Assembly (NCBI GenBank): GCA_900318335.1
Contig: ONKF01000016.1
Coordinates: 19,169 to 83,168, forward strand
Origin: an uncultured Prevotellaceae bacterium
GTDB lineage: Bacteria > Bacteroidota > Bacteroidia > Bacteroidales > Muribaculaceae
DNA length: 64,000 nt
Direction of reading: 5' to 3'
Positions 1 to 64,000 of this stretch are shown here, piece after piece. The stretch's first letter is position 1. Each line of letters opens with the position of its first letter. Under the pieces are notes generated by a model. It was not told where the DNA came from. It worked only from the letters and a program-made list of their open reading frames with translations, and did no database searches. The position numbers were made by a program, and so were the translations under genes.

Positions 1-1098
1 CCGTTACTGAGCCAACTCACATTTGGCGACTCGACCCACATCTGGGGGTTTGTCGCCCTGAGTATCGCCGTATTGCTGCAGGCGCTTACCAATGGCGAAT
101 ATGCCATCCTGCAGGGCACCGCGCGTCTCAAGCGTCTGGCCAGTGTCACCCTGTGGGGAACCATCGTGGGCTTGGCTGTGTCCATCCCGCTGTTCTACTG
201 GCTGCGTGAGCGCAGTATCCTGCCGTCGATTCTCGCCTATGCCGCAGCGCTGGCCCTGTTCGCCTGGGTCTTCCGCAACCGTGACTATCCAGCCGTGGCG
301 ATGAACCGCCGCGAGACCTTCGACATGGGCAAGGGCTTTGTTCAACTGGGCATTTTCATGACCCTGGGCAACTTTGCCGGCATCCTGGCCAGCTACGCCT
401 TCAACTCGTGGCTTAACGTCAATGCCGGCACCGAGGCCGTGGGTTTCTATCAGGCCGGTTACACACTCATCAACAAATACACGGGGCTGATTCTCACCGC
501 ACTGGGCATGGAGTACTACCCTCGCCTGGCACGCGTTGCCGACAGCCGCATCCGTCTGCGCGCCTTTGTTTCCCAGGAAATCAACCTCGCCATCGCCGTC
601 ATGGCTCCCGTGGTGGCCCTGTTCATCCTGCTGCGCGAGCTCATCGTGTGGATTCTCTACACCCCTGAGTTCAACGTCATCTTCGCCTTTGTCTCGTGGG
701 GCATGATAGGTACCGTGCTGCGCACCCTGTCGTGGTGCCTGGCCTTCACCATTCTGGCCAAGGGCGACGGCAAGACTTACCTGTGGACCGAGGTCGCAAG
801 CGCTGTCATCAACCTGGTGCTCAACATCGTGTTCTACCGCTGGTGGGGGCTCACAGGACTGGGTGTCGCATTCCTCGTGTCCTACCTGCTCTACACCCTC
901 ATCATCGCCGTGGTTTACTTCAGGGTCTACCGCCTGCAGGTCACCCGTGCATGCCTATACAACCTGCTGTGGACGCTCGTCGTGGCGTCGGGTGTGATGG
1001 CAGCCATGCAGTCGGGCCAGACGCTTATCGCCTCTATCATCACGGCTGTCAGCATCGTCATTGCCATTCGCCAGATCATCGTCCTGTGGCGCCGATAA
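1..1098 (+). CDS. Polysaccharide flippase (Wzx/MATE-like), 5' partial
   Basis: The reading frame is open from the first base, so the true start lies upstream of the window; an internal start at base 73 is unlikely because the codons before it (LLSQLTFGDSTHIWGFVALS) continue the same protein. About 365 residues are visible, made of many hydrophobic stretches of 18-22 residues separated by short basic loops (for example LRER, RNRDY, VLWRR at the end). This pattern, with the half FVQLGIFMTLGNFAGILASY resembling the second six-helix bundle, fits the oligosaccharide flippase family that moves lipid-linked sugars across the inner membrane. The substrate cannot be told from the sequence and no other capsule or O-antigen genes are in view. 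It could also be another MOP-superfamily exporter. The gene is GC-rich like its neighbours. Confidence 0.75.
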   Translation, partial: PLLSQLTFGDSTHIWGFVALSIAVLLQALTNGEYAILQGTARLKRLASVTLWGTIVGLAVSIPLFYWLRERSILPSILAYAAALALFAWVFRNRDYPAVAMNRRETFDMGKGFVQLGIFMTLGNFAGILASYAFNSWLNVNAGTEAVGFYQAGYTLINKYTGLILTALGMEYYPRLARVADSRIRLRAFVSQEINLAIAVMAPVVALFILLRELIVWILYTPEFNVIFAFVSWGMIGTVLRTLSWCLAFTILAKGDGKTYLWTEVASAVINLVLNIVFYRWWGLTGLGVAFLVSYLLYTLIIAVVYFRVYRLQVTRACLYNLLWTLVVASGVMAAMQSGQTLIASIITAVSIVIAIRQIIVLWRR

Positions 1099-1216
1099 TG
1101 GCAAAATGCTATCACAACTACCATAAACGGTAGCTGCGCTAACTAACATCAGTTAATTTTTAATAAACGAGGATGAATTTATTAACAATCTGGTGCTTTA
1201 TTTGAATATTATTGTG

Positions 1217-1224
1217 TACCTTTG
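1217..1224 (+). promoter_or_regulatory. Bacteroidetes promoter box for greA
   Basis: TACCTTTG matches the TAnnTTTG -7 element of Bacteroidetes sigma-ABfr promoters. No well-spaced TTTG is seen upstream. The leader of about 100 bases to greA contains two short AT-rich hairpins (around 1255-1285 and 1276-1304). Confidence 0.6.
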
Positions 1225-1326
1225 CACCGTTAAACCAAAATATTAACCGCGAGGGATCTCACCTGCAATATGTTGAGATTCTTCTAATTTTTTGAATCTT
1301 AAAAATTAAAAAACACAGTATTTAGC

Positions 1327-1800
1327 ATGGCTATTACTTACATGACACAGGAAGGTTACGACAAGAAGATGGCCGAACTGAAGCATCTTGAAAATGTCGA
1401 ACGTCCCGATGTTGTCCGCGCCATTGTCGAGGCCAGGGACAAGGGAGACCTTTCAGAGAACGCAGAATATGATGCCGCCAAGGAGCGCCAGGGCATGCTC
1501 GAAGCCAAGATTGCCGAGCTCAAGTCACTCATCGCATCGGCCCGCATCATCGACGAGAGCAAGATTTCGACCGACGAGGTACAGCTGCTCAACAAGGTGA
1601 CCATACGCAACCTCAAGAACAAGGCCACGGTGGCCTACACCATCGTTACCGAGACCGAGGCCAACCTGCGCGAGGGCAAAATCTCCATCTCTACCCCCAT
1701 CGCCAAGGGTCTGCTCGGCCACAAGGTGGGCGATACCGTCGAGGTACAGGCTCCTGCCGGACTGATGAAGTTTGAGATCCTGAAAATCGAAGTCGGCTAA
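1327..1800 (+). CDS. greA: Transcription elongation factor GreA
   Basis: GreA enters the secondary channel of RNA polymerase and stimulates cleavage of backtracked transcripts. The 157-residue length is standard. The N-terminal coiled coil carries the conserved tip motif DLSENAEYDAAKE (residues about 42-54), whose acidic residues act at the polymerase active site; the C-terminal half, ending GDTVEVQAPAGLMKFEILKI, is the FKBP-like domain. The start MAITYMTQEGYDKK matches the usual GreA N terminus. It is followed after 32 bases by the HIT-family gene, an order I recall as common in Bacteroidales, and is driven by the TACCTTTG box at 1217. Confidence 0.96.
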   Translation: MAITYMTQEGYDKKMAELKHLENVERPDVVRAIVEARDKGDLSENAEYDAAKERQGMLEAKIAELKSLIASARIIDESKISTDEVQLLNKVTIRNLKNKATVAYTIVTETEANLREGKISISTPIAKGLLGHKVGDTVEVQAPAGLMKFEILKIEVG

Positions 1801-1832
1801 TCATCCAAAACGCGAATTAATCTTATAGAGAT

Positions 1833-2225
1833 ATGGCAACTATTTTCAGCAAAATCGCCGCTGGCGAGATTCCCAGCTACAAGGTGGCCGAGGACGACAA
1901 CTACTTCGCATTCCTCGACATCAATCCCATGGCAAAGGGTCACACCCTGGTCATCCCCAAGCACGAGGTGAACTACATGTTTGACCTCGATGAGCAGGAA
2001 TACATGGGCCTGTGGGCCTTTGCACGCAAGGTCGCCATGGCACTCGAGCAGGCTGTGCCCTGCAAGCGCATCGGCATCGGTGTGCTCGGTATGGAAGTGC
2101 CCCATTGCCACATCCACCTCGTTCCCTTGCAGACCGAGAAGGACATGGCTTTCGGAGGCCCCAAGCTGACCCTCCCCGCCGAGGAGATGCAGGCCATCGC
2201 CGACGCCATTGCAGCCAAGCTCTGA
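1833..2225 (+). CDS. HIT family protein (histidine triad nucleotide-binding)
   Basis: A 130-residue histidine-triad protein. The catalytic motif is PHCHIHLVPL near residue 90, fitting H-x-H-x-H-x-x, and the N-terminal MATIFSKIAAGEIPSYKVAED with FLDINPMAKGHTLVIPKHEV is typical of the HINT branch that hydrolyses nucleoside phosphoramidates and related conjugates. Cytosolic, no signal peptide. Cotranscription with greA is likely from the 32-base gap, and a strong hairpin follows the stop codon, so greA-HIT is probably a two-gene unit. The physiological substrate is not known from sequence. Confidence 0.92.
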   Translation: MATIFSKIAAGEIPSYKVAEDDNYFAFLDINPMAKGHTLVIPKHEVNYMFDLDEQEYMGLWAFARKVAMALEQAVPCKRIGIGVLGMEVPHCHIHLVPLQTEKDMAFGGPKLTLPAEEMQAIADAIAAKL

Positions 2226-2253
2226 TCCAAATCAGATTCATCCACAGCATCAT

Positions 2254-2294
2254 CATGGGCGCCAGACCGTTTCTCGACGGTTCTGGCGCCCATG
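2254..2294 (+). terminator. Hairpin terminator after HIT gene
   Basis: CATGGGCGCCAGACCGT pairs with ACGGTTCTGGCGCCCATG with one bulged T and a six-base loop. The tract behind it is only moderately T-rich, so it may act as a transcript end stabiliser as much as an intrinsic terminator. Confidence 0.65.
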
Positions 2295-2402
2295 CCTTAT
2301 CACCTATATTCACTTAAGTCTACCACACCATCAGAAATCATGGTTTTTCACTAAAAATACAAAAATTATTACTAAATCTTCCCATCTTTCCACAAAATCG
2401 AT

Positions 2403-2410
2403 TATATTTG
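2403..2410 (+). promoter_or_regulatory. Promoter box upstream of secreted-protein operon
   Basis: TATATTTG fits TAnnTTTG. The leader to the start at 2539 would be about 120 bases. No clear TTTG lies at the usual distance upstream, so this is tentative. Confidence 0.4.
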
Positions 2411-2538
2411 TAACTTGTAATAACCAAAATCCCCAATCACATCATTGCACTATGCGCCATCAAATTCATAGTGATACCAGTTTTTAGTGATTCAGAAAGT
2501 TGATAACCAAAATTTAGAGACATTAATATAATAACAAC

Positions 2539-4119
2539 ATGAGAAAATTTCATTACTTAATTACGTGCAGCCTGTTGATTGCAATAGGCTGGGCTAATGC
2601 TTTAGCCCAGGAATCACCCACCGTGAATCCTGCCCAACGCCTCAATCTCGAGCTCATCAATAACCAGAGCACCTTCGTCATCGATGAGGTGAACGGCAAC
2701 CGGAACGAGTACACGAACACCTTCCGACTCACCCAACCGACCGACTACAAACTCACGGCCGGCATGCTCAAGCAGGGTGACAACTACATCACCCTCACCC
2801 GCTATGACGATGAGGCCAATGACATCCCCTTTGCCCGCATCAACCTTAGCGCCACGACTACGACGCCCAAATCGGAGGTCATCGACATACTCGACTTTTA
2901 CCAGGACGGTGAGGGAGCCCACTCTGGTTCGGTCACGCTCACCCAAGCGGATTTAGGCAGCGACAGCAACTGGGGCACCAACGGAACCAACCTCATCTGG
3001 CAAGCCAGTGGTTATGCCTACATCTCAGGTGCAGGTGGTTTCACCTTTACGGTTCCTGCAGGTTACAGCGATGCTCAGATGCAGTTCATCATCTACAACG
3101 GCACGGACGCCCGTGGCGGCTATTGGGCCTACAACCTCAATGATGAAGGGTGGAGGGTTGCCTCAACTGCGACTGCAAGCAGCTCATCATCGTTTGTACT
3201 CACTGGGGTGAATAGCGGCGATGTGATCAGTTTTTACGGTGCGCGTGTTTATAACAACCAATATCAGTTGTATCAGTCTCCAGACATTGAGCTCATTGGT
3301 GTAGTGCATTTGCCCTCTTCCTATGTCCCCACCATCGAGGTGACACCGACCCTCAGCTACTGGGATCAGAATAATGGTGACTGGAGCACCCCAAGTTCAC
3401 TGGGCGGCAGTACCACCTATACTCCTAACGATGCTATTGACCTGCCCAGCCTAGGCATCATCTCAGACCAATTTGCTGAGCAAACTGACAATAACAGCCA
3501 TTCGGACTACTACAATTACAAGGCCGACTTAGATGCCAACGTTATCATACCCACGAACGGTGAGACGGGACTGGACTTCTATGCAAGCGCCGATTTCACG
3601 GCCTGCACTACAACCAACCCCAGCTCTGGAACCTTGACGGGACACAACGGCTGGTCATTCAATAGCGCCAGTGCATATATGGATGACAATAACGGCATCT
3701 GGGCTTATATAGCTTATTATGGTGCCATTATATTCCAAATGCCCGAGACATTTTTGGGCAACAGTGTCACCGTTACTGTGACATCAGGTCCAAACCTTGA
3801 TAATTCTGACAACAATTATACAGGCATCCTGTATGTCAATGATGTCCTATATACTTTCACCGGCAGTGGAACCCACTCCTGGACTGTACCCGTCAGCGCT
3901 GGCGGCATCATCGAGTTTAAGACCGACGGACAGACCTACTCGACCGATATCGCAAGTATAGTTATCAGTAGTGGCAACGGTCATGCCATGAGCGCACCAG
4001 CACAAGCTTCCAACGGGGAGTTCACATCTCTTCCCCGCGAACTGAAGGTCAAAACGGCTCTGCCTATCGAACAGAGCAAGAAACAGCGTGAATTCAAGGC
4101 AATCATTAACGACAAATAA
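2539..4119 (+). CDS. Secreted protein of unknown function, operon partner of subtilase
   Basis: 526 residues with a Sec signal peptide (MRKFHYLITCSLLIAIGWANALAQ, cleavage likely after ALA). The mature part is rich in Ser, Thr, Asn, Gly and aromatic residues, with beta-strand-like alternation and segments such as GGFTFTVPAGYSDAQMQFIIYNG (around 170-190), suggesting several beta-sandwich domains of the adhesin or carbohydrate-binding kind. I recognise no catalytic motif. The C terminus is basic and ends KKQREFKAIINDK; it lacks the 38-residue tail found on the next gene. The stop codon lies 11 bases before the protease gene, so the two are surely one operon; it may be a surface partner or substrate of the protease, which is inference. 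Confidence 0.75.
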   Translation: MRKFHYLITCSLLIAIGWANALAQESPTVNPAQRLNLELINNQSTFVIDEVNGNRNEYTNTFRLTQPTDYKLTAGMLKQGDNYITLTRYDDEANDIPFARINLSATTTTPKSEVIDILDFYQDGEGAHSGSVTLTQADLGSDSNWGTNGTNLIWQASGYAYISGAGGFTFTVPAGYSDAQMQFIIYNGTDARGGYWAYNLNDEGWRVASTATASSSSSFVLTGVNSGDVISFYGARVYNNQYQLYQSPDIELIGVVHLPSSYVPTIEVTPTLSYWDQNNGDWSTPSSLGGSTTYTPNDAIDLPSLGIISDQFAEQTDNNSHSDYYNYKADLDANVIIPTNGETGLDFYASADFTACTTTNPSSGTLTGHNGWSFNSASAYMDDNNGIWAYIAYYGAIIFQMPETFLGNSVTVTVTSGPNLDNSDNNYTGILYVNDVLYTFTGSGTHSWTVPVSAGGIIEFKTDGQTYSTDIASIVISSGNGHAMSAPAQASNGEFTSLPRELKVKTALPIEQSKKQREFKAIINDK

Positions 4120-4130
4120 GACATCAAGAT

Positions 4131-7100
4131 ATGAAAACGATAGTTAACAAATTACGCTTCTTGCTGGTTCTGGGCTTTATCGCCCTAGCCATGTCATCAT
4201 GGAGCCAAGCCGTGCCCTACATCAACAAGATGTCCATCACGACCCAATTATTTCTTGAGGAAATGGCAGGCAACATCACCTTTGACCATAAGGCCCTTCC
4301 TGCCAAGTCCACCAGTACAGGAGTAAAGCCGCTTCCAAAACCTCGTCGTCCTATTGCCGCTCCTGACACCATAGACGGCAAAGTATATATTGATGCTACG
4401 ATTCGCGTTACTAACAACACTGACATTGAAGACCTTCAAAGACTAGGCGTCATCATCCAGTGTAAATTTGACAAAGGATTATTGACAGCAGCTATCCCCA
4501 TCGACATGATTGACGATGTTGCAGCCATTGAGGGTGTGAAGCGAATCAACGTTTCAGCCATTATGAGACCTTTGACTAATCGGGCACGCCAGACGACCAA
4601 CGTTGATGACGTACTTACACATTCAGCGGATGCAATTGCAGCTGGTTTGCCTAGCATCTTTGATGGTTCGGGTGTCATTTTGGGAATTATTGATACGGGT
4701 ATCGATTTCCAACATAAGGCATTTACTGACAAAAACGGAAACACGCGCATTAAGGGTGTTTATTGCTATGATGGTGATAATGACAATGTGGTAGATTGGG
4801 CTGGAAGTGGAACGCTACCTACCACCGATGACAACTCAGAAGACCACGGGACCCACACCAGCAGCATTGCTGGTGGTTCAAGCGTTATCATTAGTGGCTC
4901 TACCGTAACAGTGACTGATAATCACGCCAATGCGACATACGGCGGCATGGCTCCTGGAGCAGACTTATACTTGGCAGCTACGCGGTTATCTATGAACCAT
5001 ATTCTTAATTCTTTCCAAAGTATGGCCAACTATGCGAACGCACAAAACAAACCTCTTGTTGTCAATAACAGTTGGGGTAGTGCAGGTTGGTATTCACGTA
5101 ACGGATACTCTGATATCTCTGACGTGATAGAACAATACTTTGGCGACAGTCATCCCAATCACATTTGCTTGTTTGCATCGGGTAATGAAGCAGGCCGAGG
5201 CCTTGAAAGCGGTTTAGGTGGCGGTATGTATGTTACGGGAACATCATCTCAACAGCATCCATTGGGCACTATTGTTCGCAGTAATACTAACGTCGAGAAT
5301 TCAAACCTTCAATATTATTATGGATTGCTTGCCAATGCATGGACCCGCGCTACTGATGCTACTGGTATCGGCATCAATATTCATGTCATCAACAAAAGCA
5401 CCGGCGCCCTCTTCAAGAGCTATTCTTATTCAAGCACCGTCAACAATAGCCAGAACAATTTCACCTTAGAAGGTCTAAACCTGTCTGTGTGGGTTCTTTT
5501 TGACTATGTAGGTGCACAACAAGGACGGCACCAAGTAGCTGTTTATACAGAGGATTATACTTACACCAGCACTTACGTTTTTGCTATTGAAGTATATCCC
5601 ATCGGTGGTTCAAGCTCCATTGTGGATATCTATGGTGGAGATTATACATATCTTATCAGCAACGTAAACACAAGTAATCATACTTGGGTAGCTGGCACTG
5701 ATGATATGAGTGTAGGTGATGAGTGTATGGATTCCAATGTCATATCTGTAGGTTCTTACGTAACCCGTAACGGTGCGACCAGCACTGGCGATATTTCTTA
5801 CTTTTCGAGTTATGCCACCACTGGTTCTGGCCCTACTGGTGTTCAGCATCCATGGATTACTGCACCAGGTGAGGTTATAACCTCGGCATTTAATCACTAC
5901 GTTTCATCCAGCAACCACACCGTCACGGCAGGTAGCTCTAATGGTATTTACGGAGACATGTCGGGCACATCTATGGCAACGCCAGCTGTAGCTGGTATCG
6001 TTGCCTTGTGGTTACAAGCAGCCCAACAAGTGGGAAAGGACCTGACCCTCAGCGATGTTAAAAACATCATGGCTGAGACTGCTATCCATGACCAATGGAC
6101 TAATGGCACAAATGCCAGCCACTTCGGTAATGGCAAAATCAATGCCCTAGGTGGTATTGAATATATCTTGCGTGAATATGCTCAACCCATGATTTTAGCT
6201 ACACCCAGTACTATCACCTTTGAGGGTGCACCAGGCGGTTCCTATACCGAAACTGTCACTGTTGGTGGCATCGACCTAACAGGCAATATTACAGCTACAC
6301 TGAACGACGCCAACGGTGTTTACAGCATCAATACGACCAGCTTTGATAGTAATGGGGGCAACTTAGTTATCACTTATTCACCCTCGAGTCAAGGCACTCA
6401 CAATGCCACTATCACGTTGAGCAGCCAAGGTATTGACCCCGTGACCGTTACTATCAACGGAAGAGCAAGAATAGTTACTGATGCCATCGTAGCCGATGCG
6501 ACAAATGAAAACAATACTCTTCCTGTTTACGGTACTAATCATAATCGTACTCAGACTAACCAAATGCTGTATCCCGTAACAGAGTTCACTGGGAAAGGCA
6601 TGGAAGGCAAGACCATCAAGAAGATAACATTTTACCCAAGAAATGGAATTAACTTCCGTGGTGGTTCCGTAACCGTCAAATTAGCCAATATGCCAGCAAA
6701 CACATCAGGTTACACTAGCAATAATCCTACTCGTAAAACTGCGACCTTTGTCACTGTTAAGACTTTGAGTGTGCCCAGCACAGCTCAGACAAACTTGACT
6801 GAGTGGGTATTTGAAGACCTGACTGGTGACTTCACCTATGAAGGCGGAGACCTACTCATCGAGGTGACAACAACTACCGGAACCGCTGCAGATACCTATT
6901 TCTATGGCAAGAGTTACACTAATTCTTATCCAAGTTATTATTCATACATAAGATCTGGTCGAACCACATCTGCCGGCCAGAGGTTCTTGCCTAAGGTGAA
7001 GTTTGAGTGGGATGCTCCATTTATTGAAGGTGAAGTTGCTCCAAACACGTTGACCTTTACTGATGTGATCATTGGAAGGAGCCAAGAACAGACGGTAACT

Positions 7101-8447
7101 GTGACCAACACGGGCAACATGCCCTTCACGCCAGTGATTGACACGACTAACCTTCCTGCTGAATTTACTGTGACTGGTGGTGACGTTGTTGCAGTTGGCG
7201 GAAGCCTTGGCCTGACGGTGACCTACACTCCGACCGATGAAGGTCCCCACAACGGTTCGTTCACCGTGACCATAGGTGATGCGACCTACACTGTGACTGT
7301 AACCGGAAATGGTATCGTTGTCAACAGCACGCTGTTCAGTAATGAGGTGATGGTGCCTGTTTACAAGAGCGATATCAGGGCCAATGGTGACACTTACATC
7401 TTTGCAGAGAGCGACGTGCTCGGTGACATTGATATGAACCTTGAGTATCCCGCCAATTCCAGCAGCATCGAGGTTCTCGCCAAGGCCGATGAGCCAATCT
7501 TGCGTTACGATCTGCATCACAAAATCGGTGAAGACGGCAACTGGACTTATCCCGATGGTGCAGCCGTGGCCACCGCTACCCACAACGGCAACTCCTATGT
7601 CGTGAATAGTGAGACGTTCACCTTCCCGCAGGATGCTACCGAGATGTGGATTTCGATGAACGACAGTCAGCTCAACAACGCGACCGAGGTGACCTACTAC
7701 GTTCCCGTAACCGTTGCCAATGGCAAAGTGACTACCGGTGAGCCTAATACTTACGGTGCACCCTTCGCCCAGAGCCAGCTCGATCCCGTCTCGATCGAAG
7801 TCAGGGTGGGTGGTGTCAAGAGCAGCGTCATCGACCATTATGGCAACCATACCGGTGAATGGGAAGGTCCCAATGGTGTCAACTATTGCGTTTACATGCC
7901 CGTTGTCACTGTATTGTGCCAGCAATTGAATGGAACCACCCATGTGCCCTACTTGTATCGTGCATGGCTCCTCGCCAACGATTTCGTCGATTATTACAAT
8001 TACGCCCACGATCCCCAGGAGGGCTTCTATGGCACGACCGTTAAACAGATGCCCTATCTGCTGGCCGAGAAGGGAATTGACGACATTGGCGATCCCACCT
8101 ATGTGACTCTCGGTGAAGCCGGTGATACTTATGAGGGCCAAAACACCTTTGGCGCTCCTGTTGACGATCCCGGCATCGTGATTGCCGTACGCGTCTATTA
8201 CCAGAGGGCCGACGAGCTGTCCGGACACATGCTGCGTGCCGGCGGCGGATACGGTTTCGGTCAAGGCAGTGGCCGTGGCGACGGCATCCAGACCGGCATC
8301 AACGAGCTCATCAACGGCAAGCAAGTGGTTGATGTGCAATATGTCAACACCTTAGGCATGCAATCGAGCGAGCCATTTGACGGCGTGAACATCGTGATCA
8401 CCCGTTACAGCGACGGTTCAACCTCGACTTCCAAGGTGGTCAAGTAA
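4131..8447 (+). CDS. Secreted subtilisin-like serine protease (S8) with C-terminal tail domain
   Basis: 1438 residues. Signal peptide MKTIVNKLRFLLVLGFIALAMSS, then a propeptide-like segment, then the S8 domain with all three catalytic residues: D188 in GIIDTGIDFQHKAF, H239 in DHGTHTSSIAGG, S614 in GTSMATPAVAGIVALW, plus the oxyanion-type asparagine region VVNNSWG. The 375 residues between H239 and S614 are longer than in simple subtilisins and must contain an inserted beta domain. Residues about 690-1065 hold Ig-like repeats; the stretch PNTLTFTDVIIGRSQEQTVT (about 967) looks like a choice-of-anchor D (ASPM/SPD-2/Hydin-like) domain. The last 38 residues resemble the tail of the 1727-residue protein at 44147 and may be a type IX-like sorting signal. 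Secreted or surface peptidase; target unknown. Confidence 0.9.
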   Translation: MKTIVNKLRFLLVLGFIALAMSSWSQAVPYINKMSITTQLFLEEMAGNITFDHKALPAKSTSTGVKPLPKPRRPIAAPDTIDGKVYIDATIRVTNNTDIEDLQRLGVIIQCKFDKGLLTAAIPIDMIDDVAAIEGVKRINVSAIMRPLTNRARQTTNVDDVLTHSADAIAAGLPSIFDGSGVILGIIDTGIDFQHKAFTDKNGNTRIKGVYCYDGDNDNVVDWAGSGTLPTTDDNSEDHGTHTSSIAGGSSVIISGSTVTVTDNHANATYGGMAPGADLYLAATRLSMNHILNSFQSMANYANAQNKPLVVNNSWGSAGWYSRNGYSDISDVIEQYFGDSHPNHICLFASGNEAGRGLESGLGGGMYVTGTSSQQHPLGTIVRSNTNVENSNLQYYYGLLANAWTRATDATGIGINIHVINKSTGALFKSYSYSSTVNNSQNNFTLEGLNLSVWVLFDYVGAQQGRHQVAVYTEDYTYTSTYVFAIEVYPIGGSSSIVDIYGGDYTYLISNVNTSNHTWVAGTDDMSVGDECMDSNVISVGSYVTRNGATSTGDISYFSSYATTGSGPTGVQHPWITAPGEVITSAFNHYVSSSNHTVTAGSSNGIYGDMSGTSMATPAVAGIVALWLQAAQQVGKDLTLSDVKNIMAETAIHDQWTNGTNASHFGNGKINALGGIEYILREYAQPMILATPSTITFEGAPGGSYTETVTVGGIDLTGNITATLNDANGVYSINTTSFDSNGGNLVITYSPSSQGTHNATITLSSQGIDPVTVTINGRARIVTDAIVADATNENNTLPVYGTNHNRTQTNQMLYPVTEFTGKGMEGKTIKKITFYPRNGINFRGGSVTVKLANMPANTSGYTSNNPTRKTATFVTVKTLSVPSTAQTNLTEWVFEDLTGDFTYEGGDLLIEVTTTTGTAADTYFYGKSYTNSYPSYYSYIRSGRTTSAGQRFLPKVKFEWDAPFIEGEVAPNTLTFTDVIIGRSQEQTVTVTNTGNMPFTPVIDTTNLPAEFTVTGGDVVAVGGSLGLTVTYTPTDEGPHNGSFTVTIGDATYTVTVTGNGIVVNSTLFSNEVMVPVYKSDIRANGDTYIFAESDVLGDIDMNLEYPANSSSIEVLAKADEPILRYDLHHKIGEDGNWTYPDGAAVATATHNGNSYVVNSETFTFPQDATEMWISMNDSQLNNATEVTYYVPVTVANGKVTTGEPNTYGAPFAQSQLDPVSIEVRVGGVKSSVIDHYGNHTGEWEGPNGVNYCVYMPVVTVLCQQLNGTTHVPYLYRAWLLANDFVDYYNYAHDPQEGFYGTTVKQMPYLLAEKGIDDIGDPTYVTLGEAGDTYEGQNTFGAPVDDPGIVIAVRVYYQRADELSGHMLRAGGGYGFGQGSGRGDGIQTGINELINGKQVVDVQYVNTLGMQSSEPFDGVNIVITRYSDGSTSTSKVVK

Positions 8448-8491
8448 AGAGAAAATCATAATTCACTAAATAACTCTTTGCATTACATTAG

Positions 8492-8527
8492 CGAGGGCCC
8501 GCCGATGATGGCGCGCCCTCGTTTTTA
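8492..8527 (+). terminator. Intrinsic terminator after subtilase gene
   Basis: CGAGGGCCCGCC pairs with GGCGCGCCCTCG (one mismatch) around the loop GATGAT and is followed directly by a T run (GTTTTTATT). Confidence 0.85.
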
Positions 8528-8581
8528 TTGGCTCTGACCTCATCAGAGCGGTATAAAACTAATAGAATATCAGGCTGAATA

Positions 8582-9043
8582 TCACTTGTCACGCAACGTG
8601 AGGATGTAATAGCGGGATTCTCCCTCAAACCGCTTGCCGCCCTTGGTCTCCAGGTACCAGGCGGGCTCGTTGTTCCATGTTTCCGATGGCAATTCCCTAT
8701 CGCCCGCCTTGATGGTCTGGATATATTTCCAGAGAGGCACAATCTGTTCCTCGCGGTACAGGCCGTCCCAATCGTCATTGACCCACAAGATCTGATCAGG
8801 CGCCAACACGGCGACACTGATGCTGTCGGCCTCACCATAATAGGTGGTCACGCTGTCGCTCTCGACGATGGCATAGCCGCCATAGGAAGACTTGAGGATC
8901 TCCTTGTACATGACGACCGACACCGTGTCGCTGGTCTTGTTGTATAACTTAAAATCCACCGATGACACGGGGTCACACGACACCAGCGACATCGATATCA
9001 CAGCCAATCCGGCCAGCCACAGCGGCATTTTAAGATTCTTCAT
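8582..9043 (-). CDS. Small lipoprotein of unknown function
   Basis: 153 residues from the start MKNLKMPLWLAGLAVISMSLVSCDP, which forms a clean lipoprotein signal peptide with lipobox SLVSC; an upstream in-frame start at 9139 would add 32 residues before the signal peptide and is rejected. Lipid anchoring at the cysteine and residence in the outer membrane or on the surface is expected. The mature part contains VDFKLYNKTSDTVSVVMYKEIL and ends in KGGKRFEGESRYYILTLRDK, resembling small beta-rich lipoproteins of Bacteroidales. No family recognised. Divergent from the topoisomerase gene and convergent with the subtilase operon. Confidence 0.75.
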   Translation of the reverse strand: MKNLKMPLWLAGLAVISMSLVSCDPVSSVDFKLYNKTSDTVSVVMYKEILKSSYGGYAIVESDSVTTYYGEADSISVAVLAPDQILWVNDDWDGLYREEQIVPLWKYIQTIKAGDRELPSETWNNEPAWYLETKGGKRFEGESRYYILTLRDK

Positions 9044-9221
9044 GTTACTTATCGCAATGCTTAATTGTTCTTGTATTATTAACGGCGACGGGCCTGATTT
9101 CTTGCACAATCGGGGAGATAATTGTGACTCCCGGGGCATCCAGAGCCTGAGGAGGACGGGTGAAATCGTTAATAAACCTTATAGATGAGGGGCTATGGCG
9201 GCAAGTTTGCGGGAAATTTTG

Positions 9222-9229
9222 TAAATTTG
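9222..9229 (+). promoter_or_regulatory. Promoter box for parE
   Basis: TAAATTTG fits TAnnTTTG, 34 bases before the chosen parE start. It supports the start at 9263, because an upstream in-frame start at 9185 would lie before this box. Confidence 0.6.
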
Positions 9230-9262
9230 CAGGTTAAAACGCAGATTTTTTTACTGAAAAGC

Positions 9263-11248
9263 ATGTCACAAGACAAACAGAACAATATACAAGAGCCCGA
9301 GGTGAACACGGGCCAACCGCAGCAAGGTAGCGACTTCGGCGGATATGACGAGCTGATCACGCTATCGCCTCGCGAGCACATCCGCCTGCGCCCTGGTATG
9401 TACATCGGCAAGCTGGGCGACGGCTCGCAGAACGATGACGGTATCTACGTCCTCATCAAGGAGGTCATCGACAACAGCATCGACGAGTTCAACACGGGCT
9501 ACGCCAAGCCGGTCATTGACATCGACGTGGTGGATGGCATGGTGACCATCCGCGACTACGGCCGCGGCATCCCTCTGGACCAGGTCAAAGCGGCCTCGTC
9601 CAAGATGAATACCGGTGCCAAGTATGACACGCAGACCTACAAGCGCTCCGTCGGCTTGAACGGTGTGGGCATCAAGGCCGTGAACGCCTTGTCCACCGAG
9701 TTCTACATCCGCAGCGTGCGCAACGGGCAATGCTCATCGGTGCTCTTCAACGAGGGCATATCCAAGGAGGAAAGCGGCATCATCCCTGCTGCCGAGGGCG
9801 AGGAAAACGGCACACTCGTGCGCTTCAAGCCCGATGCCACCATATTCAAGAACTATGAGTTCCATGAGGAGATCATCGAGCAGATGGTCAAGAACTACTC
9901 CTACCTGAACACGGGTCTCACGCTCACCTTCAACGGCAAGAAATACCACTCGCGTAACGGCTTGAGCGACCTGGTGAAGGAAAACATGACCAACGACCCG
10001 CTCTACCCCCTGATGCACTTCACCGGTAGCGATATCGAGGTGGTCATCACCCATGCGGCACAGCTGGGCGAGGAGTTCTACTCGTTTGTCAACGGCCAGC
10101 ACACGACCCAGGGCGGAACCCACCAGAGCGCCTTCCGCGAGGCATTGTCGAGGACCATCAAGGAATTCTACGGCAAGAACTTTGAGTACAGCGACATCCG
10201 CAACGGCATCGTCGCCGCCATCAGCATCAAGGTCGAGGAGCCCGTTTTTGAGTCACAGACCAAGATCAAGTTGGGCAGCAGCATCATGTGGAAGGACGGC
10301 CCCACCATCTACAAGTACATCAACGACTTTATCAAGAAGGAGCTGGACGACTACCTGCACAAGGCGCCCGAGACCGCCGAGGTGCTGTTGAAGAAAATCC
10401 AGGACAACGAGCGTGAGCGCAAAGCCATTGCCGGCGTGAGCAAGCAGGTGCGTGAAAACGTCAAGAAGGCCGCGTTGCACAACGACAAGCTGCGCGACTG
10501 CCGCGTCCACTTCAACGACTCCCGCGCCCCCAAGGGCAACGACCGCCGCAACGAGAGTTCAATCTTCATCACCGAGGGTCTGAGTGCAAGTGGCTCGATC
10601 ACCAAGATACGTGACGTGGAGACCCAGGCTGTGTTCTCGCTGCGAGGTAAGCCGTTGAACACCTTCGGTCTCGACCCCAAGAAGGTCATCACCAACGTCG
10701 AGTTCGCGCTGCTGCAAGCCGCTCTCAACATCGAGGACGGCATCGACGGCCTGCGATACAACAAGGTCATCATCGCCACCGATGCCGATGTCGACGGCAT
10801 GCACATCCGTCTGCTGCTGTTGACCTATTTCCTGCAATTCTGCCCCGAGCTCATCAAGACGGGCCACCTGTATATCCTGCAGACGCCCCTCTTCCGTGTG
10901 CTCAACAGGAAAGAAGCCAAGCGCAAGAACCGCTCAACCAAGCGTGAGGCCAAGCCCCAGAAGGTAGAGACCTACTACTGCTATAGTGACGAGGAGCGCC
11001 TCGCCGCCCTGAACAAGCTCGGTGACGATGCCGAGATCACCCGATTCAAAGGATTGGGTGAAATCTCACCCGACGAGTTCAAGGACTTCATCGGTCCCGA
11101 TATGCGTCTGGACCGTGTGTCGTTGCGCAAGGAGGACTCGGTGAAGCAGATGCTCGCCTTCTTCATGGGCAAGAACACCATGGAGCGACAGAACTTTATT
11201 ATTGACAACCTGAAGAACGAGGACGATGAAGACATCACAGTGCACTGA
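9263..11248 (+). CDS. parE: DNA topoisomerase IV subunit B (ATPase/TOPRIM subunit)
   Basis: 661 residues, standard for Bacteroidales ParE. The protein unlinks daughter chromosomes together with the A subunit, which is not in this window. Visible parts: GHKL ATPase with [10 protein letters not shown], the G-loop GRGIPLD and [14 protein letters not shown]; the transducer domain; and the TOPRIM domain with the catalytic glutamate E438 and the acidic cluster [12 protein letters not shown]. The normally invariant EGDSA motif reads EGLSA here (L440). The start [12 protein letters not shown] is chosen because the promoter box at 9222 lies just before it. It overlaps coaD by 23 bases. The order topoisomerase B-coaD-S41 protease is, as I recall, conserved in Bacteroides, which favours the topoisomerase IV rather than gyrase assignment. 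Confidence 0.88.
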
Positions 11249-11738
11249 TCAAGACAACACGTGCGGGTGCCGTGTGGCACTCTTTCCGGGGTCATTCGAC
11301 CCGTTTACACGTGGCCACGAGTCTATCGTGAGAAGGGCGTTACCGCTGTTCGACAAGTTTGTCATCGCCATCGGCGTGAATGCCGACAAGCGGTCATTCA
11401 TGACCATGGAGCAGCGCAAAGCATGGATCGAGGCCGTCTTTAAGGATGACCCGCGCGTCGAGGTCACTTCCTACACGGGCATGACCGTTGACGTGGCACG
11501 CGAGGTGGGCGCTCAGTTCATCGTGCGTGGCGTCAGGCTCATCCAGGACTTCGAGAACGAGAAGCACCTGGCCGAGGTCAACCGCGACCTGACGGGCATT
11601 GAGACCATCCTGCTCTACACCCTGCCCGAGTACAGCCACATCAGCAGCAGCATCGTGCGTGAGCTGTACCGTTACGGCCAGGACGTGAGCAAGTATCTCC
11701 CCGATGGTGTCGACCTCAAGGAATTAGGAATCAGTTAG
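11226..11738 (+). CDS. coaD: Pantetheine-phosphate adenylyltransferase
   Basis: Catalyses the fourth step of coenzyme A synthesis, transfer of AMP from ATP to 4'-phosphopantetheine. 170 residues. The nucleotidyltransferase signature is [12 protein letters not shown] (T-x-G-H as the HxGH-like motif) near residues 20-31, the central [22 protein letters not shown] is typical, and [12 protein letters not shown] is the ISSTxVR-type motif that closes the ATP site. The start at 11226 overlaps parE by 23 bases and gives about 16 residues before the first strand, slightly longer than usual; a GTG at 11274 is an alternative. Likely translated from the same transcript as parE. Confidence 0.92.
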
Positions 11739-11790
11739 GAATTAGATTCCGGTAACTAATAACTTAAAAACTGACAACTTAAAACTCAAA

Positions 11791-13428
11791 ATGAAAAAGA
11801 TATTGCTTGCCATCCCCCTGTGCTTGGCATTGTCACTGACCTCTGCGGCCCAGCGGTCGATGCCCCAGTTGCTCCAGAAACTGCTCAACGCCGAGTATGC
11901 CATCAGCAGCCTGTATGTGGACTCCGTCAACGAGGAAAAACTGGTCGAGGATGCCATCAGAGGCATGCTCGAGAACCTGGACCCCCATTCGTCTTACACC
12001 GATGCCAAGGAAACCAAGGAACTGGAAGAGCCCCTGCAGGGTGAGTTCAGTGGCGTGGGCATACAGTTCAACATGAGCCAGGACACGCTCTATGTCATCC
12101 AGACCGTGCCCGGCGGCCCCAGTGAGCGCGTGGGTGTGCTGGCTGGTGACCGCATCATCTACGTCAACGACACGACCATTGCCGGCGTGAAAATGAAAAA
12201 CAGCGATATTCAGAAACGCCTGCGTGGCCCCAAGGGTTCCAAAGTCACCATCCAGGTGAAACGCCCGGGTGTGAAAGAACTGATCACCTTCCGCATCACG
12301 CGCGACAACATCCCGCTGCACAGCATCGACGCCCAGTATATGCTCGACGAGCGCACGGGCTACCTGAGGATCTCACGCTTTGGAGCCAAGACCCATGAGG
12401 AAATGATGGAAGCCCTCAAGGAGTTGAGCAAGCAGGGCATGACCCAACTGGTGATGGACCTGAGCGACAATGGCGGTGGCTACCTGAATGCCGCTATCGA
12501 CATGTGCAACGAGTTCCTGGACCGTGGACAACTCATGGTCTATACCGAGGGTGAGAACAGTCCCCGCAACGAGGCTCATGCCAACGGTTGGGGCGACTAT
12601 AAGGGCCTGCACATGGTTGTCATGGTCAACCAGTACTCGGCATCGGCAGCCGAAATTTTTGCTGGTGCCATGCAGGATTGGGACCGTGCCGTGATTGTGG
12701 GCCGCAGGACCTTCGGCAAGGGTCTGGTGCAGCGTCCCATCAAGTTTGAGGACGGCTCAATGATGCGCCTGACCGTTGCCCGCTACTACACACCCAGTGG
12801 CCGTTGCATCCAGAAGCCTTACAGCCGCGGTGACAAGAAGGCCTATGAGAAAGAACTGCTCGACCGAGCCAACGAGGGCGAGTACTACAGCCTGGACAGC
12901 ATCCAGTTTAATGATTCGCTGCGCTACACCACGTGCCTGAACGGCCGCACCATCTACGGCGGCGGTGGTGTGATGCCCGACGTGTATGTGCCCATCGACA
13001 CGACCGAGTACACTACCTATTACCGCGACATGACGGCCAAGGGCATCATCAACCAGTATGTCATCCAGTATGTGGACAAGAACCGCAAGCAAATCTCCAA
13101 GCAATACAAGAAGCTTAAGGACTTTGACGGCGGTTTCACCGTCACCGACGAGATGATGCGTGACTTCATTGCCATGGGCGAGAAGGACAGCGTGAAATAT
13201 GATGAGGAGAAATACCGCACCAGCGAGAAATTGCTTAAGGACATCATCAAGGGACTGATTGCACGCGACATCTATGGCGACCAGAGTGCCTACAGCGTCA
13301 TCATCAACCACCGCAACCGCGACCTCAAGGCCGCTTGCGACATCCTTAACGACCGCGAGCGCTACGACCGCATGCTGCGCGAGGGCAACCCCGAGTATGA
13401 GCGCCTGGTGAAAAAGCACGACGAGTAA
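11791..13428 (+). CDS. S41 family carboxyl-terminal processing protease
   Basis: 545 residues. Signal peptide MKKILLAIPLCLALSLTSAAQ, so exported to the periplasm. A short N-terminal helical region carries the LDPHSSYTDAKE motif of CTP proteases; a PDZ domain follows (about 85-165, with GVGIQFNMSQDTLYVIQTVPGGPSERVGV); the S41 core has a Ser-Lys dyad: the serine in SASAAEIFAGAMQD (S283 or S285) and K310 in TFGKGLVQ. These enzymes degrade or trim periplasmic and outer-membrane proteins by recognising C termini through the PDZ domain. The C-terminal 150 residues are charged and helical as in other Bacteroidetes members. An AT-rich leader without ribosome-binding site precedes the start. Confidence 0.92.
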   Translation: MKKILLAIPLCLALSLTSAAQRSMPQLLQKLLNAEYAISSLYVDSVNEEKLVEDAIRGMLENLDPHSSYTDAKETKELEEPLQGEFSGVGIQFNMSQDTLYVIQTVPGGPSERVGVLAGDRIIYVNDTTIAGVKMKNSDIQKRLRGPKGSKVTIQVKRPGVKELITFRITRDNIPLHSIDAQYMLDERTGYLRISRFGAKTHEEMMEALKELSKQGMTQLVMDLSDNGGGYLNAAIDMCNEFLDRGQLMVYTEGENSPRNEAHANGWGDYKGLHMVVMVNQYSASAAEIFAGAMQDWDRAVIVGRRTFGKGLVQRPIKFEDGSMMRLTVARYYTPSGRCIQKPYSRGDKKAYEKELLDRANEGEYYSLDSIQFNDSLRYTTCLNGRTIYGGGGVMPDVYVPIDTTEYTTYYRDMTAKGIINQYVIQYVDKNRKQISKQYKKLKDFDGGFTVTDEMMRDFIAMGEKDSVKYDEEKYRTSEKLLKDIIKGLIARDIYGDQSAYSVIINHRNRDLKAACDILNDRERYDRMLREGNPEYERLVKKHDE

Positions 13429-13501
13429 CATCCACCAGATAGCCCGCACCACATCGTTGGTGCCAAGAAAAACATAAGGCTGACATACGAAAGACAACTC
13501 A

Positions 13502-13600
13502 CAGCCATTAAGGCTGCTTCAAGGGGACGGTTCCGTTTGTAACAAAAGAACAATCTTTTGTTGTTAACGGAACCGTCCCCACGTAATAGTCAAGTGAAGA
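13502..13600. repeat. Hairpin repeat element, copy 1 (REP-like)
   Basis: A two-hairpin element found again at 54582-54680. First a small palindrome, CAGCC-ATTAA-GGCTG; then a 58-base hairpin at 13523-13580 with perfect outer arms GGGGACGGTTCCGTT / AACGGAACCGTCCCC and inner arms AACAAAAGA / TCTTTTGTT. It lies between the convergent S41 protease and PrsW-like genes. The GGGGACGG...CCGTCCCC ends recall REP palindromes mobilised by RAYT (TnpA-REP) transposases, an inference; no transposase is in the window. It may also end transcription from both sides. Confidence 0.8.
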
Positions 13601-13640
13601 ACTGATCGTATCCTATGTCTTTTTAGTCTTTAAGGTGACT

Positions 13641-14438
13641 TCACGGCAGGGGTGGCGGCATTACCGGACCGTTGCCGTCATGGTATGGAGGCGGGGGCGG
13701 TGTCATGCCGGTCCTGTCCTGTCGCTGCAGTTCGTCAATGCGGCGCATCGTGCTCCTGTACACACGCCAGATGAGCAACACAAACAGCACATTGATAACC
13801 ACCGACAAGGCGGGGAAAATGCCCTCGCTGAATGCTAATGCGTCATAAATCCAGTGAATCAACACAGGCACAGCCAGCACACAGATGGCCGTGATTGTCG
13901 AGCGGTCGCCAAAGTGGCGCTTGCTGTAGAAATATCCCATGGCACAGGCAATGGCAAAGTGGGCGGGAACGGCCGTTATGCCACGCATGATACCCGTACC
14001 CAGCCAGTTCTCGCTCTGCACCAGATACAGGATGTTTTCGGTTCCGGCAAAGCCCAGTCCCACGCAGGCGGCATAGACAATGCCATCAAAGCGCTCGTCA
14101 TAGAAAGGATTATTGCGCAGGAAGAGCCATAGCATGAGCAATTTGGCCATTTCCTCGGGCAAGGCCGCGGCAAACAGTGCAGTGCCTACTGCGCCGGCAA
14201 ACGATCCCAGGTCATACACGAACAACCCGATCATGCCCATCAATTGGGTAATCACCAGAGTGACAAACGTCGAGCCCACACCATAGAGGAAAGCCTTGAT
14301 CAGCATGCGCAACGGCTCCGGGTGCAATGAATCCTTCTGATAAATCCACCAACCCAGAATCACCGCAGGGATTAACGCGGTTACAATAATCAGTAACATA
14401 ATGAGTTCACTCTTTTTAAAATGCACCCGATGAGACAC
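13641..14438 (-). CDS. PrsW-family intramembrane metalloprotease
   Basis: 265 residues, about seven or eight membrane-spanning segments. The three PrsW/CAAX-like motifs are present: EEMAKLLMLW, the GLGFAGTEN block, and PAHFAIACAMGYFYSKR, whose Glu and His residues bind the catalytic metal within the membrane. In Bacillus the namesake cleaves an anti-sigma factor; here the substrate is unknown. The C terminus is a Pro/Gly-rich tail (MTPPPPPYHDGNGPVMPPP). The start at 14438 gives MSHRVHFKKSE before the first membrane helix; MLLIIVTALI 13 codons later is an alternative. Lies between convergent and codirectional genes, 47 bases downstream of the next minus-strand gene's region, probably independently expressed. 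Confidence 0.85.
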   Translation of the reverse strand: MSHRVHFKKSELIMLLIIVTALIPAVILGWWIYQKDSLHPEPLRMLIKAFLYGVGSTFVTLVITQLMGMIGLFVYDLGSFAGAVGTALFAAALPEEMAKLLMLWLFLRNNPFYDERFDGIVYAACVGLGFAGTENILYLVQSENWLGTGIMRGITAVPAHFAIACAMGYFYSKRHFGDRSTITAICVLAVPVLIHWIYDALAFSEGIFPALSVVINVLFVLLIWRVYRSTMRRIDELQRQDRTGMTPPPPPYHDGNGPVMPPPLP

Positions 14439-14485
14439 AAGGTGTCATCACCGGGTGCTGTGGATCATAATGATTAATTACTTGA

Positions 14486-16468
14486 TTACAGGGCAAGGCG
14501 GAAGCCGAGCGAGTAGTTGCGGCTACCGGGAGCCTCGTAATTACGGATAGTCGTGCGGCAATCAGCAGCGATGCTGAACCAGCCACCGCCACGGGTCACG
14601 CGGCGCAAGCCAGTCTCGGGACCGACGGGATCGGTCTGGGCCTCCTCGGGATAGTTGCCATACCAGTCGGCGCACCACTCGCTGACGTTACCACTCATGT
14701 CATACAAACCAAGCTCGTTGCCACGCATGCTGCCCACAACGTGGGTGCCATAATCGGGGCTATCAACACCCATGGCATAGCTGTTGAAGTAGTACCATGC
14801 CACCTCGTCGAGATTCTCACTGCCGGCATAGGCATAGCCATGACCCTTGGCGGCTCCACGGGCCGCATATTCCCACTCAGCCTCAGTGGGCAGGCGGAAG
14901 GTCTTGCCCGTAATGGCATTCAAGCGTGAGATGAACTCCTGGCAGTCCTCCCAGCTCACCTGCTCAACAGGACGCTGCAAGTCGCCAGTGAAGCTGCTGG
15001 GATTGGTACCCATCACAGCCTGCCACAATTCCTGGGTCACCTCGGTCTGGCCGATGCTATAGGGCGACAGGGTCACCTCATGGGCGGGCAGCTCGTCGGC
15101 GTTAGCAAGACCCTGCTCAACGGCAACGCTGTCAACACCCATCGTGAACGTTCCGCCCTCGATGGCTACCATCTGGAAGGACACGCCATTGACGGTGAAC
15201 ATACCGGGAATGGTGTTATAGTTCTGCATGCGCTCGATAAACGAATTGGCTGCGCCCTGCAATTCGGCAAAGTTGTCGTCAAGCACTGAGCTGCAGTCCA
15301 GCAGCAACATCACGAGTGCGCTCGAATAGGTGCTCTCGACGTCTGGCAGACGGTCAATCGAGAATTCAGTGCTGAGCTCCCATGTGGTCTGGTCCTCTAC
15401 CCAGTACCACTCCTTGATGTTCTTCTTCTCGATGCGCTCCTCGCTATCAAGCTGGATGCCGTCAAACACCAGGGTTACAAACATACCGTCAACACTCGAA
15501 GCGGCCACACTGTCGCCGGCATTACAGGTCATGCCCTGATAAACGATGTTGGTCAAGCTGCGGGTCTTGAGCGAGAAGGTACCCTCGATATAAACCTGGG
15601 AATCATCAACGTTATCAGCGCCCACCTCGTCAAAGGTGAAACGGATGCGCGTGCCAGTACCCACACCGGGGAAGACAAGAGTCAGATTCTCGGACATGTT
15701 GCGGCGAACCAGGTCATCGGCAATGTTCTGGAATCGGGTGTTCACCTCAGCCATACTGCTCACTTCCATGGCCTTGGTCGAGTCGCTCGACAAGGCATAG
15801 AGGTTGTTGCGGAACTGGGTGGTATCCTTCACGTTCTCGTTGATCAAGCCCACGGTATAAGCCTTGATGTTGCGGCCATAGACACGCTCGTTGGTGATGC
15901 GCTCCTTCAAGGCGGCAGCATACTCGGCCTCGGTCTCATAGTTGTCGGTCATCATCAGCGAACCCTGATCCAGACCCTCGGTGAAGGTAACAATAGCCAC
16001 ATTCTGCAGGTTCTCGGGATACATGGCCTTGTTGAGATCGGTCAGTGCCTTGTCCACCGAGTGATACAGCAAGCGGCCAGGCTGGGTGGTCAGTGAGGCC
16101 ACAAAGTCATTGAACTCGGGAACCGACGTGGAATCGAGCAGGGCGATTTCCTTAGTGGTAAGTGTCTGGTTGAATCCCGTCACTCCCATGTACATACCGG
16201 TGTCCACAGTGATTATCTGAGGACCGTCAAAGATAATGTCGATCAGGAGGTTTACATCGGCAATCGTGATATCTCCATCCTTGTTCACGTCACAATTAGC
16301 GTTGAACTTGTCTGTCATGATGGCATCAATCACCACATTGATGTCGGCGATAGTGACATCACCATCGGCGTTCACATCGCCTTCCACATTACTCGAATAC
16401 GGGCGCGGACCAGCCAACGCCATCATTGTTGATATTAGAATCAACGAAAAAAGAGTAGTCAGTCTCAT
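14486..16468 (-). CDS. Secreted dockerin + formylglycine-generating-enzyme-like (sulfatase-modifying factor) protein
   Basis: 660 residues. Signal peptide MRLTTLFSLILISTMMALA. Directly after it, residues 30-82 contain two dockerin type I repeats (GDVNADGDVTIADINVVID and CDVNKDGDITIADVNLLID), each with the calcium-loop D-x-N-x-D-G pattern. Residues about 95-410 look like a von Willebrand factor A-like domain plus beta domain (NVAIVTFTEGLD, LLLDCSSVLD). Residues about 445-658 form an FGE-sulfatase domain (GGTFTMG, QTEVTQELWQAVMG, RLPTEAEWEYAARG, GNVSEWCADWYG, GFRLAL). In Bacteroidales such domains are often binding or structural rather than true sulfatase activators; I see no evidence for the redox cysteine pair. 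Dockerins at the N terminus are unusual. Confidence 0.85.
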   Translation of the reverse strand: MRLTTLFSLILISTMMALAGPRPYSSNVEGDVNADGDVTIADINVVIDAIMTDKFNANCDVNKDGDITIADVNLLIDIIFDGPQIITVDTGMYMGVTGFNQTLTTKEIALLDSTSVPEFNDFVASLTTQPGRLLYHSVDKALTDLNKAMYPENLQNVAIVTFTEGLDQGSLMMTDNYETEAEYAAALKERITNERVYGRNIKAYTVGLINENVKDTTQFRNNLYALSSDSTKAMEVSSMAEVNTRFQNIADDLVRRNMSENLTLVFPGVGTGTRIRFTFDEVGADNVDDSQVYIEGTFSLKTRSLTNIVYQGMTCNAGDSVAASSVDGMFVTLVFDGIQLDSEERIEKKNIKEWYWVEDQTTWELSTEFSIDRLPDVESTYSSALVMLLLDCSSVLDDNFAELQGAANSFIERMQNYNTIPGMFTVNGVSFQMVAIEGGTFTMGVDSVAVEQGLANADELPAHEVTLSPYSIGQTEVTQELWQAVMGTNPSSFTGDLQRPVEQVSWEDCQEFISRLNAITGKTFRLPTEAEWEYAARGAAKGHGYAYAGSENLDEVAWYYFNSYAMGVDSPDYGTHVVGSMRGNELGLYDMSGNVSEWCADWYGNYPEEAQTDPVGPETGLRRVTRGGGWFSIAADCRTTIRNYEAPGSRNYSLGFRLAL

Positions 16469-16544
16469 GTTTGCTATCGATAATTTAGATTATTAAGTTT
16501 CTTTCTTTTGCCACACGTTGATATATAATACTACAATCAACCTA

Positions 16545-16576
16545 CAAAATTACAAACAATTCTCTCATAGTGCAAA
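16545..16576 (-). promoter_or_regulatory. Promoter for the dockerin/FGE gene
   Basis: On the minus strand TTTG (16576-16573), 20 bases, then TAATTTTG (16552-16545): a full match to the Bacteroidetes -33/-7 arrangement, 77 bases before the start codon. Confidence 0.7.
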
Positions 16577-16669
16577 ATATTTCATCATTAGTTATTAACA
16601 TTAAACGGGATTTGATGGGATTTTGGCAACGTGGATTCAAAATAATTATCCCAATACGGTTTTTTGCAG

Positions 16670-16677
16670 TATCTTTG
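16670..16677 (+). promoter_or_regulatory. Promoter box for sodium:solute symporter gene
   Basis: TATCTTTG fits TAnnTTTG; it sits 38 bases before the ATG at 16716 and rules out an upstream in-frame start at 16623. Confidence 0.65.
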
Positions 16678-16715
16678 CACTCCGAAAAACGGTAAGCCCA
16701 AGAAATTCGTCCGTC

Positions 16716-18224
16716 ATGGTATCAATCATACACCTCATCGGAGTCGTGCTCACGGTAGCCCTGCTGCTGGCGGTCAGCTGGTGGTCGGGCCGTAAGGTCA
16801 AGGACGCACGCAGTTTCACCACAGGCGGCACCAGCGGCAGCTGGATGGTCTGTGGCGCGCTGCTGGGCACCCTTGCGGGCGGACAGTCCACCATCGGCAC
16901 CGCACAATTGGCCTTCTGCTACGGTTTGTCGGCATGGTGGTTCACCATCGGTGCCGGATTGGGGTCACTGGTTTTGGGGCTGTTCTACGCGGGCCCGTTG
17001 CGACGCAGCGGATGTTCGACCTTGCTCGAGGTCGTCAGCCGTGAATACGGCCACAAGGCCGAGACCGTGGGCTCCATCCTTTTCCTGATCGGTATCTTTA
17101 TCAGTATCATGTCACAGGTGCTGTCTTCATCGGCAATGATCGGCAGTCTGTTCGGCCTATCCTCGTTGTGGGCGTCCATCATCGGGGCTGTGCTTATTAT
17201 GCTCATGGTGCTTTATGGCGGCATCCGCAGTGCCGGCGTGGGTGGCATTGTCAAACTGATTTTGCTGTACTTGTGTTCGATTGTGGCTGGTATCGTCGTG
17301 TGGCACATTGCGGGAGGTCTCTCGGGCCTGCGTGAGGGCGTGGACAGCGTTTACCAGTCCCCTGCCCTTGCCCAGTTCAACGGTCTGACCGATGTCGAGA
17401 GCATTCACCACCGCTACGGCAGCCCCTTTGCCCGCGGTGCCTTTAAGGACCTGGGCGGCTGTCTTTCGCTCATCTTGGGTGTGGTGTGTACCCAGAGTTA
17501 CGCCCAGTGCATCTGGTCGGCTGCCAGCACGCCTAAGGCACGCCATGGCGCCCTGTTATGCTCAATATTCATGCCCATCATCGGTGCTGCATGCACCCTC
17601 GTGGGCATATACATGCGTGGCCACTATGTCACAGCCGACGAGGTCAAGGCGCTGCAAGCTGCCGGCGAGACCCTGCCTGTGGGATTAGGAATCATTGAGA
17701 ATTCAGCACAGGCATTTCCCGAATTCATCCTCAAGCACTTGCCCGCCTGGCTTGGCGGCCTGATGCTTGGAACGATGCTCATCAACATCCTGGGATGCGG
17801 CAGTGGCTTGTCACTGGGCGCTGCCACCATCCTCGTGCGCGATGTTTATGGCAACTTCAAGCGTCGCATGGGCATGGCATCATCGCCATTGTCACAACTG
17901 GCCCAGACGCGCCTGTCCATCGTGGGCATTCTCACCGCTGCGGTAATTGCCACCCTGCTCTTCCACAGCAGCTTCATCAACGATTTGGGCTTCCTCTCGT
18001 TAGGCTTGCGTGCCGTGGCCATCCTGTTCCCGCTGTGCTTCGCCTTGTGGTGCCCTGGCCGATTCCAGCCCGGCCGCGTCCTGCTATCGATGCCCGTGGG
18101 CGTCACAGCCATGCTGCTTGCCAACTTCACTTCCCTACCCGGTGACGCCGTCTATTACGGCCTCGCCGCCTCCCTCCTCATCATCCTCACCTCCCAATCT
18201 CACACTAAGGCGCGAAGCCGCTAA
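16716..18224 (+). CDS. Sodium:solute symporter family transporter
   Basis: 502 residues from MVSIIHLIGVVLTVALLLA, with about 13 hydrophobic segments. The family signature region is seen in KDARSFTTGGTSGSWMVCGA and GTLAGGQSTIGTAQLAFCYG (helix 1-2 of the LeuT-like core) and in LGLRAVAILFPLCFALW near the end. Members couple sodium entry to uptake of sugars, amino acids, nucleosides or organic acids; nothing here decides the substrate. The last codons (KARSR) are formed by a repeat-like CACTAAGGCGCGAAGCCGCTAAG sequence. The start follows the promoter box at 16670; no Shine-Dalgarno sequence. Divergent from the dockerin/FGE gene. Confidence 0.88.
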   Translation: MVSIIHLIGVVLTVALLLAVSWWSGRKVKDARSFTTGGTSGSWMVCGALLGTLAGGQSTIGTAQLAFCYGLSAWWFTIGAGLGSLVLGLFYAGPLRRSGCSTLLEVVSREYGHKAETVGSILFLIGIFISIMSQVLSSSAMIGSLFGLSSLWASIIGAVLIMLMVLYGGIRSAGVGGIVKLILLYLCSIVAGIVVWHIAGGLSGLREGVDSVYQSPALAQFNGLTDVESIHHRYGSPFARGAFKDLGGCLSLILGVVCTQSYAQCIWSAASTPKARHGALLCSIFMPIIGAACTLVGIYMRGHYVTADEVKALQAAGETLPVGLGIIENSAQAFPEFILKHLPAWLGGLMLGTMLINILGCGSGLSLGAATILVRDVYGNFKRRMGMASSPLSQLAQTRLSIVGILTAAVIATLLFHSSFINDLGFLSLGLRAVAILFPLCFALWCPGRFQPGRVLLSMPVGVTAMLLANFTSLPGDAVYYGLAASLLIILTSQSHTKARSR

Positions 18225-18531
18225 GTTCTTCAAACAACAATAACAACTATGTATAACAACTATCACAACTTAGTTGTTGGCATCCGCAACCCTTTGGTGA
18301 GAGCACGCTAAAACTCTTAGGTCTAGTTTTTTGTTGCGCTTATAAGCGAGAAACCAAATGATATTTGATAAGCAAAATCAAAATATATCTTCCCAATCTG
18401 CTCAACATATGCCTTATCTAATCGGAGCTTAAATATAAAGCAAAAAACAAATATCCCCCTATCCATTATTCAAGATCACAAAAAGCTTTGTATATTTGCA
18501 AAAGAGTTTTGTAACTAACAACTGTAATGAT
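18225..18531. other. AT-rich intergenic region at border of accessory island
   Basis: 307 bases with a clear drop in GC relative to the upstream gene. It contains tandem ACAACTAT-like repeats at 18236-18270 and a promoter box near its right end. No coding sequence or strong terminator is seen. Confidence 0.5.
18491..18498 (+). promoter_or_regulatory. Promoter box for exonuclease-BRCT gene
   Basis: TATATTTG fits TAnnTTTG and lies 34 bases before the ATG at 18532, excluding an in-frame non-ATG start at 18496. Confidence 0.6.
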
Positions 18532-19452
18532 ATGGAAGCAGATTCATTTGTGGCAATTGATTTTGAAACAGCGACCAGCGATAGATATTCTATCTGTGAA
18601 ATTGGTCTCTGCATAGTCAAAGATGGCAAAATTGTGAATTCTATTTCTTGGCTGGTACAACCACCCGAAAACGAATATGATGATTTCAATACTTACATCC
18701 ATGGTATAGATGCTAAAAAAACCGCCAATTCGCCCTTGTTCCCCGTGGTATGGAAAGAGGTTCTCCCGCTCATTGATCATCAAGTTGTTATTGCTCACAA
18801 TACAGCGTTCGACATGTACGCATTAAGGGACGCTCTAGACTACTACAAAATTGAATATCCAAACATACGGTGTTTTTGTTCGATGAGGTTAGCAAAACAG
18901 CTTGTTACGGGAACACCAAACTACACATTGCCTGTACTATATCAGCATCTTACTGGCAATGAGATTGGTGAACATCATCGCGCTGAATCTGATGCAAAGA
19001 ATTGCGCCACAATCTTCTTGAAATGCCTTGAACTATCAGAAACTAATATCGATGGACTAGAAGAAAAATACCATTTCTCATGTGGCTCATTTTCTTCTGA
19101 TTGTTTCATACCACAACGTGCCAAAAAAAAGGATAAAAAACTCATCATCCCTGAAGCAGCAGACACAAGCCACTTCGACGAAAACAATTATTTCTATGGC
19201 AAATCTGTTTGTTTTACTGGCACCTTTAGTTTTGCCAATCGCCAGCAACTTCTCCAGTGGGTTGCAGACATTGGGGGAACTCCCACTAATTCTGTAACCA
19301 GTAAAACTGATATTCTAGTCGTGGGACAGCAAGATTTCCGTATCGTTGGTAGCGATGGCATGAGCAGCAAACAAAAAAAAGCCCTTCAACTACTTGAAAA
19401 GGGACAAAATATAGAAGTATTATCTGAGAGTGATTTTCTTCAATTAAAGTAA
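18532..19452 (+). CDS. DEDDh exonuclease fused to BRCT domain
   Basis: 306 residues. The N-terminal half is a DnaQ/epsilon-like 3'-5' exonuclease with all expected acidic residues: AIDFETA (D and E), HNTAFDMYALRD (D) and EHHRAESDAKNC (H and D). The C-terminal 85 residues are a BRCT domain like that of NAD-dependent ligase (FYGKSVCFTGTFSFANRQQL, GGTPTNSVTSKTDILVVG). The combination suggests processing of DNA ends or nicks, but the role is unknown. The following coiled-coil gene starts 17 bases after the stop codon. Codon use is AT-rich against GC-rich neighbours, suggesting horizontal acquisition. Confidence 0.88.
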   Translation: MEADSFVAIDFETATSDRYSICEIGLCIVKDGKIVNSISWLVQPPENEYDDFNTYIHGIDAKKTANSPLFPVVWKEVLPLIDHQVVIAHNTAFDMYALRDALDYYKIEYPNIRCFCSMRLAKQLVTGTPNYTLPVLYQHLTGNEIGEHHRAESDAKNCATIFLKCLELSETNIDGLEEKYHFSCGSFSSDCFIPQRAKKKDKKLIIPEAADTSHFDENNYFYGKSVCFTGTFSFANRQQLLQWVADIGGTPTNSVTSKTDILVVGQQDFRIVGSDGMSSKQKKALQLLEKGQNIEVLSESDFLQLK

Positions 19453-19469
19453 ACTAAAATTACCTAATC

Positions 19470-19886
19470 ATGGAAAAAAAGGATATTATAGAGACCATCG
19501 ACCGCATTAACGATTATAGGTTCAAACGTTTCAGGCGAGATAACCTTAAAGAACAATTTGAGCGAATGAACTCCTTAGGGTATGAAATCACAGCTAAAGA
19601 CAGAAAAGAACTTCTGATAAAAGCCCAAAATGACTTAGATCTTATTGAGTCAGAAATTAAGGAATTGATTCAAGATATCAAACAACGATACGTGCTACAT
19701 CCTAAAGATATAGGACTGAAGCTCATTATTCTCTATATTGACCTTCTTGACATGGAGCCAATGCAGATGGAGAAGCACCGTCAAAAAATCAATACCCTTC
19801 GTCCAAAGGTGCTTGGTCTCATGAATGATATTGATAAGCTACGTAATGATAACGGTTTATTCGATGACCAAAAGTCAACCGAATAA
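19470..19886 (+). CDS. Coiled-coil protein of unknown function
   Basis: 138 residues, highly charged and almost wholly helical by eye (for example KELLIKAQNDLDLIESEIKELIQDIKQR), with no signal peptide or membrane segment. I do not recognise a family. It starts 17 bases after the exonuclease-BRCT gene, has the same AT-rich composition and is followed by a hairpin, so the two genes probably form one transfer and transcription unit. A role as a partner or regulator of the exonuclease is inference from position only. Confidence 0.7.
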   Translation: MEKKDIIETIDRINDYRFKRFRRDNLKEQFERMNSLGYEITAKDRKELLIKAQNDLDLIESEIKELIQDIKQRYVLHPKDIGLKLIILYIDLLDMEPMQMEKHRQKINTLRPKVLGLMNDIDKLRNDNGLFDDQKSTE

Positions 19887-19904
19887 ACCTCATTCATCAA
19901 TCAT

Positions 19905-19938
19905 CACTATTGGCAATCACATCTGTGATGCCAATAGT
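19905..19938 (+). terminator. Hairpin terminator after coiled-coil gene
   Basis: CACTATTGGC...GCCAATAGTG with inner TCAC/GTGA pairs (one bulged A). It lies between convergent genes, is followed by TCACTTTTCC, and probably serves the plus-strand pair. Confidence 0.65.
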
Positions 19939-19939
19939 G

Positions 19940-20350
19940 TCACTTTTCCTGTGATTGGAGAATATCCATCATTTCGGCAGGGGTCACCACAATGGGCTGC
20001 CTGGGGAAGTGCTTGATATTACCTGTCACAAGATAAGCACCCTCCTTGGACAGAGCCACCTCATAGAAAACAGCATCATCCAAATCCGGGAATGTTTCAC
20101 CACTTGACACACGTTCAGCCGAGATGCCTTTTTCAAGTATCGCATTTATAAAATAATCAACAATCCCAGATGTAAACCGAAATTTCGCACGCCCCAACAC
20201 GTCCTTATATTCGTTGATGATTTCAATATTATACAAAGGAACAATTCTATCCCTTAAAAAGGCTTCGATAACTCTGAGCGTTGCCGACTCGACATTACGA
20301 GTCAACAATGCTGATACAATCACATTTGTATCTATTACTGCATATATCAT
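19940..20350 (-). CDS. PIN-domain toxin of a type II toxin-antitoxin pair
   Basis: 136 residues. PIN-domain ribonuclease of the family often labelled putative toxin component, PIN family. Acidic active-site residues: D7 in VIDTNVIVSALL, E47 in EIINEYKDVL, and the FPDLDDAVFYEVAL cluster; the closing motif is YLVTGNIKHFP. Such toxins cleave RNA. The gene overlaps its antitoxin gene by four bases (ATGA), ensuring coupled translation. Located in the AT-rich island with the exonuclease-BRCT pair and convergent with it. Confidence 0.9.
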   Translation of the reverse strand: MIYAVIDTNVIVSALLTRNVESATLRVIEAFLRDRIVPLYNIEIINEYKDVLGRAKFRFTSGIVDYFINAILEKGISAERVSSGETFPDLDDAVFYEVALSKEGAYLVTGNIKHFPRQPIVVTPAEMMDILQSQEK

Positions 20351-20637
20351 TTGTGGGCTGATCGAGCTAAACTGATTTCCTGATTAATCTCTTCTAAACT
20401 CATCTCTGGAACGCCATTTCTCTGTGCCTCAGCTCGCAAAGCATAAAAAGCTGACAAACCATTCATAGGTTCTTCTTTGGCGGCTTTGATTTCAAAGGGG
20501 ATAGCCCGTTCACGGACTACCGCCTTGGCAAAGATATTCATTGCCGTATTCACACTCATGCCAAACTGCGAACACAACTCATCAAACGCAGCCTTTAAAC
20601 TAGCGTCCATGCGGACCGTAATTGATATTTGTGCCAT
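20347..20637 (-). CDS. RelB/DinJ-family antitoxin
   Basis: 96 residues. The N-terminal MAQISITVRMDASLKAAFDELCSQFGMSVNTAMNIFAKAVVRER is a ribbon-helix-helix DNA-binding domain typical of RelB/DinJ antitoxins; the C-terminal part (about 50-96) would wrap the PIN toxin. First gene of the pair, overlapping the toxin by four bases. RelB-type antitoxins usually pair with RelE/YafQ toxins; pairing with a PIN toxin is seen in Bacteroidetes too. Autoregulation through the inverted repeat at 20649-20718 is expected. Confidence 0.9.
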   Translation of the reverse strand: MAQISITVRMDASLKAAFDELCSQFGMSVNTAMNIFAKAVVRERAIPFEIKAAKEEPMNGLSAFYALRAEAQRNGVPEMSLEEINQEISLARSAHK

Positions 20638-20648
20638 AGTATTGAAAT

Positions 20649-20718
20649 AAATTTACGTCATTACGACCGCAAAATAAATATATTTTTAATTAATTTGCAA
20701 TCAAAATGACGTAAATTT
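20649..20718 (-). promoter_or_regulatory. Operator/promoter of the toxin-antitoxin pair
   Basis: A perfect 14-base inverted repeat, AAATTTACGTCATT at 20649-20662 and AATGACGTAAATTT at 20705-20718, encloses 42 very AT-rich bases. On the minus strand the enclosed part carries TTG (20700-20698) and, 20 bases on, TTATTTTG (20677-20670), close to the promoter consensus. The right arm abuts the -33 region and the left arm sits at the transcript start, so an antitoxin bound to both arms would bracket the promoter. Confidence 0.75.
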
Positions 20719-20796
20719 CACAAAAAATCGCTACTCAGTGATGCTAAACAAAGATTTAGTCCTCAGCAGAGTTTGAGATTACAGATTTTTATCTGT

Positions 20797-23352
20797 TCAG
20801 GTGCTCAGGATAAAGTCGATGAGGGCGTTGACGTCAGCGATGTTGGTTTCGCCATCACCGTTCACATCTCCTCTGTCACTTGCCGTTCCCGACAGGATCA
20901 TGTCGATAACCGCATTGATGTCGGCAATGTTGATCTCGCCGTCACCGTTGACGTCGCCCGATTGGTATGGCCTGTTCCTATAGACAAAGGATATGATAGG
21001 CCCATAGGCCGTATTGTGGCTGTTGCCGTCGAAATCCAGATAACTTGTCCTGCTACGGGCATAATAGGTGACACCGTCCTCCATGAGTTTGCCGTTCACC
21101 TTCATCTCTCCAGCAGTCAATGTGGTGGCATACTGGCCATTTTTCAACGTCTCGATAAAGCGGTTACGTGCCCATGTCGTCTCGCTTGGCGACACCTCGA
21201 TGACATAGGAAGTAGCCCACGCCTGGGGCTTGAGGGTAACGTGCTGGTCCTTATACAGTTCGCCGCCATCAATCGGGATTGCAAAATGCGCTGCCGCATG
21301 AGCCACCGAGAAACGCACCACGCCGCTGGTCATCGTCACGCCATCAACAGTGAGGATGACGCGGGCAAAATAGGTATTACCAGGCTCAAGCGATTCCTCG
21401 GGAATGACCAACGAGCCGGTGGCCGAAGTGCCTGTGAACACCATTTGGGTGAAGGCATCGTCGCTGGATACCTGCAGCGTCGCTTCATCATCACTGCCAC
21501 ACGTGTACCACTCGACAGTGACAGGCACATCCAGGTCCTCGCTGCCGTCGGCAGGAGATGTGATAGTGAGCAGCATCGGCGTGAAGGCACGCACCTCGCT
21601 CACGCCACTGTAGCAACTGTCGGCACACGACTGCACACGCCAGTATTGCGTTGTACCGTGAGAGAGCTTATTGAACAGCTGTGAGCTGGCCTCGGTTGAG
21701 GTGACCCTCACGCTCTCCACCACATAGCTGAAGTCAGGGCTGTTGGCCAGTTCGACAAGAAAACTGGTCGCTCCGAGCAACGGATGCCATGAGAAATTGA
21801 AGGGGGCGTCCACAATCGCGCCGTCGCTGGGACTGATGGGCACGGGATTGTCGAGCTGGTCAAGCTCCACGCTCAAGAAGGCTGGTTCCCACTCGTTGCC
21901 CACCCGGTCAAGCACACACACGGCAAACTGGTAGCCCTGGCGGAATTGTTCGGGAATCTCATAGGACGGCTCATAGGTCATGCCCAGCAGGTAATCGATT
22001 TGCCCCGTGAAGGTGCTCGTGTTCATCGTCATGGGGAAAGCATAGACCGTGTAACGGACATCGTCATAGCCCTCCCAGCTGATGGTGTTGCCCGTGCGGG
22101 CCAGGCCCTGCACCGCTCCCGGGTTGTAGCCCTCCTTCCATGGCATGACGGGCGGCAGCGCGGGATGGGTGAACACGGTGTTCTTGAGGTAATGGGCCAG
22201 CGAATAGCTGTTGAGGGCATACAGGTACTTGCACGAGTAGAAGATGGCACCGGGATTGCCGTCCATCGAACTGGTACGGTTGAGTTCGACCTCGTTGGCA
22301 AACTCCTTATACTGCACGTCGGTCGAGGCATTGGTCAACGACGATATCGACGATGAGATATAGACCTGGCGCTCAAACTTGGCCGCCACTTTACCCCACC
22401 AGGGCGTGATTTTACCATAGTCGGCCGTAGCGCCGATGGGCCAATAGACCTGAGGCGAGATGTAATCGATGCTCTGGTCTGAGAGCCAGGCCAACGGGTC
22501 GCTGAAGATGCCGTTATACTGCCAATCGCTGCCAGCAGGACACGGGTCCACGCCATACTGGCTTGCAACTGCCGAACTCGTGGCGGCCACACCAGCGGGC
22601 GAAATGCCATAACGCACCTCGGGACGGGTTTCCTGAATCATGTCATAGACGGCGCGCACCATGCGGTTGACATTATCACGGCGCCAGTCGCCAAACGAGA
22701 GCGTTGTGCCTGACGCCTGCCACTCGCCGTAGTCCTCGGCACTGGCATCGGTGGGGATGTTTTGCGGATAGAAATAGTCGTCATAGAGGATTCCATCCAC
22801 ATCATAATTGGTGATGATCTCCTTGCAGACGGCAACGATGCGGTCGATGGTGCGTTGCTGGCCAGGGTCAAGGATAATGGTTGAGCCATAGGTGAGCAAC
22901 CAGCCGTCCTCCTTGAGTTCCTGGTCCTGAGGCGTGTTCCAGTCGGTGCCTGTGCTCCAGCGGTAAGGATTGACCCACGCATGGCACTCCATGCCGCGCT
23001 TGTGGCAGCCCTCGACAACATACTGCAAGGGGTCAAATCCGGGGTCCTGGCCGCGATGGCCCGTCAAGTAACTCGACCAGGGCTCCAAGCTCGACTGGTA
23101 CATCGCGTCACACATCGAGCGCACCTGGAAATTGACCGCATTGAAATTGTTGACTTGCAACGAGTCGAGCAAGCGGTCCATCTGCTCCATCTGCTTGGTG
23201 GCGCCAGCCCCCTGTGAGGGCCAGTCCAGGCACCATACGGTAGCTATCCATGCTGAGCGGAACTCACGCTTGGGCGTACCATAGGCCCAGGCCTGCATCA
23301 TCCACACCGCTGCCAGTGATACCATCAAAAAAATTGACCAAAACCGTTTCAT
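20797..23352 (-). CDS. Secreted GHL10-type glycoside hydrolase with fibronectin-like and dockerin repeats
   Basis: 851 residues. Signal peptide MKRFWSIFLMVSLAAVWMMQAWA. Residues about 30-400 are the family-10-like (GHL10/DUF187) hydrolase: KREFRSAWIATVWCLDWPS, FNAVNFQVRSMCDAMY, HAWVNPYRW, DVDGILYDDYFYP, YISPQVYWP. The enzyme class acts on glycans, some members on peptidoglycan; the substrate here is not known. Residues about 410-795 contain three or more fibronectin type III-like or Ig-like modules. The last 55 residues hold two dockerin repeats (GDVNGDGEINIADINAVID, GDVNGDGETNIADVNALID), ending four residues before the stop. Likely secreted or surface-attached through the dockerin. Preceded by promoter box at 23398. 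Confidence 0.9.
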   Translation of the reverse strand: MKRFWSIFLMVSLAAVWMMQAWAYGTPKREFRSAWIATVWCLDWPSQGAGATKQMEQMDRLLDSLQVNNFNAVNFQVRSMCDAMYQSSLEPWSSYLTGHRGQDPGFDPLQYVVEGCHKRGMECHAWVNPYRWSTGTDWNTPQDQELKEDGWLLTYGSTIILDPGQQRTIDRIVAVCKEIITNYDVDGILYDDYFYPQNIPTDASAEDYGEWQASGTTLSFGDWRRDNVNRMVRAVYDMIQETRPEVRYGISPAGVAATSSAVASQYGVDPCPAGSDWQYNGIFSDPLAWLSDQSIDYISPQVYWPIGATADYGKITPWWGKVAAKFERQVYISSSISSLTNASTDVQYKEFANEVELNRTSSMDGNPGAIFYSCKYLYALNSYSLAHYLKNTVFTHPALPPVMPWKEGYNPGAVQGLARTGNTISWEGYDDVRYTVYAFPMTMNTSTFTGQIDYLLGMTYEPSYEIPEQFRQGYQFAVCVLDRVGNEWEPAFLSVELDQLDNPVPISPSDGAIVDAPFNFSWHPLLGATSFLVELANSPDFSYVVESVRVTSTEASSQLFNKLSHGTTQYWRVQSCADSCYSGVSEVRAFTPMLLTITSPADGSEDLDVPVTVEWYTCGSDDEATLQVSSDDAFTQMVFTGTSATGSLVIPEESLEPGNTYFARVILTVDGVTMTSGVVRFSVAHAAAHFAIPIDGGELYKDQHVTLKPQAWATSYVIEVSPSETTWARNRFIETLKNGQYATTLTAGEMKVNGKLMEDGVTYYARSRTSYLDFDGNSHNTAYGPIISFVYRNRPYQSGDVNGDGEINIADINAVIDMILSGTASDRGDVNGDGETNIADVNALIDFILST

Positions 23353-23397
23353 ATCCTAAATTATTGTAGTTAATCGTTAAAATACATTTACACACGG

Positions 23398-23405
23398 CAA
23401 AGATA
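23398..23405 (-). promoter_or_regulatory. Promoter box for GHL10 gene
   Basis: Minus-strand TATCTTTG fits TAnnTTTG and lies 46 bases before the start at 23352, immediately after the terminator of the upstream SRPBCC gene. Confidence 0.65.
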
Positions 23406-23409
23406 GCGC

Positions 23410-23439
23410 AAAAAAAGCGCAACCACAAGCGGTTGCGCT
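23410..23439 (-). terminator. Intrinsic terminator after SRPBCC gene
   Basis: On the minus strand AGCGCAACC-GCTTGT-GGTTGCGCT, a perfect nine-pair stem, followed by seven T. It separates the pyrE-SRPBCC unit from the GHL10 gene. Confidence 0.88.
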
Positions 23440-23470
23440 CTTACTTATAGTTATTTAACGATTCTACGTC

Positions 23471-23914
23471 CTACAATCTGTCAAAGGGGATACGCGCCAG
23501 CAGTTCGCCAAAGCGGTTGGCTCCCTCTTGAAGCTGTCCCTCGACCATCTTGCGCAGGAAGAACGGCAGCTGCAACTGCAACTCGGCAGTGCTCATCGTC
23601 GTGGCATCTGGCTGAGCCTCGAGGTTGATGACCATGTTGATGGGCACGGGAGACTGCGATGCGGTATAAACCACGCGTTGCCCCTCGACGCTGTTCTCAT
23701 GGTCGAGCGCAAGGGTCACCTCGCCCATGGGAGACTGGATAGAGATTGAATCCTCGCCAAACTTGACCGTATCAAGGTGCTGACGGGCTTCGCCCTGAAT
23801 CTTGTCGGCATGCTCTTCGATGAGCTGCTGGATCAGCGAGGGATTAGTGAGTTTGCCATATATAGTTGCTGCATCACACGCGATAGCGTGGGGAGTGCTC
23901 TTGAATGATTCCAT
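23471..23914 (-). CDS. SRPBCC-like protein downstream of pyrE
   Basis: 147 residues, cytosolic, no signal peptide. The pattern MESFKSTPHAIACDAATIYGKLTNPSLIQQLIEEH followed by alternating strands (SISIQSPMGEVTLALDHE, RVVYTASQSPVPINMVINLE, STAELQLQLPFFLRKMVEGQLQEG) fits the START/SRPBCC hydrophobic-pocket fold. It lies 35 bases after pyrE, the position where, as I recall, Bacteroides genomes also carry such a gene. Ligand and role unknown; a link to pyrimidine metabolism is only suggested by position. Confidence 0.78.
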   Translation of the reverse strand: MESFKSTPHAIACDAATIYGKLTNPSLIQQLIEEHADKIQGEARQHLDTVKFGEDSISIQSPMGEVTLALDHENSVEGQRVVYTASQSPVPINMVINLEAQPDATTMSTAELQLQLPFFLRKMVEGQLQEGANRFGELLARIPFDRL

Positions 23915-23949
23915 TTCAGTTGTCAGTTATAAGTTTTCAGTTTACAGTC

Positions 23950-24603
23950 TTAATCAACGGCATCAAAGCCTGCGGGTGCCCAATTCTCAGGGTCGCTGTG
24001 CCACTGTTGCAGAGTCTCGGCATCGGCCTGGGTAACGTTGCCGCTGTCCATGGCCACATCAAGCATCGTCTCAAAATTGGTCAGCGTGATAATGGGCAGT
24101 TTGGCACGCTTGAGCCCCTTGGCAGCGCCCGAGAACTGATAGTCAAAGATGACCACCGCTCCCAATACGATACCCCCGGCCTCGCGCACGGTGTTGAGGC
24201 ACTTCAGGCAGTTATTTCCAGTCGAGAGCTGATCCTCGATGAGAACAACCTTCTGACCAGGCTTGATATCACCCTCGATGAGGTTTTCCAGGCCATGGTC
24301 CTTGGGCGTGGAGCGCACATAGACCATGGGCAATGCGAGGGAGTCGGCAACGAGGGCGCCATGGGCAATGGCACCTGTGGCGATACCGGCAATAACGTCA
24401 GCATCCCCGAAATTCTCCATGATGAGCCTTGCCATCTCCACTTTAATCAGGTTACGCACCTCGGGATAGGACAGGGTCATTCTCAGGTCGGTATATATCG
24501 GTGAATTCCAGCCTGTGGCCCATGCAAACGGGCTGTCGGGCTGTAACTTGATTGCACTGATCTGCATCAGTTTCTCGGCAAGTAGGGTATCTAATTTTTT
24601 CAT
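23950..24603 (-). CDS. pyrE: Orotate phosphoribosyltransferase
   Basis: Transfers a ribose 5-phosphate from PRPP to orotate to give OMP in de novo pyrimidine synthesis. 217 residues from MKKLDTLLAEKLMQISAIKL; starts at 24612 (MTKMKK) or 24666 are possible but add residues not usual in the family. The signature regions are SPFAWATGWNSPIYTDLR, IAGIATGAIAHGALVADSL and the PRPP-binding loop VVLIEDQLSTG. C-terminal tail NVTQADAETLQQWHSDPENW is typical of the long PyrE type. First gene of a two-gene unit with the SRPBCC gene, divergent from the patatin operon. Confidence 0.94.
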   Translation of the reverse strand: MKKLDTLLAEKLMQISAIKLQPDSPFAWATGWNSPIYTDLRMTLSYPEVRNLIKVEMARLIMENFGDADVIAGIATGAIAHGALVADSLALPMVYVRSTPKDHGLENLIEGDIKPGQKVVLIEDQLSTGNNCLKCLNTVREAGGIVLGAVVIFDYQFSGAAKGLKRAKLPIITLTNFETMLDVAMDSGNVTQADAETLQQWHSDPENWAPAGFDAVD

Positions 24604-24740
24604 CTTGGTCATTAAAGGTTCAAAAAGATTTGCGAAATTAGCAAAATAATTGCGGTTACACCACACTTCTCAACAAGAAAAAACCAAAAAACTTGTTAAA
24701 GCGGCAACAACTGCCCAAAACATGACTCGCCGACAGATTA

Positions 24741-24771
24741 TTTGCCATGTCAGAAATAATCATTAACTTTG
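24741..24771 (+). promoter_or_regulatory. Promoter of patatin-recX-comF operon
   Basis: TTTG at 24741-24744, 19 bases, then TAACTTTG at 24764-24771: both elements of the Bacteroidetes promoter at standard spacing, 32 bases before the start codon. Confidence 0.78.
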
Positions 24772-24802
24772 CAGTGAACAAACTACACATCTGTTATAGA
24801 AT

Positions 24803-25696
24803 ATGACAAATGGCAAAACGGGCATCGTACTGGAGGGCGGTGGCATGCGCGGCATGTACACGTGCGGCATCCTGGACGTGCTCATGGAAAATCACATCTA
24901 TCTCGACGGCATGGTTGGCGTGTCGGCGGGTATCGCTTTTGGCTGCAACTTCAAGTCCGGGCAAGTTGGCCGCGCCTTGCGTTACAACGTGCGTTTCGCC
25001 AGGGACCGCCGTTATAGCGGAATGTGGTCCTTGCTGAAAACCGGCAACTACTACAATGCCTGGTTTGCTTACCACATGGTACCCAAGCATTACGATATAT
25101 TCGACTACAACGCCTTTGAGGACTCTCCCATGGAATGCTACGCGGTCTGCTTCGACGTGAACACGGGTGAAGGCGTCTATCATCGGCTGGACCGGGTGAA
25201 TGACGATTTCTTTGAGTGGATTCGCGCTTCGGCTTCCATGCCCGTGGTCGCACAGCCAGTCGAGGTGGGCGGACACCACTTGCTCGACGGGGGCCTGGCC
25301 GATTCCATCCCCCTGGAGTTCATGATGAACAAGGGATATGAACGCAATGTGGTGATTCTCACGCGCGAGGACGGCTACCGCAAGACGGCCGAACACGGCT
25401 TGTGGCTCATGAAACCGCTGCTACGCAAGTATCCCAAGGTCATCGAGGCTCTGCAGCACCGTCCTGCCCTGTACAACAAGCAGCTGCAGCTGGTGAAGGA
25501 GCAGGAGCGCAAGGGAACGGCATTTGTCTTCAGGCCCTTGAAGCCGCTGGACGTGAGCCGCACCACCCATGACACCAAGGAGATGAACCGTGTCTACCAG
25601 CAGGGTCGTGAGGAGGCGTTGCAACGCCTCGGTGAACTCAAGAAGTTTCTTGCGGGAGAGGAAGAGACGTCCACACCTGACCAGAACCATGAATAA
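24803..25696 (+). CDS. Patatin-like phospholipase
   Basis: 297 residues of the RssA/YlbK-like patatin group. Oxyanion loop LEGGGMRGMYTCGIL (about 10-24), nucleophile S41 in GVSAG, catalytic aspartate D162 in LLDGGLADSIP. These enzymes hydrolyse acyl esters of phospholipids or other lipids; no signal peptide, so cytosolic or membrane-associated. The C-terminal third is helical and charged. The stop codon overlaps recX by eight bases, making it the first gene of a tight three-gene operon. Confidence 0.9.
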   Translation: MTNGKTGIVLEGGGMRGMYTCGILDVLMENHIYLDGMVGVSAGIAFGCNFKSGQVGRALRYNVRFARDRRYSGMWSLLKTGNYYNAWFAYHMVPKHYDIFDYNAFEDSPMECYAVCFDVNTGEGVYHRLDRVNDDFFEWIRASASMPVVAQPVEVGGHHLLDGGLADSIPLEFMMNKGYERNVVILTREDGYRKTAEHGLWLMKPLLRKYPKVIEALQHRPALYNKQLQLVKEQERKGTAFVFRPLKPLDVSRTTHDTKEMNRVYQQGREEALQRLGELKKFLAGEEETSTPDQNHE

Positions 25697-26183
25697 CCCC
25701 AGACAGCCCCTCACTCCAGCCCAGGCGATGAACCGTGCTGCCGCACTGTGCGCTCGCAGTGAGCAGGCGCCAGGCGACATCCGCGAGAAGCTGTACAAGT
25801 GGGGACTGAACAGCAATGACGTGAACCAGATTCTGAACCAGCTCATCGGGCAAGGCTTTCTTGACGAGCGGCGGTATGCCACAGCTTTTGTCAAGGACAG
25901 GTTTGCCTTCAACGGTTGGGGCAAGATCAAGATAGCCCACCAACTACGGCAAAAGAGCATCCCCACCGAGGTGATTGACGAGGCAATGAACGCAATCGAC
26001 GACGAGGCCTACCGTGAACGCCTCATTGAATTGCTGCGCAGCAAGTGGCGCACAGTCAAGAGCCGCGAACCTCGTGCAGCATGGGCGGCGATGATGCGAT
26101 TTGCGGCATCAAGAGGTTTTGAGGCGGCGCTGTCCAGTGAGTGTGTCAAGCAAGTGACCCGTATTGATGCTGAAGACGATTAA
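25689..26183 (+). CDS. recX: Regulatory protein RecX
   Basis: RecX binds along RecA filaments and modulates recombination. 164 residues from MNNPRQPLTPAQAMNRAA; an upstream in-frame start at 25590 is rejected because it lies wholly within the patatin gene. Tandem three-helix repeats are visible: CARSEQAPGDIREKLYKWG, LIGQGFLDERRYATAFVKDR (the most conserved RecX motif) and GWGKIKIAHQLRQKSIP. Overlaps the patatin gene by 8 bases and comF by 17, so translation is coupled. recA itself is 17 kb away at 42699. Confidence 0.9.
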   Translation: MNNPRQPLTPAQAMNRAAALCARSEQAPGDIREKLYKWGLNSNDVNQILNQLIGQGFLDERRYATAFVKDRFAFNGWGKIKIAHQLRQKSIPTEVIDEAMNAIDDEAYRERLIELLRSKWRTVKSREPRAAWAAMMRFAASRGFEAALSSECVKQVTRIDAEDD

Positions 26184-26874
26184 ACAATGGCTGAATGCTG
26201 CCACCGATGTGGTGATGCCACGTGTCTGCCCCGTGTGCGGAAAAGCCCTCGACAGCGATGAGCAGTGGTTGTGCCGCAAGTGCCTGGCATCTCTGCCGCG
26301 CACCCATTATGAGGACGTGGATTTCAACACCATGGAACAGCACTTCGCCGGCAAGGTGCGCATTGAACGTGCCACTGCCTATTTCTTCTACGAGAAAGGC
26401 TCTCCCTATGCCTCTATCCTGCACGATATCAAGTACCACAGCACGCCCAAGATGGGACGATGGCTCACGGCACGCGCCGTGCGCGATATGGAAGCGAGCC
26501 ATTTCTTTGACGGCATCGACATGGTTACCGCTGTCCCCCTGCACCGCAGCAAACTCGCCCACCGCGGCTACAACCAGAGCGAGTACCTGGCCCGAGGCAT
26601 CGCCGACGCCTTAAGTATCCCCTATCTCGAAACGCTGAAAGCCATTCGCCCCCACTCCACCCAGACCCACAAAGGCGCCCTTGAACGCTGGCAGAACATC
26701 CAGGGCAACTACGCACTCAACAAAAATGCCGACCTCCTGGCCGGCAAGCACATTCTCCTGGTTGATGACGTTATCACTACGGGTTCGACACTCATCGCGT
26801 GTGCCACCCAACTCAAGGCGATTCCCGAAGTAAAAGTGTCCCTCTTCACGTTAGCCGCAGCAAGACTCGAGTGA
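26167..26874 (+). CDS. ComF family phosphoribosyltransferase-like protein
   Basis: 235 residues. N-terminal zinc ribbon with two cysteine pairs (CPVCGK and CRKC), central [24 protein letters not shown] typical of ComF/GntX, and a PRPP-binding-type loop [19 protein letters not shown] near residue 200. In naturally transformable bacteria ComF helps handle imported single-stranded DNA; elsewhere its role is unclear. The ATG at 26167 is preferred over the adjacent TTG. Last gene of the patatin-recX-comF operon, overlapping recX by 17 bases, and followed at once by a tandem-repeat array. The link with recX fits a DNA uptake or recombination role. Confidence 0.9.
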
Positions 26875-26888
26875 TCCTTCGGTAATAT

Positions 26889-27008
26889 GGTGGATAGGTG
26901 GATGGGTGAATGGGTGGATAGGTGGATGGGTGAATGGGTGGATAGGTGGATAGGTGGATAAGTGGATGGGTGGATGGGTGGATGGGTGGATGGGTGGATG
27001 GGTGGATG
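26889..27008. repeat. Minisatellite, 15 x 8 bp (GGTGGATR)
   Basis: Fifteen uninterrupted eight-base units, mostly GGTGGATG or GGTGGATA, with two GGTGAATG and one AGTGGATG. Units 1-3 and 4-6 repeat as a 24-base higher-order block, and units 11-15 are identical, as expected of replication slippage. It fills the whole gap between the comF stop and the stop of the four-helix-bundle gene. Confidence 0.95.
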
Positions 27009-27011
27009 GGG

Positions 27012-27386
27012 TTATAGTTGATTCTTCTTTGCGCGGTGTAAACCGTTAAGCATATTTGAAGTTGACTGGATAAGAGGCTTAATTTGATTAAACTCTTCTT
27101 CAGTAATGTATCCTAAATCCATTGCAATCTGCAGTTGGCAATAGACCTCCATCAATGAGCCAAAGGCGATTTCAAGAAAATGAATCGTTTCTTTGACGGC
27201 TACCCTGCTAACACCTTCGGCGATGTTGGAAGGAACCGAAATTGCGGCACGACGCATCTGGTCGCATAGGCCAAACCTTTCATCAACTGGAAATTTCTTG
27301 ACAAGATTGTAGACAGCCACAACCACCTGCCGAGACTGCTGCCACACATCAAGTTTCTCAAAATGATATATCTTCGTCATACCCAT
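27012..27386 (-). CDS. Four-helix bundle protein (23S rRNA intervening-sequence protein family)
   Basis: 124 residues. The sequence [42 protein letters not shown] and [23 protein letters not shown] is diagnostic of the S23/IVP four-helix bundle family, related to the Avd protein of diversity-generating retroelements. Pentamer formation and nucleic acid binding are known for relatives; the role of free-standing genes is not known. No reverse transcriptase is nearby. The stop codon abuts the eight-base array, and a 16-base array lies 11 bases upstream of the start. Starts at 27386 (MGMTK) or 27380 ([10 protein letters not shown]) are both possible. Confidence 0.92.
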
Positions 27387-27396
27387 TTACTCCTTA

Positions 27397-27443
27397 TACA
27401 CAAATACACCCATACACAAATACACCCATACACAAATACACCA
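27397..27443. repeat. Tandem repeat, 2.9 x 16 bp, upstream of four-helix gene
   Basis: Unit TACACAAATACACCCA, almost three copies with no mismatch. On the minus strand each unit contains TGTATTTG, one base off the TAnnTTTG promoter box, directly upstream of the four-helix-bundle start, so copy number could affect expression. Confidence 0.9.
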
Positions 27444-27445
27444 GC

Positions 27446-27469
27446 AACGGCGCCTCGATGGGCGCCGTT
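27446..27469 (-). terminator. Hairpin after rpoZ
   Basis: AACGGCGCC-TCGATG-GGCGCCGTT, a perfect nine-pair stem five bases after the rpoZ stop. The T tract on the minus strand is poor, so termination may be partial. Confidence 0.65.
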
Positions 27470-27473
27470 GACT

Positions 27474-27806
27474 TTAAAACTCTTCCTTTTCCTTTGCCAA
27501 GTTGCGGTAGGCTAACTTGTCCTCCAAGTATTCCTGAGTTGCTATCAGGGTGGGCTTGGGAAGTTTCTCGTAATACTTCGAGATCTCGATTTGCTCACGG
27601 TTCTCGCTGATTTCCTCAAGGTTGTCACTCATTGAGGCAAATTCCTGAAGCTTCTTCTCAAGGTCAGACTTCATCTCAGCTGCAATCTGGTTGGCTCGCT
27701 TGCTGATAATGCAAACGGTCTCGTAGATGTTGCCCGTGGGCTCTGCCATCTCAATGATGTCATGAACTGTCGTAGTGAGCGGCGCGTTAGTTTTCTTGTA
27801 ATCCAT
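27474..27806 (-). CDS. rpoZ: RNA polymerase omega subunit, Bacteroidetes type
   Basis: 110 residues. The motif TGNIYETVCIISKRANQIAAEMK (about 24-46) is the conserved omega/RPB6 segment that clamps the beta' subunit; the C-terminal half is a longer charged extension typical of Bacteroidetes omega. It helps assembly and stability of RNA polymerase. It lies 48 bases downstream of bamD on the same strand, an arrangement I recall from Bacteroides, so cotranscription is likely. Confidence 0.88.
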   Translation of the reverse strand: MDYKKTNAPLTTTVHDIIEMAEPTGNIYETVCIISKRANQIAAEMKSDLEKKLQEFASMSDNLEEISENREQIEISKYYEKLPKPTLIATQEYLEDKLAYRNLAKEKEEF

Positions 27807-27854
27807 GTCTTACTTGAAGTTTATAATAATGTGTTGATGATTTCGGCTTGATGA

Positions 27855-28661
27855 TCAATTGCCATTCACATGCTTGTTGGCAATCTTATAGATGTTGTCG
27901 GCTTCCTTGCGCATCTTGCTCTCGGGATAGTCGTTGATAAACGAGTAATACTCGTCGATGACTGTGCGGAAGCGATCCAACTTCTTCTCGACAACGCTCT
28001 CGCTGGCCTCCTTGAAGCGGGCGCGCAGCACGAGCATCTCCAGTTCCTCTTTATACTTGCTGTAGGGATAGGACTTGATAGCGTTCTTGGCTGTTATCAC
28101 AGCGCTCTCATAGTTGTTACCCATGTAGTTGCCCAAGTTGTAATAGAGCGTGGCGTTCTGCAACTCCTTGAGCACCAATTTGTCCTGCAGCTCAAACACC
28201 GCACTCTGGGCAATCGAGGCCTTGTCACTTTTGGGGTAGTAGTCCAGGAATGCCTGCAACTCCTCCATCGCACGGATGGTCTCGCTCTGATCCAACTGCG
28301 CTTCTGGCGAATCGAGATAGAAGCCATAACCGGCATAGAACCGCGCCAACTCAGCATACTGGCCGCGCGGGTAGCGCTGATAATACTGCTTGAAGTAGGA
28401 ACCGGCACTGATGTAGTCCTTGTTCTCGTAGTAGCTGAGCCCCAACAGGTAGAGCGATTCTTCGGCCTTGGGGGTACCACGGAAGATGGGCACCAGCTCG
28501 CTCAGAATCGTGTAGGCCTGGGCGTAGCGCTTGTTCTCAAACGCCTTTTTGGCATAGACATACTTGTACTCAAGGTCATTGCTCTTCATCACCTTGTTGT
28601 ACTCGCCACAGCTCATTAGGACACAGGCCAGAGCCAATATTATCGTCAATCTCTTGATCAT
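27855..28661 (-). CDS. bamD: Outer membrane assembly lipoprotein BamD
   Basis: 268 residues from MIKRLTIILALACVLMSCGEY, a lipoprotein signal with lipobox VLMSC; an in-frame start seven codons upstream is less likely. The mature protein is made of tetratricopeptide-like repeats (YVYAKKAFENKRYAQAYTILSELVP, EESLYLLGLSYYENKDYISAGSYFKQYYQRYP), as in BamD/YfiO. It is an essential partner of BamA in inserting beta-barrels into the outer membrane. Followed on the same strand by rpoZ. Confidence 0.9.
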   Translation of the reverse strand: MIKRLTIILALACVLMSCGEYNKVMKSNDLEYKYVYAKKAFENKRYAQAYTILSELVPIFRGTPKAEESLYLLGLSYYENKDYISAGSYFKQYYQRYPRGQYAELARFYAGYGFYLDSPEAQLDQSETIRAMEELQAFLDYYPKSDKASIAQSAVFELQDKLVLKELQNATLYYNLGNYMGNNYESAVITAKNAIKSYPYSKYKEELEMLVLRARFKEASESVVEKKLDRFRTVIDEYYSFINDYPESKMRKEADNIYKIANKHVNGN

Positions 28662-28814
28662 TACGAAGTCGATTTTGCGCATTTAGCCCGCAAAATTACT
28701 CTTTTTTTTTAAGATGTACAAATTCAATATCCAAAACCATAAATTATTTCGCAAAATTTAACAGCCTTGATTGGAAAAATAGAGTGCCGTGACCCATGTT
28801 TCAATGTTTTGTTG

Positions 28815-28822
28815 TAAATTTG
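28815..28822 (+). promoter_or_regulatory. Promoter box for bcp
   Basis: TAAATTTG fits TAnnTTTG, 34 bases before the start codon at 28856. Confidence 0.6.
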
Positions 28823-28855
28823 TGGGATTAAACAACTTTAAAACTGAATCATATT

Positions 28856-29308
28856 ATGAAGATTGGAGATAAGATTCCCGAGATGTTGGGCGTTGACATG
28901 AATGGCAACGAAGTGAAGGCCAGCGACTTTGCAGGCAAGAAACTGATTATTTACTTTTACCCTAAGGACAACACGCCCGGCTGCACTGCCGAGGCTTGCA
29001 GCCTGGCGACCGGCTACGGCGCCCTCAAGCGTGCGGGCTACGCCCTGCTGGGCGTGAGCAAGGACAGCGCCAAGAGCCACCAGAAGTTTGCCGAGAAATA
29101 CAGCCTGCCCTTCCCGCTCATCGCCGACGTGGACACGACGCTGAATCAAGCATTTGGCGTCTGGCGCGAGAAGAAAATGGCGGGTCGCACCTATATGGGC
29201 ACCGTGCGCGCCACCTTCATCATCGATGAGCAGGGCATCGTCAAGCACATCATCGAGAAAGTGAACACCAAGGACAGCGCTAACCAGATTCTGGAACTTG
29301 GATTTTAA
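28856..29308 (+). CDS. bcp: Thioredoxin-dependent thiol peroxidase (BCP peroxiredoxin)
   Basis: 150 residues. Reduces hydrogen peroxide and organic hydroperoxides. Peroxidatic cysteine C43 in PKDNTPGCTAEAC and resolving cysteine C48 five residues later, the arrangement of E. coli Bcp. ALLGVSKDSAKSHQKFAEKY and TFIIDEQGIVKHIIEKV complete the family pattern. Cytosolic. A small hairpin (29325-29343) separates it from the peptidase gene 54 bases downstream, which may be on the same transcript. Confidence 0.94.
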   Translation: MKIGDKIPEMLGVDMNGNEVKASDFAGKKLIIYFYPKDNTPGCTAEACSLATGYGALKRAGYALLGVSKDSAKSHQKFAEKYSLPFPLIADVDTTLNQAFGVWREKKMAGRTYMGTVRATFIIDEQGIVKHIIEKVNTKDSANQILELGF

Positions 29309-29324
29309 TCATTAGGTCAACTGT

Positions 29325-29343
29325 GCCGTGACTCCGTCACGGC
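29325..29343. other. Intercistronic hairpin
   Basis: GCCGTGAC-TCC-GTCACGGC, a perfect eight-pair stem between bcp and the DPP-IV-like gene. No T tract follows, so an RNA-stability or partial-termination role is more likely than full termination. Confidence 0.45.
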
Positions 29344-29362
29344 CCCAAATCAAAGAGCAAAC

Positions 29363-31531
29363 ATGAAAAAGATAGTTCTCACACTCGCAATGCTGGTGCT
29401 CGCCATCAGCGCCAACGCATTGACCCTTGAGGAATGTGTACTGCGCGGCAATTCTCCCCGTGGCATCGGTGCCATGCAGCCCGCCAAGAACGACGGCCGT
29501 TACTTTTACCGCTTGAGCGACAACGGCAACAGCATCATGCGCATCGGCTACGCCAAGGGCGACGAGAGCGTCCTGGTGGACACCAGCAACGAGATGGTCA
29601 CGGGCTGGGACGACTTTGAGGTGACTGCCGATGGCGCCTACGTGCTGCTGTGGAACAACTCACAGGAGATATACCGTTACAGTTTCAGCGCCGATTACTA
29701 CGTCTATGACCTCAAGAACAAGACCATGAAAGCCCTGAGCGACGGCGGCGGAGAGGAGATCGCGACCCTTTCGCCCGACGGCAAGCGCGTGGCCTATGTC
29801 AAGGGCAACAACGTGTTTGTGCGCAACCTCATCGACGGGACCACTGTGCAGGTGACCCGCGACGGCGAGAAAAACAAGATCATCTATGGCGTGCCCGACT
29901 GGGTTTATCAAGAGGAATTGGGAATGCTCAACACGCTCAAATGGTCGAGCGACAGCCGTTCGCTGGCCTTCCTGCGCTGGGACGAGAGCCAGGTCAAGAT
30001 GGCGTCGATGGTCATCTACCAGGGCACGTGCAACCCGCGCGACGAGTATGCCCTCTACCCCGGCCGCTACGACTTCAAGTACCCCGTTGCCGGCGAGAAG
30101 AACTCCATTGTGAGCGTTCACTGTTATGACGTTGTAGACGGCACTTTCAAGAAACTCAACGTGCCCCTTGACGAGGAGGATTACGTCTGCCACATCACCT
30201 TCAGCCCCGATCCCCAGCGCCTGATGGTACAGCGCCTGAACCGCCACCAGAACGACCTGCGCATCTATGCTGTCAACCCCATGACAGGCGATGCCAAGCA
30301 GGTCTATCAAGAGACTTCAGACACCTGGGTGGACGCCGAGACCAGCCAGCAGGTGCAGTATGAGGACAATTTCTTTGTCATCCCCAGCGAGCGCTCGGGC
30401 TACATGCAGCTCTACCAGTATGACCTGGACGGCAACCTGATGCGCCAGCTCACCAACGACAACAACAAGATCGTGTCACAATTCTATGGCTACGACAAGG
30501 CAACCAAGCGCTTCTATTACCAGGCCTCATGCGGTCCGCTCAACCGTGTCGTCGAGTGTGTGGACACCAAGGGAAAAGTGACCCGTCTCGCTCCGTCAAC
30601 GGCTGATGGCCAAGGAACTGCGTCCGCCATCTTCAACGGAGACTTCAGCTACTACGTGGGACGTTACAGCGACGCGTCCACGCCCGACCAGTACCGCATC
30701 TACGACCGCAAGGGCAAGCGCGTCCGCGACCTGCAGCTCAACGAGGAGTATGCTCGCCGCTACACCGCCGTTGATATCCCCAAAAAGGAATTCTTCACCA
30801 TGGAGCATGACGGCTTCACCCTTAACGGTTACATGATCAAGCCTGTGAACTTCGACCCGTCCAAGAAATATCCCGTCATCATGGAGCATTACAACGGCCC
30901 CGGTTCACAGGAAGTGCTCAACAAGTGGCGCATGGGTTGGGAGCAGTATTTCGCTACCCAGGGTTATATTGTTTGCGAGGTGGATAGCCGTGGTACGGGC
31001 TTCCGTGGCAAGGATTTCGAGTCTATCACCTATCTTAATTTAGGTAAATATGAGACCGAGGATGCTGTTGCCGCCGCCAACTACATGGCCCAGCAGCCGT
31101 GGGTCGATGCCGACCACATCGGTATCATGGGCTGGAGCTACGGTGGTTTCCAGACCCTCATGGCAATGAGTGAGCCGGGCAGCAACTACGCCTGCGGTGT
31201 GAGCATCGCCCCGGTGACGACGTGGCGTTACTATGACAGCATCTACACCGAGCGCTACATGCGCACGCCTCAAGAGAATCCCGAGGGCTACAGCAACTTC
31301 CCCCTGAACCGTGCCGAGAATCTCAATGGCCGCGTGCTCATCATGTTTGGCAGCGCCGACGATAACGTGCACATTGTCAACTCGATGCAGTATGTCTCCA
31401 AACTGGTTGACATGAACCGCACCTGTGACATGATGGTCTTCCCCAACATGAACCACAGCATACGCGACTGCTCGGCCCGCTACGTGGTCTACAAGCGCGC
31501 CCTCGAGTTCTACGACCAATACCTCAAGTAA
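29363..31531 (+). CDS. S9 family (dipeptidyl peptidase IV-like) peptidase
   Basis: 722 residues. Signal peptide MKKIVLTLAMLVLAISANA, so periplasmic or surface. Residues about 45-480 are the DPP-IV beta-propeller (DGKRVAYVKGNNVFVRNL, YGVPDWVYQEELGM containing the double-glutamate EE that binds the substrate amino terminus). Residues about 490-722 are the alpha/beta hydrolase with catalytic triad S592 in GWSYGGFQT, D666/D667 in GSADDNVH and H698 in NMNHSIRD. DPP-IV removes X-Pro or X-Ala dipeptides from peptides and helps asaccharolytic growth or peptide uptake in Bacteroidales. Length and motifs are complete. Confidence 0.93.
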   Translation: MKKIVLTLAMLVLAISANALTLEECVLRGNSPRGIGAMQPAKNDGRYFYRLSDNGNSIMRIGYAKGDESVLVDTSNEMVTGWDDFEVTADGAYVLLWNNSQEIYRYSFSADYYVYDLKNKTMKALSDGGGEEIATLSPDGKRVAYVKGNNVFVRNLIDGTTVQVTRDGEKNKIIYGVPDWVYQEELGMLNTLKWSSDSRSLAFLRWDESQVKMASMVIYQGTCNPRDEYALYPGRYDFKYPVAGEKNSIVSVHCYDVVDGTFKKLNVPLDEEDYVCHITFSPDPQRLMVQRLNRHQNDLRIYAVNPMTGDAKQVYQETSDTWVDAETSQQVQYEDNFFVIPSERSGYMQLYQYDLDGNLMRQLTNDNNKIVSQFYGYDKATKRFYYQASCGPLNRVVECVDTKGKVTRLAPSTADGQGTASAIFNGDFSYYVGRYSDASTPDQYRIYDRKGKRVRDLQLNEEYARRYTAVDIPKKEFFTMEHDGFTLNGYMIKPVNFDPSKKYPVIMEHYNGPGSQEVLNKWRMGWEQYFATQGYIVCEVDSRGTGFRGKDFESITYLNLGKYETEDAVAAANYMAQQPWVDADHIGIMGWSYGGFQTLMAMSEPGSNYACGVSIAPVTTWRYYDSIYTERYMRTPQENPEGYSNFPLNRAENLNGRVLIMFGSADDNVHIVNSMQYVSKLVDMNRTCDMMVFPNMNHSIRDCSARYVVYKRALEFYDQYLK

Positions 31532-31544
31532 ACCCTAATAATAA

Positions 31545-31613
31545 GAAGACAAGAATGACAAAAAAGACAATTATTAATAATATCATTTTGTCCTTCTTGT
31601 CTTTCTTGTCTTC
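31545..31613. other. Long imperfect inverted repeat between peptidase and miaA
   Basis: Two 26-base arms (31545-31570 and 31588-31613) made largely of GACAAGAA repeats, with three mismatches and a 17-base loop. It may end transcription of the peptidase gene. Confidence 0.5.
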
Positions 31614-31644
31614 ATAACAATTCGCATTTAAAAAAGAGTTGCAG

Positions 31645-32589
31645 ATGGATTACAGGGATGTGTTTTTTGTCATCACGGGGCCTACTGCGACGGGCAAGAC
31701 GGCCCGGGCGGTGCATCTGGCCAAAGCGATAGGCGGTGAAATCATCAGCGCCGATTCACGCCAGATTTACCGCGGCATGGACATCGGCACGGGCAAAGAC
31801 CTGGCCGAGTATGACGGCGTGCCCTATCACCTCATCGACATCCGTCCCGCGGGCTACCGTTATAGCCTCTATGAGTTCCTTGAGGACTTTGAGCGGGTCT
31901 ATAACGACATCCGGGGCCGCGGCAAACCCGTCATCATGTGTGGCGGCACTGGGATGTATGTCGAGACCGTCGTCAAGGGCATCAAGCTGCCGCCTGTGCC
32001 CCGCAACGAGCAACTTCGTGCCGAATTGGCAGGCAAGTCACTCGAGGAATTGACCGCCCTGCTCAAGACGATGAAGACCCTGCGCAACAACAGCGACATC
32101 GACACCGTGGCACGCGCCACCAGGGCCATCGAGATCTGCCGCTACTACGAGGCACATCCCGAATTGAAAGCCCTCACCGAGCCCCACCCGATGGAGAACG
32201 CCTTGGTTATCGGTGTCGAGGTGGACCGTGACACCCGTCGTGAGCGCATCAGCCGACGACTGCGCGCCCGCCTTGACGAGGGCATGATTGACGAAGTGCG
32301 CCGTCTGATCAACGATGAGGGCATCGACCCCGAGGACCTCATCTATTACGGCCTGGAATACAAATTTGTCACCCAATACGTCATTGGCCAGTTGACCGAA
32401 GAAGAGATGTTCCGCCAACTCGAAATAGCCATCCACCAGTTCGCCAAGCGCCAGATGACCTGGTTCCGCGGCATGGAAAAACGCGGCACCCCCATCCACT
32501 GGCTATCCAGCACCCTCCCCCCCGACGACTTCACCACCCGCGTCCTCACCCTCGCCGACACTTTATCAAACAACAAGAACAACCAATAA
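31645..32589 (+). CDS. miaA: tRNA dimethylallyltransferase
   Basis: 314 residues. Adds a dimethylallyl group to A37 of tRNAs reading codons that start with U. P-loop GPTATGKT (12-19), then the family motifs ADSRQIYRGMDIGTGKDL, PYHLIDI, GGTGMYVETVVKGI and the C-terminal IHQFAKRQMTWFRG. The ATG at 31645 is chosen over a TTG two codons upstream. Bacteroidales often carry two miaA paralogues; only one is in this window. A 37-base gap separates it from the McrB-like gene, where base composition drops sharply. Confidence 0.93.
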   Translation: MDYRDVFFVITGPTATGKTARAVHLAKAIGGEIISADSRQIYRGMDIGTGKDLAEYDGVPYHLIDIRPAGYRYSLYEFLEDFERVYNDIRGRGKPVIMCGGTGMYVETVVKGIKLPPVPRNEQLRAELAGKSLEELTALLKTMKTLRNNSDIDTVARATRAIEICRYYEAHPELKALTEPHPMENALVIGVEVDRDTRRERISRRLRARLDEGMIDEVRRLINDEGIDPEDLIYYGLEYKFVTQYVIGQLTEEEMFRQLEIAIHQFAKRQMTWFRGMEKRGTPIHWLSSTLPPDDFTTRVLTLADTLSNNKNNQ

Positions 32590-32626
32590 ATTGACAACTT
32601 GAACAACATTTAATACAACTCGAAAA

Positions 32627-35338
32627 ATGACAATGGAAACCTTTTACAAAACCGGCAATTCTAAAGGTGAATACAGTTGTGGAGACATTGGAATCTCCGC
32701 CGAAGAGTGGTTTGAGTTGTTAAAAGACAATGAAGCCAAACCCTATCATGATACTTTATTCTGTTTCCTTCGTGAACCAGAACACGCTGGGACTTGCTCT
32801 ACTATTGCGAAGAATAATGGAAAAACGTATGAGTATTACAACGCCAAAGTGACCAACTTTGCAAAGTGGGTTCGCAATAAATTGAATAGATTCATGGTTG
32901 TTGACACTGACGGCAAAGAAACTTTTTGGTGTATTCCCATGATAAAGGGTTGGGACTCCAAGCAGGGATTCGTGTGGCAACTCCGTGACGAACTTGTTGA
33001 CGCCCTGCGGAACTACTTGTTGAAGGTCCTCATCATATGGTACCGTGAAAAAGAACCGTTCAATGGATATGATGAAGAATATAAATGGGCACTTCTTGAC
33101 AAGACCGAAGGCAAAGGCGCTTTGGACATTGTCAAAAGCCTTCAAGGGCAAATTCATGGTCAATCAATCAACCTTGTTGATAATGCTCGTGTTAATAGCG
33201 TATTTAATTATTTGCTAGAATTCAAGTCTGGTGAGTTTAACTTAGTCTTGAACTATTTGCTCGATGAAAATAATCCTATTGACGAGCGTATCGCAGCGTT
33301 CAAATCTGAGATGCGATCACTTTGCCCGAGTAATTGGAAAAACTGTGCAAATGACGAACGCACAGCATCTGCCATTCTGACTTGCAAATATCCTGAAAAG
33401 TATACGTTTTATAAGGATGAAGTATATCAAATTGTTTGCCAGTATTTCGGCTTCGAAAGTCGTAAAGTTGGAAAGAAGTTCAGTCATTTCATGGAAATCA
33501 TCAATGGCTTTGTGAAGCAATATGGCGATAAAACCCAGGAAGCCATGATGCCTCAGATTAGCAAGTACAAGAATAAACCCTTGAACCTAGCTATCCAAAC
33601 GTTGCTTTGGTGTATGCGTGAAATCATGAGGACCAAGCTAGAGAAGAAAACCAAGAGTTATTGGCTTGCGGGTTACAGTTTTGGAGGGGATCAATCACAG
33701 ATTGACCGATTTGTTAATGGTAGCATTTGGGAAAGTTGGTATGATGAAACCAAGCCTGGTGACCAAAAACTTCTTGCTGAAGCCAAAACGATTAAAGAGG
33801 GTGACATAATTATTCTTAAATCAACCTCTACGAAAGGTCCTAATCATGATCAACCATTCATGCGCATTAAGGCGGTTGGAATAGCGACGAGTGATATCAC
33901 TATAGACCAATCTGAAGGTAATACTAAATGTGAATGTGACGTCCAATACATAAGTACTGAAGAGAAAGATTTTGATGGGGCCGTGTATGGCTCTTACCGA
34001 AAGACCATCCACCGTGCCGACAGCAAGATTAAAGATGTTATCAATTATGTTAATGGCTTACTAAACGACGAACCGATGCAAAAGATACAACCAAAATATA
34101 AAGAGTATATCGATTTACTCTTGGAAACTCATAACCTCGTTTTAACAGGTGCACCTGGTACCGGAAAAACCTTCATGGCGCAAGCTATCGCTGATGAGAT
34201 GCATGCTGAAACAACGTTTGTTCAGTTCCACCCATCCTACGATTATACTGATTTTGTTGAAGGCTTACGTCCTATCGAGAAAGACGACGGCCAGATGGGC
34301 TTTGAACGCAGGGATGGCGTATTCAAAGAGTTTTGCCGTGAAGCTATCAAAAACATGCTCGATTCAACTAAATCCGTTGAAAGCCTGACTAAAGAATTGT
34401 CATGGCAAGAACAGTTGGATCAATTTGTTGAAGACGCGATAGAGACGGGTGAAAAGTTTGAGACCGTTACCGGAAGTCAGTTCGTCATCACTGAAATGAA
34501 ACGCCATAGCATTATCATTCATAACGAACAGAACGAAAAAACGACTCAAGTCTCCGTCAATGTTGATGAAATACTTGAACTTCTCACAAACGAGGTAACC
34601 TTGAACAACGTGAGGAATATCCGCAACTATTTCCGTCGTAAATTCGGCACCCAAGCAGACTCTTATGCTTTTGTTATCACAAAAGCCGTCCGAGCAATGA
34701 AAAAGAAAACTCCTATGGTGGCAGCAAACAAAATCAATGTTAAGCCGTTTGTTTTCATCATTGATGAGATTAACCGTGGTGAGGCATCAAAAATTTTTGG
34801 CGAACTGTTCTACGCCATTGATCCAGGCTATCGAGGTAAGAAAGACCACCTGGTACAGACACAGTACCAGAATCTGGTCCCCGAGACCGACGTTTTTGCC
34901 AAAGGCTTCTATGTGCCGGAGAATGTTTACATCCTTGCCACCATGAATGATATCGACCGTTCTGTGGAGAGTATGGACTTCGCCATGCGCAGGCGTTTTA
35001 CTTGGCGTGAAATAACTCCAGAAGATACCGAGTCCATGCTTGATATGCTACCGTGCGCTGATGAAGCCAAGGAAAGGATGCATCGCCTGAATAATGCCAT
35101 CGCTGAAACGGATGGTCTGGGCGCTGCATACATGATCGGTCCTGCTTATTTCTTGAAACTTGGTGAGAATGGAGGTGATTTTGAAAAACTTTGGAAAATG
35201 AACATCCAGCCATTGCTGAAAGAATATCTGCGCGGATTCCGCAAGACGGATGAAATACTTGATAGGTTCAGCAAGGCCTATTTTAGCAAGAATAACGAAG
35301 CAGCCGTAAGCCACCCTTTGCTAGCAGATGAGGATTAA
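32627..35338 (+). CDS. mcrB: McrB-like AAA+ GTPase/ATPase of a type IV restriction system
   Basis: 903 residues. C-terminal 400 residues are the McrB AAA+ motor: Walker A GAPGTGKT (508-515), Walker B FIIDEINRGEASKIFGEL (D713, E714), and the McrB signature MNDIDRS (consensus MNxxDRS) followed by MDFAMRRRF with the arginine finger region. A 130-residue insert sits between Walker A and B. Residues about 340-470 (YWLAGYSFGGDQSQIDRF, GDIIILKSTSTKG, MRIKAVGIA) look like the EVE/PUA-like recognition domain found in many McrB homologues. The N-terminal 300 residues I do not recognise; they probably determine target choice. Overlaps mcrC by 11 bases. AT-rich relative to miaA and recR, a sign of horizontal transfer. 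Confidence 0.9.
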   Translation: MTMETFYKTGNSKGEYSCGDIGISAEEWFELLKDNEAKPYHDTLFCFLREPEHAGTCSTIAKNNGKTYEYYNAKVTNFAKWVRNKLNRFMVVDTDGKETFWCIPMIKGWDSKQGFVWQLRDELVDALRNYLLKVLIIWYREKEPFNGYDEEYKWALLDKTEGKGALDIVKSLQGQIHGQSINLVDNARVNSVFNYLLEFKSGEFNLVLNYLLDENNPIDERIAAFKSEMRSLCPSNWKNCANDERTASAILTCKYPEKYTFYKDEVYQIVCQYFGFESRKVGKKFSHFMEIINGFVKQYGDKTQEAMMPQISKYKNKPLNLAIQTLLWCMREIMRTKLEKKTKSYWLAGYSFGGDQSQIDRFVNGSIWESWYDETKPGDQKLLAEAKTIKEGDIIILKSTSTKGPNHDQPFMRIKAVGIATSDITIDQSEGNTKCECDVQYISTEEKDFDGAVYGSYRKTIHRADSKIKDVINYVNGLLNDEPMQKIQPKYKEYIDLLLETHNLVLTGAPGTGKTFMAQAIADEMHAETTFVQFHPSYDYTDFVEGLRPIEKDDGQMGFERRDGVFKEFCREAIKNMLDSTKSVESLTKELSWQEQLDQFVEDAIETGEKFETVTGSQFVITEMKRHSIIIHNEQNEKTTQVSVNVDEILELLTNEVTLNNVRNIRNYFRRKFGTQADSYAFVITKAVRAMKKKTPMVAANKINVKPFVFIIDEINRGEASKIFGELFYAIDPGYRGKKDHLVQTQYQNLVPETDVFAKGFYVPENVYILATMNDIDRSVESMDFAMRRRFTWREITPEDTESMLDMLPCADEAKERMHRLNNAIAETDGLGAAYMIGPAYFLKLGENGGDFEKLWKMNIQPLLKEYLRGFRKTDEILDRFSKAYFSKNNEAAVSHPLLADED

Positions 35339-36641
35339 CCTGATCGACAACAATGACAAACAGACATTCCGAAGAAAGGATGTCACCGCCCTGTTCCCAA
35401 TCGCAGATAAAACGATTGCTGACTTGTGTCGGGAAAATGAAAACTTGCTCATTTTCCCATTCAGTATCGAAACATCTAGCGATAAGATTGGGGAAGCATC
35501 TGTCATGAGCATTTTAAACACTGCCGACCCAGATACTGTGCGTATCAGTACGAGCAATGTGATGGGATTCATCGGAGTGGGTGACCTCCAAGTCAAGATT
35601 AAGTCTCGTTTCGATGTCGGCCGTGATGACTATCTACTGCACTACATGCTTCAGAAAGTGTTCTCGTTTAACCTCTTCGACTTGAGTCACAACAATGAGC
35701 AGGAAGATGTGTTTGACTTCATCATGTTCATGTTTCCATACTTCTTGAGATCTGCTTTGCGCCAAGGCGTTTATCGAGAATATCAGAATTATAAGTACAA
35801 CGATTCGAACCTGAAAGGAACGATTGATGTTGGCAGACACATCGCCAGGAATGTGCCCTTCGTGGGCAACATTGCCTATTCAACCCGAGAATACAGCCAC
35901 GACAATAATATGACGGAACTCATTCGCCATACAATTGAGTTCATGAAAACCAAGAAGTATGGTAAGTCAGTGCTGAATATTGATCGGGAAACGATTGAAA
36001 ATGTCAAGACCATTATCGAGCACACGCCTTTATACAACAAGAGTGAGCGGAGCGGTATAATTAGTAAAAACCTTCGCATGAAGATTCATCCTTATTATAC
36101 TGAGTACCGCCCATTACAGACATTGTGTCTCCAAATTCTCAGAATGGAGGAAGTAAAGTATGGAGAGAACGATGAAGAAATCTGCGGTATCCTTTTTGAT
36201 GGAGCCTGGCTTTGGGAAGAATACGTCAACACCATCCTTTGCGAGCTCGGCTTCACTCATCCACAAAACAAACTGGGTAAAGGCCGAATTTACATTTTCG
36301 GTGATCATAGTGGTGCTAGCTATCCTGACTTCTATAATGATGTCATGGTACTTGATGCCAAATACAAACGATTGGGTGGCTATGAAAAGGTGGCCCAAGT
36401 GGGCAATGCCGACATCTATCAAGTGGTAACGTATATGACTACACTTCATGTAGATAAGGGTGGCTTTATTGCGCCTTTGGAGACCCCTCAACTCAATGTG
36501 CCAACTTCACCTCTGAAAGATAAATTGGCAACCCTCTCCATTTTTGGCATCGAGATTAGCAAAACCGCATCATCCTATGCTGAATTTTGCGACCAGATGC
36601 AAGAAAAGGAAAACACATTTGTCAAGTCATTGATGCTATAG
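35328..36641 (+). CDS. mcrC: McrC-like nuclease subunit of a type IV restriction system
   Basis: 437 residues. N-terminal beta-rich region with FIGVGDLQVKIKSRFD (the McrC region that contacts the McrB ring) and VYREYQNYKYNDSNLKGTIDVGRHI; C-terminal PD-(D/E)xK nuclease with YPDFYNDVMVLDAKYKRL, giving D334, D343 and K345. WLWEEYV before it is typical of McrC. The McrBC complex translocates on DNA and cleaves between modified sites, or attacks other foreign DNA. Start at 35328 overlaps mcrB by 11 bases. No methylase is adjacent, consistent with a modification-dependent enzyme. Confidence 0.9.
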   Translation: MRINLIDNNDKQTFRRKDVTALFPIADKTIADLCRENENLLIFPFSIETSSDKIGEASVMSILNTADPDTVRISTSNVMGFIGVGDLQVKIKSRFDVGRDDYLLHYMLQKVFSFNLFDLSHNNEQEDVFDFIMFMFPYFLRSALRQGVYREYQNYKYNDSNLKGTIDVGRHIARNVPFVGNIAYSTREYSHDNNMTELIRHTIEFMKTKKYGKSVLNIDRETIENVKTIIEHTPLYNKSERSGIISKNLRMKIHPYYTEYRPLQTLCLQILRMEEVKYGENDEEICGILFDGAWLWEEYVNTILCELGFTHPQNKLGKGRIYIFGDHSGASYPDFYNDVMVLDAKYKRLGGYEKVAQVGNADIYQVVTYMTTLHVDKGGFIAPLETPQLNVPTSPLKDKLATLSIFGIEISKTASSYAEFCDQMQEKENTFVKSLML

Positions 36642-36913
36642 TCCAGATTTTTAGACTGATTTTCTCCTACAGTCTATTGACATAAGATGGGGATAATAAT
36701 GGGGAACAGGAGGATTTTATCGGCTTGACGTTCATCAATATCAAGATGGATAAAGTCTTGTCGTTGTGATGCAAATCAGTATGGGAAAGAACAACCAATA
36801 AACAACCCCTAAGCAACAACGATTTTATTTCTGAAATGCTGCATTTTTAAAGCATTACCGGAAATAAAACAGTATTCTTATGACTTATAGTGGGAGATGA
36901 GTGATAGGCAGAT
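36642..36913. other. Intergenic region after mcrC
   Basis: 272 AT-rich bases between convergent transcripts. A weak stem TAGACTG/CAGTCTA (36652-36676) follows the mcrC stop. Nothing else recognised; it marks the right border of the AT-rich restriction island. Confidence 0.4.
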
Positions 36914-37054
36914 TCAGCGACTGTCTTCTTCCTCTTTTTTCTTTTTGATGTATTCCTCGCGGGCGTGGCGCAGGCGGCGCTGCCGCTCTTGTTCGCGACG
37001 GCGACGACGCTTCTCGGCGTCCTCCTGGCGATATGCGAAATCGTTGTCAGCCAT
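36914..37054 (-). CDS. Small highly charged protein (46 residues)
   Basis: Reading frame of 47 codons on the minus strand, ATG to TGA. The product starts MADNDFAYRQEDAEKRRRRR, continues with QERQRRLRHAREEYIKKKKE and ends EEDSR; well over half its residues are Arg, Lys, Glu or Asp and the whole can form one helix. It is GC-rich like core genes, unlike the AT-rich island to its left, and lies 83 bases downstream of recR on the same strand. I do not recognise a family. Confidence rests on codon bias and position; an overlapping longer frame (36847-37101) encodes a less protein-like product and is rejected. Confidence 0.55.
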   Translation of the reverse strand: MADNDFAYRQEDAEKRRRRREQERQRRLRHAREEYIKKKKEEEDSR

Positions 37055-37137
37055 TTAAAAACAATCTGATAAAGAGAAGACAATAAGCACAATAAATACA
37101 ATTGAATATCAGTAATTTATACTTGTCATTATTGTAT

Positions 37138-37728
37138 TTATTGTTTTCGGCCCAGGGTCAATTCGTCGGTGTATTCAATCTCGTTGCCCACGCTGACGCC
37201 TCGTGCCAGGATGGTGATCTTGACGTCGGGGTACGGCGCCAAGCGACGGAAGATGTAGAAATTGGTCGTGTCACCCTCCATAGTGGCGCTCAGAGCCAAG
37301 ATAACCTCCTTGATGCCACCGGCCTTGACCCGCTCCTCGAGGCTGTCCACCTCAATATCGGTGGGGCCGATGCCGTCCATGGGCGAAATAAGGCCGCCCA
37401 GGACGTGGTACAAGCCACTATGCTGGTGGGTGTTCTCGATACTCATCACATCCTTGACGTTCTCGACCACACAGATGGTCGAGGCATCACGCGACGGGTT
37501 GCTGCAGATCGGGCACACCTCGGTCTCGCTGATGTTGTGGCACACCTTGCAGTAGCGTATCTCACGCCTGAGCCTGATAATGGCCTCGCCAAAGCTCACC
37601 GCCTCCTGCTCGTCCTGCTTGAGCAGATGCAGCACGAGGCGGAGCGCTGTCTTACGCCCGATGCCCGGCAACTTGGCGAATTCACTGACTGCCGACTCCA
37701 ACAACCGCGAAGCAAATTCCTGTTCCAT
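37138..37728 (-). CDS. recR: Recombination protein RecR
   Basis: 196 residues from [20 protein letters not shown]; an in-frame start at 37869 is rejected because the promoter box at 37752 lies after it. RecR with RecO loads RecA at gaps. Helix-hairpin-helix [17 protein letters not shown], zinc finger [18 protein letters not shown] with four cysteines, and TOPRIM domain ([31 protein letters not shown]). C terminus [16 protein letters not shown]-like (ends GRKQ). Probably expressed with the 46-residue gene downstream. Confidence 0.95.
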
Positions 37729-37751
37729 ACTTTTATTAATGTTTGGAAGGG

Positions 37752-37759
37752 CAAAGTTA
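37752..37759 (-). promoter_or_regulatory. Promoter box for recR
   Basis: Minus-strand TAACTTTG fits TAnnTTTG, 24 bases before the chosen recR start and so decides that start. Confidence 0.6.
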
Positions 37760-37816
37760 GTCATTTTGTCACGTGTCGGAGCTGATTTCACAATATTTAA
37801 TCTTAATAAGTTGCAT

Positions 37817-37852
37817 TTTGCTTGTGGCAGTCGGTGGAAATGCCTACCTTTG
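37817..37852 (+). promoter_or_regulatory. Promoter of malate dehydrogenase gene
   Basis: TTTG at 37817-37820 and TACCTTTG at 37845-37852, 24 bases apart, 54 bases before the start codon. Confidence 0.62.
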
Positions 37853-37905
37853 CAGTGGTAAAATTTCAAAGTAACAATAGCATTAATTTATAAAAAGATA
37901 GAATC

Positions 37906-38895
37906 ATGGCATTAACTAACGACAAATTGGTCATCGTCGGCGCTGCCGGAATGATCGGTTCCAACATGGTACAAACCGCCCTGATGATGGGCCTGACAAG
38001 TGACATCTGCCTGTATGACGTTTTCTCACCCGAGGGCGTTGCCGAGGAGATGCGCCAGAGCGGATTCGGTGACGTGAAGATCACCGCCACCACCGACGCT
38101 AAGGAAGCTTTCACTAATGCAAAATATATTATTTCCAGTGGTGGTGCTCCCCGCAAGGAGGGCATGACCCGTGAGGACCTGCTGAAGGGCAACTGCGAGA
38201 TCGCTGAGGGTCTGGGCAAGGACATCAAGACCTACTGCCCCGACGTGAAGCATGTGGTCATCATCTTCAACCCCGCCGACCTGACCGGTCTCGTGACCCT
38301 GCTGTACAGCGGCTTGAAGCCCTGCCAAGTCACCACCCTCGCCGCTCTCGACACTACGCGCCTGCAGAGCGCGCTGGCCAAGAAGTTTGGCGTGATGCAG
38401 AGCGAAATCACCGGTTGCGCTACCTATGGCGGACACGGCGAGCAGATGGCAGTATTTGGCAGCCACGTTGAGATCGCTGGCCGCAAGTTGACCGATATCG
38501 TCGGCACTCCCGAGTTCCCCAGTGAGGAATGGGAGCAGATGAAGGTCGACGTGACCAAGGGCGGTGCCCAGATCATCAAACTGCGTGGCCGCAGCTCGTT
38601 CCAGAGCCCCGCTTACCTGTCGGTAGAAATGATCCGCGCCGCAATGGGTGGCGAGAAGTTCCGCTTCCCCGTGGGCACCTACGTTTGCAACGACAAGTAC
38701 AACCACATCATGATGGCGATGGACACTACCCTCGACGAGAACGGTGCCTCCTACAAGGTGCCTCAGGGTACGCCCAACGAGAACGCCAAGCTCGATGCCA
38801 GCTACGAGCACCTGTGCAAGATGCGCGACGAACTGGTTCAACTCAACATCGTTCCTCCCATCAGCGAGTGGAGCAAGATCAATCCCAACCTTTAA
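37906..38895 (+). CDS. mdh: Malate dehydrogenase, Bacteroidales type
   Basis: 329 residues. Oxidises malate to oxaloacetate with NAD; in Bacteroides relatives it works in the reductive branch leading to succinate. Nucleotide-binding GAAGMIGSNMVQTALMMG (about 12-29), SSGGAPRKEGMTREDLLKGN (substrate loop with arginines), FNPADLTG, and the catalytic histidine in ATYGGHGEQM. The slightly divergent sequence is characteristic of the Bacteroidetes lactate/malate dehydrogenase group. Own promoter and strong terminator, so monocistronic. Confidence 0.93.
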   Translation: MALTNDKLVIVGAAGMIGSNMVQTALMMGLTSDICLYDVFSPEGVAEEMRQSGFGDVKITATTDAKEAFTNAKYIISSGGAPRKEGMTREDLLKGNCEIAEGLGKDIKTYCPDVKHVVIIFNPADLTGLVTLLYSGLKPCQVTTLAALDTTRLQSALAKKFGVMQSEITGCATYGGHGEQMAVFGSHVEIAGRKLTDIVGTPEFPSEEWEQMKVDVTKGGAQIIKLRGRSSFQSPAYLSVEMIRAAMGGEKFRFPVGTYVCNDKYNHIMMAMDTTLDENGASYKVPQGTPNENAKLDASYEHLCKMRDELVQLNIVPPISEWSKINPNL

Positions 38896-38935
38896 TTACG
38901 GCGATTAATCTTAAGTAAATATATTAAGTGTGTAA

Positions 38936-38971
38936 GACTGAGGTGCCCACGCGGGCATCTCAGTCGTTTTT
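38936..38971 (+). terminator. Intrinsic terminator of mdh
   Basis: GACTGAGGTGCCC-ACGC-GGGCATCTCAGTC, a 13-pair stem with one G-T-type pair, followed by GTTTTT. Confidence 0.9.
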
Positions 38972-39044
38972 ACGGCTTTCAATCATTGTTAACGCACTGT
39001 GACTCACCACTTCAGTAGTCTCGGATAATAATTTTTCTTAATTT

Positions 39045-39076
39045 TTTGGGAAATATCAAACTTTGGAGTAATTTTG
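39045..39076 (+). promoter_or_regulatory. Promoter of tRNA-Val
   Basis: TTTG at 39045-39048, 20 bases, TAATTTTG at 39069-39076: a full promoter 31 bases before the tRNA. Confidence 0.72.
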
Positions 39077-39107
39077 CAGTGCCTTTTGACACATGAGGTC
39101 CCAACAC

Positions 39108-39182
39108 GGGCAGTTAGCGCAGTTGGTTCAGAGCATCTGCCTTACAAGCAGAGGGTCGGGGGTTCGAATCCCTCACTGCCCA
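39108..39182 (+). tRNA. tRNA-Val (anticodon TAC)
   Basis: 75 bases. Acceptor stem GGGCAGT/ACTGCCC, D-arm with AGTTGGT, anticodon stem TCTGC/GCAGA around the loop CTTACAA with anticodon TAC at 39143-39145, and T-loop GTTCGAATC. CCA follows directly at 39183-39185 and is therefore encoded. Confidence 0.96.
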
Positions 39183-39329
39183 CCACAAAAGCATCAAAAG
39201 TATACAAGAATATATATCTACCTAATGTGTTATATATAAAGTTGCTATCGGCCGAGAGGCCTCTAATTATTTATTTTACAACGTATTAAGTCAACAAAAC
39301 AACTGTAACCATTCAATTATTATCAAACG

Positions 39330-40829
39330 ATGGACGAAAATTTGAAAAAGCCTAAAAGGCCCAGAATCGGTGAGAGCAATCCCAATTTGGAGGAGAACTT
39401 GGAAAGCGGTCGCTATGAAAAAGTAGAATATAGCGCCCATGAGTCTCAGCAGCCCGAGAATGAGTCGGCTGCCGACGGTTACCAGCAACAAGAAGGTTAT
39501 CAGCCCCGTCAAGGCGGTTATCACCGTCAAGGTTACCAGCCCCGTCAAGGCGGCTACCAGCAGCGCCAAGGTTACCAGCCCCGTCAGGGCGGCTACCAGC
39601 AGCATCAGGGTGGCTACCAACCCCGCTATCAGCAACGTTACCAGCAACCTCAAGGTACTGAAGAACAAGACACCAATGCCGAGGGCAACACCATGCCGAC
39701 CGAACAGCAGGGCGGCTACCAGCAGCGTCCCGGCTATCAGCCCCGTCAAGGTTACCAGCCCCGTCAGGGTGGTTACCAGCAGCGTCAGGGCGGCTACCAG
39801 CAGCGTCAGGGCGGCTACCAGCAGCGCCAGGGTGGATACCAGCAGCGTCAGGGCGGTTATCAGCCCCGTCAGCAGGGTGGTTACCAGCCCCGTCAGCAGG
39901 GTGGCTATCAACCCCGTCAGCAGGGCGGCTATCAGCAGCGTCCCGGTGGCTATCAGCAGCGTCCCGGTGGCTATCAACAGCGTCCCGGCGGCTATCAGCA
40001 GCGCCCCGGCGGCTACCAGCAGCGCCCCAAGCGCCAGGGTCCCAAGCCCCAGATGCGCTTCACGCCCAAGCCCCAACGCGTCATCTACGAGGAGCCCGCT
40101 ATCGATCCCAACATGGAGATCCGCTTGAACAAGTTCATGGCCAACGCCGGCATCTGCTCGCGCCGTGTGGCTGATGAATACATCCAGAAGGGTCTCGTCA
40201 AGGTCAATGGCGAGGTGGCTACCGAACTCGGAATGAAGATCACCCCCAAGGACATCGTTGAGTACAACGGCGAGGTAGTGACCACCGAGAAGAAATGCTA
40301 CATCCTGCTCAACAAGCCCAAGGATACCGTCACCACCAGCGACGACCCCAACGGCCGCAAGACCGTCATGGACCTCGTCAAGGGTGCATGTGAGGAACGC
40401 ATCTATCCTGTGGGACGACTCGACCGCAACACCACTGGTGTGCTCCTGCTCACCAACGATGGTGACCTCGCGGCCAAGCTTGCCCACCCCCAATATGTCA
40501 AGAAGAAAATCTACCAGGTATGGACCGACAAGCCCATCAGCGAGGAGGACATGCAGCACATCGCCGACGGCGTTGAGCTCGACGACGGCCCCATCCACGC
40601 CGATGCCGTGAGCTACGTCTCCCCCACCGACCGCAAGCAGGCCGGTATCGAGATTCACTCGGGACGCAACCGTGTCGTTCGCCGCATCTTTGAGGCCCTG
40701 GGTTACCATGTGGTGAAGCTCGACCGCGTTTACTTCGCCGGTCTCACCAAGAAGAACCTGCCCCGCGGCCGCTGGCGCTACCTCACCCAGGAAGAGGTTA
40801 ACTTCTTGAAGCAGAACTCATTTGAATAA
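39330..40829 (+). CDS. RsuA/RluB-type pseudouridine synthase with long GGYQQRQ repeat region
   Basis: 499 residues. Residues about 262-320 are an S4 RNA-binding domain (MEIRLNKFMANAGICSRRVADEYI) and about 325-499 the RsuA-type synthase with catalytic D365 in VGRLDRNTTGVLLLTNDGDLA and HSGRNRVVRRIFEALGYHV. It isomerises a uridine in rRNA, most likely in 23S rRNA as RluB does. Residues about 50-235 are a low-complexity region with 17 GGYQ/GGYH motifs (units GGYQQRQ, GGYQPRQ, GGYQQRP), rich in Gly, Tyr, Gln, Arg and Pro and almost devoid of hydrophobic residues, so intrinsically disordered. Before it lies a 50-residue acidic leader. The start at 39330 matches the Lys-rich MDENLKKPKRPRIGE. Confidence 0.9.
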   Translation: MDENLKKPKRPRIGESNPNLEENLESGRYEKVEYSAHESQQPENESAADGYQQQEGYQPRQGGYHRQGYQPRQGGYQQRQGYQPRQGGYQQHQGGYQPRYQQRYQQPQGTEEQDTNAEGNTMPTEQQGGYQQRPGYQPRQGYQPRQGGYQQRQGGYQQRQGGYQQRQGGYQQRQGGYQPRQQGGYQPRQQGGYQPRQQGGYQQRPGGYQQRPGGYQQRPGGYQQRPGGYQQRPKRQGPKPQMRFTPKPQRVIYEEPAIDPNMEIRLNKFMANAGICSRRVADEYIQKGLVKVNGEVATELGMKITPKDIVEYNGEVVTTEKKCYILLNKPKDTVTTSDDPNGRKTVMDLVKGACEERIYPVGRLDRNTTGVLLLTNDGDLAAKLAHPQYVKKKIYQVWTDKPISEEDMQHIADGVELDDGPIHADAVSYVSPTDRKQAGIEIHSGRNRVVRRIFEALGYHVVKLDRVYFAGLTKKNLPRGRWRYLTQEEVNFLKQNSFE

Positions 40830-40856
40830 ACATTTCAATAACCTCTGACACGAAAT

Positions 40857-40940
40857 GGACTCACGCTGAATCGCTACAGGCGCTGGCATTGATGTTACAT
40901 CATCATGACTTAGCGGCTTGGCGGCTTAGCGTGAGGGTCC
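40857..40940. other. Inverted repeat between pseudouridine synthase and asnS
   Basis: CTCACGCT (40860-40867) pairs with AGCGTGAG (40928-40935), extended by GGA/TCC. The right arm lies in a TTAGCGGCTTGGCGGCTTAGCG tandem-like stretch. Possible transcript end of the upstream gene; no T tract. Confidence 0.45.
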
Positions 40941-40977
40941 AGTATCAGAAAACAATTAAACGTATTATATAAAGACA

Positions 40978-42369
40978 ATGGATTTGAAACGAACCAAAAT
41001 CGTTGATATCTTTGATCCCGCACTGGTGGGTCAGCAAGTGTGTGTCAAGGGCTGGGTACGCAGCCGCCGTGGTAACAAGTTTGTACAGTTCATCGCATTG
41101 AACGACGGCTCGACTATCCACAACCTGCAAATCGTCGTTGATCTCCAGAAGTTCAGCGAGGAGGAGCTCCGCCCCATCACCACGGGCGCCAGCCTGCACG
41201 TCGAGGGACAGCTCGTCCAGTCCCAGGGTAAGGGTCAGACCGTCGAGGTTCAGGCCCAGACCATCGAGATCTACGGCACATGCCCCGACGATTATCCCAT
41301 GCAGAAGAAAGGCCACACCCTGGAGTTCATGCGCACCAAGGCTCACCTTCGCATGCGCACCAACACCTTCGGTGCCGTGTTCCGCATCCGCCATCACCTG
41401 GCATTTGCCATCCACAAGTTCTTCAATGACAAGGGCTTCTTCTACCTGCACACCCCGCTCATCACCGCCAGTGACTGTGAGGGCGCCGGCGATATGTTCC
41501 AGGTGACCACCCTCGACCTGGGCGACCTGCCCAAGACCGAGGACGGCAAGACCGACTACACCAAGGACTTCTTCGGCAAATCGACCAGCTTGACCGTTTC
41601 TGGCCAGCTCGAAGGCGAGCTGGGCGCCACCTCGCTGGGTGCCATCTACACGTTTGGCCCCACCTTCCGCGCCGAGAACAGCAACACGCCGCGCCACCTG
41701 GCCGAGTTCTGGATGATTGAGCCCGAGATGGCCTTCTATGACATCACCGACAACATGGACCTGGCCGAGGAGTTCATCAAGTTCTGCGTCAACTATGCTC
41801 TGGAGCACTGCCAGGACGACCTGGAGTTCCTCAACAAGATGTATGACAACACGTTGATCGAACGCCTGCACAGCGTCCTCAAGGAGCCGTTCGTTCGCCT
41901 GACCTACACCGAGGGCATCGACATCCTCAAGGTTGCCAAGAAGAAATTTGAATTCCCCGTGGACTGGGGTGTGGACCTGCAGAGCGAGCACGAGCGCTAC
42001 CTCGTCGAGGAGCACTTCAAGCGCCCCGTCATCCTCACCGACTACCCGCGTGAGATCAAGGCCTTCTACATGAAGCAGAACGAGGACGGCAAGACCGTTC
42101 GCGCCATGGACGTGCTCTTCCCCATGATCGGCGAGATCATTGGTGGTAGCGAGCGCGAGGCCGACTACGACAAGCTCATGAGCGAGATCGAGCGCCGCGG
42201 CATCCCCATGAAGGACATGTGGTGGTACCTCGATACCCGCCGCTTTGGCACCGTGCCTCACAGTGGATTCGGTCTGGGATTCGAGCGCCTCATCCTGTTC
42301 GTGACGGGCATGGCCAACATCCGCGACGTCATCCCCTTCCCGCGCACGCCCAACAACGCAGAATTCTAA
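40978..42369 (+). CDS. asnS: Asparaginyl-tRNA synthetase
   Basis: 463 residues. N-terminal OB-fold anticodon-binding domain ([25 protein letters not shown]), then class II catalytic core: motif 2 region [26 protein letters not shown] and motif 3 [29 protein letters not shown]. The [11 protein letters not shown] ending and the absence of the aspartyl insertion distinguish AsnRS from AspRS. Complete length. Followed by a hairpin terminator before recA. Confidence 0.96.
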
Positions 42370-42698
42370 TATTCGAGCAGACAAGCCCGCTCGAAGTTTA
42401 GAGCTTAGTGTTTAAAGAGGCACTCGCACGAATGCTCGCTGCGCTTGCAGCCCACTTGTAAACACGCCACTTAATTAGATTATTACCAGCCGCGACAGCC
42501 CAACCGCTGCCGCGGCTGTCTTGTTTCATAGTCATTTTACTTGATCTGAATTAATATTCTTTAGATTTATAGTGCAATAAAGTTGCACTCGGCTTTTATT
42601 CCTTTGCATAGTCAAGCGACGGGCTACGCGTTAGCCAAGAGCCGCAGGCAAGCATTCTTTCAACTATAAACATTAAACTCTAAACTGAAATAACGACT
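42370..42698. other. Intergenic region between asnS and recA
   Basis: 329 bases with the asnS terminator (42486-42524) and, closer to recA, TTCCTTTG near 42600, a possible weak promoter. An SOS-type operator was not recognised. No gene seen. Confidence 0.5.
42486..42524 (+). terminator. Intrinsic terminator of asnS
   Basis: CAGCCGCGACAGC pairs with GCTGCCGCGGCTG (one mismatch) around CCAACC and is followed by TCTTGTTT. Confidence 0.8.
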
Positions 42699-43802
42699 AT
42701 GACTGAGCAGATTTTGAAACAAGAAGTGATGATTGACGGGCAGCAGGTGCTGAGCATCGCCACGCCCGACATTGTGACCAACCACGTGAGCGAGGTTGCG
42801 CCCCACTCGCCCCGCACCATCGAGGTGGACCCCATGAAACTCCAAGTGATGCAGAATGCGGTCGCAAAGATTGAGAAAGCCTTTGGCACCTGCGCTATCA
42901 TGCGCATGAACGACGAGAGTGTCGAGGACGTTGATGTCATCCCCACCGGATCCATCGGGTTGGATATGGCCCTGGGAGTGGGAGGTTACCCACGCGGGCG
43001 CATCATCGAGATCTATGGCCCCGAGGCATCGGGCAAGACCACGCTGGCACTCCACGCCATTGCCCAGGCCCAGCAGATGGGCGGCATAGCGGCCTATATC
43101 GACGCCGAGCACGCCTTTGACCGCAACTATGCCGAAGCCGTCGGCGTGAACACGCGCAACCTGTGGATCAGCCAGCCCGACAACGGTGAGCAGGCCCTCG
43201 AGATTGCCGATCAGCTCATCCGCAGTGCCGCCATCGACGTCATCGTCATCGACAGCGTCGCAGCGCTCACCCCCAAGGCCGAAATCGAGGGCGAGATGGG
43301 CGAGAGCAAGATGGGACTGCAGGCCCGCCTGATGAGCCAGGCACTCAGGAAACTCACCGCCACCATCTCCAAGACGCGCACGTGCTGTATCTTCATCAAC
43401 CAGCTGAGGGAAAAACTGGGCGTGCTGTTCGGCAATCCCGAGACGACCACCGGCGGCAACGCGTTGAAGTTCTACAGCAGCGTGCGCCTCGACATCCGCC
43501 GCTTGGCCCACATCAAGGACGGCGAGCGCGTCCTGGGTGCCCAAACACGCGTCAAGGTCGTCAAGAACAAGGTCGCCCCACCCTTCCGCAAGGCCGAGTT
43601 TGACGTCATCTACGGCCGTGGCATCAGCCGTGAGAGCGAACTCATCGACATGGGTGTCGAGGCGGGCATCGTCAAGAAGAGCGGCGCCTGGTTCAGCTGG
43701 CAGGATATGCGCCTGGGCCAGGGTCGCGAGGCCGCCAAGCAATATCTCATCGACAACCCCGACACCGCCGACGCCATTGCCGACGCTCTCCACTCCGCAT
43801 AA
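42699..43802 (+). CDS. recA: Recombinase RecA with N-terminal extension
   Basis: 367 residues. RecA forms filaments on single-stranded DNA for homologous recombination and SOS induction. Walker A GPEASGKT (107-114), IDAEHAFD, Walker [14 protein letters not shown]2 loop region [35 protein letters not shown] and [21 protein letters not shown] are all intact. Compared with E. coli numbering the P-loop is displaced by about 41 residues: the N terminus [19 protein letters not shown] has no counterpart in standard RecA. A Met at 42834 ([15 protein letters not shown]) would give the usual length, so the start is uncertain. The acidic C-terminal tail of many RecA proteins is short here. Confidence 0.94.
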
Positions 43803-44146
43803 ACCTCTAAATCTGATACCACGCGAAAACCACAATCGGGGATGTGCCATAATTCGTCGCAACAGCAATCGCGCTTCGGCCGATTAAAAACGCGACATTG
43901 AATTATGGCACATCCATTATTTATTAGCGAAAATCATAGTTTTATTGCAACCGATTGCACAAAAAAAATTCATCCACTTAGACAAAAACACACATTATCT
44001 AAAAGAAAGTCGTTTAATTTTGAAGCTTTTTTGTCTCATCTGTCATTGAGAAAAAAGTCACATGCAGTATTAAACCGAACAATCAGACAACGAATCCATA
44101 TCGAGGATATAACCAACTAACAAACAATTAATAACCAATTTTTAAG
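43803..44146. other. Intergenic region between recA and giant secreted protein gene
   Basis: 344 bases, AT-rich on the right. It holds a 76-base element with 15-base inverted ends (43841-43916) and a possible promoter box TAATTTTG at 44015-44022, leaving a leader of about 120 bases. A 71-codon open frame at 43905 has no protein-like features. Confidence 0.55.
43841..43916. repeat. 76-bp element with 15-bp perfect inverted ends
   Basis: GGATGTGCCATAATT at 43841-43855 and AATTATGGCACATCC at 43902-43916, with an inner GTCGC/GCGAC pair just inside. It could be the recA transcript end or a very small non-autonomous mobile element; no T tract follows. Confidence 0.7.
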
Positions 44147-47100
44147 ATGAAAAATTTAAAATTACTGACTAAGAAGAGGCTAAGGCTACTTGCCCTACTC
44201 CTCTGTTTGACTGCATCCATCCCGCAGCTGTGGGCGGATGATTTCTACATGTTGAGCAGTGCCACAACATGGGAAAGAAACAATCTTCTCAATGACGCCT
44301 ACAAGATGACCGAGTCTAACGGCGAATGGACATGGTCCTTCACACCCACATCAGATGGGGACTTTTTCTTCCGAATCGTTGGACGATCGTCAAATGGATG
44401 GTATGGCAATGATATCGCCGCATCCTACGACCAACAGCTTATAACGACAACTTATCAAAGCAGTTCTTGGAATACCTCTAATGCTTGGAAACTATCTGTT
44501 ACGGCAGGAAGAACTTATACTTTCTATAAAAACGGTAGCCAGCAGGTAAAGTATTCCGTAACTGATGTTGTTGTTCCTGACACCTATGTTGTTGCAGGTC
44601 CGACTGAAGTATTCGGATCCTATTGGAATGGTTCTGATGCCAACAACTTAATGGAAGAAGGCAATGATGGCAAGTACACGCTCGAACTGAACAATGTTGC
44701 CCTTACTGCCTCAGTCTACAACCTTTATAAAATTGTCAAGAACGGCTCCACATGGATTGGAGACCCCAACAATAATGGCAATAACTTTAGGTTTGCTGTT
44801 CCCCTCAACGGAACTTATGATGTGACTTTTAGTTTCGATCCCAGCAATAATAATTGCACCGTAACCTATACGTTACTGAATGCTACTGGAGGTGAAATTT
44901 ATACCGTTGCTGGCACAAACACCACCATATTAGGTTCAGAATGGACCCCAGAAAACACTAACAACGATATGGCATTGCAAGGCAATGGACTCTATCAGCT
45001 CACAAAAAACAATGTAGAGTTGGGCGATAATCCATCTTGCAGCTTTAAGGTTGTTGTTAACCACGCTTGGGGCACTGCATATCCCAGCGACAATGCCAGT
45101 GTCACTGGATTTAATGGAAGTGGAACCTACGACATTGTATTCACTTACGACCCAAGCACACATGAGGTAACTGGTGTCGCAACCAAACAGATTCCTCCTG
45201 TTGATTACTATGTTATCGGTGACAATAATGCGTTGTGGCCTGGTGGCTGGAGCACTACCGACATCCCCGCTTCACAGTTGATGACGAACAATGACGGCTC
45301 CTACACCTGGGCTGTCAAGAACGTCCATCTGGATTTTGGCGATTTTGGTTTCAAGGTCTATGACAGCAATGCTGTTTATCACCCGTCAGGCTCTGACAAT
45401 GTGCAGATTAATGTCACCGAACCTGGCACTTACGACTTGACCATCACCTTTGATCCAAGCAACAGCGACGACATGCCGGTTGTCACACTGACCCCTGTCA
45501 CTCTTGACCCGTTGACTTATAGCGTGGTTGGCTCGGCTGCCTTGTTCGGTGGTGATGACTGGGCCAACGCCCAGGCCATGACCGACGACGGCGATAACAC
45601 CTACTCCTGGGATTCGGGTAACAAGCAACTCACTGCAGGCACCTACTCGTTTAAGGTGAAGGACAACATGGGTCACTGGTTTGGCACTGCCGGCAGCGAC
45701 AATGGCGACAACATCGAGGTTGTAATCCCCGCCGATGGCACTTATACCCTGCACATCGACTTTGACGGCAACAATGCACCCACCTATCAACTGCGCCGCA
45801 TCGACATCCCCACGATGTATATCACGGGCGACCTCGGTTCGGGTTGGTCACCCATGCCCACTGCGATGACCTATGACAGCACGACCGGGTTGTACTCCTA
45901 CAACTACAACGTCATCAATCCGGGCACATTCGGCTTTGTGTTTGCCGACGGACAAGGCGACAATGCCGATGACTGGGATAACTTTAACAACAACTACCGC
46001 ATCGGCCCGACCGACGGTAACGTGACGGTCACGCTCAATGGCGACTGGACCAGAACCCAGCACTCCCAGGGCGATCACGGTTCTTATCTCGTGACTCTGG
46101 GCGTGGGCAATTACACCATCTACTATGACCCGACCAACATGAAGTTCAGGGTCGTTGGCAGTGAGCCCGTATACATCACGGGTGACCTCGGCCTGGGTTT
46201 AGGCTGGACCTACAACCCCACAACGGCAATGACTTATGACGATGCAACCGGCACCTATAAGTACACCTACAGGGTGCCCAATCAGGGAACCTACGGCTTT
46301 GTGTTTGCCACGGGCCAAGTGACAGGAATCGACGACCAGGGCCAAGCCTGGAATACCTTCAACAGCAACTACCGCATCGGCCCGACCAGCGGTGACCAGA
46401 CCGTTACGCTCAATGGCGACTGGGCTGATACCCAATTTGCCGGCGGCGACCACGGCTCCTACCAGGTGACGCTGCCTGCCGGTAATGTCACCATCATCCT
46501 GGACAAGTCGAGCAACCCGATGAGGTTCAAGGTCATCAGTGACCAGCAATTGGGCTATGAGCTCTACATGGTGGGTGGCCTCACCTATGAGAACGAGATC
46601 CACCACTATGCCCCCAACGACGGTATTCTCATGAAGTATGACAACGCCAAGAAGTTGTACTACCTGAACCACGTCACGCTCAACACCAACTCCACCTTCT
46701 GCTTCTCACATGAGCTGGGTAGCAACGACCAAGACTGGCCCGGCATGGGCACCCGCTACGGCAACGACGACACCAACGAGCACTACTTTGTACCCAGGGA
46801 GGGCGACATCGCTGCCCACCTCAAGGTCACTGGCGACAAGATTGACGTCAATATGCCCCTCGACGAGTGGGATGACGATAAGGGCGAGTGGATGATGTAC
46901 ACCGCTGGCATCTACAACGTGGTGGTCAACCTCGAGGACGGATGGGTGAAGCTCATCAAGACCGACCACTTCTCACTCTTCCCCATGAACGTCTACCTGG
47001 AGAAGACCGATAATGTCGAAATCAGCAACGTGGGCGAACACGGCACCGTATATTCTGCCGAGCAATTCATGGGCAACTGGCCCCTGATTGCATGGAACCG

Positions 47101-49330
47101 TACCGATGTGCAGGAAGGCCAAACCGAGGGTACATGGGATCCTCATGGCAACCACTACTCAGTGACTTACATTGGTGACACCATCACCGCCGACGGCAAG
47201 CAGTGGTGGCACTGGCAGGTGAGCGCCTCGATTGCCGAGGTTGTGTTCACCCGCACCAACCAGACTCCCAACCAGAGCCCCACTATCGCCCGCAAGTCGG
47301 GTGTGCTGTGGTACACTTGGGAGGAGGATAACACCATGACCGACCATAGCCGCGAATACTTTACCTCGTCGGCAACTTCACTGCCCGGCAACGTGGTGGT
47401 TGAGGAAGGTCACTACTACGTCTACTTCATCAACACCGTGGGATGGGAAACCGTCTATTGCTATGCTTGGGACGGCCCGACCTCACCCTACATCGACGGC
47501 CATGGCAAGAACCTCGAGTCCTGGCCCGGCCAAGTCATGACCTGCGTCGGCATCGACCCGATGACCGGTTATGAGGTATGGGAATATGACTTCGGTGCCA
47601 TCGATGACAGCAACGCCCCCGGCTCCCTGCTCTTCCATGACGGCACTCCCGTAGCCACGACCGATGCCAAGGAGCAGACCGGTGACTTCGTGTACGTCAA
47701 TGGCGGTGTATATGACTACCTGGGCCTGTTTGATGACGCTTACACGCTCAACAGCCTCATCCGCACGGCCAAGAAAAAGATACGTTACACCATCAGCAAC
47801 GACCTGCTCGGCGTTTACTATGATCCCGACGCCAAGACCCCGGTCACCTATCCTAACAGTAGCGGCACCAATGTTACCGAGACCGTAACAGGCGCTCTTT
47901 ATGCTAAGGACTTGAACGACTACGGCGAGAAGTCCGTTATGCCTGATGGCGACGAGTTCACCGACTACGTTTATGACATCTGCGGCACCTGGGGCACCGA
48001 CGGATCCAGACCGTCGCAGATCATGGACAAGAGGACCGAGTATGACCAGAGTAACTGGATCAAACTCGTGGTATCGCCCAACTACGATGGTGCGACCAAC
48101 CTGCCTAATGTTCCAAAGCCTGACTTGTCACAATATGTGAATCGCATTATTCCTGGCAAGACCCTGCAGCTGTACATGACCGACAGCATCAACCCGACGG
48201 CCCGTGTGATGGCTATCCAGATGGGTGACGAAATGACCTATGAGCCTAACGTTTACATCTCGTCCCACTTCAACGACACTGTGGTGTTCAATTACACCCA
48301 CCGCGAGTGGCAACCCTATCCATATGCTGGCAACTACCGTACCCAGCCGTTTATCACTTGGCATGAGAATGGCGAGGGTGGTAACATCTATGCCACGGTT
48401 GAACGCGTCCGTGTCGATGATAATCCCTACAAGATGTTCTATGTGGCTCCCAAGCCTCAGGAGATAGCTTACATCACTTGGGTTGTCTATGACAACGACA
48501 ACATTCCCAACAGTGAGGGCATTCCGCCCTATGGTAACTACAAGCCAGGCGTCTATACTCCCTACACCCCCGAGGGTCGTTTCCTGCCTGAAGATCCCGG
48601 CCGTTTCTATGCTCCGCGCAACTTCGACCGCAGTGAGACCATTAGCTTAGAGTATCTTGAGGGTCTGGTTGACAAGGGCATCATCACCCAAGATCAGCTT
48701 GACGAACTGCGCGTCGGCGGCTACCTGAGCGAAGACCAGCTGAATACCATCTGGGGTGGCTACGGCCAGCAGTATGGTCCTTACACCAACGGCTACATGC
48801 AGTATGGCGCTATCAAGGTCAACTGGTCACTGTTCGACATCAATAAGAGCGGTGGTGAAGCCTGGTGGCAGATCTTCAGGCCTGGTCAGGCCTATAAGTT
48901 CAAGGCCATCATCCGTTATGCTCGCGGCAGCGTGGGCAAGGACAGCGCCGACAACTACTACTATGAGCCCAGCAGTGGTGAGGGTAACGACGGAACCATA
49001 CTGAGTGGTCCGCGCCGTGCAGGTGAAAACGACAACACCTACTATCCCAACCTGTACTTTACCGGTGACTACAAGAAGGAAGATCTCACCAGAAGCAAGT
49101 TCATCATCTTCCCCATCGAGGCCCGTAGCGGTGTTTCTAACGGTACTGACATGGGTAACGTGACCACCGTCAGGGAGGTCATCCAGGATGTGACGGCACC
49201 GCGAACCATCTCATCGGTACGCTACTTCAACCTGATGGGTGTGGAGAGCGACAAGCCGTTCGACGGCATCAACATCGTCGTTACTACCTACAGTGACGGC
49301 AGCCGCACCTCCAAGAAGATCCTGCGTTAA
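44147..49330 (+). CDS. Giant secreted protein with about eight beta-sandwich repeats
   Basis: 1727 residues. Signal peptide MKNLKLLTKKRLRLLALLLCL (cleavage likely after LWA). The first 900 residues contain about eight modules of roughly 100 residues starting near 32, 145, 248, 353, 455, 557, 674 and 803, each opening with Y-x-V/I-x-G (YVVAGPTEVFGSYW, YTVAGTNTTILGSEW, YVIGDNNALWPGGW, MYITGDLGSGWSP) and containing YDVTFSFDPSNN-like strands. They resemble the SusE/X25-type starch-binding modules. The second half is not repetitive and carries many aromatic residues. The C-terminal 38 residues match the tail of the subtilase at 4131. Probably a surface polysaccharide-binding or adhesion protein; no catalytic motif recognised. 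Composition shifts from AT-rich in the first kilobase to GC-rich. Confidence 0.82.
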   Translation: MKNLKLLTKKRLRLLALLLCLTASIPQLWADDFYMLSSATTWERNNLLNDAYKMTESNGEWTWSFTPTSDGDFFFRIVGRSSNGWYGNDIAASYDQQLITTTYQSSSWNTSNAWKLSVTAGRTYTFYKNGSQQVKYSVTDVVVPDTYVVAGPTEVFGSYWNGSDANNLMEEGNDGKYTLELNNVALTASVYNLYKIVKNGSTWIGDPNNNGNNFRFAVPLNGTYDVTFSFDPSNNNCTVTYTLLNATGGEIYTVAGTNTTILGSEWTPENTNNDMALQGNGLYQLTKNNVELGDNPSCSFKVVVNHAWGTAYPSDNASVTGFNGSGTYDIVFTYDPSTHEVTGVATKQIPPVDYYVIGDNNALWPGGWSTTDIPASQLMTNNDGSYTWAVKNVHLDFGDFGFKVYDSNAVYHPSGSDNVQINVTEPGTYDLTITFDPSNSDDMPVVTLTPVTLDPLTYSVVGSAALFGGDDWANAQAMTDDGDNTYSWDSGNKQLTAGTYSFKVKDNMGHWFGTAGSDNGDNIEVVIPADGTYTLHIDFDGNNAPTYQLRRIDIPTMYITGDLGSGWSPMPTAMTYDSTTGLYSYNYNVINPGTFGFVFADGQGDNADDWDNFNNNYRIGPTDGNVTVTLNGDWTRTQHSQGDHGSYLVTLGVGNYTIYYDPTNMKFRVVGSEPVYITGDLGLGLGWTYNPTTAMTYDDATGTYKYTYRVPNQGTYGFVFATGQVTGIDDQGQAWNTFNSNYRIGPTSGDQTVTLNGDWADTQFAGGDHGSYQVTLPAGNVTIILDKSSNPMRFKVISDQQLGYELYMVGGLTYENEIHHYAPNDGILMKYDNAKKLYYLNHVTLNTNSTFCFSHELGSNDQDWPGMGTRYGNDDTNEHYFVPREGDIAAHLKVTGDKIDVNMPLDEWDDDKGEWMMYTAGIYNVVVNLEDGWVKLIKTDHFSLFPMNVYLEKTDNVEISNVGEHGTVYSAEQFMGNWPLIAWNRTDVQEGQTEGTWDPHGNHYSVTYIGDTITADGKQWWHWQVSASIAEVVFTRTNQTPNQSPTIARKSGVLWYTWEEDNTMTDHSREYFTSSATSLPGNVVVEEGHYYVYFINTVGWETVYCYAWDGPTSPYIDGHGKNLESWPGQVMTCVGIDPMTGYEVWEYDFGAIDDSNAPGSLLFHDGTPVATTDAKEQTGDFVYVNGGVYDYLGLFDDAYTLNSLIRTAKKKIRYTISNDLLGVYYDPDAKTPVTYPNSSGTNVTETVTGALYAKDLNDYGEKSVMPDGDEFTDYVYDICGTWGTDGSRPSQIMDKRTEYDQSNWIKLVVSPNYDGATNLPNVPKPDLSQYVNRIIPGKTLQLYMTDSINPTARVMAIQMGDEMTYEPNVYISSHFNDTVVFNYTHREWQPYPYAGNYRTQPFITWHENGEGGNIYATVERVRVDDNPYKMFYVAPKPQEIAYITWVVYDNDNIPNSEGIPPYGNYKPGVYTPYTPEGRFLPEDPGRFYAPRNFDRSETISLEYLEGLVDKGIITQDQLDELRVGGYLSEDQLNTIWGGYGQQYGPYTNGYMQYGAIKVNWSLFDINKSGGEAWWQIFRPGQAYKFKAIIRYARGSVGKDSADNYYYEPSSGEGNDGTILSGPRRAGENDNTYYPNLYFTGDYKKEDLTRSKFIIFPIEARSGVSNGTDMGNVTTVREVIQDVTAPRTISSVRYFNLMGVESDKPFDGINIVVTTYSDGSRTSKKILR

Positions 49331-49362
49331 CAACTGTTCCCGCAACAGACCATAATCTACTG

Positions 49363-49400
49363 CAGCCGCACCTTTACAACCAGGGTGCGGCTGTTGTTTT
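49363..49400 (+). terminator. Intrinsic terminator of giant protein gene
   Basis: CAGCCGCACC (49363-49372) pairs with GGTGCGGCTG (49384-49393), then TTGTTTTAT. Confidence 0.88.
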
Positions 49401-49455
49401 ATCATTATGTTGAAAAAAATCGGGCCAAGGATAGATTATTGACGGGGAAAAACAT

Positions 49456-49463
49456 TACCTTTG
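49456..49463 (+). promoter_or_regulatory. Promoter box for DUF1599 gene
   Basis: TACCTTTG fits TAnnTTTG, 31 bases before the start codon. Confidence 0.65.
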
Positions 49464-49493
49464 TAAGTTAAAACAAGAATTGAGAGAGAGAAT

Positions 49494-50042
49494 ATGCAAG
49501 ATACCAGCAAACAATATGATGAGGCGATTGCCCAGTGCCGCGAACTGTTCATCAACAAGATGAAGGATTACGGTCCCTCGTGGCGCATCCTCAGGCCGCG
49601 ATCGGTAACCGACCAGATTTTCATCAAGGCCAAGCGCATACGCACCCTGGAACTCAATGGCGAGACCAAGGTGGGAGAAGGCATCTGGCCCGAATTCATC
49701 GGCATTATCAACTATGGCATCATCGGCCTCATCCAACTCAAGTTGGGCTACAGCGACACCGTCGACATCAGCAAGGAACAAGCTTTGGAACTCTATGACA
49801 AGTTCATCGCCGACACCAAGAACCTGATGATTGCCAAGAATACCGACTATGGCGAGGCATGGCGCGACATGCGCATCTCGAGCTATACCGACCTCATTCT
49901 CACCAAGATTCAGCGCACCAAGGAGATTGAGAACCATGGCGGAGCGACACTCGTGAGCGAAGGCATCGACGCCAACTATCAGGACATGATCAATTACAGC
50001 GTGTTTGCTCTCATCAAGCACAACGAGAGAGAAAATAGTTAA
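49494..50042 (+). CDS. DUF1599 domain protein
   Basis: 182 residues, cytosolic. Two copies of one module are visible: KMKDYGPSWRILRPRSVTDQ followed by IWPEFIGIINYGIIGLIQL, and KNTDYGEAWRDMRISSYTDL followed by DANYQDMINYSVFALIKH, an internal duplication typical of DUF1599. The K/T-DYG-x-x-W motifs and the acidic and Asn residues recall all-alpha nucleotide pyrophosphohydrolases of the MazG/dUTPase kind, a suggestion only. Stop lies 54 bases before the BT_3928-like gene, with an AT-rich spacer of repeated AATAGTT units. Confidence 0.88.
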   Translation: MQDTSKQYDEAIAQCRELFINKMKDYGPSWRILRPRSVTDQIFIKAKRIRTLELNGETKVGEGIWPEFIGIINYGIIGLIQLKLGYSDTVDISKEQALELYDKFIADTKNLMIAKNTDYGEAWRDMRISSYTDLILTKIQRTKEIENHGGATLVSEGIDANYQDMINYSVFALIKHNERENS

Positions 50043-50096
50043 TAGTTAATAGAGAATAGTTAATAGTTGGACTAAGGACTAAAAACTAAAAACCAA

Positions 50097-51434
50097 ATGA
50101 CCATCAAAGCCATCATCAATGCGGTCAAGGGCGAGAAGTGGTGCCTACTGTTGACGATGCTCATGCGGCTCACCGTGGGTGGCGTGTTCATCTTCTCGGG
50201 CTTCACCAAGGCAATTGACCCCTGGGGCACCGGCTACAAGATTACCGACTACCTGAATGCCCTTGGGATGACCGAATGGGCGGGCACGGCACTGTTCATC
50301 GCCGTTGCACTCGCCGCAATCGAGTTCGTCCTGGGCGTGGTCATCGCCGTGGGTGCCTATCGCCGTGGCGGTCCCGTGCTGGCCTTGGTTCTGATGATCA
50401 TCATGACGCCGCTCACGTTGTGGCTGGCCGTGACGGGCGCAGTGCCCGACTGCGGCTGCTTTGGCGACGCGTTGCACTTGAGCAACTGGGCGACATTCGG
50501 CAAGAACGTGCTGCTCCTGTTGGGCATCATCTACTTGCTGGCGTTCAACAAGTCGTTGCGCGGCGTTTACGGTCCCGCAGTGCAATGGGTGATACTGGCG
50601 TTGTCATTCGCCCTGATGATGGCGGTGGCCTACTATGGCTACTTCGTCCAGCCGCTCATCGACTACCGTCCCTATCCCGAGGGTACCCGCCTCGTTTCAT
50701 CGACAATCGAGGACAACGATGAGAGTGAGGATGATTTCATCTTCATCTACAGCAAGAACGGTGAGGAACACGAGTTCACCATCGACAGCCTGCCCGATGA
50801 GGAAGACGGCTGGGAATATGTGACGCGATACCACGCCCGACGTCCCCAGACCAGGGTCATCATGCAGCACGGCAATGCCGGTGACGGCATCGCCATCGCC
50901 GACAGTGACGGTAACGACGTGACCTTGGATTTGCTGGGCGACAGCCACCGTACGCTGCTGTTGCTCTTCCCTGACCTGCCCCAAGTGGGTGTCGTCAACT
51001 CGTTCACCCTGAACGATCTTCACGATGCGGCACTCGTAGCCCAAACCGACGTCATCGGGCTCACCCCCGCCACCGACGGGGAGATAGAGCATTGGAAAGA
51101 CATCTCGATGGCCAGCTATCCCATCTACCACATGGATGACAGTGAGCTCAAGATGATAGCACGTGGCAATCCTGCTGTGGTCTATCTCGAGGACGGCGTG
51201 ATCAAGTGGAAGCGCACACTCTCCTCGCTCGATGGCGAGGAACAGACCATGGAGATCAGCGAGATGGGCAGCACATTTGATGCCGACAACACCCTGACCA
51301 ACCTGACGCTCACCTATCTGGCGGCCATGCTGGCTCTCCTCATCATCAATCGCACCCACCTCATGGTGAGGTACTTCTACTACAAGCGCAACAAGAAAAA
51401 ATCCAACAACCAACAACCGACAACCAAGGACTAA
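50097..51434 (+). CDS. BT_3928-like DoxX/MauE-type membrane protein
   Basis: 445 residues. The N-terminal 190 residues contain four or five membrane helices of DoxX/MauE type (LTVGGVFIFSGFTKAIDPWGTGYK and GAVPDCGCFGDALHLSNW with the C-x-C pair seen in methylamine-utilisation-type proteins). Residues about 200-405 are a soluble, probably periplasmic, domain with VLF-like strands; a final membrane helix precedes the basic tail YYKRNKKKSNN. The redox-like CxC suggests a role in disulfide or thiol chemistry, but this is inference. I recall this protein next to tpiA in Bacteroides; here tpiA lies 10 kb downstream. The following kinase-AAA gene starts five bases after its stop. Confidence 0.85.
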   Translation: MTIKAIINAVKGEKWCLLLTMLMRLTVGGVFIFSGFTKAIDPWGTGYKITDYLNALGMTEWAGTALFIAVALAAIEFVLGVVIAVGAYRRGGPVLALVLMIIMTPLTLWLAVTGAVPDCGCFGDALHLSNWATFGKNVLLLLGIIYLLAFNKSLRGVYGPAVQWVILALSFALMMAVAYYGYFVQPLIDYRPYPEGTRLVSSTIEDNDESEDDFIFIYSKNGEEHEFTIDSLPDEEDGWEYVTRYHARRPQTRVIMQHGNAGDGIAIADSDGNDVTLDLLGDSHRTLLLLFPDLPQVGVVNSFTLNDLHDAALVAQTDVIGLTPATDGEIEHWKDISMASYPIYHMDDSELKMIARGNPAVVYLEDGVIKWKRTLSSLDGEEQTMEISEMGSTFDADNTLTNLTLTYLAAMLALLIINRTHLMVRYFYYKRNKKKSNNQQPTTKD

Positions 51435-51439
51435 ACAAT

Positions 51440-53284
51440 ATGATTCTCAAACAAGGACAACCCATCGGTGACCGATGGCACGTGGTTTACCTGATCAAGG
51501 AAAACCCTTATGCCGAGAGCTATCGCGTTGAAGACGAGAGCGGTAATCCCTATTTCCTGAAGATTTACCGACTCAAGGACACCCCCGACAAACTCTTACA
51601 TGACGGAGAGGTGGCCGAAATCGTCGTTTCACGCCAACTGAAACACAAGAACATCGTGAGCTGTATTGCCGACGGCATCTACAGCGACGAGGCCGGCGAG
51701 TGCCGCTACATGGTGGCAACCTACTTCAGCGGTGAGCTGCTGAGTGAGATGCTTCAGCGCAAGAAGAAGAACAAACTTGAGCCGAAAACCGCCGTCAAGA
51801 TCTTCATTGATATACTACAGGGCCTGCAATACCTGCACACCCGCCCCGGAGTGCTGCTCCACAATGACATCAATCCCACTAACGTGATGCTGAGCAGCAA
51901 GACCCGTGGCACTGCCGAACTCATCGACCTGGGCCATGTGTCACCATGCTTCATGGGCAATGCCCCGTTTGACACTGCCGACCTGGACCCCCGCTACGCC
52001 AGCGGCCAGTCGTTCCTGGGCAAGTATGACGAGCGCAACGACATCTTTGCCGCCACGGGCGTGTTCTATACCATGCTCACGGGCAAAGCCCCCTGGGGAG
52101 TGGAATTCACACCCCAGATGTCACGTAAAGAGAAAATCAGGCTTGTGCAGAAGGCCCGCAGCGAGCAGGGCGAAATCGACGTCGATGACATCCATGACGA
52201 GAAGCTACAGGCCATCGTGGCGTGCGGCTTGTCGCTGAGCTATGTCGAGCGCTATGAGTCGGTCGACGAGATACTCAACGACCTGCTGGTCGACGATGAC
52301 AGCGACATGGCACAACAGATACGCAACCGCCTGGCTCAGCGTGAGCAGGAGGCTGGCCGTGGCGAGAACGAGAGCACCGAGAACTATCGGGGTGGCAGTG
52401 ACCGCACCCAAGCCGCTGCCGAGACCAGCGCCGACGTCGAGATCAAGCGGGGTGGCGGTAATGGATTTGCCGACATCGCCGGTATGGACGACCTCAAGGA
52501 GATGCTGCGCAAGCGCGTCATCCTCATCCTCCAGGATAAGGAACTGGCCGAGAAATACAAACTCACGCCACCCAATGGCATGCTGCTCTATGGCCCTCCC
52601 GGATGCGGCAAGAGCTTCTTTGCCGAGAAGTTTGCCGAGGAGACCGGCTTTAACTTCATTCTGGTCAAGGCAAGCGACCTGGGGTCTATCTACATTCATG
52701 GCTCACAGGGCAAAATCGCCGACCTGTTCAAGAAGGCCGAGGAGAATGCCCCCACGGTGCTCTGCTTCGACGAGTTTGACGCCTTTGTACCCAGCCGCTC
52801 GGGCGATCTGGGCAGTAACCAGGCGGGTGAGGTCAACGAGTTCCTCTCGCAGCTCAACAACTGCTCCAAGCGAGGCATCTTTGTGATCGCGACCAGCAAC
52901 CGTCCCGACAAGGTGGATCCCGCCGTGCTCCGCACGGGCCGCATCGACAAGCAGGTCTATGTCCCCATGCCCGACCTCACGGCACGCCGCCTGATGTTTG
53001 AACTGTACCTCAAGGACCGTCCCTGTGACGAAATCGACAGCAACGCCCTTGCCGAGAAGGCCGATGGCTATGTAGCCAGCGACATCGCCTATGTGGTGAA
53101 CGAGGCTGCGACTATCGCCGCCTTCAACCGCGAGAACATCACCCAGGAGTTGCTCCTCAAGACCATCGAGGGCATCAAGCCGTCAATCAGCAAGGACCTG
53201 TTGAAGGAGTATGAGGAAATGCGCAACAAGATGGAAGGCATCTCCCGCACCAACGCCCTCCCCCGTGTCGGCTTCCGCCAATAA
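51440..53284 (+). CDS. Protein kinase-like domain fused to AAA+ ATPase
   Basis: 614 residues. Residues about 10-290 follow the eukaryotic-type Ser/Thr kinase pattern: K41 in YFLKIYRLK (ATP lysine), a glutamate in VAEIVVSRQL (helix C), LLHNDINPTNVML (D143 and N148; HND instead of HRD), LIDLGHV (D163; DLG instead of DFG), and GVFYTMLTGKAPW. The glycine-rich loop is not recognisable. A disordered linker (QREQEAGRGENESTENYRGG) leads to a CDC48/FtsH-like AAA module at about 345-600: GFADIAGMDDLKEML, Walker A GPPGCGKS (385-392), Walker B LCFDEFDAF (D444, E445), ATSNRPDKVDP, arginine-finger RTGRIDKQV. No membrane segment or protease domain. Starts five bases after the BT_3928-like gene and is followed by the YbjN-like gene. 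Role unknown; ATP-driven remodelling controlled by phosphorylation or pseudokinase sensing is inference. Confidence 0.88.
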   Translation: MILKQGQPIGDRWHVVYLIKENPYAESYRVEDESGNPYFLKIYRLKDTPDKLLHDGEVAEIVVSRQLKHKNIVSCIADGIYSDEAGECRYMVATYFSGELLSEMLQRKKKNKLEPKTAVKIFIDILQGLQYLHTRPGVLLHNDINPTNVMLSSKTRGTAELIDLGHVSPCFMGNAPFDTADLDPRYASGQSFLGKYDERNDIFAATGVFYTMLTGKAPWGVEFTPQMSRKEKIRLVQKARSEQGEIDVDDIHDEKLQAIVACGLSLSYVERYESVDEILNDLLVDDDSDMAQQIRNRLAQREQEAGRGENESTENYRGGSDRTQAAAETSADVEIKRGGGNGFADIAGMDDLKEMLRKRVILILQDKELAEKYKLTPPNGMLLYGPPGCGKSFFAEKFAEETGFNFILVKASDLGSIYIHGSQGKIADLFKKAEENAPTVLCFDEFDAFVPSRSGDLGSNQAGEVNEFLSQLNNCSKRGIFVIATSNRPDKVDPAVLRTGRIDKQVYVPMPDLTARRLMFELYLKDRPCDEIDSNALAEKADGYVASDIAYVVNEAATIAAFNRENITQELLLKTIEGIKPSISKDLLKEYEEMRNKMEGISRTNALPRVGFRQ

Positions 53285-53322
53285 AAAACAACTAAGGACT
53301 AACAACTAAAAACTAAAATAAC

Positions 53323-53739
53323 ATGGATTTAAACAAACTGATGATGGAGTATCTGGCCGAGGAAGGGTTCCGTCCACACGAGACCCCCTTTGGCATCGCG
53401 TTTAAAAAAGAAGGCATCAATTTCCTGTATTTCAAGGATGAGGACGACGAGCAGTACTTCAGGCTCATGATGCCGGCCATCTTTGTCGTTACCGAGGACA
53501 ACGAGGACATCATCATGCGCGCAATGAACGATGTGAACGGCAATATCAAGGTCGTGAAACTCTACACCATGGAGATGGAAGACGAGCAGGGCCAAAAGGA
53601 GACCAGTGTGTGGGTAGCCTTTGAGATCCTGGCCGACACCACGCCCGAGTTGGGCGATATCGTTCCCCGCGCCATTTCTCTACTGCAGGGAGCACGCATC
53701 GCCTTCCTCGCCAAGCTCGAAGAAGTGGCCGATCATTAA
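53323..53739 (+). CDS. YbjN-like / type III secretion chaperone-like protein
   Basis: 138 residues, acidic, cytosolic. MDLNKLMMEYLAEEGFRPHE, then strands FGIAFKKEGINFLYFKDED, FRLMMPAIFVV, NGNIKVVKLYTMEME, VWVAFEILAD and a C-terminal helix LGDIVPRAISLLQGARIAFLAKL: the alpha-beta-alpha order of the YbjN/TY3S chaperone-like fold. Such proteins bind partner proteins rather than catalyse. It follows the kinase-AAA gene by 38 bases with a similar A-rich leader, so it is probably the adaptor or chaperone of that ATPase, an inference from position. Confidence 0.75.
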   Translation: MDLNKLMMEYLAEEGFRPHETPFGIAFKKEGINFLYFKDEDDEQYFRLMMPAIFVVTEDNEDIIMRAMNDVNGNIKVVKLYTMEMEDEQGQKETSVWVAFEILADTTPELGDIVPRAISLLQGARIAFLAKLEEVADH

Positions 53740-53773
53740 TTCCGACAAGCGGAATCACCTCATGAATTTTAAC

Positions 53774-53800
53774 CGATTTGGGCATTTTTCGACCAAATCG
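53774..53800 (+). terminator. Weak hairpin after YbjN-like gene
   Basis: CGATTTGG-11 bases-CCAAATCG, eight pairs, followed by CCTATTTCAT. Candidate end of the DUF1599-to-YbjN operon. Confidence 0.45.
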
Positions 53801-53926
53801 CCTATTTCATGCTCCACATCCTGCTTTTTCCCGTAAAATACAATTATTTTTGCACACGCTATTTCAAGCAAGTCTAATAACTATTTGTTCAACATTTAAT
53901 ATCAATTTTTAAAACTTAAAAAACAA

Positions 53927-54448
53927 ATGAAGAAATTCTTTTTTATGAGCATCATGGTGCTCATGGCAGCACTCACGTTCACCAGCTGTGGTAGCGACGA
54001 CAACAAGAAAGATGAGCCCGAACAGCCCAAGGACAAGACCGTTAAGTATGAGATCACGGCTCAATTCGATCAGGTACTTCTCGACATCTGTGACATCACC
54101 GCCAACTACAAGGATGCAAGTGGCAAGAATGCACAGGAGAAGGTCACTTCCACCACCTGGACCAAGACCATCAATCCCACCAGCCTTCCCATCCAAATGG
54201 GTGTCAACTTTGTATACACTGCGAAAGAAGACAAACTGACTCAGGACAAGTACAGCTTCTCGGCCATCTTAAAACATGTCGGCCAAGCCTTTGGTGGCAC
54301 TCCCAGACAGAGCACTGAGACCCTCATGATGGCCAGTGGACAGACTAAAGAAAGGATTATCGAATTATTCAACAGAAGGAGTCAATATACCTACGGCATG
54401 TATATTGATACCGATGGCACTATAACCGAAAAAGCTCCCACTTTCTAA
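53927..54448 (+). CDS. Lipoprotein of unknown function
   Basis: 173 residues. Signal peptide MKKFFFMSIMVLMAALTFTSCG with lipobox FTSC followed by an acidic GSDDNKKDEPEQ stretch. Acidic residues right after the lipid cysteine resemble the lipoprotein export signal that sends Bacteroidetes lipoproteins to the cell surface. The remainder alternates strands and short helices (TVKYEITAQFDQVLLDICDI, QMGVNFVYTAKEDKL) with no recognised family. Followed by a strong terminator. Monocistronic. Confidence 0.75.
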   Translation: MKKFFFMSIMVLMAALTFTSCGSDDNKKDEPEQPKDKTVKYEITAQFDQVLLDICDITANYKDASGKNAQEKVTSTTWTKTINPTSLPIQMGVNFVYTAKEDKLTQDKYSFSAILKHVGQAFGGTPRQSTETLMMASGQTKERIIELFNRRSQYTYGMYIDTDGTITEKAPTF

Positions 54449-54493
54449 ATCGAACGATCTCGATTTCACTAAGTGAATTTTTAAGTTAACAAA

Positions 54494-54528
54494 TTAGCCC
54501 CTGTCGACATTTCTATCGGCAGGGGCTA
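54494..54528 (+). terminator. Intrinsic terminator after lipoprotein
   Basis: TTAGCCCCTGTCGA pairs with TCGGCAGGGGCTAA (14 pairs, one G-T) around CATTTCTA; a T-containing tract follows. Confidence 0.8.
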
Positions 54529-54581
54529 AATATTTCATTTGGTGGTGTCCTCATCAATGGTGTCCGTCAAAGACGACCAAC

Positions 54582-54680
54582 AGCGGCCATTAAGGCCGCT
54601 TCAAGGGGACGGTTCGGTTTGTAACAAAAGATCAATCTTTTGTTGCTAACGGAACTGTCCCCACGTATTAGGCAAGAGAA
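54582..54680. repeat. Hairpin repeat element, copy 2 (REP-like)
   Basis: Same two-hairpin design as 13502-13600: AGCGGCC-ATTAA-GGCCGCT, then a 58-base hairpin at 54605-54662 (outer arms GGGGACGGTTCGGTT / AACGGAACTGTCCCC, inner AACAAAAGA / TCTTTTGTT). The small stem differs from copy 1 by a paired A-T to G-C change, while the large outer stem has two mismatches here. Again it lies between convergent genes. Confidence 0.8.
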
Positions 54681-54937
54681 GAGAGGAACTTCATTATTGA
54701 CAGGATTTGGGCAGATGTGGAAGTTCATCTACGACGCACTTTCCACTTGATATGGCTGCAACCAAGCTGCGCTCATCTTCGATGAGCTTGCATGGTGTTT
54801 TCCATAAAAGTCGAGTCTTCGACCCGACTTGCCTCTTCGAGGCAACAGCCAAGCCCATGTTACAGCAGAAATGCTTATTCGATTCAGATATAGTGAATTA
54901 TGCCGATATTGAAAATCTTTACCGGACAACAACAGAA

Positions 54938-54973
54938 AAAAACATGTCCCCACCGACAGACATCGGCAGGGAC
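54938..54973 (-). terminator. Intrinsic terminator of lipocalin gene
   Basis: On the minus strand GTCCCTGCCGA-TGTCTG-TCGGTGGGGAC, 11 pairs with one wobble, then ATGTTTTTTTC. Confidence 0.85.
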
Positions 54974-55001
54974 ACGCTATAATGATAAAATTATCTACAG
55001 A

Positions 55002-55424
55002 TTACAAGTACTCCTCAATGACGCTGTCCTTAACGCGAACAAAAGTAACTGCAACGGGGAACTCATCGTAAGTAAGCATCAATTTGTCGCCCTTTACTTC
55101 AAAAGTCATGGATTCGGTAAGGGTATGACCGTCCTCAGTGTAATTTACGTTAATTCTATTACCAGAAACGGTATATGTGCCACGCTCAACATCGATGTCG
55201 ATCTCAGAGTCGTCGTTGTAAATTTCCACTGAATTCCACTGACCGTTCTTGGTGAATTGAACCAGATTCTCATAGGAACCGCCATCCTCATCGATAGCCT
55301 TAAGCTGCCAGGTGCCAACGAGGTCAGAACCCTTGGGCTCATCATTGTCATCACCACATGAAGTAAAGCCAACGGAAACCAGAGTCAGTAACATGACTGA
55401 CAAGAACAAATAAAACTTCTTCAT
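55002..55424 (-). CDS. Lipocalin-like lipoprotein
   Basis: 140 residues. Signal peptide MKKFYLFLSVMLLTLVSVGFTSCG with lipobox FTSC, then an acidic DDNDEP stretch as in surface-exposed Bacteroidetes lipoproteins. LVGTWQLKAIDEDGGSYENLVQF is the G-x-W start of a lipocalin barrel, and GTYTVSGNRINVNYTEDGHT, GDKLMLTYDE follow as paired strands, as in lipocalin-like DUF families of gut Bacteroidales. A small-molecule or protein ligand is possible but unknown. Convergent with the lipoprotein at 53927. Confidence 0.85.
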   Translation of the reverse strand: MKKFYLFLSVMLLTLVSVGFTSCGDDNDEPKGSDLVGTWQLKAIDEDGGSYENLVQFTKNGQWNSVEIYNDDSEIDIDVERGTYTVSGNRINVNYTEDGHTLTESMTFEVKGDKLMLTYDEFPVAVTFVRVKDSVIEEYL

Positions 55425-55632
55425 AAAATAAGTTGTTAATTAAAAAGTTAATAAAAAAGGTATTTATCTATATTATAAATATATCAACAGTTCTCTAGAG
55501 CCAATAACCCATTACTGTGTTTTGTGATCTGAAACAATATCGCAAAATCATCAAACAATTGAATCTCTTTATCACACATGAGAAATGATTGTTTAAAAAA
55601 ATCGTAAAATTCGCGATATTCGTGGTTCGAAA

Positions 55633-57339
55633 TCACTGGCGCATGTAGGCTGCTTGGTCCTCGGGGTTGAAGCCGCCGATGAAGCGCGCGTGGCGTGCCA
55701 CCTCAGCCTCACCCATGTTGACATAGACCTTGGCGCTGTCCATAAACAGGTCGGGCTCATTGCTGGCATCACCGATGAGCAGGTAACCCATGATGATGTG
55801 ACCCAGCATCTCGACCAGACGACGGGCGTGGAAGGTGATGTACTCGGGATCCTCCACGGCCTGTACCTTGGCGAATGTTTCCTCATAGAGGGCGGTCATA
55901 GCCTCGAGTTTGGCCTTCATGGGAGCAACAGCCTCACTATACTCACGAGCGGCATACTCCTTGATCTGGTTCAGATAGGTGCCGGTAGTGACGTGGCGGA
56001 TGGCGGCTACCACCTGCAACTGGGTCGTGCCCTCGTAGATGCTGGTGATGCGGGCATCGCGGTAGATGCGCTCACAAGCGTAGTCGCGCATGAAGCCGCT
56101 ACCGCCGTGAATCTGCACGCAGTCATAGGCGTTCTGGTTGCAGAACTCGCTGGTCATACCCTTAGCCAGCGGCGTGAAGGCGTCGGCCAGGCGGTTATAG
56201 GCCTTCATGGTCTTGCGCTCCTCGGGGGCGAGGGTGCGCTCGCGGCTGATGGCCTCCAGCGACTTGTACATGTCCACAAAGCGGGTGCACTCATACAGCA
56301 GGGTGCGTGAAGCATCCAACTTGGCCTTGATGTTGGCAATCATCTCGCTCACAGCGGGGAAATTGATGATGGCCTTGCCGAACTGCTCACGGCTGCGGGC
56401 ATAGGCGATAGCCTCCTGATAGGCAGCCTCGCTCACGCCCACGCTCTGGGCAGCGATACCCAAGCGGGCACCGTTCATCAGCGACATCACATACTTGATA
56501 AGACCCAGCTTGCGGTCGCCGCACAGCTCAGCCTTGGCATTCTTAAACACGAGTTCGCACGTGGGGCTGCCATGGATACCCATCTTGTCCTCGATGCGGC
56601 GAATGGTCATGCCGCCGTCGCGCTTGTCATAGATGAACATCGACAGGCCACGGCCGTCGCGGGTACCCTCCTCACTGCGGGCGAGCACGAGCGAAATGTC
56701 ACCGTCACCGTTGGTGATGAAGCGCTTCACGCCGTTCAGGCGCCAAGTGCCGTCCTCGTCCTGGGTAGCCTTGAGCATAACGGACTGCAGGTCGCTGCCC
56801 GCATCGGGCTCAGTCAGGTCCATCGCCAGGGTCTCACCCTTGCAGGTGCGGGGCAGGAAACGCTCCTTCTGGTCCTCGCTGGCAAACTCGTTGATGGTCT
56901 CGGCGCAGTCCTGCAGACCCCACACGTTGACGAAGCCCGCATCGGCACGGCTCACCATGTCGGCAGCCATGATATAGGGAATCGACGACATGTTCAGGCC
57001 ACCGTACTGGCGGGGCAGGGTGATGCCCATCAGGCCGGCCTGGTTCAGGGCCTTGAGGTTCTCCTCGGTGCCCTTGGCATAGCGCACGCGGCCGTTCTCG
57101 TGGTGCGGACCCTCCAGGTCAACATCCTTGGCGTTGGGGGCGATGATGTCACCGCACACCTCGCCGATGATGTCCAGCACGCGCTCGTAGGAGTCCATAG
57201 CGTCCTCGAAGTCGAGAGGCGCGTAGTCAAATTTCTCGCTCTGTGTATAGTCGCGCTCGCGCAATGCGACAATCTGCTTCATCAACGGGTGACGCAGGTG
57301 GTACTGGAGCGCTTTATTGTCGGTATAAAAGTTAGCCAT
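55633..57339 (-). CDS. Acyl-CoA dehydrogenase
   Basis: 568 residues. Three-domain FAD enzyme: MGITLPRQYGGLNM and MDLTEPDAGSDLQSVMLKATQ (N-terminal and middle domains), GVKRFITNGDGDISLVLARSEEGTR, and the C-terminal helical domain with ARSREQFGKAI, QIHGGSGFMRDYACERIYRDARI and SIYEGTTQLQ, where the glutamate is in the catalytic-base position of several ACDs. A 100-residue extension at the C terminus makes it longer than short-chain ACDs and like the ACD type with an extra domain. It oxidises an acyl-CoA and passes electrons to the ETF encoded just upstream; acyl chain unknown. Last gene of etfB-etfA-acd; 17 bases after etfA. Confidence 0.92.
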   Translation of the reverse strand: MANFYTDNKALQYHLRHPLMKQIVALRERDYTQSEKFDYAPLDFEDAMDSYERVLDIIGEVCGDIIAPNAKDVDLEGPHHENGRVRYAKGTEENLKALNQAGLMGITLPRQYGGLNMSSIPYIMAADMVSRADAGFVNVWGLQDCAETINEFASEDQKERFLPRTCKGETLAMDLTEPDAGSDLQSVMLKATQDEDGTWRLNGVKRFITNGDGDISLVLARSEEGTRDGRGLSMFIYDKRDGGMTIRRIEDKMGIHGSPTCELVFKNAKAELCGDRKLGLIKYVMSLMNGARLGIAAQSVGVSEAAYQEAIAYARSREQFGKAIINFPAVSEMIANIKAKLDASRTLLYECTRFVDMYKSLEAISRERTLAPEERKTMKAYNRLADAFTPLAKGMTSEFCNQNAYDCVQIHGGSGFMRDYACERIYRDARITSIYEGTTQLQVVAAIRHVTTGTYLNQIKEYAAREYSEAVAPMKAKLEAMTALYEETFAKVQAVEDPEYITFHARRLVEMLGHIIMGYLLIGDASNEPDLFMDSAKVYVNMGEAEVARHARFIGGFNPEDQAAYMRQ

Positions 57340-57356
57340 ATCGTAATTCTTTTATT

Positions 57357-58385
57357 CTACTTGGAATTCTTCTTGTAGTGCTTGATCAGCCTGGGAATCA
57401 CATCCTCGACACTGCCAGTGATCACATAGTCGGCAATCGCGTTGATGGGCGCGTCGGGGTCGGTGTTGATGCTGATGATGATGGAACTCTCGTTCATGCC
57501 GGCGATGTGCTGGATCTGGCCCGAGATACCACAAGCGATGTAGAGCTTGGGACGAACGGTCACACCCGTTTGGCCAATCTGGCGCTCATGGTCGGTGAAA
57601 CCGGCATCCACGGCAGCGCGCGATGCACCCACCTCGCCACCGAGCACGTCGGCCAGCTCATGCAGCATCTCAAAGTTCTCCTTGCTGCCCACGCCGTAGC
57701 CACCAGCCACGATGATGTGGGCGCCCTTGATGTTCACCTTGCTCTGCTCAATCTCGCGGTCGATAATCTTTACCACGAGGCTGGCGGGGTCGATGTACTT
57801 GTCAGGGTCAAGGTTGATGACCTCGCCCTTGTAGCCCTCGTCAAAGATTTCCTTCTTCATCACGCCCTCGCGCACGGTAGCCATCTGGGGACGGCACTCG
57901 GGGTTGACGATGGTGGCGACGATGTTGCCGCCGAATGCGGGACGGATCTGGTACAGCAGGTCCTTGTACTCCTTGCCCTTGGCAGCATCGGTGTGGTCGC
58001 CGATCTCCAGCGAGGTGCAGTCGGCGGTCAAGCCGCTGTGCAGACACGATGAAACGCGGGGACCCAGGTCACGGCCGATGGTGGTAGCGCCCATGAGGCA
58101 CACCTGCGGCTCGATTTCCTTGAACAGCGTGGTCACTACGCTCGAGTGAGGCAGCGACGTGTAGGGGAACAGGCGCTCGTCCTGTACCTTATACACCACG
58201 TCAACGCCATAGGGGAACAATTCCTTCTCGATGCCGTCGAGCTTATCGCCCAGCACCAGTGCCTCAAGGCGGCAGCCCAGGCGGGTAGCCAGCTGGCGGC
58301 CCTTGGTCAACAGTTCGAGGCTGACGTCGGCGATGCGGCCCTCGTCATACTCACAATAGACTATCAGATTATTCTTGTCTTCCAT
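57357..58385 (-). CDS. etfA: Electron transfer flavoprotein alpha subunit
   Basis: 342 residues from MEDKNNLIVYCEYDEGRIAD; an in-frame start five codons upstream is less likely. The C-terminal FAD-binding domain is clear: HIIVAGGYGVGSKENFEMLHELADVLGGEVGASRAAVD, GQTGVTVRPKLYIACGISGQIQHIAGM and IISINTDPDAPINAIADYVI. It dimerises with EtfB and shuttles electrons between acyl-CoA dehydrogenase and the respiratory chain or ferredoxin. Whether this ETF is electron-bifurcating is not decided by sequence reading. Separated from etfB by a region with a perfect hairpin and a CTAAAC-rich leader. Confidence 0.94.
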   Translation of the reverse strand: MEDKNNLIVYCEYDEGRIADVSLELLTKGRQLATRLGCRLEALVLGDKLDGIEKELFPYGVDVVYKVQDERLFPYTSLPHSSVVTTLFKEIEPQVCLMGATTIGRDLGPRVSSCLHSGLTADCTSLEIGDHTDAAKGKEYKDLLYQIRPAFGGNIVATIVNPECRPQMATVREGVMKKEIFDEGYKGEVINLDPDKYIDPASLVVKIIDREIEQSKVNIKGAHIIVAGGYGVGSKENFEMLHELADVLGGEVGASRAAVDAGFTDHERQIGQTGVTVRPKLYIACGISGQIQHIAGMNESSIIISINTDPDAPINAIADYVITGSVEDVIPRLIKHYKKNSK

Positions 58386-58438
58386 TATTCTAGTCTTCAA
58401 TCTAATTTCTCTAAACTTTAAACTCTAAACCCTAAACT

Positions 58439-58469
58439 CGGTTAATCAATTTTCCAAATTGATTAACCG
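58439..58469 (-). promoter_or_regulatory. Hairpin overlapping the etfB stop codon
   Basis: CGGTTAATCAATTT-(loop)-AAATTGATTAACCG, a perfect 14-pair stem. On the minus strand it includes the etfB stop codon and last codons and precedes etfA by about 55 bases. No T tract; it may set the ratio or processing of the two messages. Confidence 0.6.
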
Positions 58470-59335
58470 ATAATGTGGTCGGCGATGAGTTCCTTAACGA
58501 GGCCCTCGAGCTCTGCGTCGGCAGCGGCGTCGATGCGGCGGGCTTCCTTGGCCTGGAAAGCGACGTTGACGATGGTCTTCACCTTGGTGGGCGAGCCAGC
58601 CATACCGATCTGCTCGGGGTCAGCTTCAATCTCTTTCACACCCCACTCCTTGATGCCAAGGTAGGGACGCGCGTCGATGAGCGCCTGGCGGTCGGCGGGC
58701 AGGGCAGCCTTCTCGCTGGGCGTCACGGCATATTTGTACTTCTGCACCAGGCGGGCGTTACGGGGACGGCAAGCGTCGGCGCTGCCGTTAACGGTAACGA
58801 CCAGGGGCAGCGGGCACTCCACGGTCTCAAAACCGCGCTCGATGCGGCGCTTGATGGTTGCCTTGCCGTCAGCGACCTGGATGCTCTCGGCATAGGTCAC
58901 CTGGGGCAGGCCCAACTTCTCGGCAATCTGCGGACCCACCTGAGCGGTGTCGCCGTCGATGGCCTGGCGGCCACCCACGATGATGTCAAACTCGCCCATG
59001 TGCCTGATGGCCTGGGCCAACGAGTAGCTCGTGGCAAGGGTGTCGGCGCCACCCAGGGGGCGGTCGGTCAGCACCACACCGTCATCACCGCCACGGTACA
59101 GGCTCTCGCGCACCATCTCGGCGCTGCGGGGCAGACCCATCGTCAGCAGCGTGATTGTCGAGCCGGGATGAGCGTCCTTGAGCTGCAATGCTTGCTCCAG
59201 GGCGTTCAGATCCTCGGGGTTGAAAATTGCGGGCAGGGCGGCACGGTTGATGGTGCCGTCTTCCTTCATCGCATCTTTACCCACATTGCGGGTGTCTGGC
59301 ACTTGCTTGGCCAGAACAATGATTCTTAAACCCAT
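58463..59335 (-). CDS. etfB: Electron transfer flavoprotein beta subunit
   Basis: 290 residues. MGLRIIVLAKQVPDTRNVG and FNPEDLNALEQALQLKD are typical of EtfB; MGLPRSAEMVRESLYRGGDDGVVLTDRPLGGADTLATSYSLAQAI and GRQAIDGDTAQVGPQIAEKLGLPQVTY form the AMP/FAD-binding core. It is the first gene of the etfB-etfA-acd unit and is preceded by a TACCTTTG box. Length and order agree with other Bacteroidales. Confidence 0.94.
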   Translation of the reverse strand: MGLRIIVLAKQVPDTRNVGKDAMKEDGTINRAALPAIFNPEDLNALEQALQLKDAHPGSTITLLTMGLPRSAEMVRESLYRGGDDGVVLTDRPLGGADTLATSYSLAQAIRHMGEFDIIVGGRQAIDGDTAQVGPQIAEKLGLPQVTYAESIQVADGKATIKRRIERGFETVECPLPLVVTVNGSADACRPRNARLVQKYKYAVTPSEKAALPADRQALIDARPYLGIKEWGVKEIEADPEQIGMAGSPTKVKTIVNVAFQAKEARRIDAAADAELEGLVKELIADHIIG

Positions 59336-59417
59336 TGTTTTTCAATAATTATGGTTAGTTTGTTGATATTCCGATTTTTAATCGGCTCCCGCGTGCTAAC
59401 GCACGCAAAAAGCGCCG

Positions 59418-59425
59418 CAAAGGTA
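59418..59425 (-). promoter_or_regulatory. Promoter box of etfB-etfA-acd operon
   Basis: Minus-strand TACCTTTG fits TAnnTTTG; leader of about 80 bases to the etfB start. Confidence 0.65.
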
Positions 59426-59491
59426 CAAAAAATCCCGCAAACATCCCCACCACTCCCCCTTAAAGTATATTAATAATGTATTCACAACCCC

Positions 59492-59519
59492 TTTGATTCA
59501 ACCGATATCGCTATCTTTG
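59492..59519 (+). promoter_or_regulatory. Promoter of acyl-ACP thioesterase gene
   Basis: TTTG at 59492-59495 and TATCTTTG at 59512-59519, 16 bases apart, 26 bases before the start codon. Confidence 0.65.
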
Positions 59520-59544
59520 CGGCTCATTTAACAACCATCAACTC

Positions 59545-60249
59545 ATGTACACACTCAACTATAAAGTGACCACCAGCTGCTGTGACAGCGAGGGAAAGTT
59601 AAAACTCTATTCGGCCCTGCAGATGATGCAGGACTGCTCCGAAATGTGGATCGACAGCGAGCCCGCGGCCCGCAAGTACTTCAGCGACAACAACATGACG
59701 CAACTGCTGGCGACACGCCAGGTCGAAGTGGTGCGCGTGCCGCGATTCAAGGAGGACCTGACGGTGACAACATCCATCTATGAGGTGATGCCGATGTACG
59801 GCTTCCGCAACACCTTTATCCGCGACGCCCAGGGGCAACCCTGCTACCGCACGTGGAGCATGGGCGCATTTGTCGACCTGGCCACGGGCAAACTCGCACG
59901 CCTATCCGACGAGGCCATAGCCTCGCTCACCCTCGAGCCCAAGCAGGAGATGAACTACCGCGGCCGCCGCATCATCCTGCCCAAGCAGGACGGCACCGTC
60001 TTGGAACCTGTACTGGTCATGCGCGCCGACATCGACTACAACCGCCACATGAACAACGCCAACTATGTGCGCATCGCCATGGAACTGCTGCCCGAGGGAT
60101 TTGAGGTCCGCGACATGCGCGTCGAGTACCGCATCGCCGCCAAACTGGGTGACCGGCTCACCCCCACCCTCTACCCCATTGACGGCGGCCACATCGTCTC
60201 CCTCGACATCGACAGCCAGCCCTGTGCCATCATTGAGTTCTTGTCTTGA
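59545..60249 (+). CDS. Acyl-ACP thioesterase
   Basis: 234 residues. Double hot-dog fold of the FatA/FatB family: MYTLNYKVTTSCCDSEGKLKLYSALQMMQDCSEMW in the first hot-dog, and VLVMRADIDYNRHMNNANYVRIAMELLP in the second, where D, N and H of DxNxHMNN are the catalytic group. It releases free fatty acids from acyl-ACP and ends chain growth. Cytosolic. Single gene with its own promoter, divergent from the etf operon; a functional link to acyl-CoA metabolism is plausible from position only. Confidence 0.92.
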   Translation: MYTLNYKVTTSCCDSEGKLKLYSALQMMQDCSEMWIDSEPAARKYFSDNNMTQLLATRQVEVVRVPRFKEDLTVTTSIYEVMPMYGFRNTFIRDAQGQPCYRTWSMGAFVDLATGKLARLSDEAIASLTLEPKQEMNYRGRRIILPKQDGTVLEPVLVMRADIDYNRHMNNANYVRIAMELLPEGFEVRDMRVEYRIAAKLGDRLTPTLYPIDGGHIVSLDIDSQPCAIIEFLS

Positions 60250-60301
60250 CCTCAAGGAATATATTAAAAGTTGAATTTGTTATTCACAAGTTGTTCCCGT
60301 T

Positions 60302-60334
60302 GTTTGATGAATTCAACAAAAGGTTGTACCTTTG
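60302..60334 (+). promoter_or_regulatory. Promoter of acyltransferase gene
   Basis: TTTG at 60302-60305, 21 bases, TACCTTTG at 60327-60334. The surrounding sequence (GTTGTTTGATG ... AAAAGGTTGTACCTTTGCG) closely resembles the tpiA promoter at 61473. Confidence 0.75.
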
Positions 60335-60379
60335 CGGTTTCCAATCACATAATAGTTTTTCTTTTATAGAAACACAAAA

Positions 60380-61396
60380 ATGAGTTCCGTACAAACCAGC
60401 AAAAGAATTTTTGGATATGACCTTATAAAGGCTTTAGCCATGTTCATGGTAGTATTTTATCATTTCTTGATGCTGGATTTTTCTTATCAACCGGGAGAGT
60501 TTTATATCCCGAATTTTAATAAAGTCATTCAGTTAATTTGTGCAGCTAGTGTACCATTGTTTTTCATGGTCAATGGTACGTTGACGATTAACAACAAGAT
60601 AACGCTTAACAAAGTGGTTAACAAGGTCGCAAGACTTTTCCTGATAGCCATTTTCTGGACCCTGGTATTGAGATGCGGAGTCATAGGCTTCTTATTGGGA
60701 AGCGACCAGCCACACACCATCTATGGATTCATCAACTACTATTGGTTTCTGATTTCATTAGCCTATGTGTATATCCTTAATTACTTGATTCAGATATTGC
60801 CTAAGTGGTGCGGATATTTGTTGGTTGCCGCCATTTTTTGCGTGACTTTCTTGAACAATTTCATTTGGGACATCATTATTTTTGTTAATCCTGACCATGT
60901 ATTGCCCAAATGGGGGCATACAGGTCTTTTCACCCTTTACGGTCTTGTCTATTCAAGAATTGGAGCCTACCTCAAGAACAAGAATCTGAGCACTCCCATT
61001 TGCATCCTTATTTTCCTGCTGGGTCTCGCCCTTAACATTTTCACAACAATCTCAATGACCAATCACGATGGCGCAGTGTATGACGGTGTCAGTGGTTCGT
61101 TACCCACTTTTGGCGCCATGTTCTTGAGCATCGGCCTTTTCGGCATGCTTAAAGATGTAAAAGACAACTTCTGGCCATCACAACTCATTAAGACCGTCGG
61201 CATTAACTCGGGCGGTGTATATATCTTTCATCTGGTGTTTGTACTAGTAATCCGAGACCAAATGATTGCCACCTTCGATCAGCGCACATTCCCGATATAT
61301 GTTATTCTTCTCATAGCATTAGGAGTAACTATTTTGTGTGCATATATCTCCGAAGGGATATCCCGAACCCCAGCCAAAGTGTTGCTCAAATTATAG
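60380..61396 (+). CDS. Acyltransferase family 3 membrane protein
   Basis: 338 residues, about ten membrane helices. RIFGYDLIKALAMFMVVFYHF is the family's N-terminal segment with the catalytic histidine (YHF), and VPLFFMVNGTLTINN is the second motif (FFMVSG-like). These enzymes add acetyl or other acyl groups to sugars of peptidoglycan, O-antigen or other glycans. Substrate unknown; no sugar genes are adjacent. AT-richer than thioesterase and tpiA on either side, which with the duplicated promoter suggests insertion. Confidence 0.88.
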   Translation: MSSVQTSKRIFGYDLIKALAMFMVVFYHFLMLDFSYQPGEFYIPNFNKVIQLICAASVPLFFMVNGTLTINNKITLNKVVNKVARLFLIAIFWTLVLRCGVIGFLLGSDQPHTIYGFINYYWFLISLAYVYILNYLIQILPKWCGYLLVAAIFCVTFLNNFIWDIIIFVNPDHVLPKWGHTGLFTLYGLVYSRIGAYLKNKNLSTPICILIFLLGLALNIFTTISMTNHDGAVYDGVSGSLPTFGAMFLSIGLFGMLKDVKDNFWPSQLIKTVGINSGGVYIFHLVFVLVIRDQMIATFDQRTFPIYVILLIALGVTILCAYISEGISRTPAKVLLKL

Positions 61397-61472
61397 AGCT
61401 AACAAATACAATAAAAAGTTGTATGCGTTGTCATCAGGTTGTCTGAGTTGTTTGAAAAACATTAACGGGTTG

Positions 61473-61504
61473 TTTGATGGTCTCGCGAAAAGGTTGTATC
61501 TTTG
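61473..61504 (+). promoter_or_regulatory. Promoter of tpiA
   Basis: TTTG at 61473-61476, 20 bases, TATCTTTG at 61497-61504; both elements match consensus, 51 bases before the start. Confidence 0.8.
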
Positions 61505-61554
61505 CGCTATTGAATCAAATCACAGTTATTATTGTTTAACCGATAAAGAGAAAA

Positions 61555-62313
61555 ATGAGAAAGAACATTGTTGCGGGTAACTGGAAGATGAACACCACAG
61601 TTCCCGAGGGCGTACAGCTCGCCAAGGACGTATGTGCCGCTGTTGCTGCAGAGGCTAATCTGAAGTGTGACGTCATCATGGGCGTTCCCTTTACCCACCT
61701 GATGGCCGTCAAGGAAGTCATCGGAGACGCCAACGTGGGCCTGGCCGCACAGAACTGCGCCGACCACACCAGCGGTGCCTACACGGGCGAGGTTTCCGCA
61801 CCCATGGTAGCATCCACTGGCGCCAACTACGTCATCCTGGGACACAGCGAGCGTCGCGGCTACTACCACGAGACCTATGAGATGCTTAAGACCAAGGTTG
61901 ACCTCGCGCTGGAGAACGGCCTGAAGGTCATCTTCTGCTGCGGCGAGAGCCTCGAGGAGCGCGAGAACGGCTCGTTCAAGGACGTTATCGGTGCTGAGAT
62001 CCGTGACTCACTGTTCCACCTTACCGCCGAACAGTTCCAGAACATCGTTATCGCCTATGAGCCCATCTGGGCCATCGGTACCGGCAAGACCGCTACCAGC
62101 GACCAGGCACAGGAGATCCACGCCTTTATCCGCGGCCTGCTCGCCGACAAGTTTGGCGCACAAGTGGCCGACGACACCACTATCCTGTATGGTGGCAGCT
62201 GCAAGCCCAGCAACGCTCCCGAGCTGTTTGCCAAGCCCGACATCGACGGTGGACTCATCGGCGGCGCTTCATTGAAGGCAGCCGACTTTATGGGCATCGT
62301 CACCGCGTTCTAA
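61555..62313 (+). CDS. tpiA: Triosephosphate isomerase
   Basis: 252 residues, complete TIM barrel. Interconverts dihydroxyacetone phosphate and glyceraldehyde 3-phosphate. NWKMN contains the active-site lysine, [10 protein letters not shown] the histidine, [16 protein letters not shown] the catalytic glutamate and the flexible loop, and [10 protein letters not shown] the phosphate-binding glycines. Own promoter and a strong terminator. I recall tpiA-SPOR-folE as a conserved run in Bacteroides, as here. Confidence 0.97.
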
Positions 62314-62341
62314 TCCCTGACGGGCGACCACATTACAAGTT

Positions 62342-62389
62342 AAACAGCGACCGGCCGCGACTCCACGTTACGGCCGGTCGCTGTTTTTT
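62342..62389 (+). terminator. Intrinsic terminator of tpiA
   Basis: AAACAGCGACCGGCCG pairs perfectly with CGGCCGGTCGCTGTTT (16 pairs) around a 13-base loop, with a run of six T at its end. Confidence 0.92.
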
Positions 62390-62501
62390 GCCCGATTGCC
62401 GCCAGCCAAGCCACTCGGGCTTCTCGGGTAAAAACCCGTGCAAAATCCACCCATTGCAGTATAAATTCTTAAAAAATCTTACTTGATAAGGAAATTTGCA
62501 G

Positions 62502-62509
62502 TATCTTTG
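62502..62509 (+). promoter_or_regulatory. Promoter box of SPOR-folE unit
   Basis: TATCTTTG fits TAnnTTTG, 36 bases before the SPOR gene start. Confidence 0.65.
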
Positions 62510-62544
62510 CGGCAAAATTTGACACCAACACAATTATAGCTATA

Positions 62545-63213
62545 ATGTTGAAACGATTACACATCCGCACACTGTCACTGTGCCTTATGCTCATTGTCGC
62601 CCTGGCAGCCTCTGCCCAGCGCGGCCAGATTGCCGACCGTCTGAACAAGAACGGCCAGGTCACAGTCGACGCCCCCAAGGAGCTGGTAAAGCGCAACAAC
62701 GCCAACCTCAACAAGCCCCAGTCCAGCAAAGACAAGGACAAGAAAGTCAAGGAAAAAGACAAGAAAAAAGCCGAAAACGTCAACGAGGACGAGAAGCTGA
62801 ACGAGCTTGACGAGGACACCACCAAGGAAGACAAGAAGAAAGACGAGGATAAGAAGAAGGAAGAGGAAAAGAAACGCGAAGAGATCACGCCCAAGAAGCC
62901 CAAACTCAAGCACACCTCGCAGCAGACCATCGAGGACCGCAGCGTCGGCTTCCGCATCCAGGCCTATAGCGACAACAACTACAAGACCGCCAAGGCCAGC
63001 GCCCAGAAACGCGCCCGCGACATCGCCATGAAGTTCCCGCAGTACCGATCCTACATCTCCTACAAGGCCCCGTCTTGGCGCCTCCGCATCGGTGACTTCA
63101 AGACTCGCGGCGAGGCTCAGGCTGCCCTCGCACGCATCAAGAAGGTATATCCCAATTTTGCACGTGAAATGGTCATCGTGCGTGACCGCATCAACATCTG
63201 GAGTAATGATTAA
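62545..63213 (+). CDS. SPOR-domain protein with charged linker
   Basis: 222 residues. Signal peptide MLKRLHIRTLSLCLMLIVALAASAQ, then a long Lys/Glu/Asp linker (about 55-120, many KEDKKKDEDKKKEEE-like runs), then a C-terminal SPOR domain (VGFRIQAYSDNNYKTAKASA, YKAPSWRLRIGDFKTRGEAQAALARIK). SPOR domains bind denuded peptidoglycan strands, often at the division site; the linker would span the periplasm. Overlaps the folE start at 63206 by eight bases, giving translational coupling. Confidence 0.9.
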   Translation: MLKRLHIRTLSLCLMLIVALAASAQRGQIADRLNKNGQVTVDAPKELVKRNNANLNKPQSSKDKDKKVKEKDKKKAENVNEDEKLNELDEDTTKEDKKKDEDKKKEEEKKREEITPKKPKLKHTSQQTIEDRSVGFRIQAYSDNNYKTAKASAQKRARDIAMKFPQYRSYISYKAPSWRLRIGDFKTRGEAQAALARIKKVYPNFAREMVIVRDRINIWSND

Positions 63214-63799
63214 AATGAAATTCAGCGACGAGGATATCCGCCTCGCCGAAAAAATAGCTGAACACTACCGCGCCATCATCGAACTCATCGGTGAGGACCC
63301 CAACCGTGAAGGCCTGGCCAAGACGCCCATGCGCGCAGCCAAGGCCCTCATCGAGAACACCCGTGGCTACAACGAGGACGCCGACGCCATCGTCCACAGC
63401 GCCATCTTTGAGCACGAGGGAAGCGAGATCGTCATCGTCAAGGACATCGAGTTCTACTCCCTGTGTGAGCACCACATCCTGCCCTTCTTCGGCAAGGTGT
63501 CCATCGGCTACATCCCCGCCGGAGGCATTGTCGGCCTGAGCAAACTCGCACGCATCGTCGACACCTTCTCACGCCGCCTGCAGGTCCAGGAACGCATGAC
63601 CCACGACATCTGCGAGCTCCTTACACGCGTCCTGCCCAACCGTGGCGTCATCGTCTATGCCGAGGCACAGCACATGTGCATGAAAATGCGCGGCGTCGAG
63701 AAACAAGACTCAACCACCATCACATTTGAGTATAGTGGTGAGTTTGAGGACATTCACCGCCAGAACGAATTCTTCACACTACTCGGTGTGAAAAAATAA
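63206..63799 (+). CDS. folE: GTP cyclohydrolase I
   Basis: 197 residues from MIKMKFSDEDIRLAEKIAEHYR; the Met three codons later (63215) is equally possible, while an upstream in-frame start at 63092 lies wholly inside the SPOR gene. First enzyme of folate synthesis, converting GTP to dihydroneopterin triphosphate. IEFYSLCEHHILPFFGKVSIGYIP holds the zinc-binding Cys and His; the second zinc cysteine is in AEAQHMCMKMRGVEKQDS; VGLSKLARIVDTFSRRLQVQERMT is the family core. Complete length. Confidence 0.95.
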   Translation: MIKMKFSDEDIRLAEKIAEHYRAIIELIGEDPNREGLAKTPMRAAKALIENTRGYNEDADAIVHSAIFEHEGSEIVIVKDIEFYSLCEHHILPFFGKVSIGYIPAGGIVGLSKLARIVDTFSRRLQVQERMTHDICELLTRVLPNRGVIVYAEAQHMCMKMRGVEKQDSTTITFEYSGEFEDIHRQNEFFTLLGVKK

Positions 63800-63833
63800 T
63801 TTAAGAAAAAAGCGATTTTTTTTGGCAAAAAAT

Positions 63834-63864
63834 TTTGTCAGTTCAAAAAGTCGCTGTATCTTTG
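63834..63864 (+). promoter_or_regulatory. Promoter of tRNA-Gly
   Basis: TTTG at 63834-63837, 19 bases, TATCTTTG at 63857-63864. The leader holds a nested hairpin (CAATTCT/AGAATTG around CCCC-TGCAAA-GGGG, 63870-63907), probably a processing signal. Confidence 0.75.
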
Positions 63865-63910
63865 CACCGCAATTCTCGAAAGCACCCCTGCAAAGGGGTT
63901 AGAATTGACT

Positions 63911-63983
<73 letters not shown>

Positions 63984-64000
63984 CACGTTCTTTGAACTTC

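Follow-up and report, generated by a model that had tools for sequence, protein, structure and literature searches.

A bacterial protein that joins a kinase fold to a classic AAA motor, paired with a YbjN-fold protein: a candidate unfoldase that may feed ClpP

To our knowledge, every ATPase known to work with the ClpP protease belongs to the Clp/Hsp100 clade. ClpX docks on ClpP by means of IGF loops, which are internal rather than C-terminal (PMC12383707), and ClpC by means of LGF loops, such loops being absent from ClpB (PMC10149685). As regards the handling of clients, peptide binding is the role predicted for YbjN/TY-Chap1 proteins (PMC9503650), and the YbjN-family protein AmyR has the fold of type III secretion system (T3SS) chaperones (PMC5398634). 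Among titles and abstract openings, which covered few subscription papers, we found no system made of kinase, AAA and YbjN parts or of kinase, AAA and ClpP. Here we describe a locus, from a bacterium whose group is common in the guts of ruminants, in which a kinase fold is fused to a classic AAA motor (the protein is called KA below) and is followed by a YbjN-like partner (Y). We consider it an evenly poised question whether, as its sequence suggests, KA unfolds proteins at the expense of ATP, with the kinase-like domain as regulator and the YbjN-type protein as client adaptor, and can deliver its substrates to ClpP. An earlier note on this DNA had proposed a remodelling machine composed of ATPase, possible pseudokinase sensor and adaptor; the kinase-AAA fusion stood, as did its pairing with Y among close relatives, whereas a pseudokinase is not established for the window's branch and an adjoining membrane gene was not supported as a part. 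A version of the system with Hsp70, J-like and TerB proteins, a C-terminal [IV]G[FY] tail and an association with clpP are new beyond that note.

The window, that is, the whole stretch of 64,000 nucleotides that was analysed, contains on its + strand a DUF1599 gene, a BT_3928-family gene, KA and Y, in this order. KA (51440..53284, 614 aa) was defined from its ORF, its Pfam matches and 78 further loci, and Y (53323..53739, 138 aa) from the profiles of its relatives, a fold search and its adjacency to KA; the two genes, which are probably co-transcribed, are separated by 38 bases. The membrane protein with a CxC motif that had been placed five bases 5′ of KA is indeed present: its ORF ends at 51434, it contains CGC, and profile matches assign it to the BT_3928 family (DoxX/MauE). 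However, it was excluded as a part of the system, because it occurs in 37 loci, all of which fall in the window's clade. A secreted-looking protein of 1727 aa (44147-49330) lies 5′ of the DUF1599 gene, and 21 loci of the same clade have a member of its family near KA.

Both domains of KA were recognized by Pfam within the one polypeptide, as had been claimed: a protein kinase domain at residues 31-272 (51530..52255; PF00069, E 1.7e-21, 77.2 bits vs a gathering score of 31.7) and an AAA domain at residues 381-509 (52580..52966; PF00004, E 5.9e-34, 117.8 bits vs 21.2). The motor has the Walker A (GPPGCGKS) and Walker B (LCFDE) motifs and the SRH arginines R498 and R501, all of which had been read correctly, as had the lack of a protease domain, none being found among the Pfam matches. 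Walker A, Walker B, N487 and R498 are invariant in the 96 sequences compared, R501 is present in 95 of them, and all 96 have an aromatic residue at position 418, the first of a YIHG motif (residues 418-421; 52691..52702) that is the putative aromatic pore loop, by analogy with FtsH and Cdc48. The best NCBIfam models were CDC48, PAN and FtsH, none of whose cut-offs was reached (179.4/802.65, 154.2/500 and 153.5/600 bits, respectively), and no ClpB_D2-small domain appeared among the Pfam matches (E<=0.1). In AlphaFold2 predictions, which were run as single chains for KA and Y separately, KA consists of two domains, the linker and the tail being disordered (mean pLDDT 86.3, pTM 0.52; pLDDT below 50 at residues 308-329 and 602-611), and the top PDB matches of the model in Foldseek were p97/Cdc48.

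The N-terminal part matched a kinase family, and the best PDB hit obtained with phmmer was a calcium-dependent kinase (1e-15), PknB (4e-12) being matched as well. The unusual motifs described earlier are all present, namely, HND in place of HRD at residues 141-143 (51860..51868), DLG at 163-165 and a nucleotide loop (17-YLIKENPYAESYRVED-32) in which ENPYAESY contains no glycine. Additionally, the lysine of HRDxK is replaced by N145. The window's protein has K41, E60, D143, N148 and D163, which correspond to the catalytic Lys, the alpha-C Glu, the HRD Asp, the Asn and the DFG Asp. HN is kept in all 88 aligned kinase domains and D143 in 81 of them. Outside the Hsp70 type discussed below, 84 members were aligned and the kinase domain was reached in 81, among which HN is found in 81, K41, D143 and N148 in 80 each, D163 in 79 and E60 in 72. 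Most of the family has a conserved non-glycine sequence where the glycine loop would be, and T or N for the HRDxK lysine. By contrast, D143 is present in only two (L110 and L130) of the 12 Hsp70-type kinases counted (11 with Hsp70 nearby, plus L109, which has no Hsp70 in its stretch and was grouped with L107), while K41 is found in 11 and E60 in 12. The designation as a pseudokinase is consequently not established for the window's branch, where the catalytic residues are kept, but it fits the Hsp70 branch, most members of which have lost the catalytic Asp. As the kinase of L130 looks canonical (GEGAFGEVYRV, HRD), the fusion may have started from an ordinary kinase. Within the window's clade, median dN/dS values, taken over pairs with dS of 0.05-1, were 0.196 (kinase), 0.076 (AAA domain), 0.132 (Y) and 0.759 (linker).

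The description of the next gene as YbjN- or secretion-chaperone-like is sustained by the profiles of relatives and by the fold, but not by the single protein, as the window's Y had zero Pfam or NCBIfam matches. At a permissive E<=1, 24 of 32 aligned members matched Pfam YbjN and 15 of 32 TY-Chap1 (best E values of 2.8e-6 and 9.3e-9, respectively). A sequence search of Y against the PDB gave nothing convincing, whereas a fold search with the AlphaFold2 model (pLDDT 93.3) had E. coli YbjN (6vu7; E 2.9e-4, TM 0.64) as best match, with YbjN and AmyR at the top and T3SS chaperones lower. As VecA, SycT and SycE are among those chaperones, and AmyR shares their fold (PMC5398634), it could be proposed that the pair exports proteins, Y being a secretion chaperone that KA strips from its cargo, as in type III secretion. 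We regard such a role as very improbable: outside the window's clade, any membrane or cargo gene recurs beside the pair in at most 6 of 39 loci (from the best 80 of 94 matches), and the companions of KA in relatives are Hsp70, TerB or clpP.

The pairing of KA with Y was observed in a close set obtained by scanning one genome per species with the window's KA, a design that favours close relatives. This set comprises 78 loci, taken from the best 80 of 94 matches, plus the window (79 in total); the loci come from Bacteroidales/Bacteroidia records, many of them from ruminant samples. Y adjoins KA in 75 of the 79 loci, downstream in 73 (69 found by script, plus L039, L043, L081 and L093, which the script dropped because of ORF overlap and which were seen otherwise) and upstream in two (L090 and L091). 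Because 40 of these loci belong to the window's clade, it is relevant that Y adjoins KA in 35 of the 39 outside it; a cruder clustering of the same 39 placed Y near KA in 32 and the next family in 6. As for the exceptions in this selection of matches, Y lies 6.2 kb from KA in L103 and was not found at L065, L098 or L100. L103 and L065 are related, and both have an opposite-strand ORF of 1884 aa directly after KA, which in L103 (between 5568 and 11796) parts KA from Y.

In the window's genus, KA occurs in 38 of 61 genomes, but the partnership thins out in wider samples. Among 295 genomes drawn from the whole order, 12 had a KA-like protein and 8 had Y; both were found in five (G000, G135, G201, G211 and G293), where they always adjoin, while seven had KA without Y and three had Y without KA. 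The order-wide genomes with KA and without Y mostly have Hsp70/J-like/TerB operons, some of them in defence islands. In a sample of the phylum, 7 of 395 genomes passed E 1e-80 for KA, and in the family of G747, KA was present in 16 of 199; the stretches read around KA showed no Y in the other six phylum-sample genomes or in those 16. The expectation that a YbjN gene would stand beside homologues thus holds in the close set and fails order-wide, where 7 of 12 KA genomes are without Y. Since these three samples are mostly devoid of Y, its partnership is, by sequence comparison, a mark of one KA branch rather than of the whole family, which counts against an unfoldase-adaptor reading of KA in general. 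In G211 and G293, an AAA protein without a kinase domain is followed by two Y genes, from which it can be deduced that Y tracks the AAA part. Two loci of this kind are L113 (11153-13249) and L114 (9546-11448), where the kinase-less AAA ORF retains the tail and two YbjN-like genes come after it. In L262, L270, L271, L273, L274, L275 and L276, the stretches read around KA contain none of Y, Hsp70 and clpP. An origin of KA in phages or plasmids was considered and rejected: none of the 26 phage records with a match, and one of 147 plasmid records, covers 80% of KA. At least 80 IMG/VR loci have KA, and the two inspected (L133 and L134) were both of the Hsp70 type.

In the Hsp70 type, an Hsp70-like protein of ~840 aa is encoded upstream of KA at a distance of no more than 1.8 kb. 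This arrangement was found in 22 loci (L007, L107, L108, L110-L112, L127-L131, L133, L134, L213, L263-L269 and L272), none of which has Y. A TerB-like gene is present in 16 of the 22 and an NPFR protein that we call “J-like”, a name coined in this analysis, in 17 (phmmer E<=1e-4; four of the remaining loci end at contig borders, and the match in L133 is possibly weak); one J-like protein searched against Pfam had no match. In a tree of AAA domains, a 47-row clade that holds Y-linked members, together with the Y-less L065, L098, L100 and L105, is nested among Hsp70-type rows (support 93/96; surrounding branches 98/92 and 95/90). These data suggest that the Y type likely derived from within the Hsp70 type, a direction that is not proven, because the outgroup branch is very long and the Y-linked pair L113/L114 falls outside the clade.

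In some loci, the surroundings of the Hsp70 type include known defence genes. For instance, its operon adjoins BREX genes on the Haliscomenobacter plasmid pHALHY02 (L213), and in L110 (3312-19102) an Hsp70-KA-TerB operon shares one stretch with a PglX/Type IIG gene and ZorA/ZorB. Other flanks have a Type I methyltransferase (L128), a Type IIG gene (L127) and the candidate PDC-S60 (L130); the six flanking genes scanned with PADLOC had been picked for their defence-like look and come from 4 of the 22 loci. Together with the nesting of Y-linked rows among Hsp70-type rows, the rooting of which is unsure, and with L066, where a TPR/DUF7017 protein upstream of KA (6266-7888) matches the PADLOC candidate PDC-M16B, these observations might indicate that KA is fundamentally an ATPase of anti-phage defence, in which case the Hsp70 type would be a defence system and the Y type would have been domesticated or simplified from it. 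By contrast, no PADLOC family was matched by Hsp70, TerB or the two J-like proteins, the four that were scanned from the operons; of 10 genes near Y-type pairs, 8 had no match and one had a weak AAA match, so that little was found to favour a defence setting for the Y type; the window's pair lies in surroundings that are constant across its clade; and KA stays under the NCBIfam cut-off for the anti-phage ATPase IteA/IetA (93.9/510 bits). Therefore, we consider a defensive origin improbable. Relatives of the TPR/DUF7017 protein were also seen near KA in L067-L069 and L082, five Y-type loci when L066 is included, and in the Hsp70-type locus L108 (990-3566), where the protein has an S1CSD-TOTE domain.

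The end of KA is another shared feature. [IVLM]G[FY] is found among the final 9 residues in 93 of 99 KA proteins vs 6 of 744 other proteins from the same loci (5/314 when one protein per family is counted), mostly as IGF (41) or VGF (35); in the window it is VGF, at residues 610-612 (53267..53275). In 15 further KA proteins, the tail lies within the last 12 residues in 13, and the other two carry it as IGY, 13 residues from the C terminus. It is kept in the kinase-less L113 and L114 and absent from the AAA-only protein of L132. The KA proteins without it are those of L090, L091, L129 (which has FGF instead), L130, L131 and L134. A tail of the HbYX type, as for the 20S proteasome, is disfavoured, because 0 to 6 residues come after the motif. 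On the other hand, the resemblance to the IGF/LGF motif makes this tail a possible site of docking on ClpP.

Immediately 3′ of KA, a clpP homologue is present in L090, L091, L098 and L100, and in L263 clpP ends a same-strand run of Hsp70, KA and TerB. These five loci come from three KA lineages, and the Ser, His and Asp catalytic regions are intact, by eye, in all five proteins. In G745 (L091) and G746 (L090), the KA-linked ClpP is a second, divergent copy, a separate ClpP-ClpX pair and additional weaker ClpP-like matches being present as well; G828 (L263) has two full ClpP, one linked to KA and the other adjoining ClpX. KA-linked ClpP do not form a separate clade, as the proteins of L098, L100 and L263 cluster with the ordinary ClpP of G877 and G844, divergence being confined to L090 and L091.

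In G747 (L098) and G748 (L100), the KA-linked clpP is the sole full clpP, and ClpX was below the TIGR00382 cut-off (best score 26.7 bits vs at least 538 where it is present). Each of these genomes has a single Clp-type ATPase, taken as ClpB from its sequence, and [IVL]G[FL] is absent from the 593 and 462 residues of it that were read; two Clp-type ATPases of the window's genome have VGF in the corresponding part. In a control set of 37 genomes (G748 plus 36 from the G747-family sample), ClpX exceeded the cut-off in 34, the exceptions being G747, G748 and G752. Twelve of the 37 were searched for ClpP, which was full in 11, and nine of these 11 have ClpX, G747 and G748 being the exceptions. G752, a 1.6 Mb genome, has no KA, no ClpX over the cut-off and no full ClpP, possibly by loss or assembly gap. 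The missing ClpX of G747 and G748 could also be due to assembly gaps and, as the two are sister KA lineages, would represent one loss at most.

From these observations, we propose that KA would assemble as an AAA ring, presumably a hexamer, and would unfold clients by threading them past its aromatic pore loops. The N-terminal Hanks-type kinase fold could act as the substrate domain, sensing or marking clients or gating the motor, while Y would hold exposed peptides and deliver clients to the ring; in the sister branch, the Hsp70/J-like/TerB set may do this instead. At least sometimes, the unfolded chain would pass to ClpP for degradation, KA docking through its C-terminal [IV]G[FY] tail in a way that resembles the docking of ClpX via its IGF loop, and in one lineage KA appears to replace ClpX. 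We hold more tentatively, as something slightly more apt to fail than to hold, the fuller proposal of a ClpP partner from outside the Clp clade, with a classic AAA motor, a kinase-fold recognition domain, Y as adaptor, docking by an IGF tail and full replacement of ClpX in at least one Bacteroidales lineage. Some facts count against the ClpP step: no member of the classic AAA clade is known to dock ClpP; clpP is missing from the stretch read in the majority of KA loci, including the window; and L090 and L091 have a second ClpP at KA yet no tail. The window's genome has an ordinary ClpP adjoining ClpX on another contig and, therefore, KA would there share ClpP or act without it.

The same facts might be explained if KA-Y were a remodelling chaperone independent of ClpP, a disaggregase or dismantler of complexes like Cdc48 or ClpB, with clpP as an incidental neighbour or late recruit and the tail binding another partner. 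In agreement with it, the Hsp70/J-like/TerB operons of the sister branch resemble a disaggregation team, and the tail occurs with Hsp70, with Y or alone and is absent from two of the five clpP-linked KA. Nevertheless, three KA lineages have clpP next to KA, ClpX was not found in two genomes that have ClpP, and the tail is like a ClpP-docking motif, so that we deem this chaperone possible but unlikely.

If the unfoldase that feeds ClpP is real, phosphorylation signalling and the choice of degradation clients would be linked in a single polypeptide, a YbjN-family protein would gain a concrete adaptor job, and it could be seen how an alternative regulatory protease displaces ClpX. KA-Y would then be a possible unrecognised bacterial route for choosing the proteins to be destroyed, and the KA branches with kept and lost catalytic residues would offer a natural test of the role of the kinase domain.

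Among described systems, ClpXP and ClpCP resemble KA as ATP-driven unfoldases with a hydrophobic-Gly-aromatic motif and, in some lineages, in that the KA gene adjoins clpP; they also use separate adaptor proteins, as KA may use Y. In contrast, KA is a classic AAA protein (PF00004) that lacks a ClpB_D2-small match, carries its motif in a C-terminal tail rather than in an internal loop, and has a kinase fold as its N-domain. McsB-ClpCP also has a kinase that works with a Clp unfoldase-protease, but McsB is a separate arginine kinase, whereas in KA the kinase has a Hanks fold and is part of the same polypeptide as the motor. With Cdc48/p97, FtsH and PAN, KA shares the AAA core, as the top NCBIfam models and the p97 matches in Foldseek indicate, but it has a single AAA domain behind a kinase fold, no protease domain and scores far under the family cut-offs. 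CoCoNuT/TerY-P systems have Hsp70-like units, kinases and a defence setting, but they are McrBC GTPase systems, and the parts of PMC11090510 consulted describe no kinase-AAA fusion. YbjN/TY-Chap1 proteins are similar to Y in fold, by a weak profile match and in their predicted peptide-binding role; however, the Y gene adjoins that of an AAA motor, while the TY-Chap systems of PMC9503650, whose text has no word beginning with AAA, are centred on ADP-ribose. Finally, ClpI of Actinomycetota is a double-ring Clp enzyme without a kinase fusion but, like KA, it has members with and without the ClpP-docking motif, and one of them is encoded upstream of a secondary clpP1-clpP2 locus (PMC10149685).
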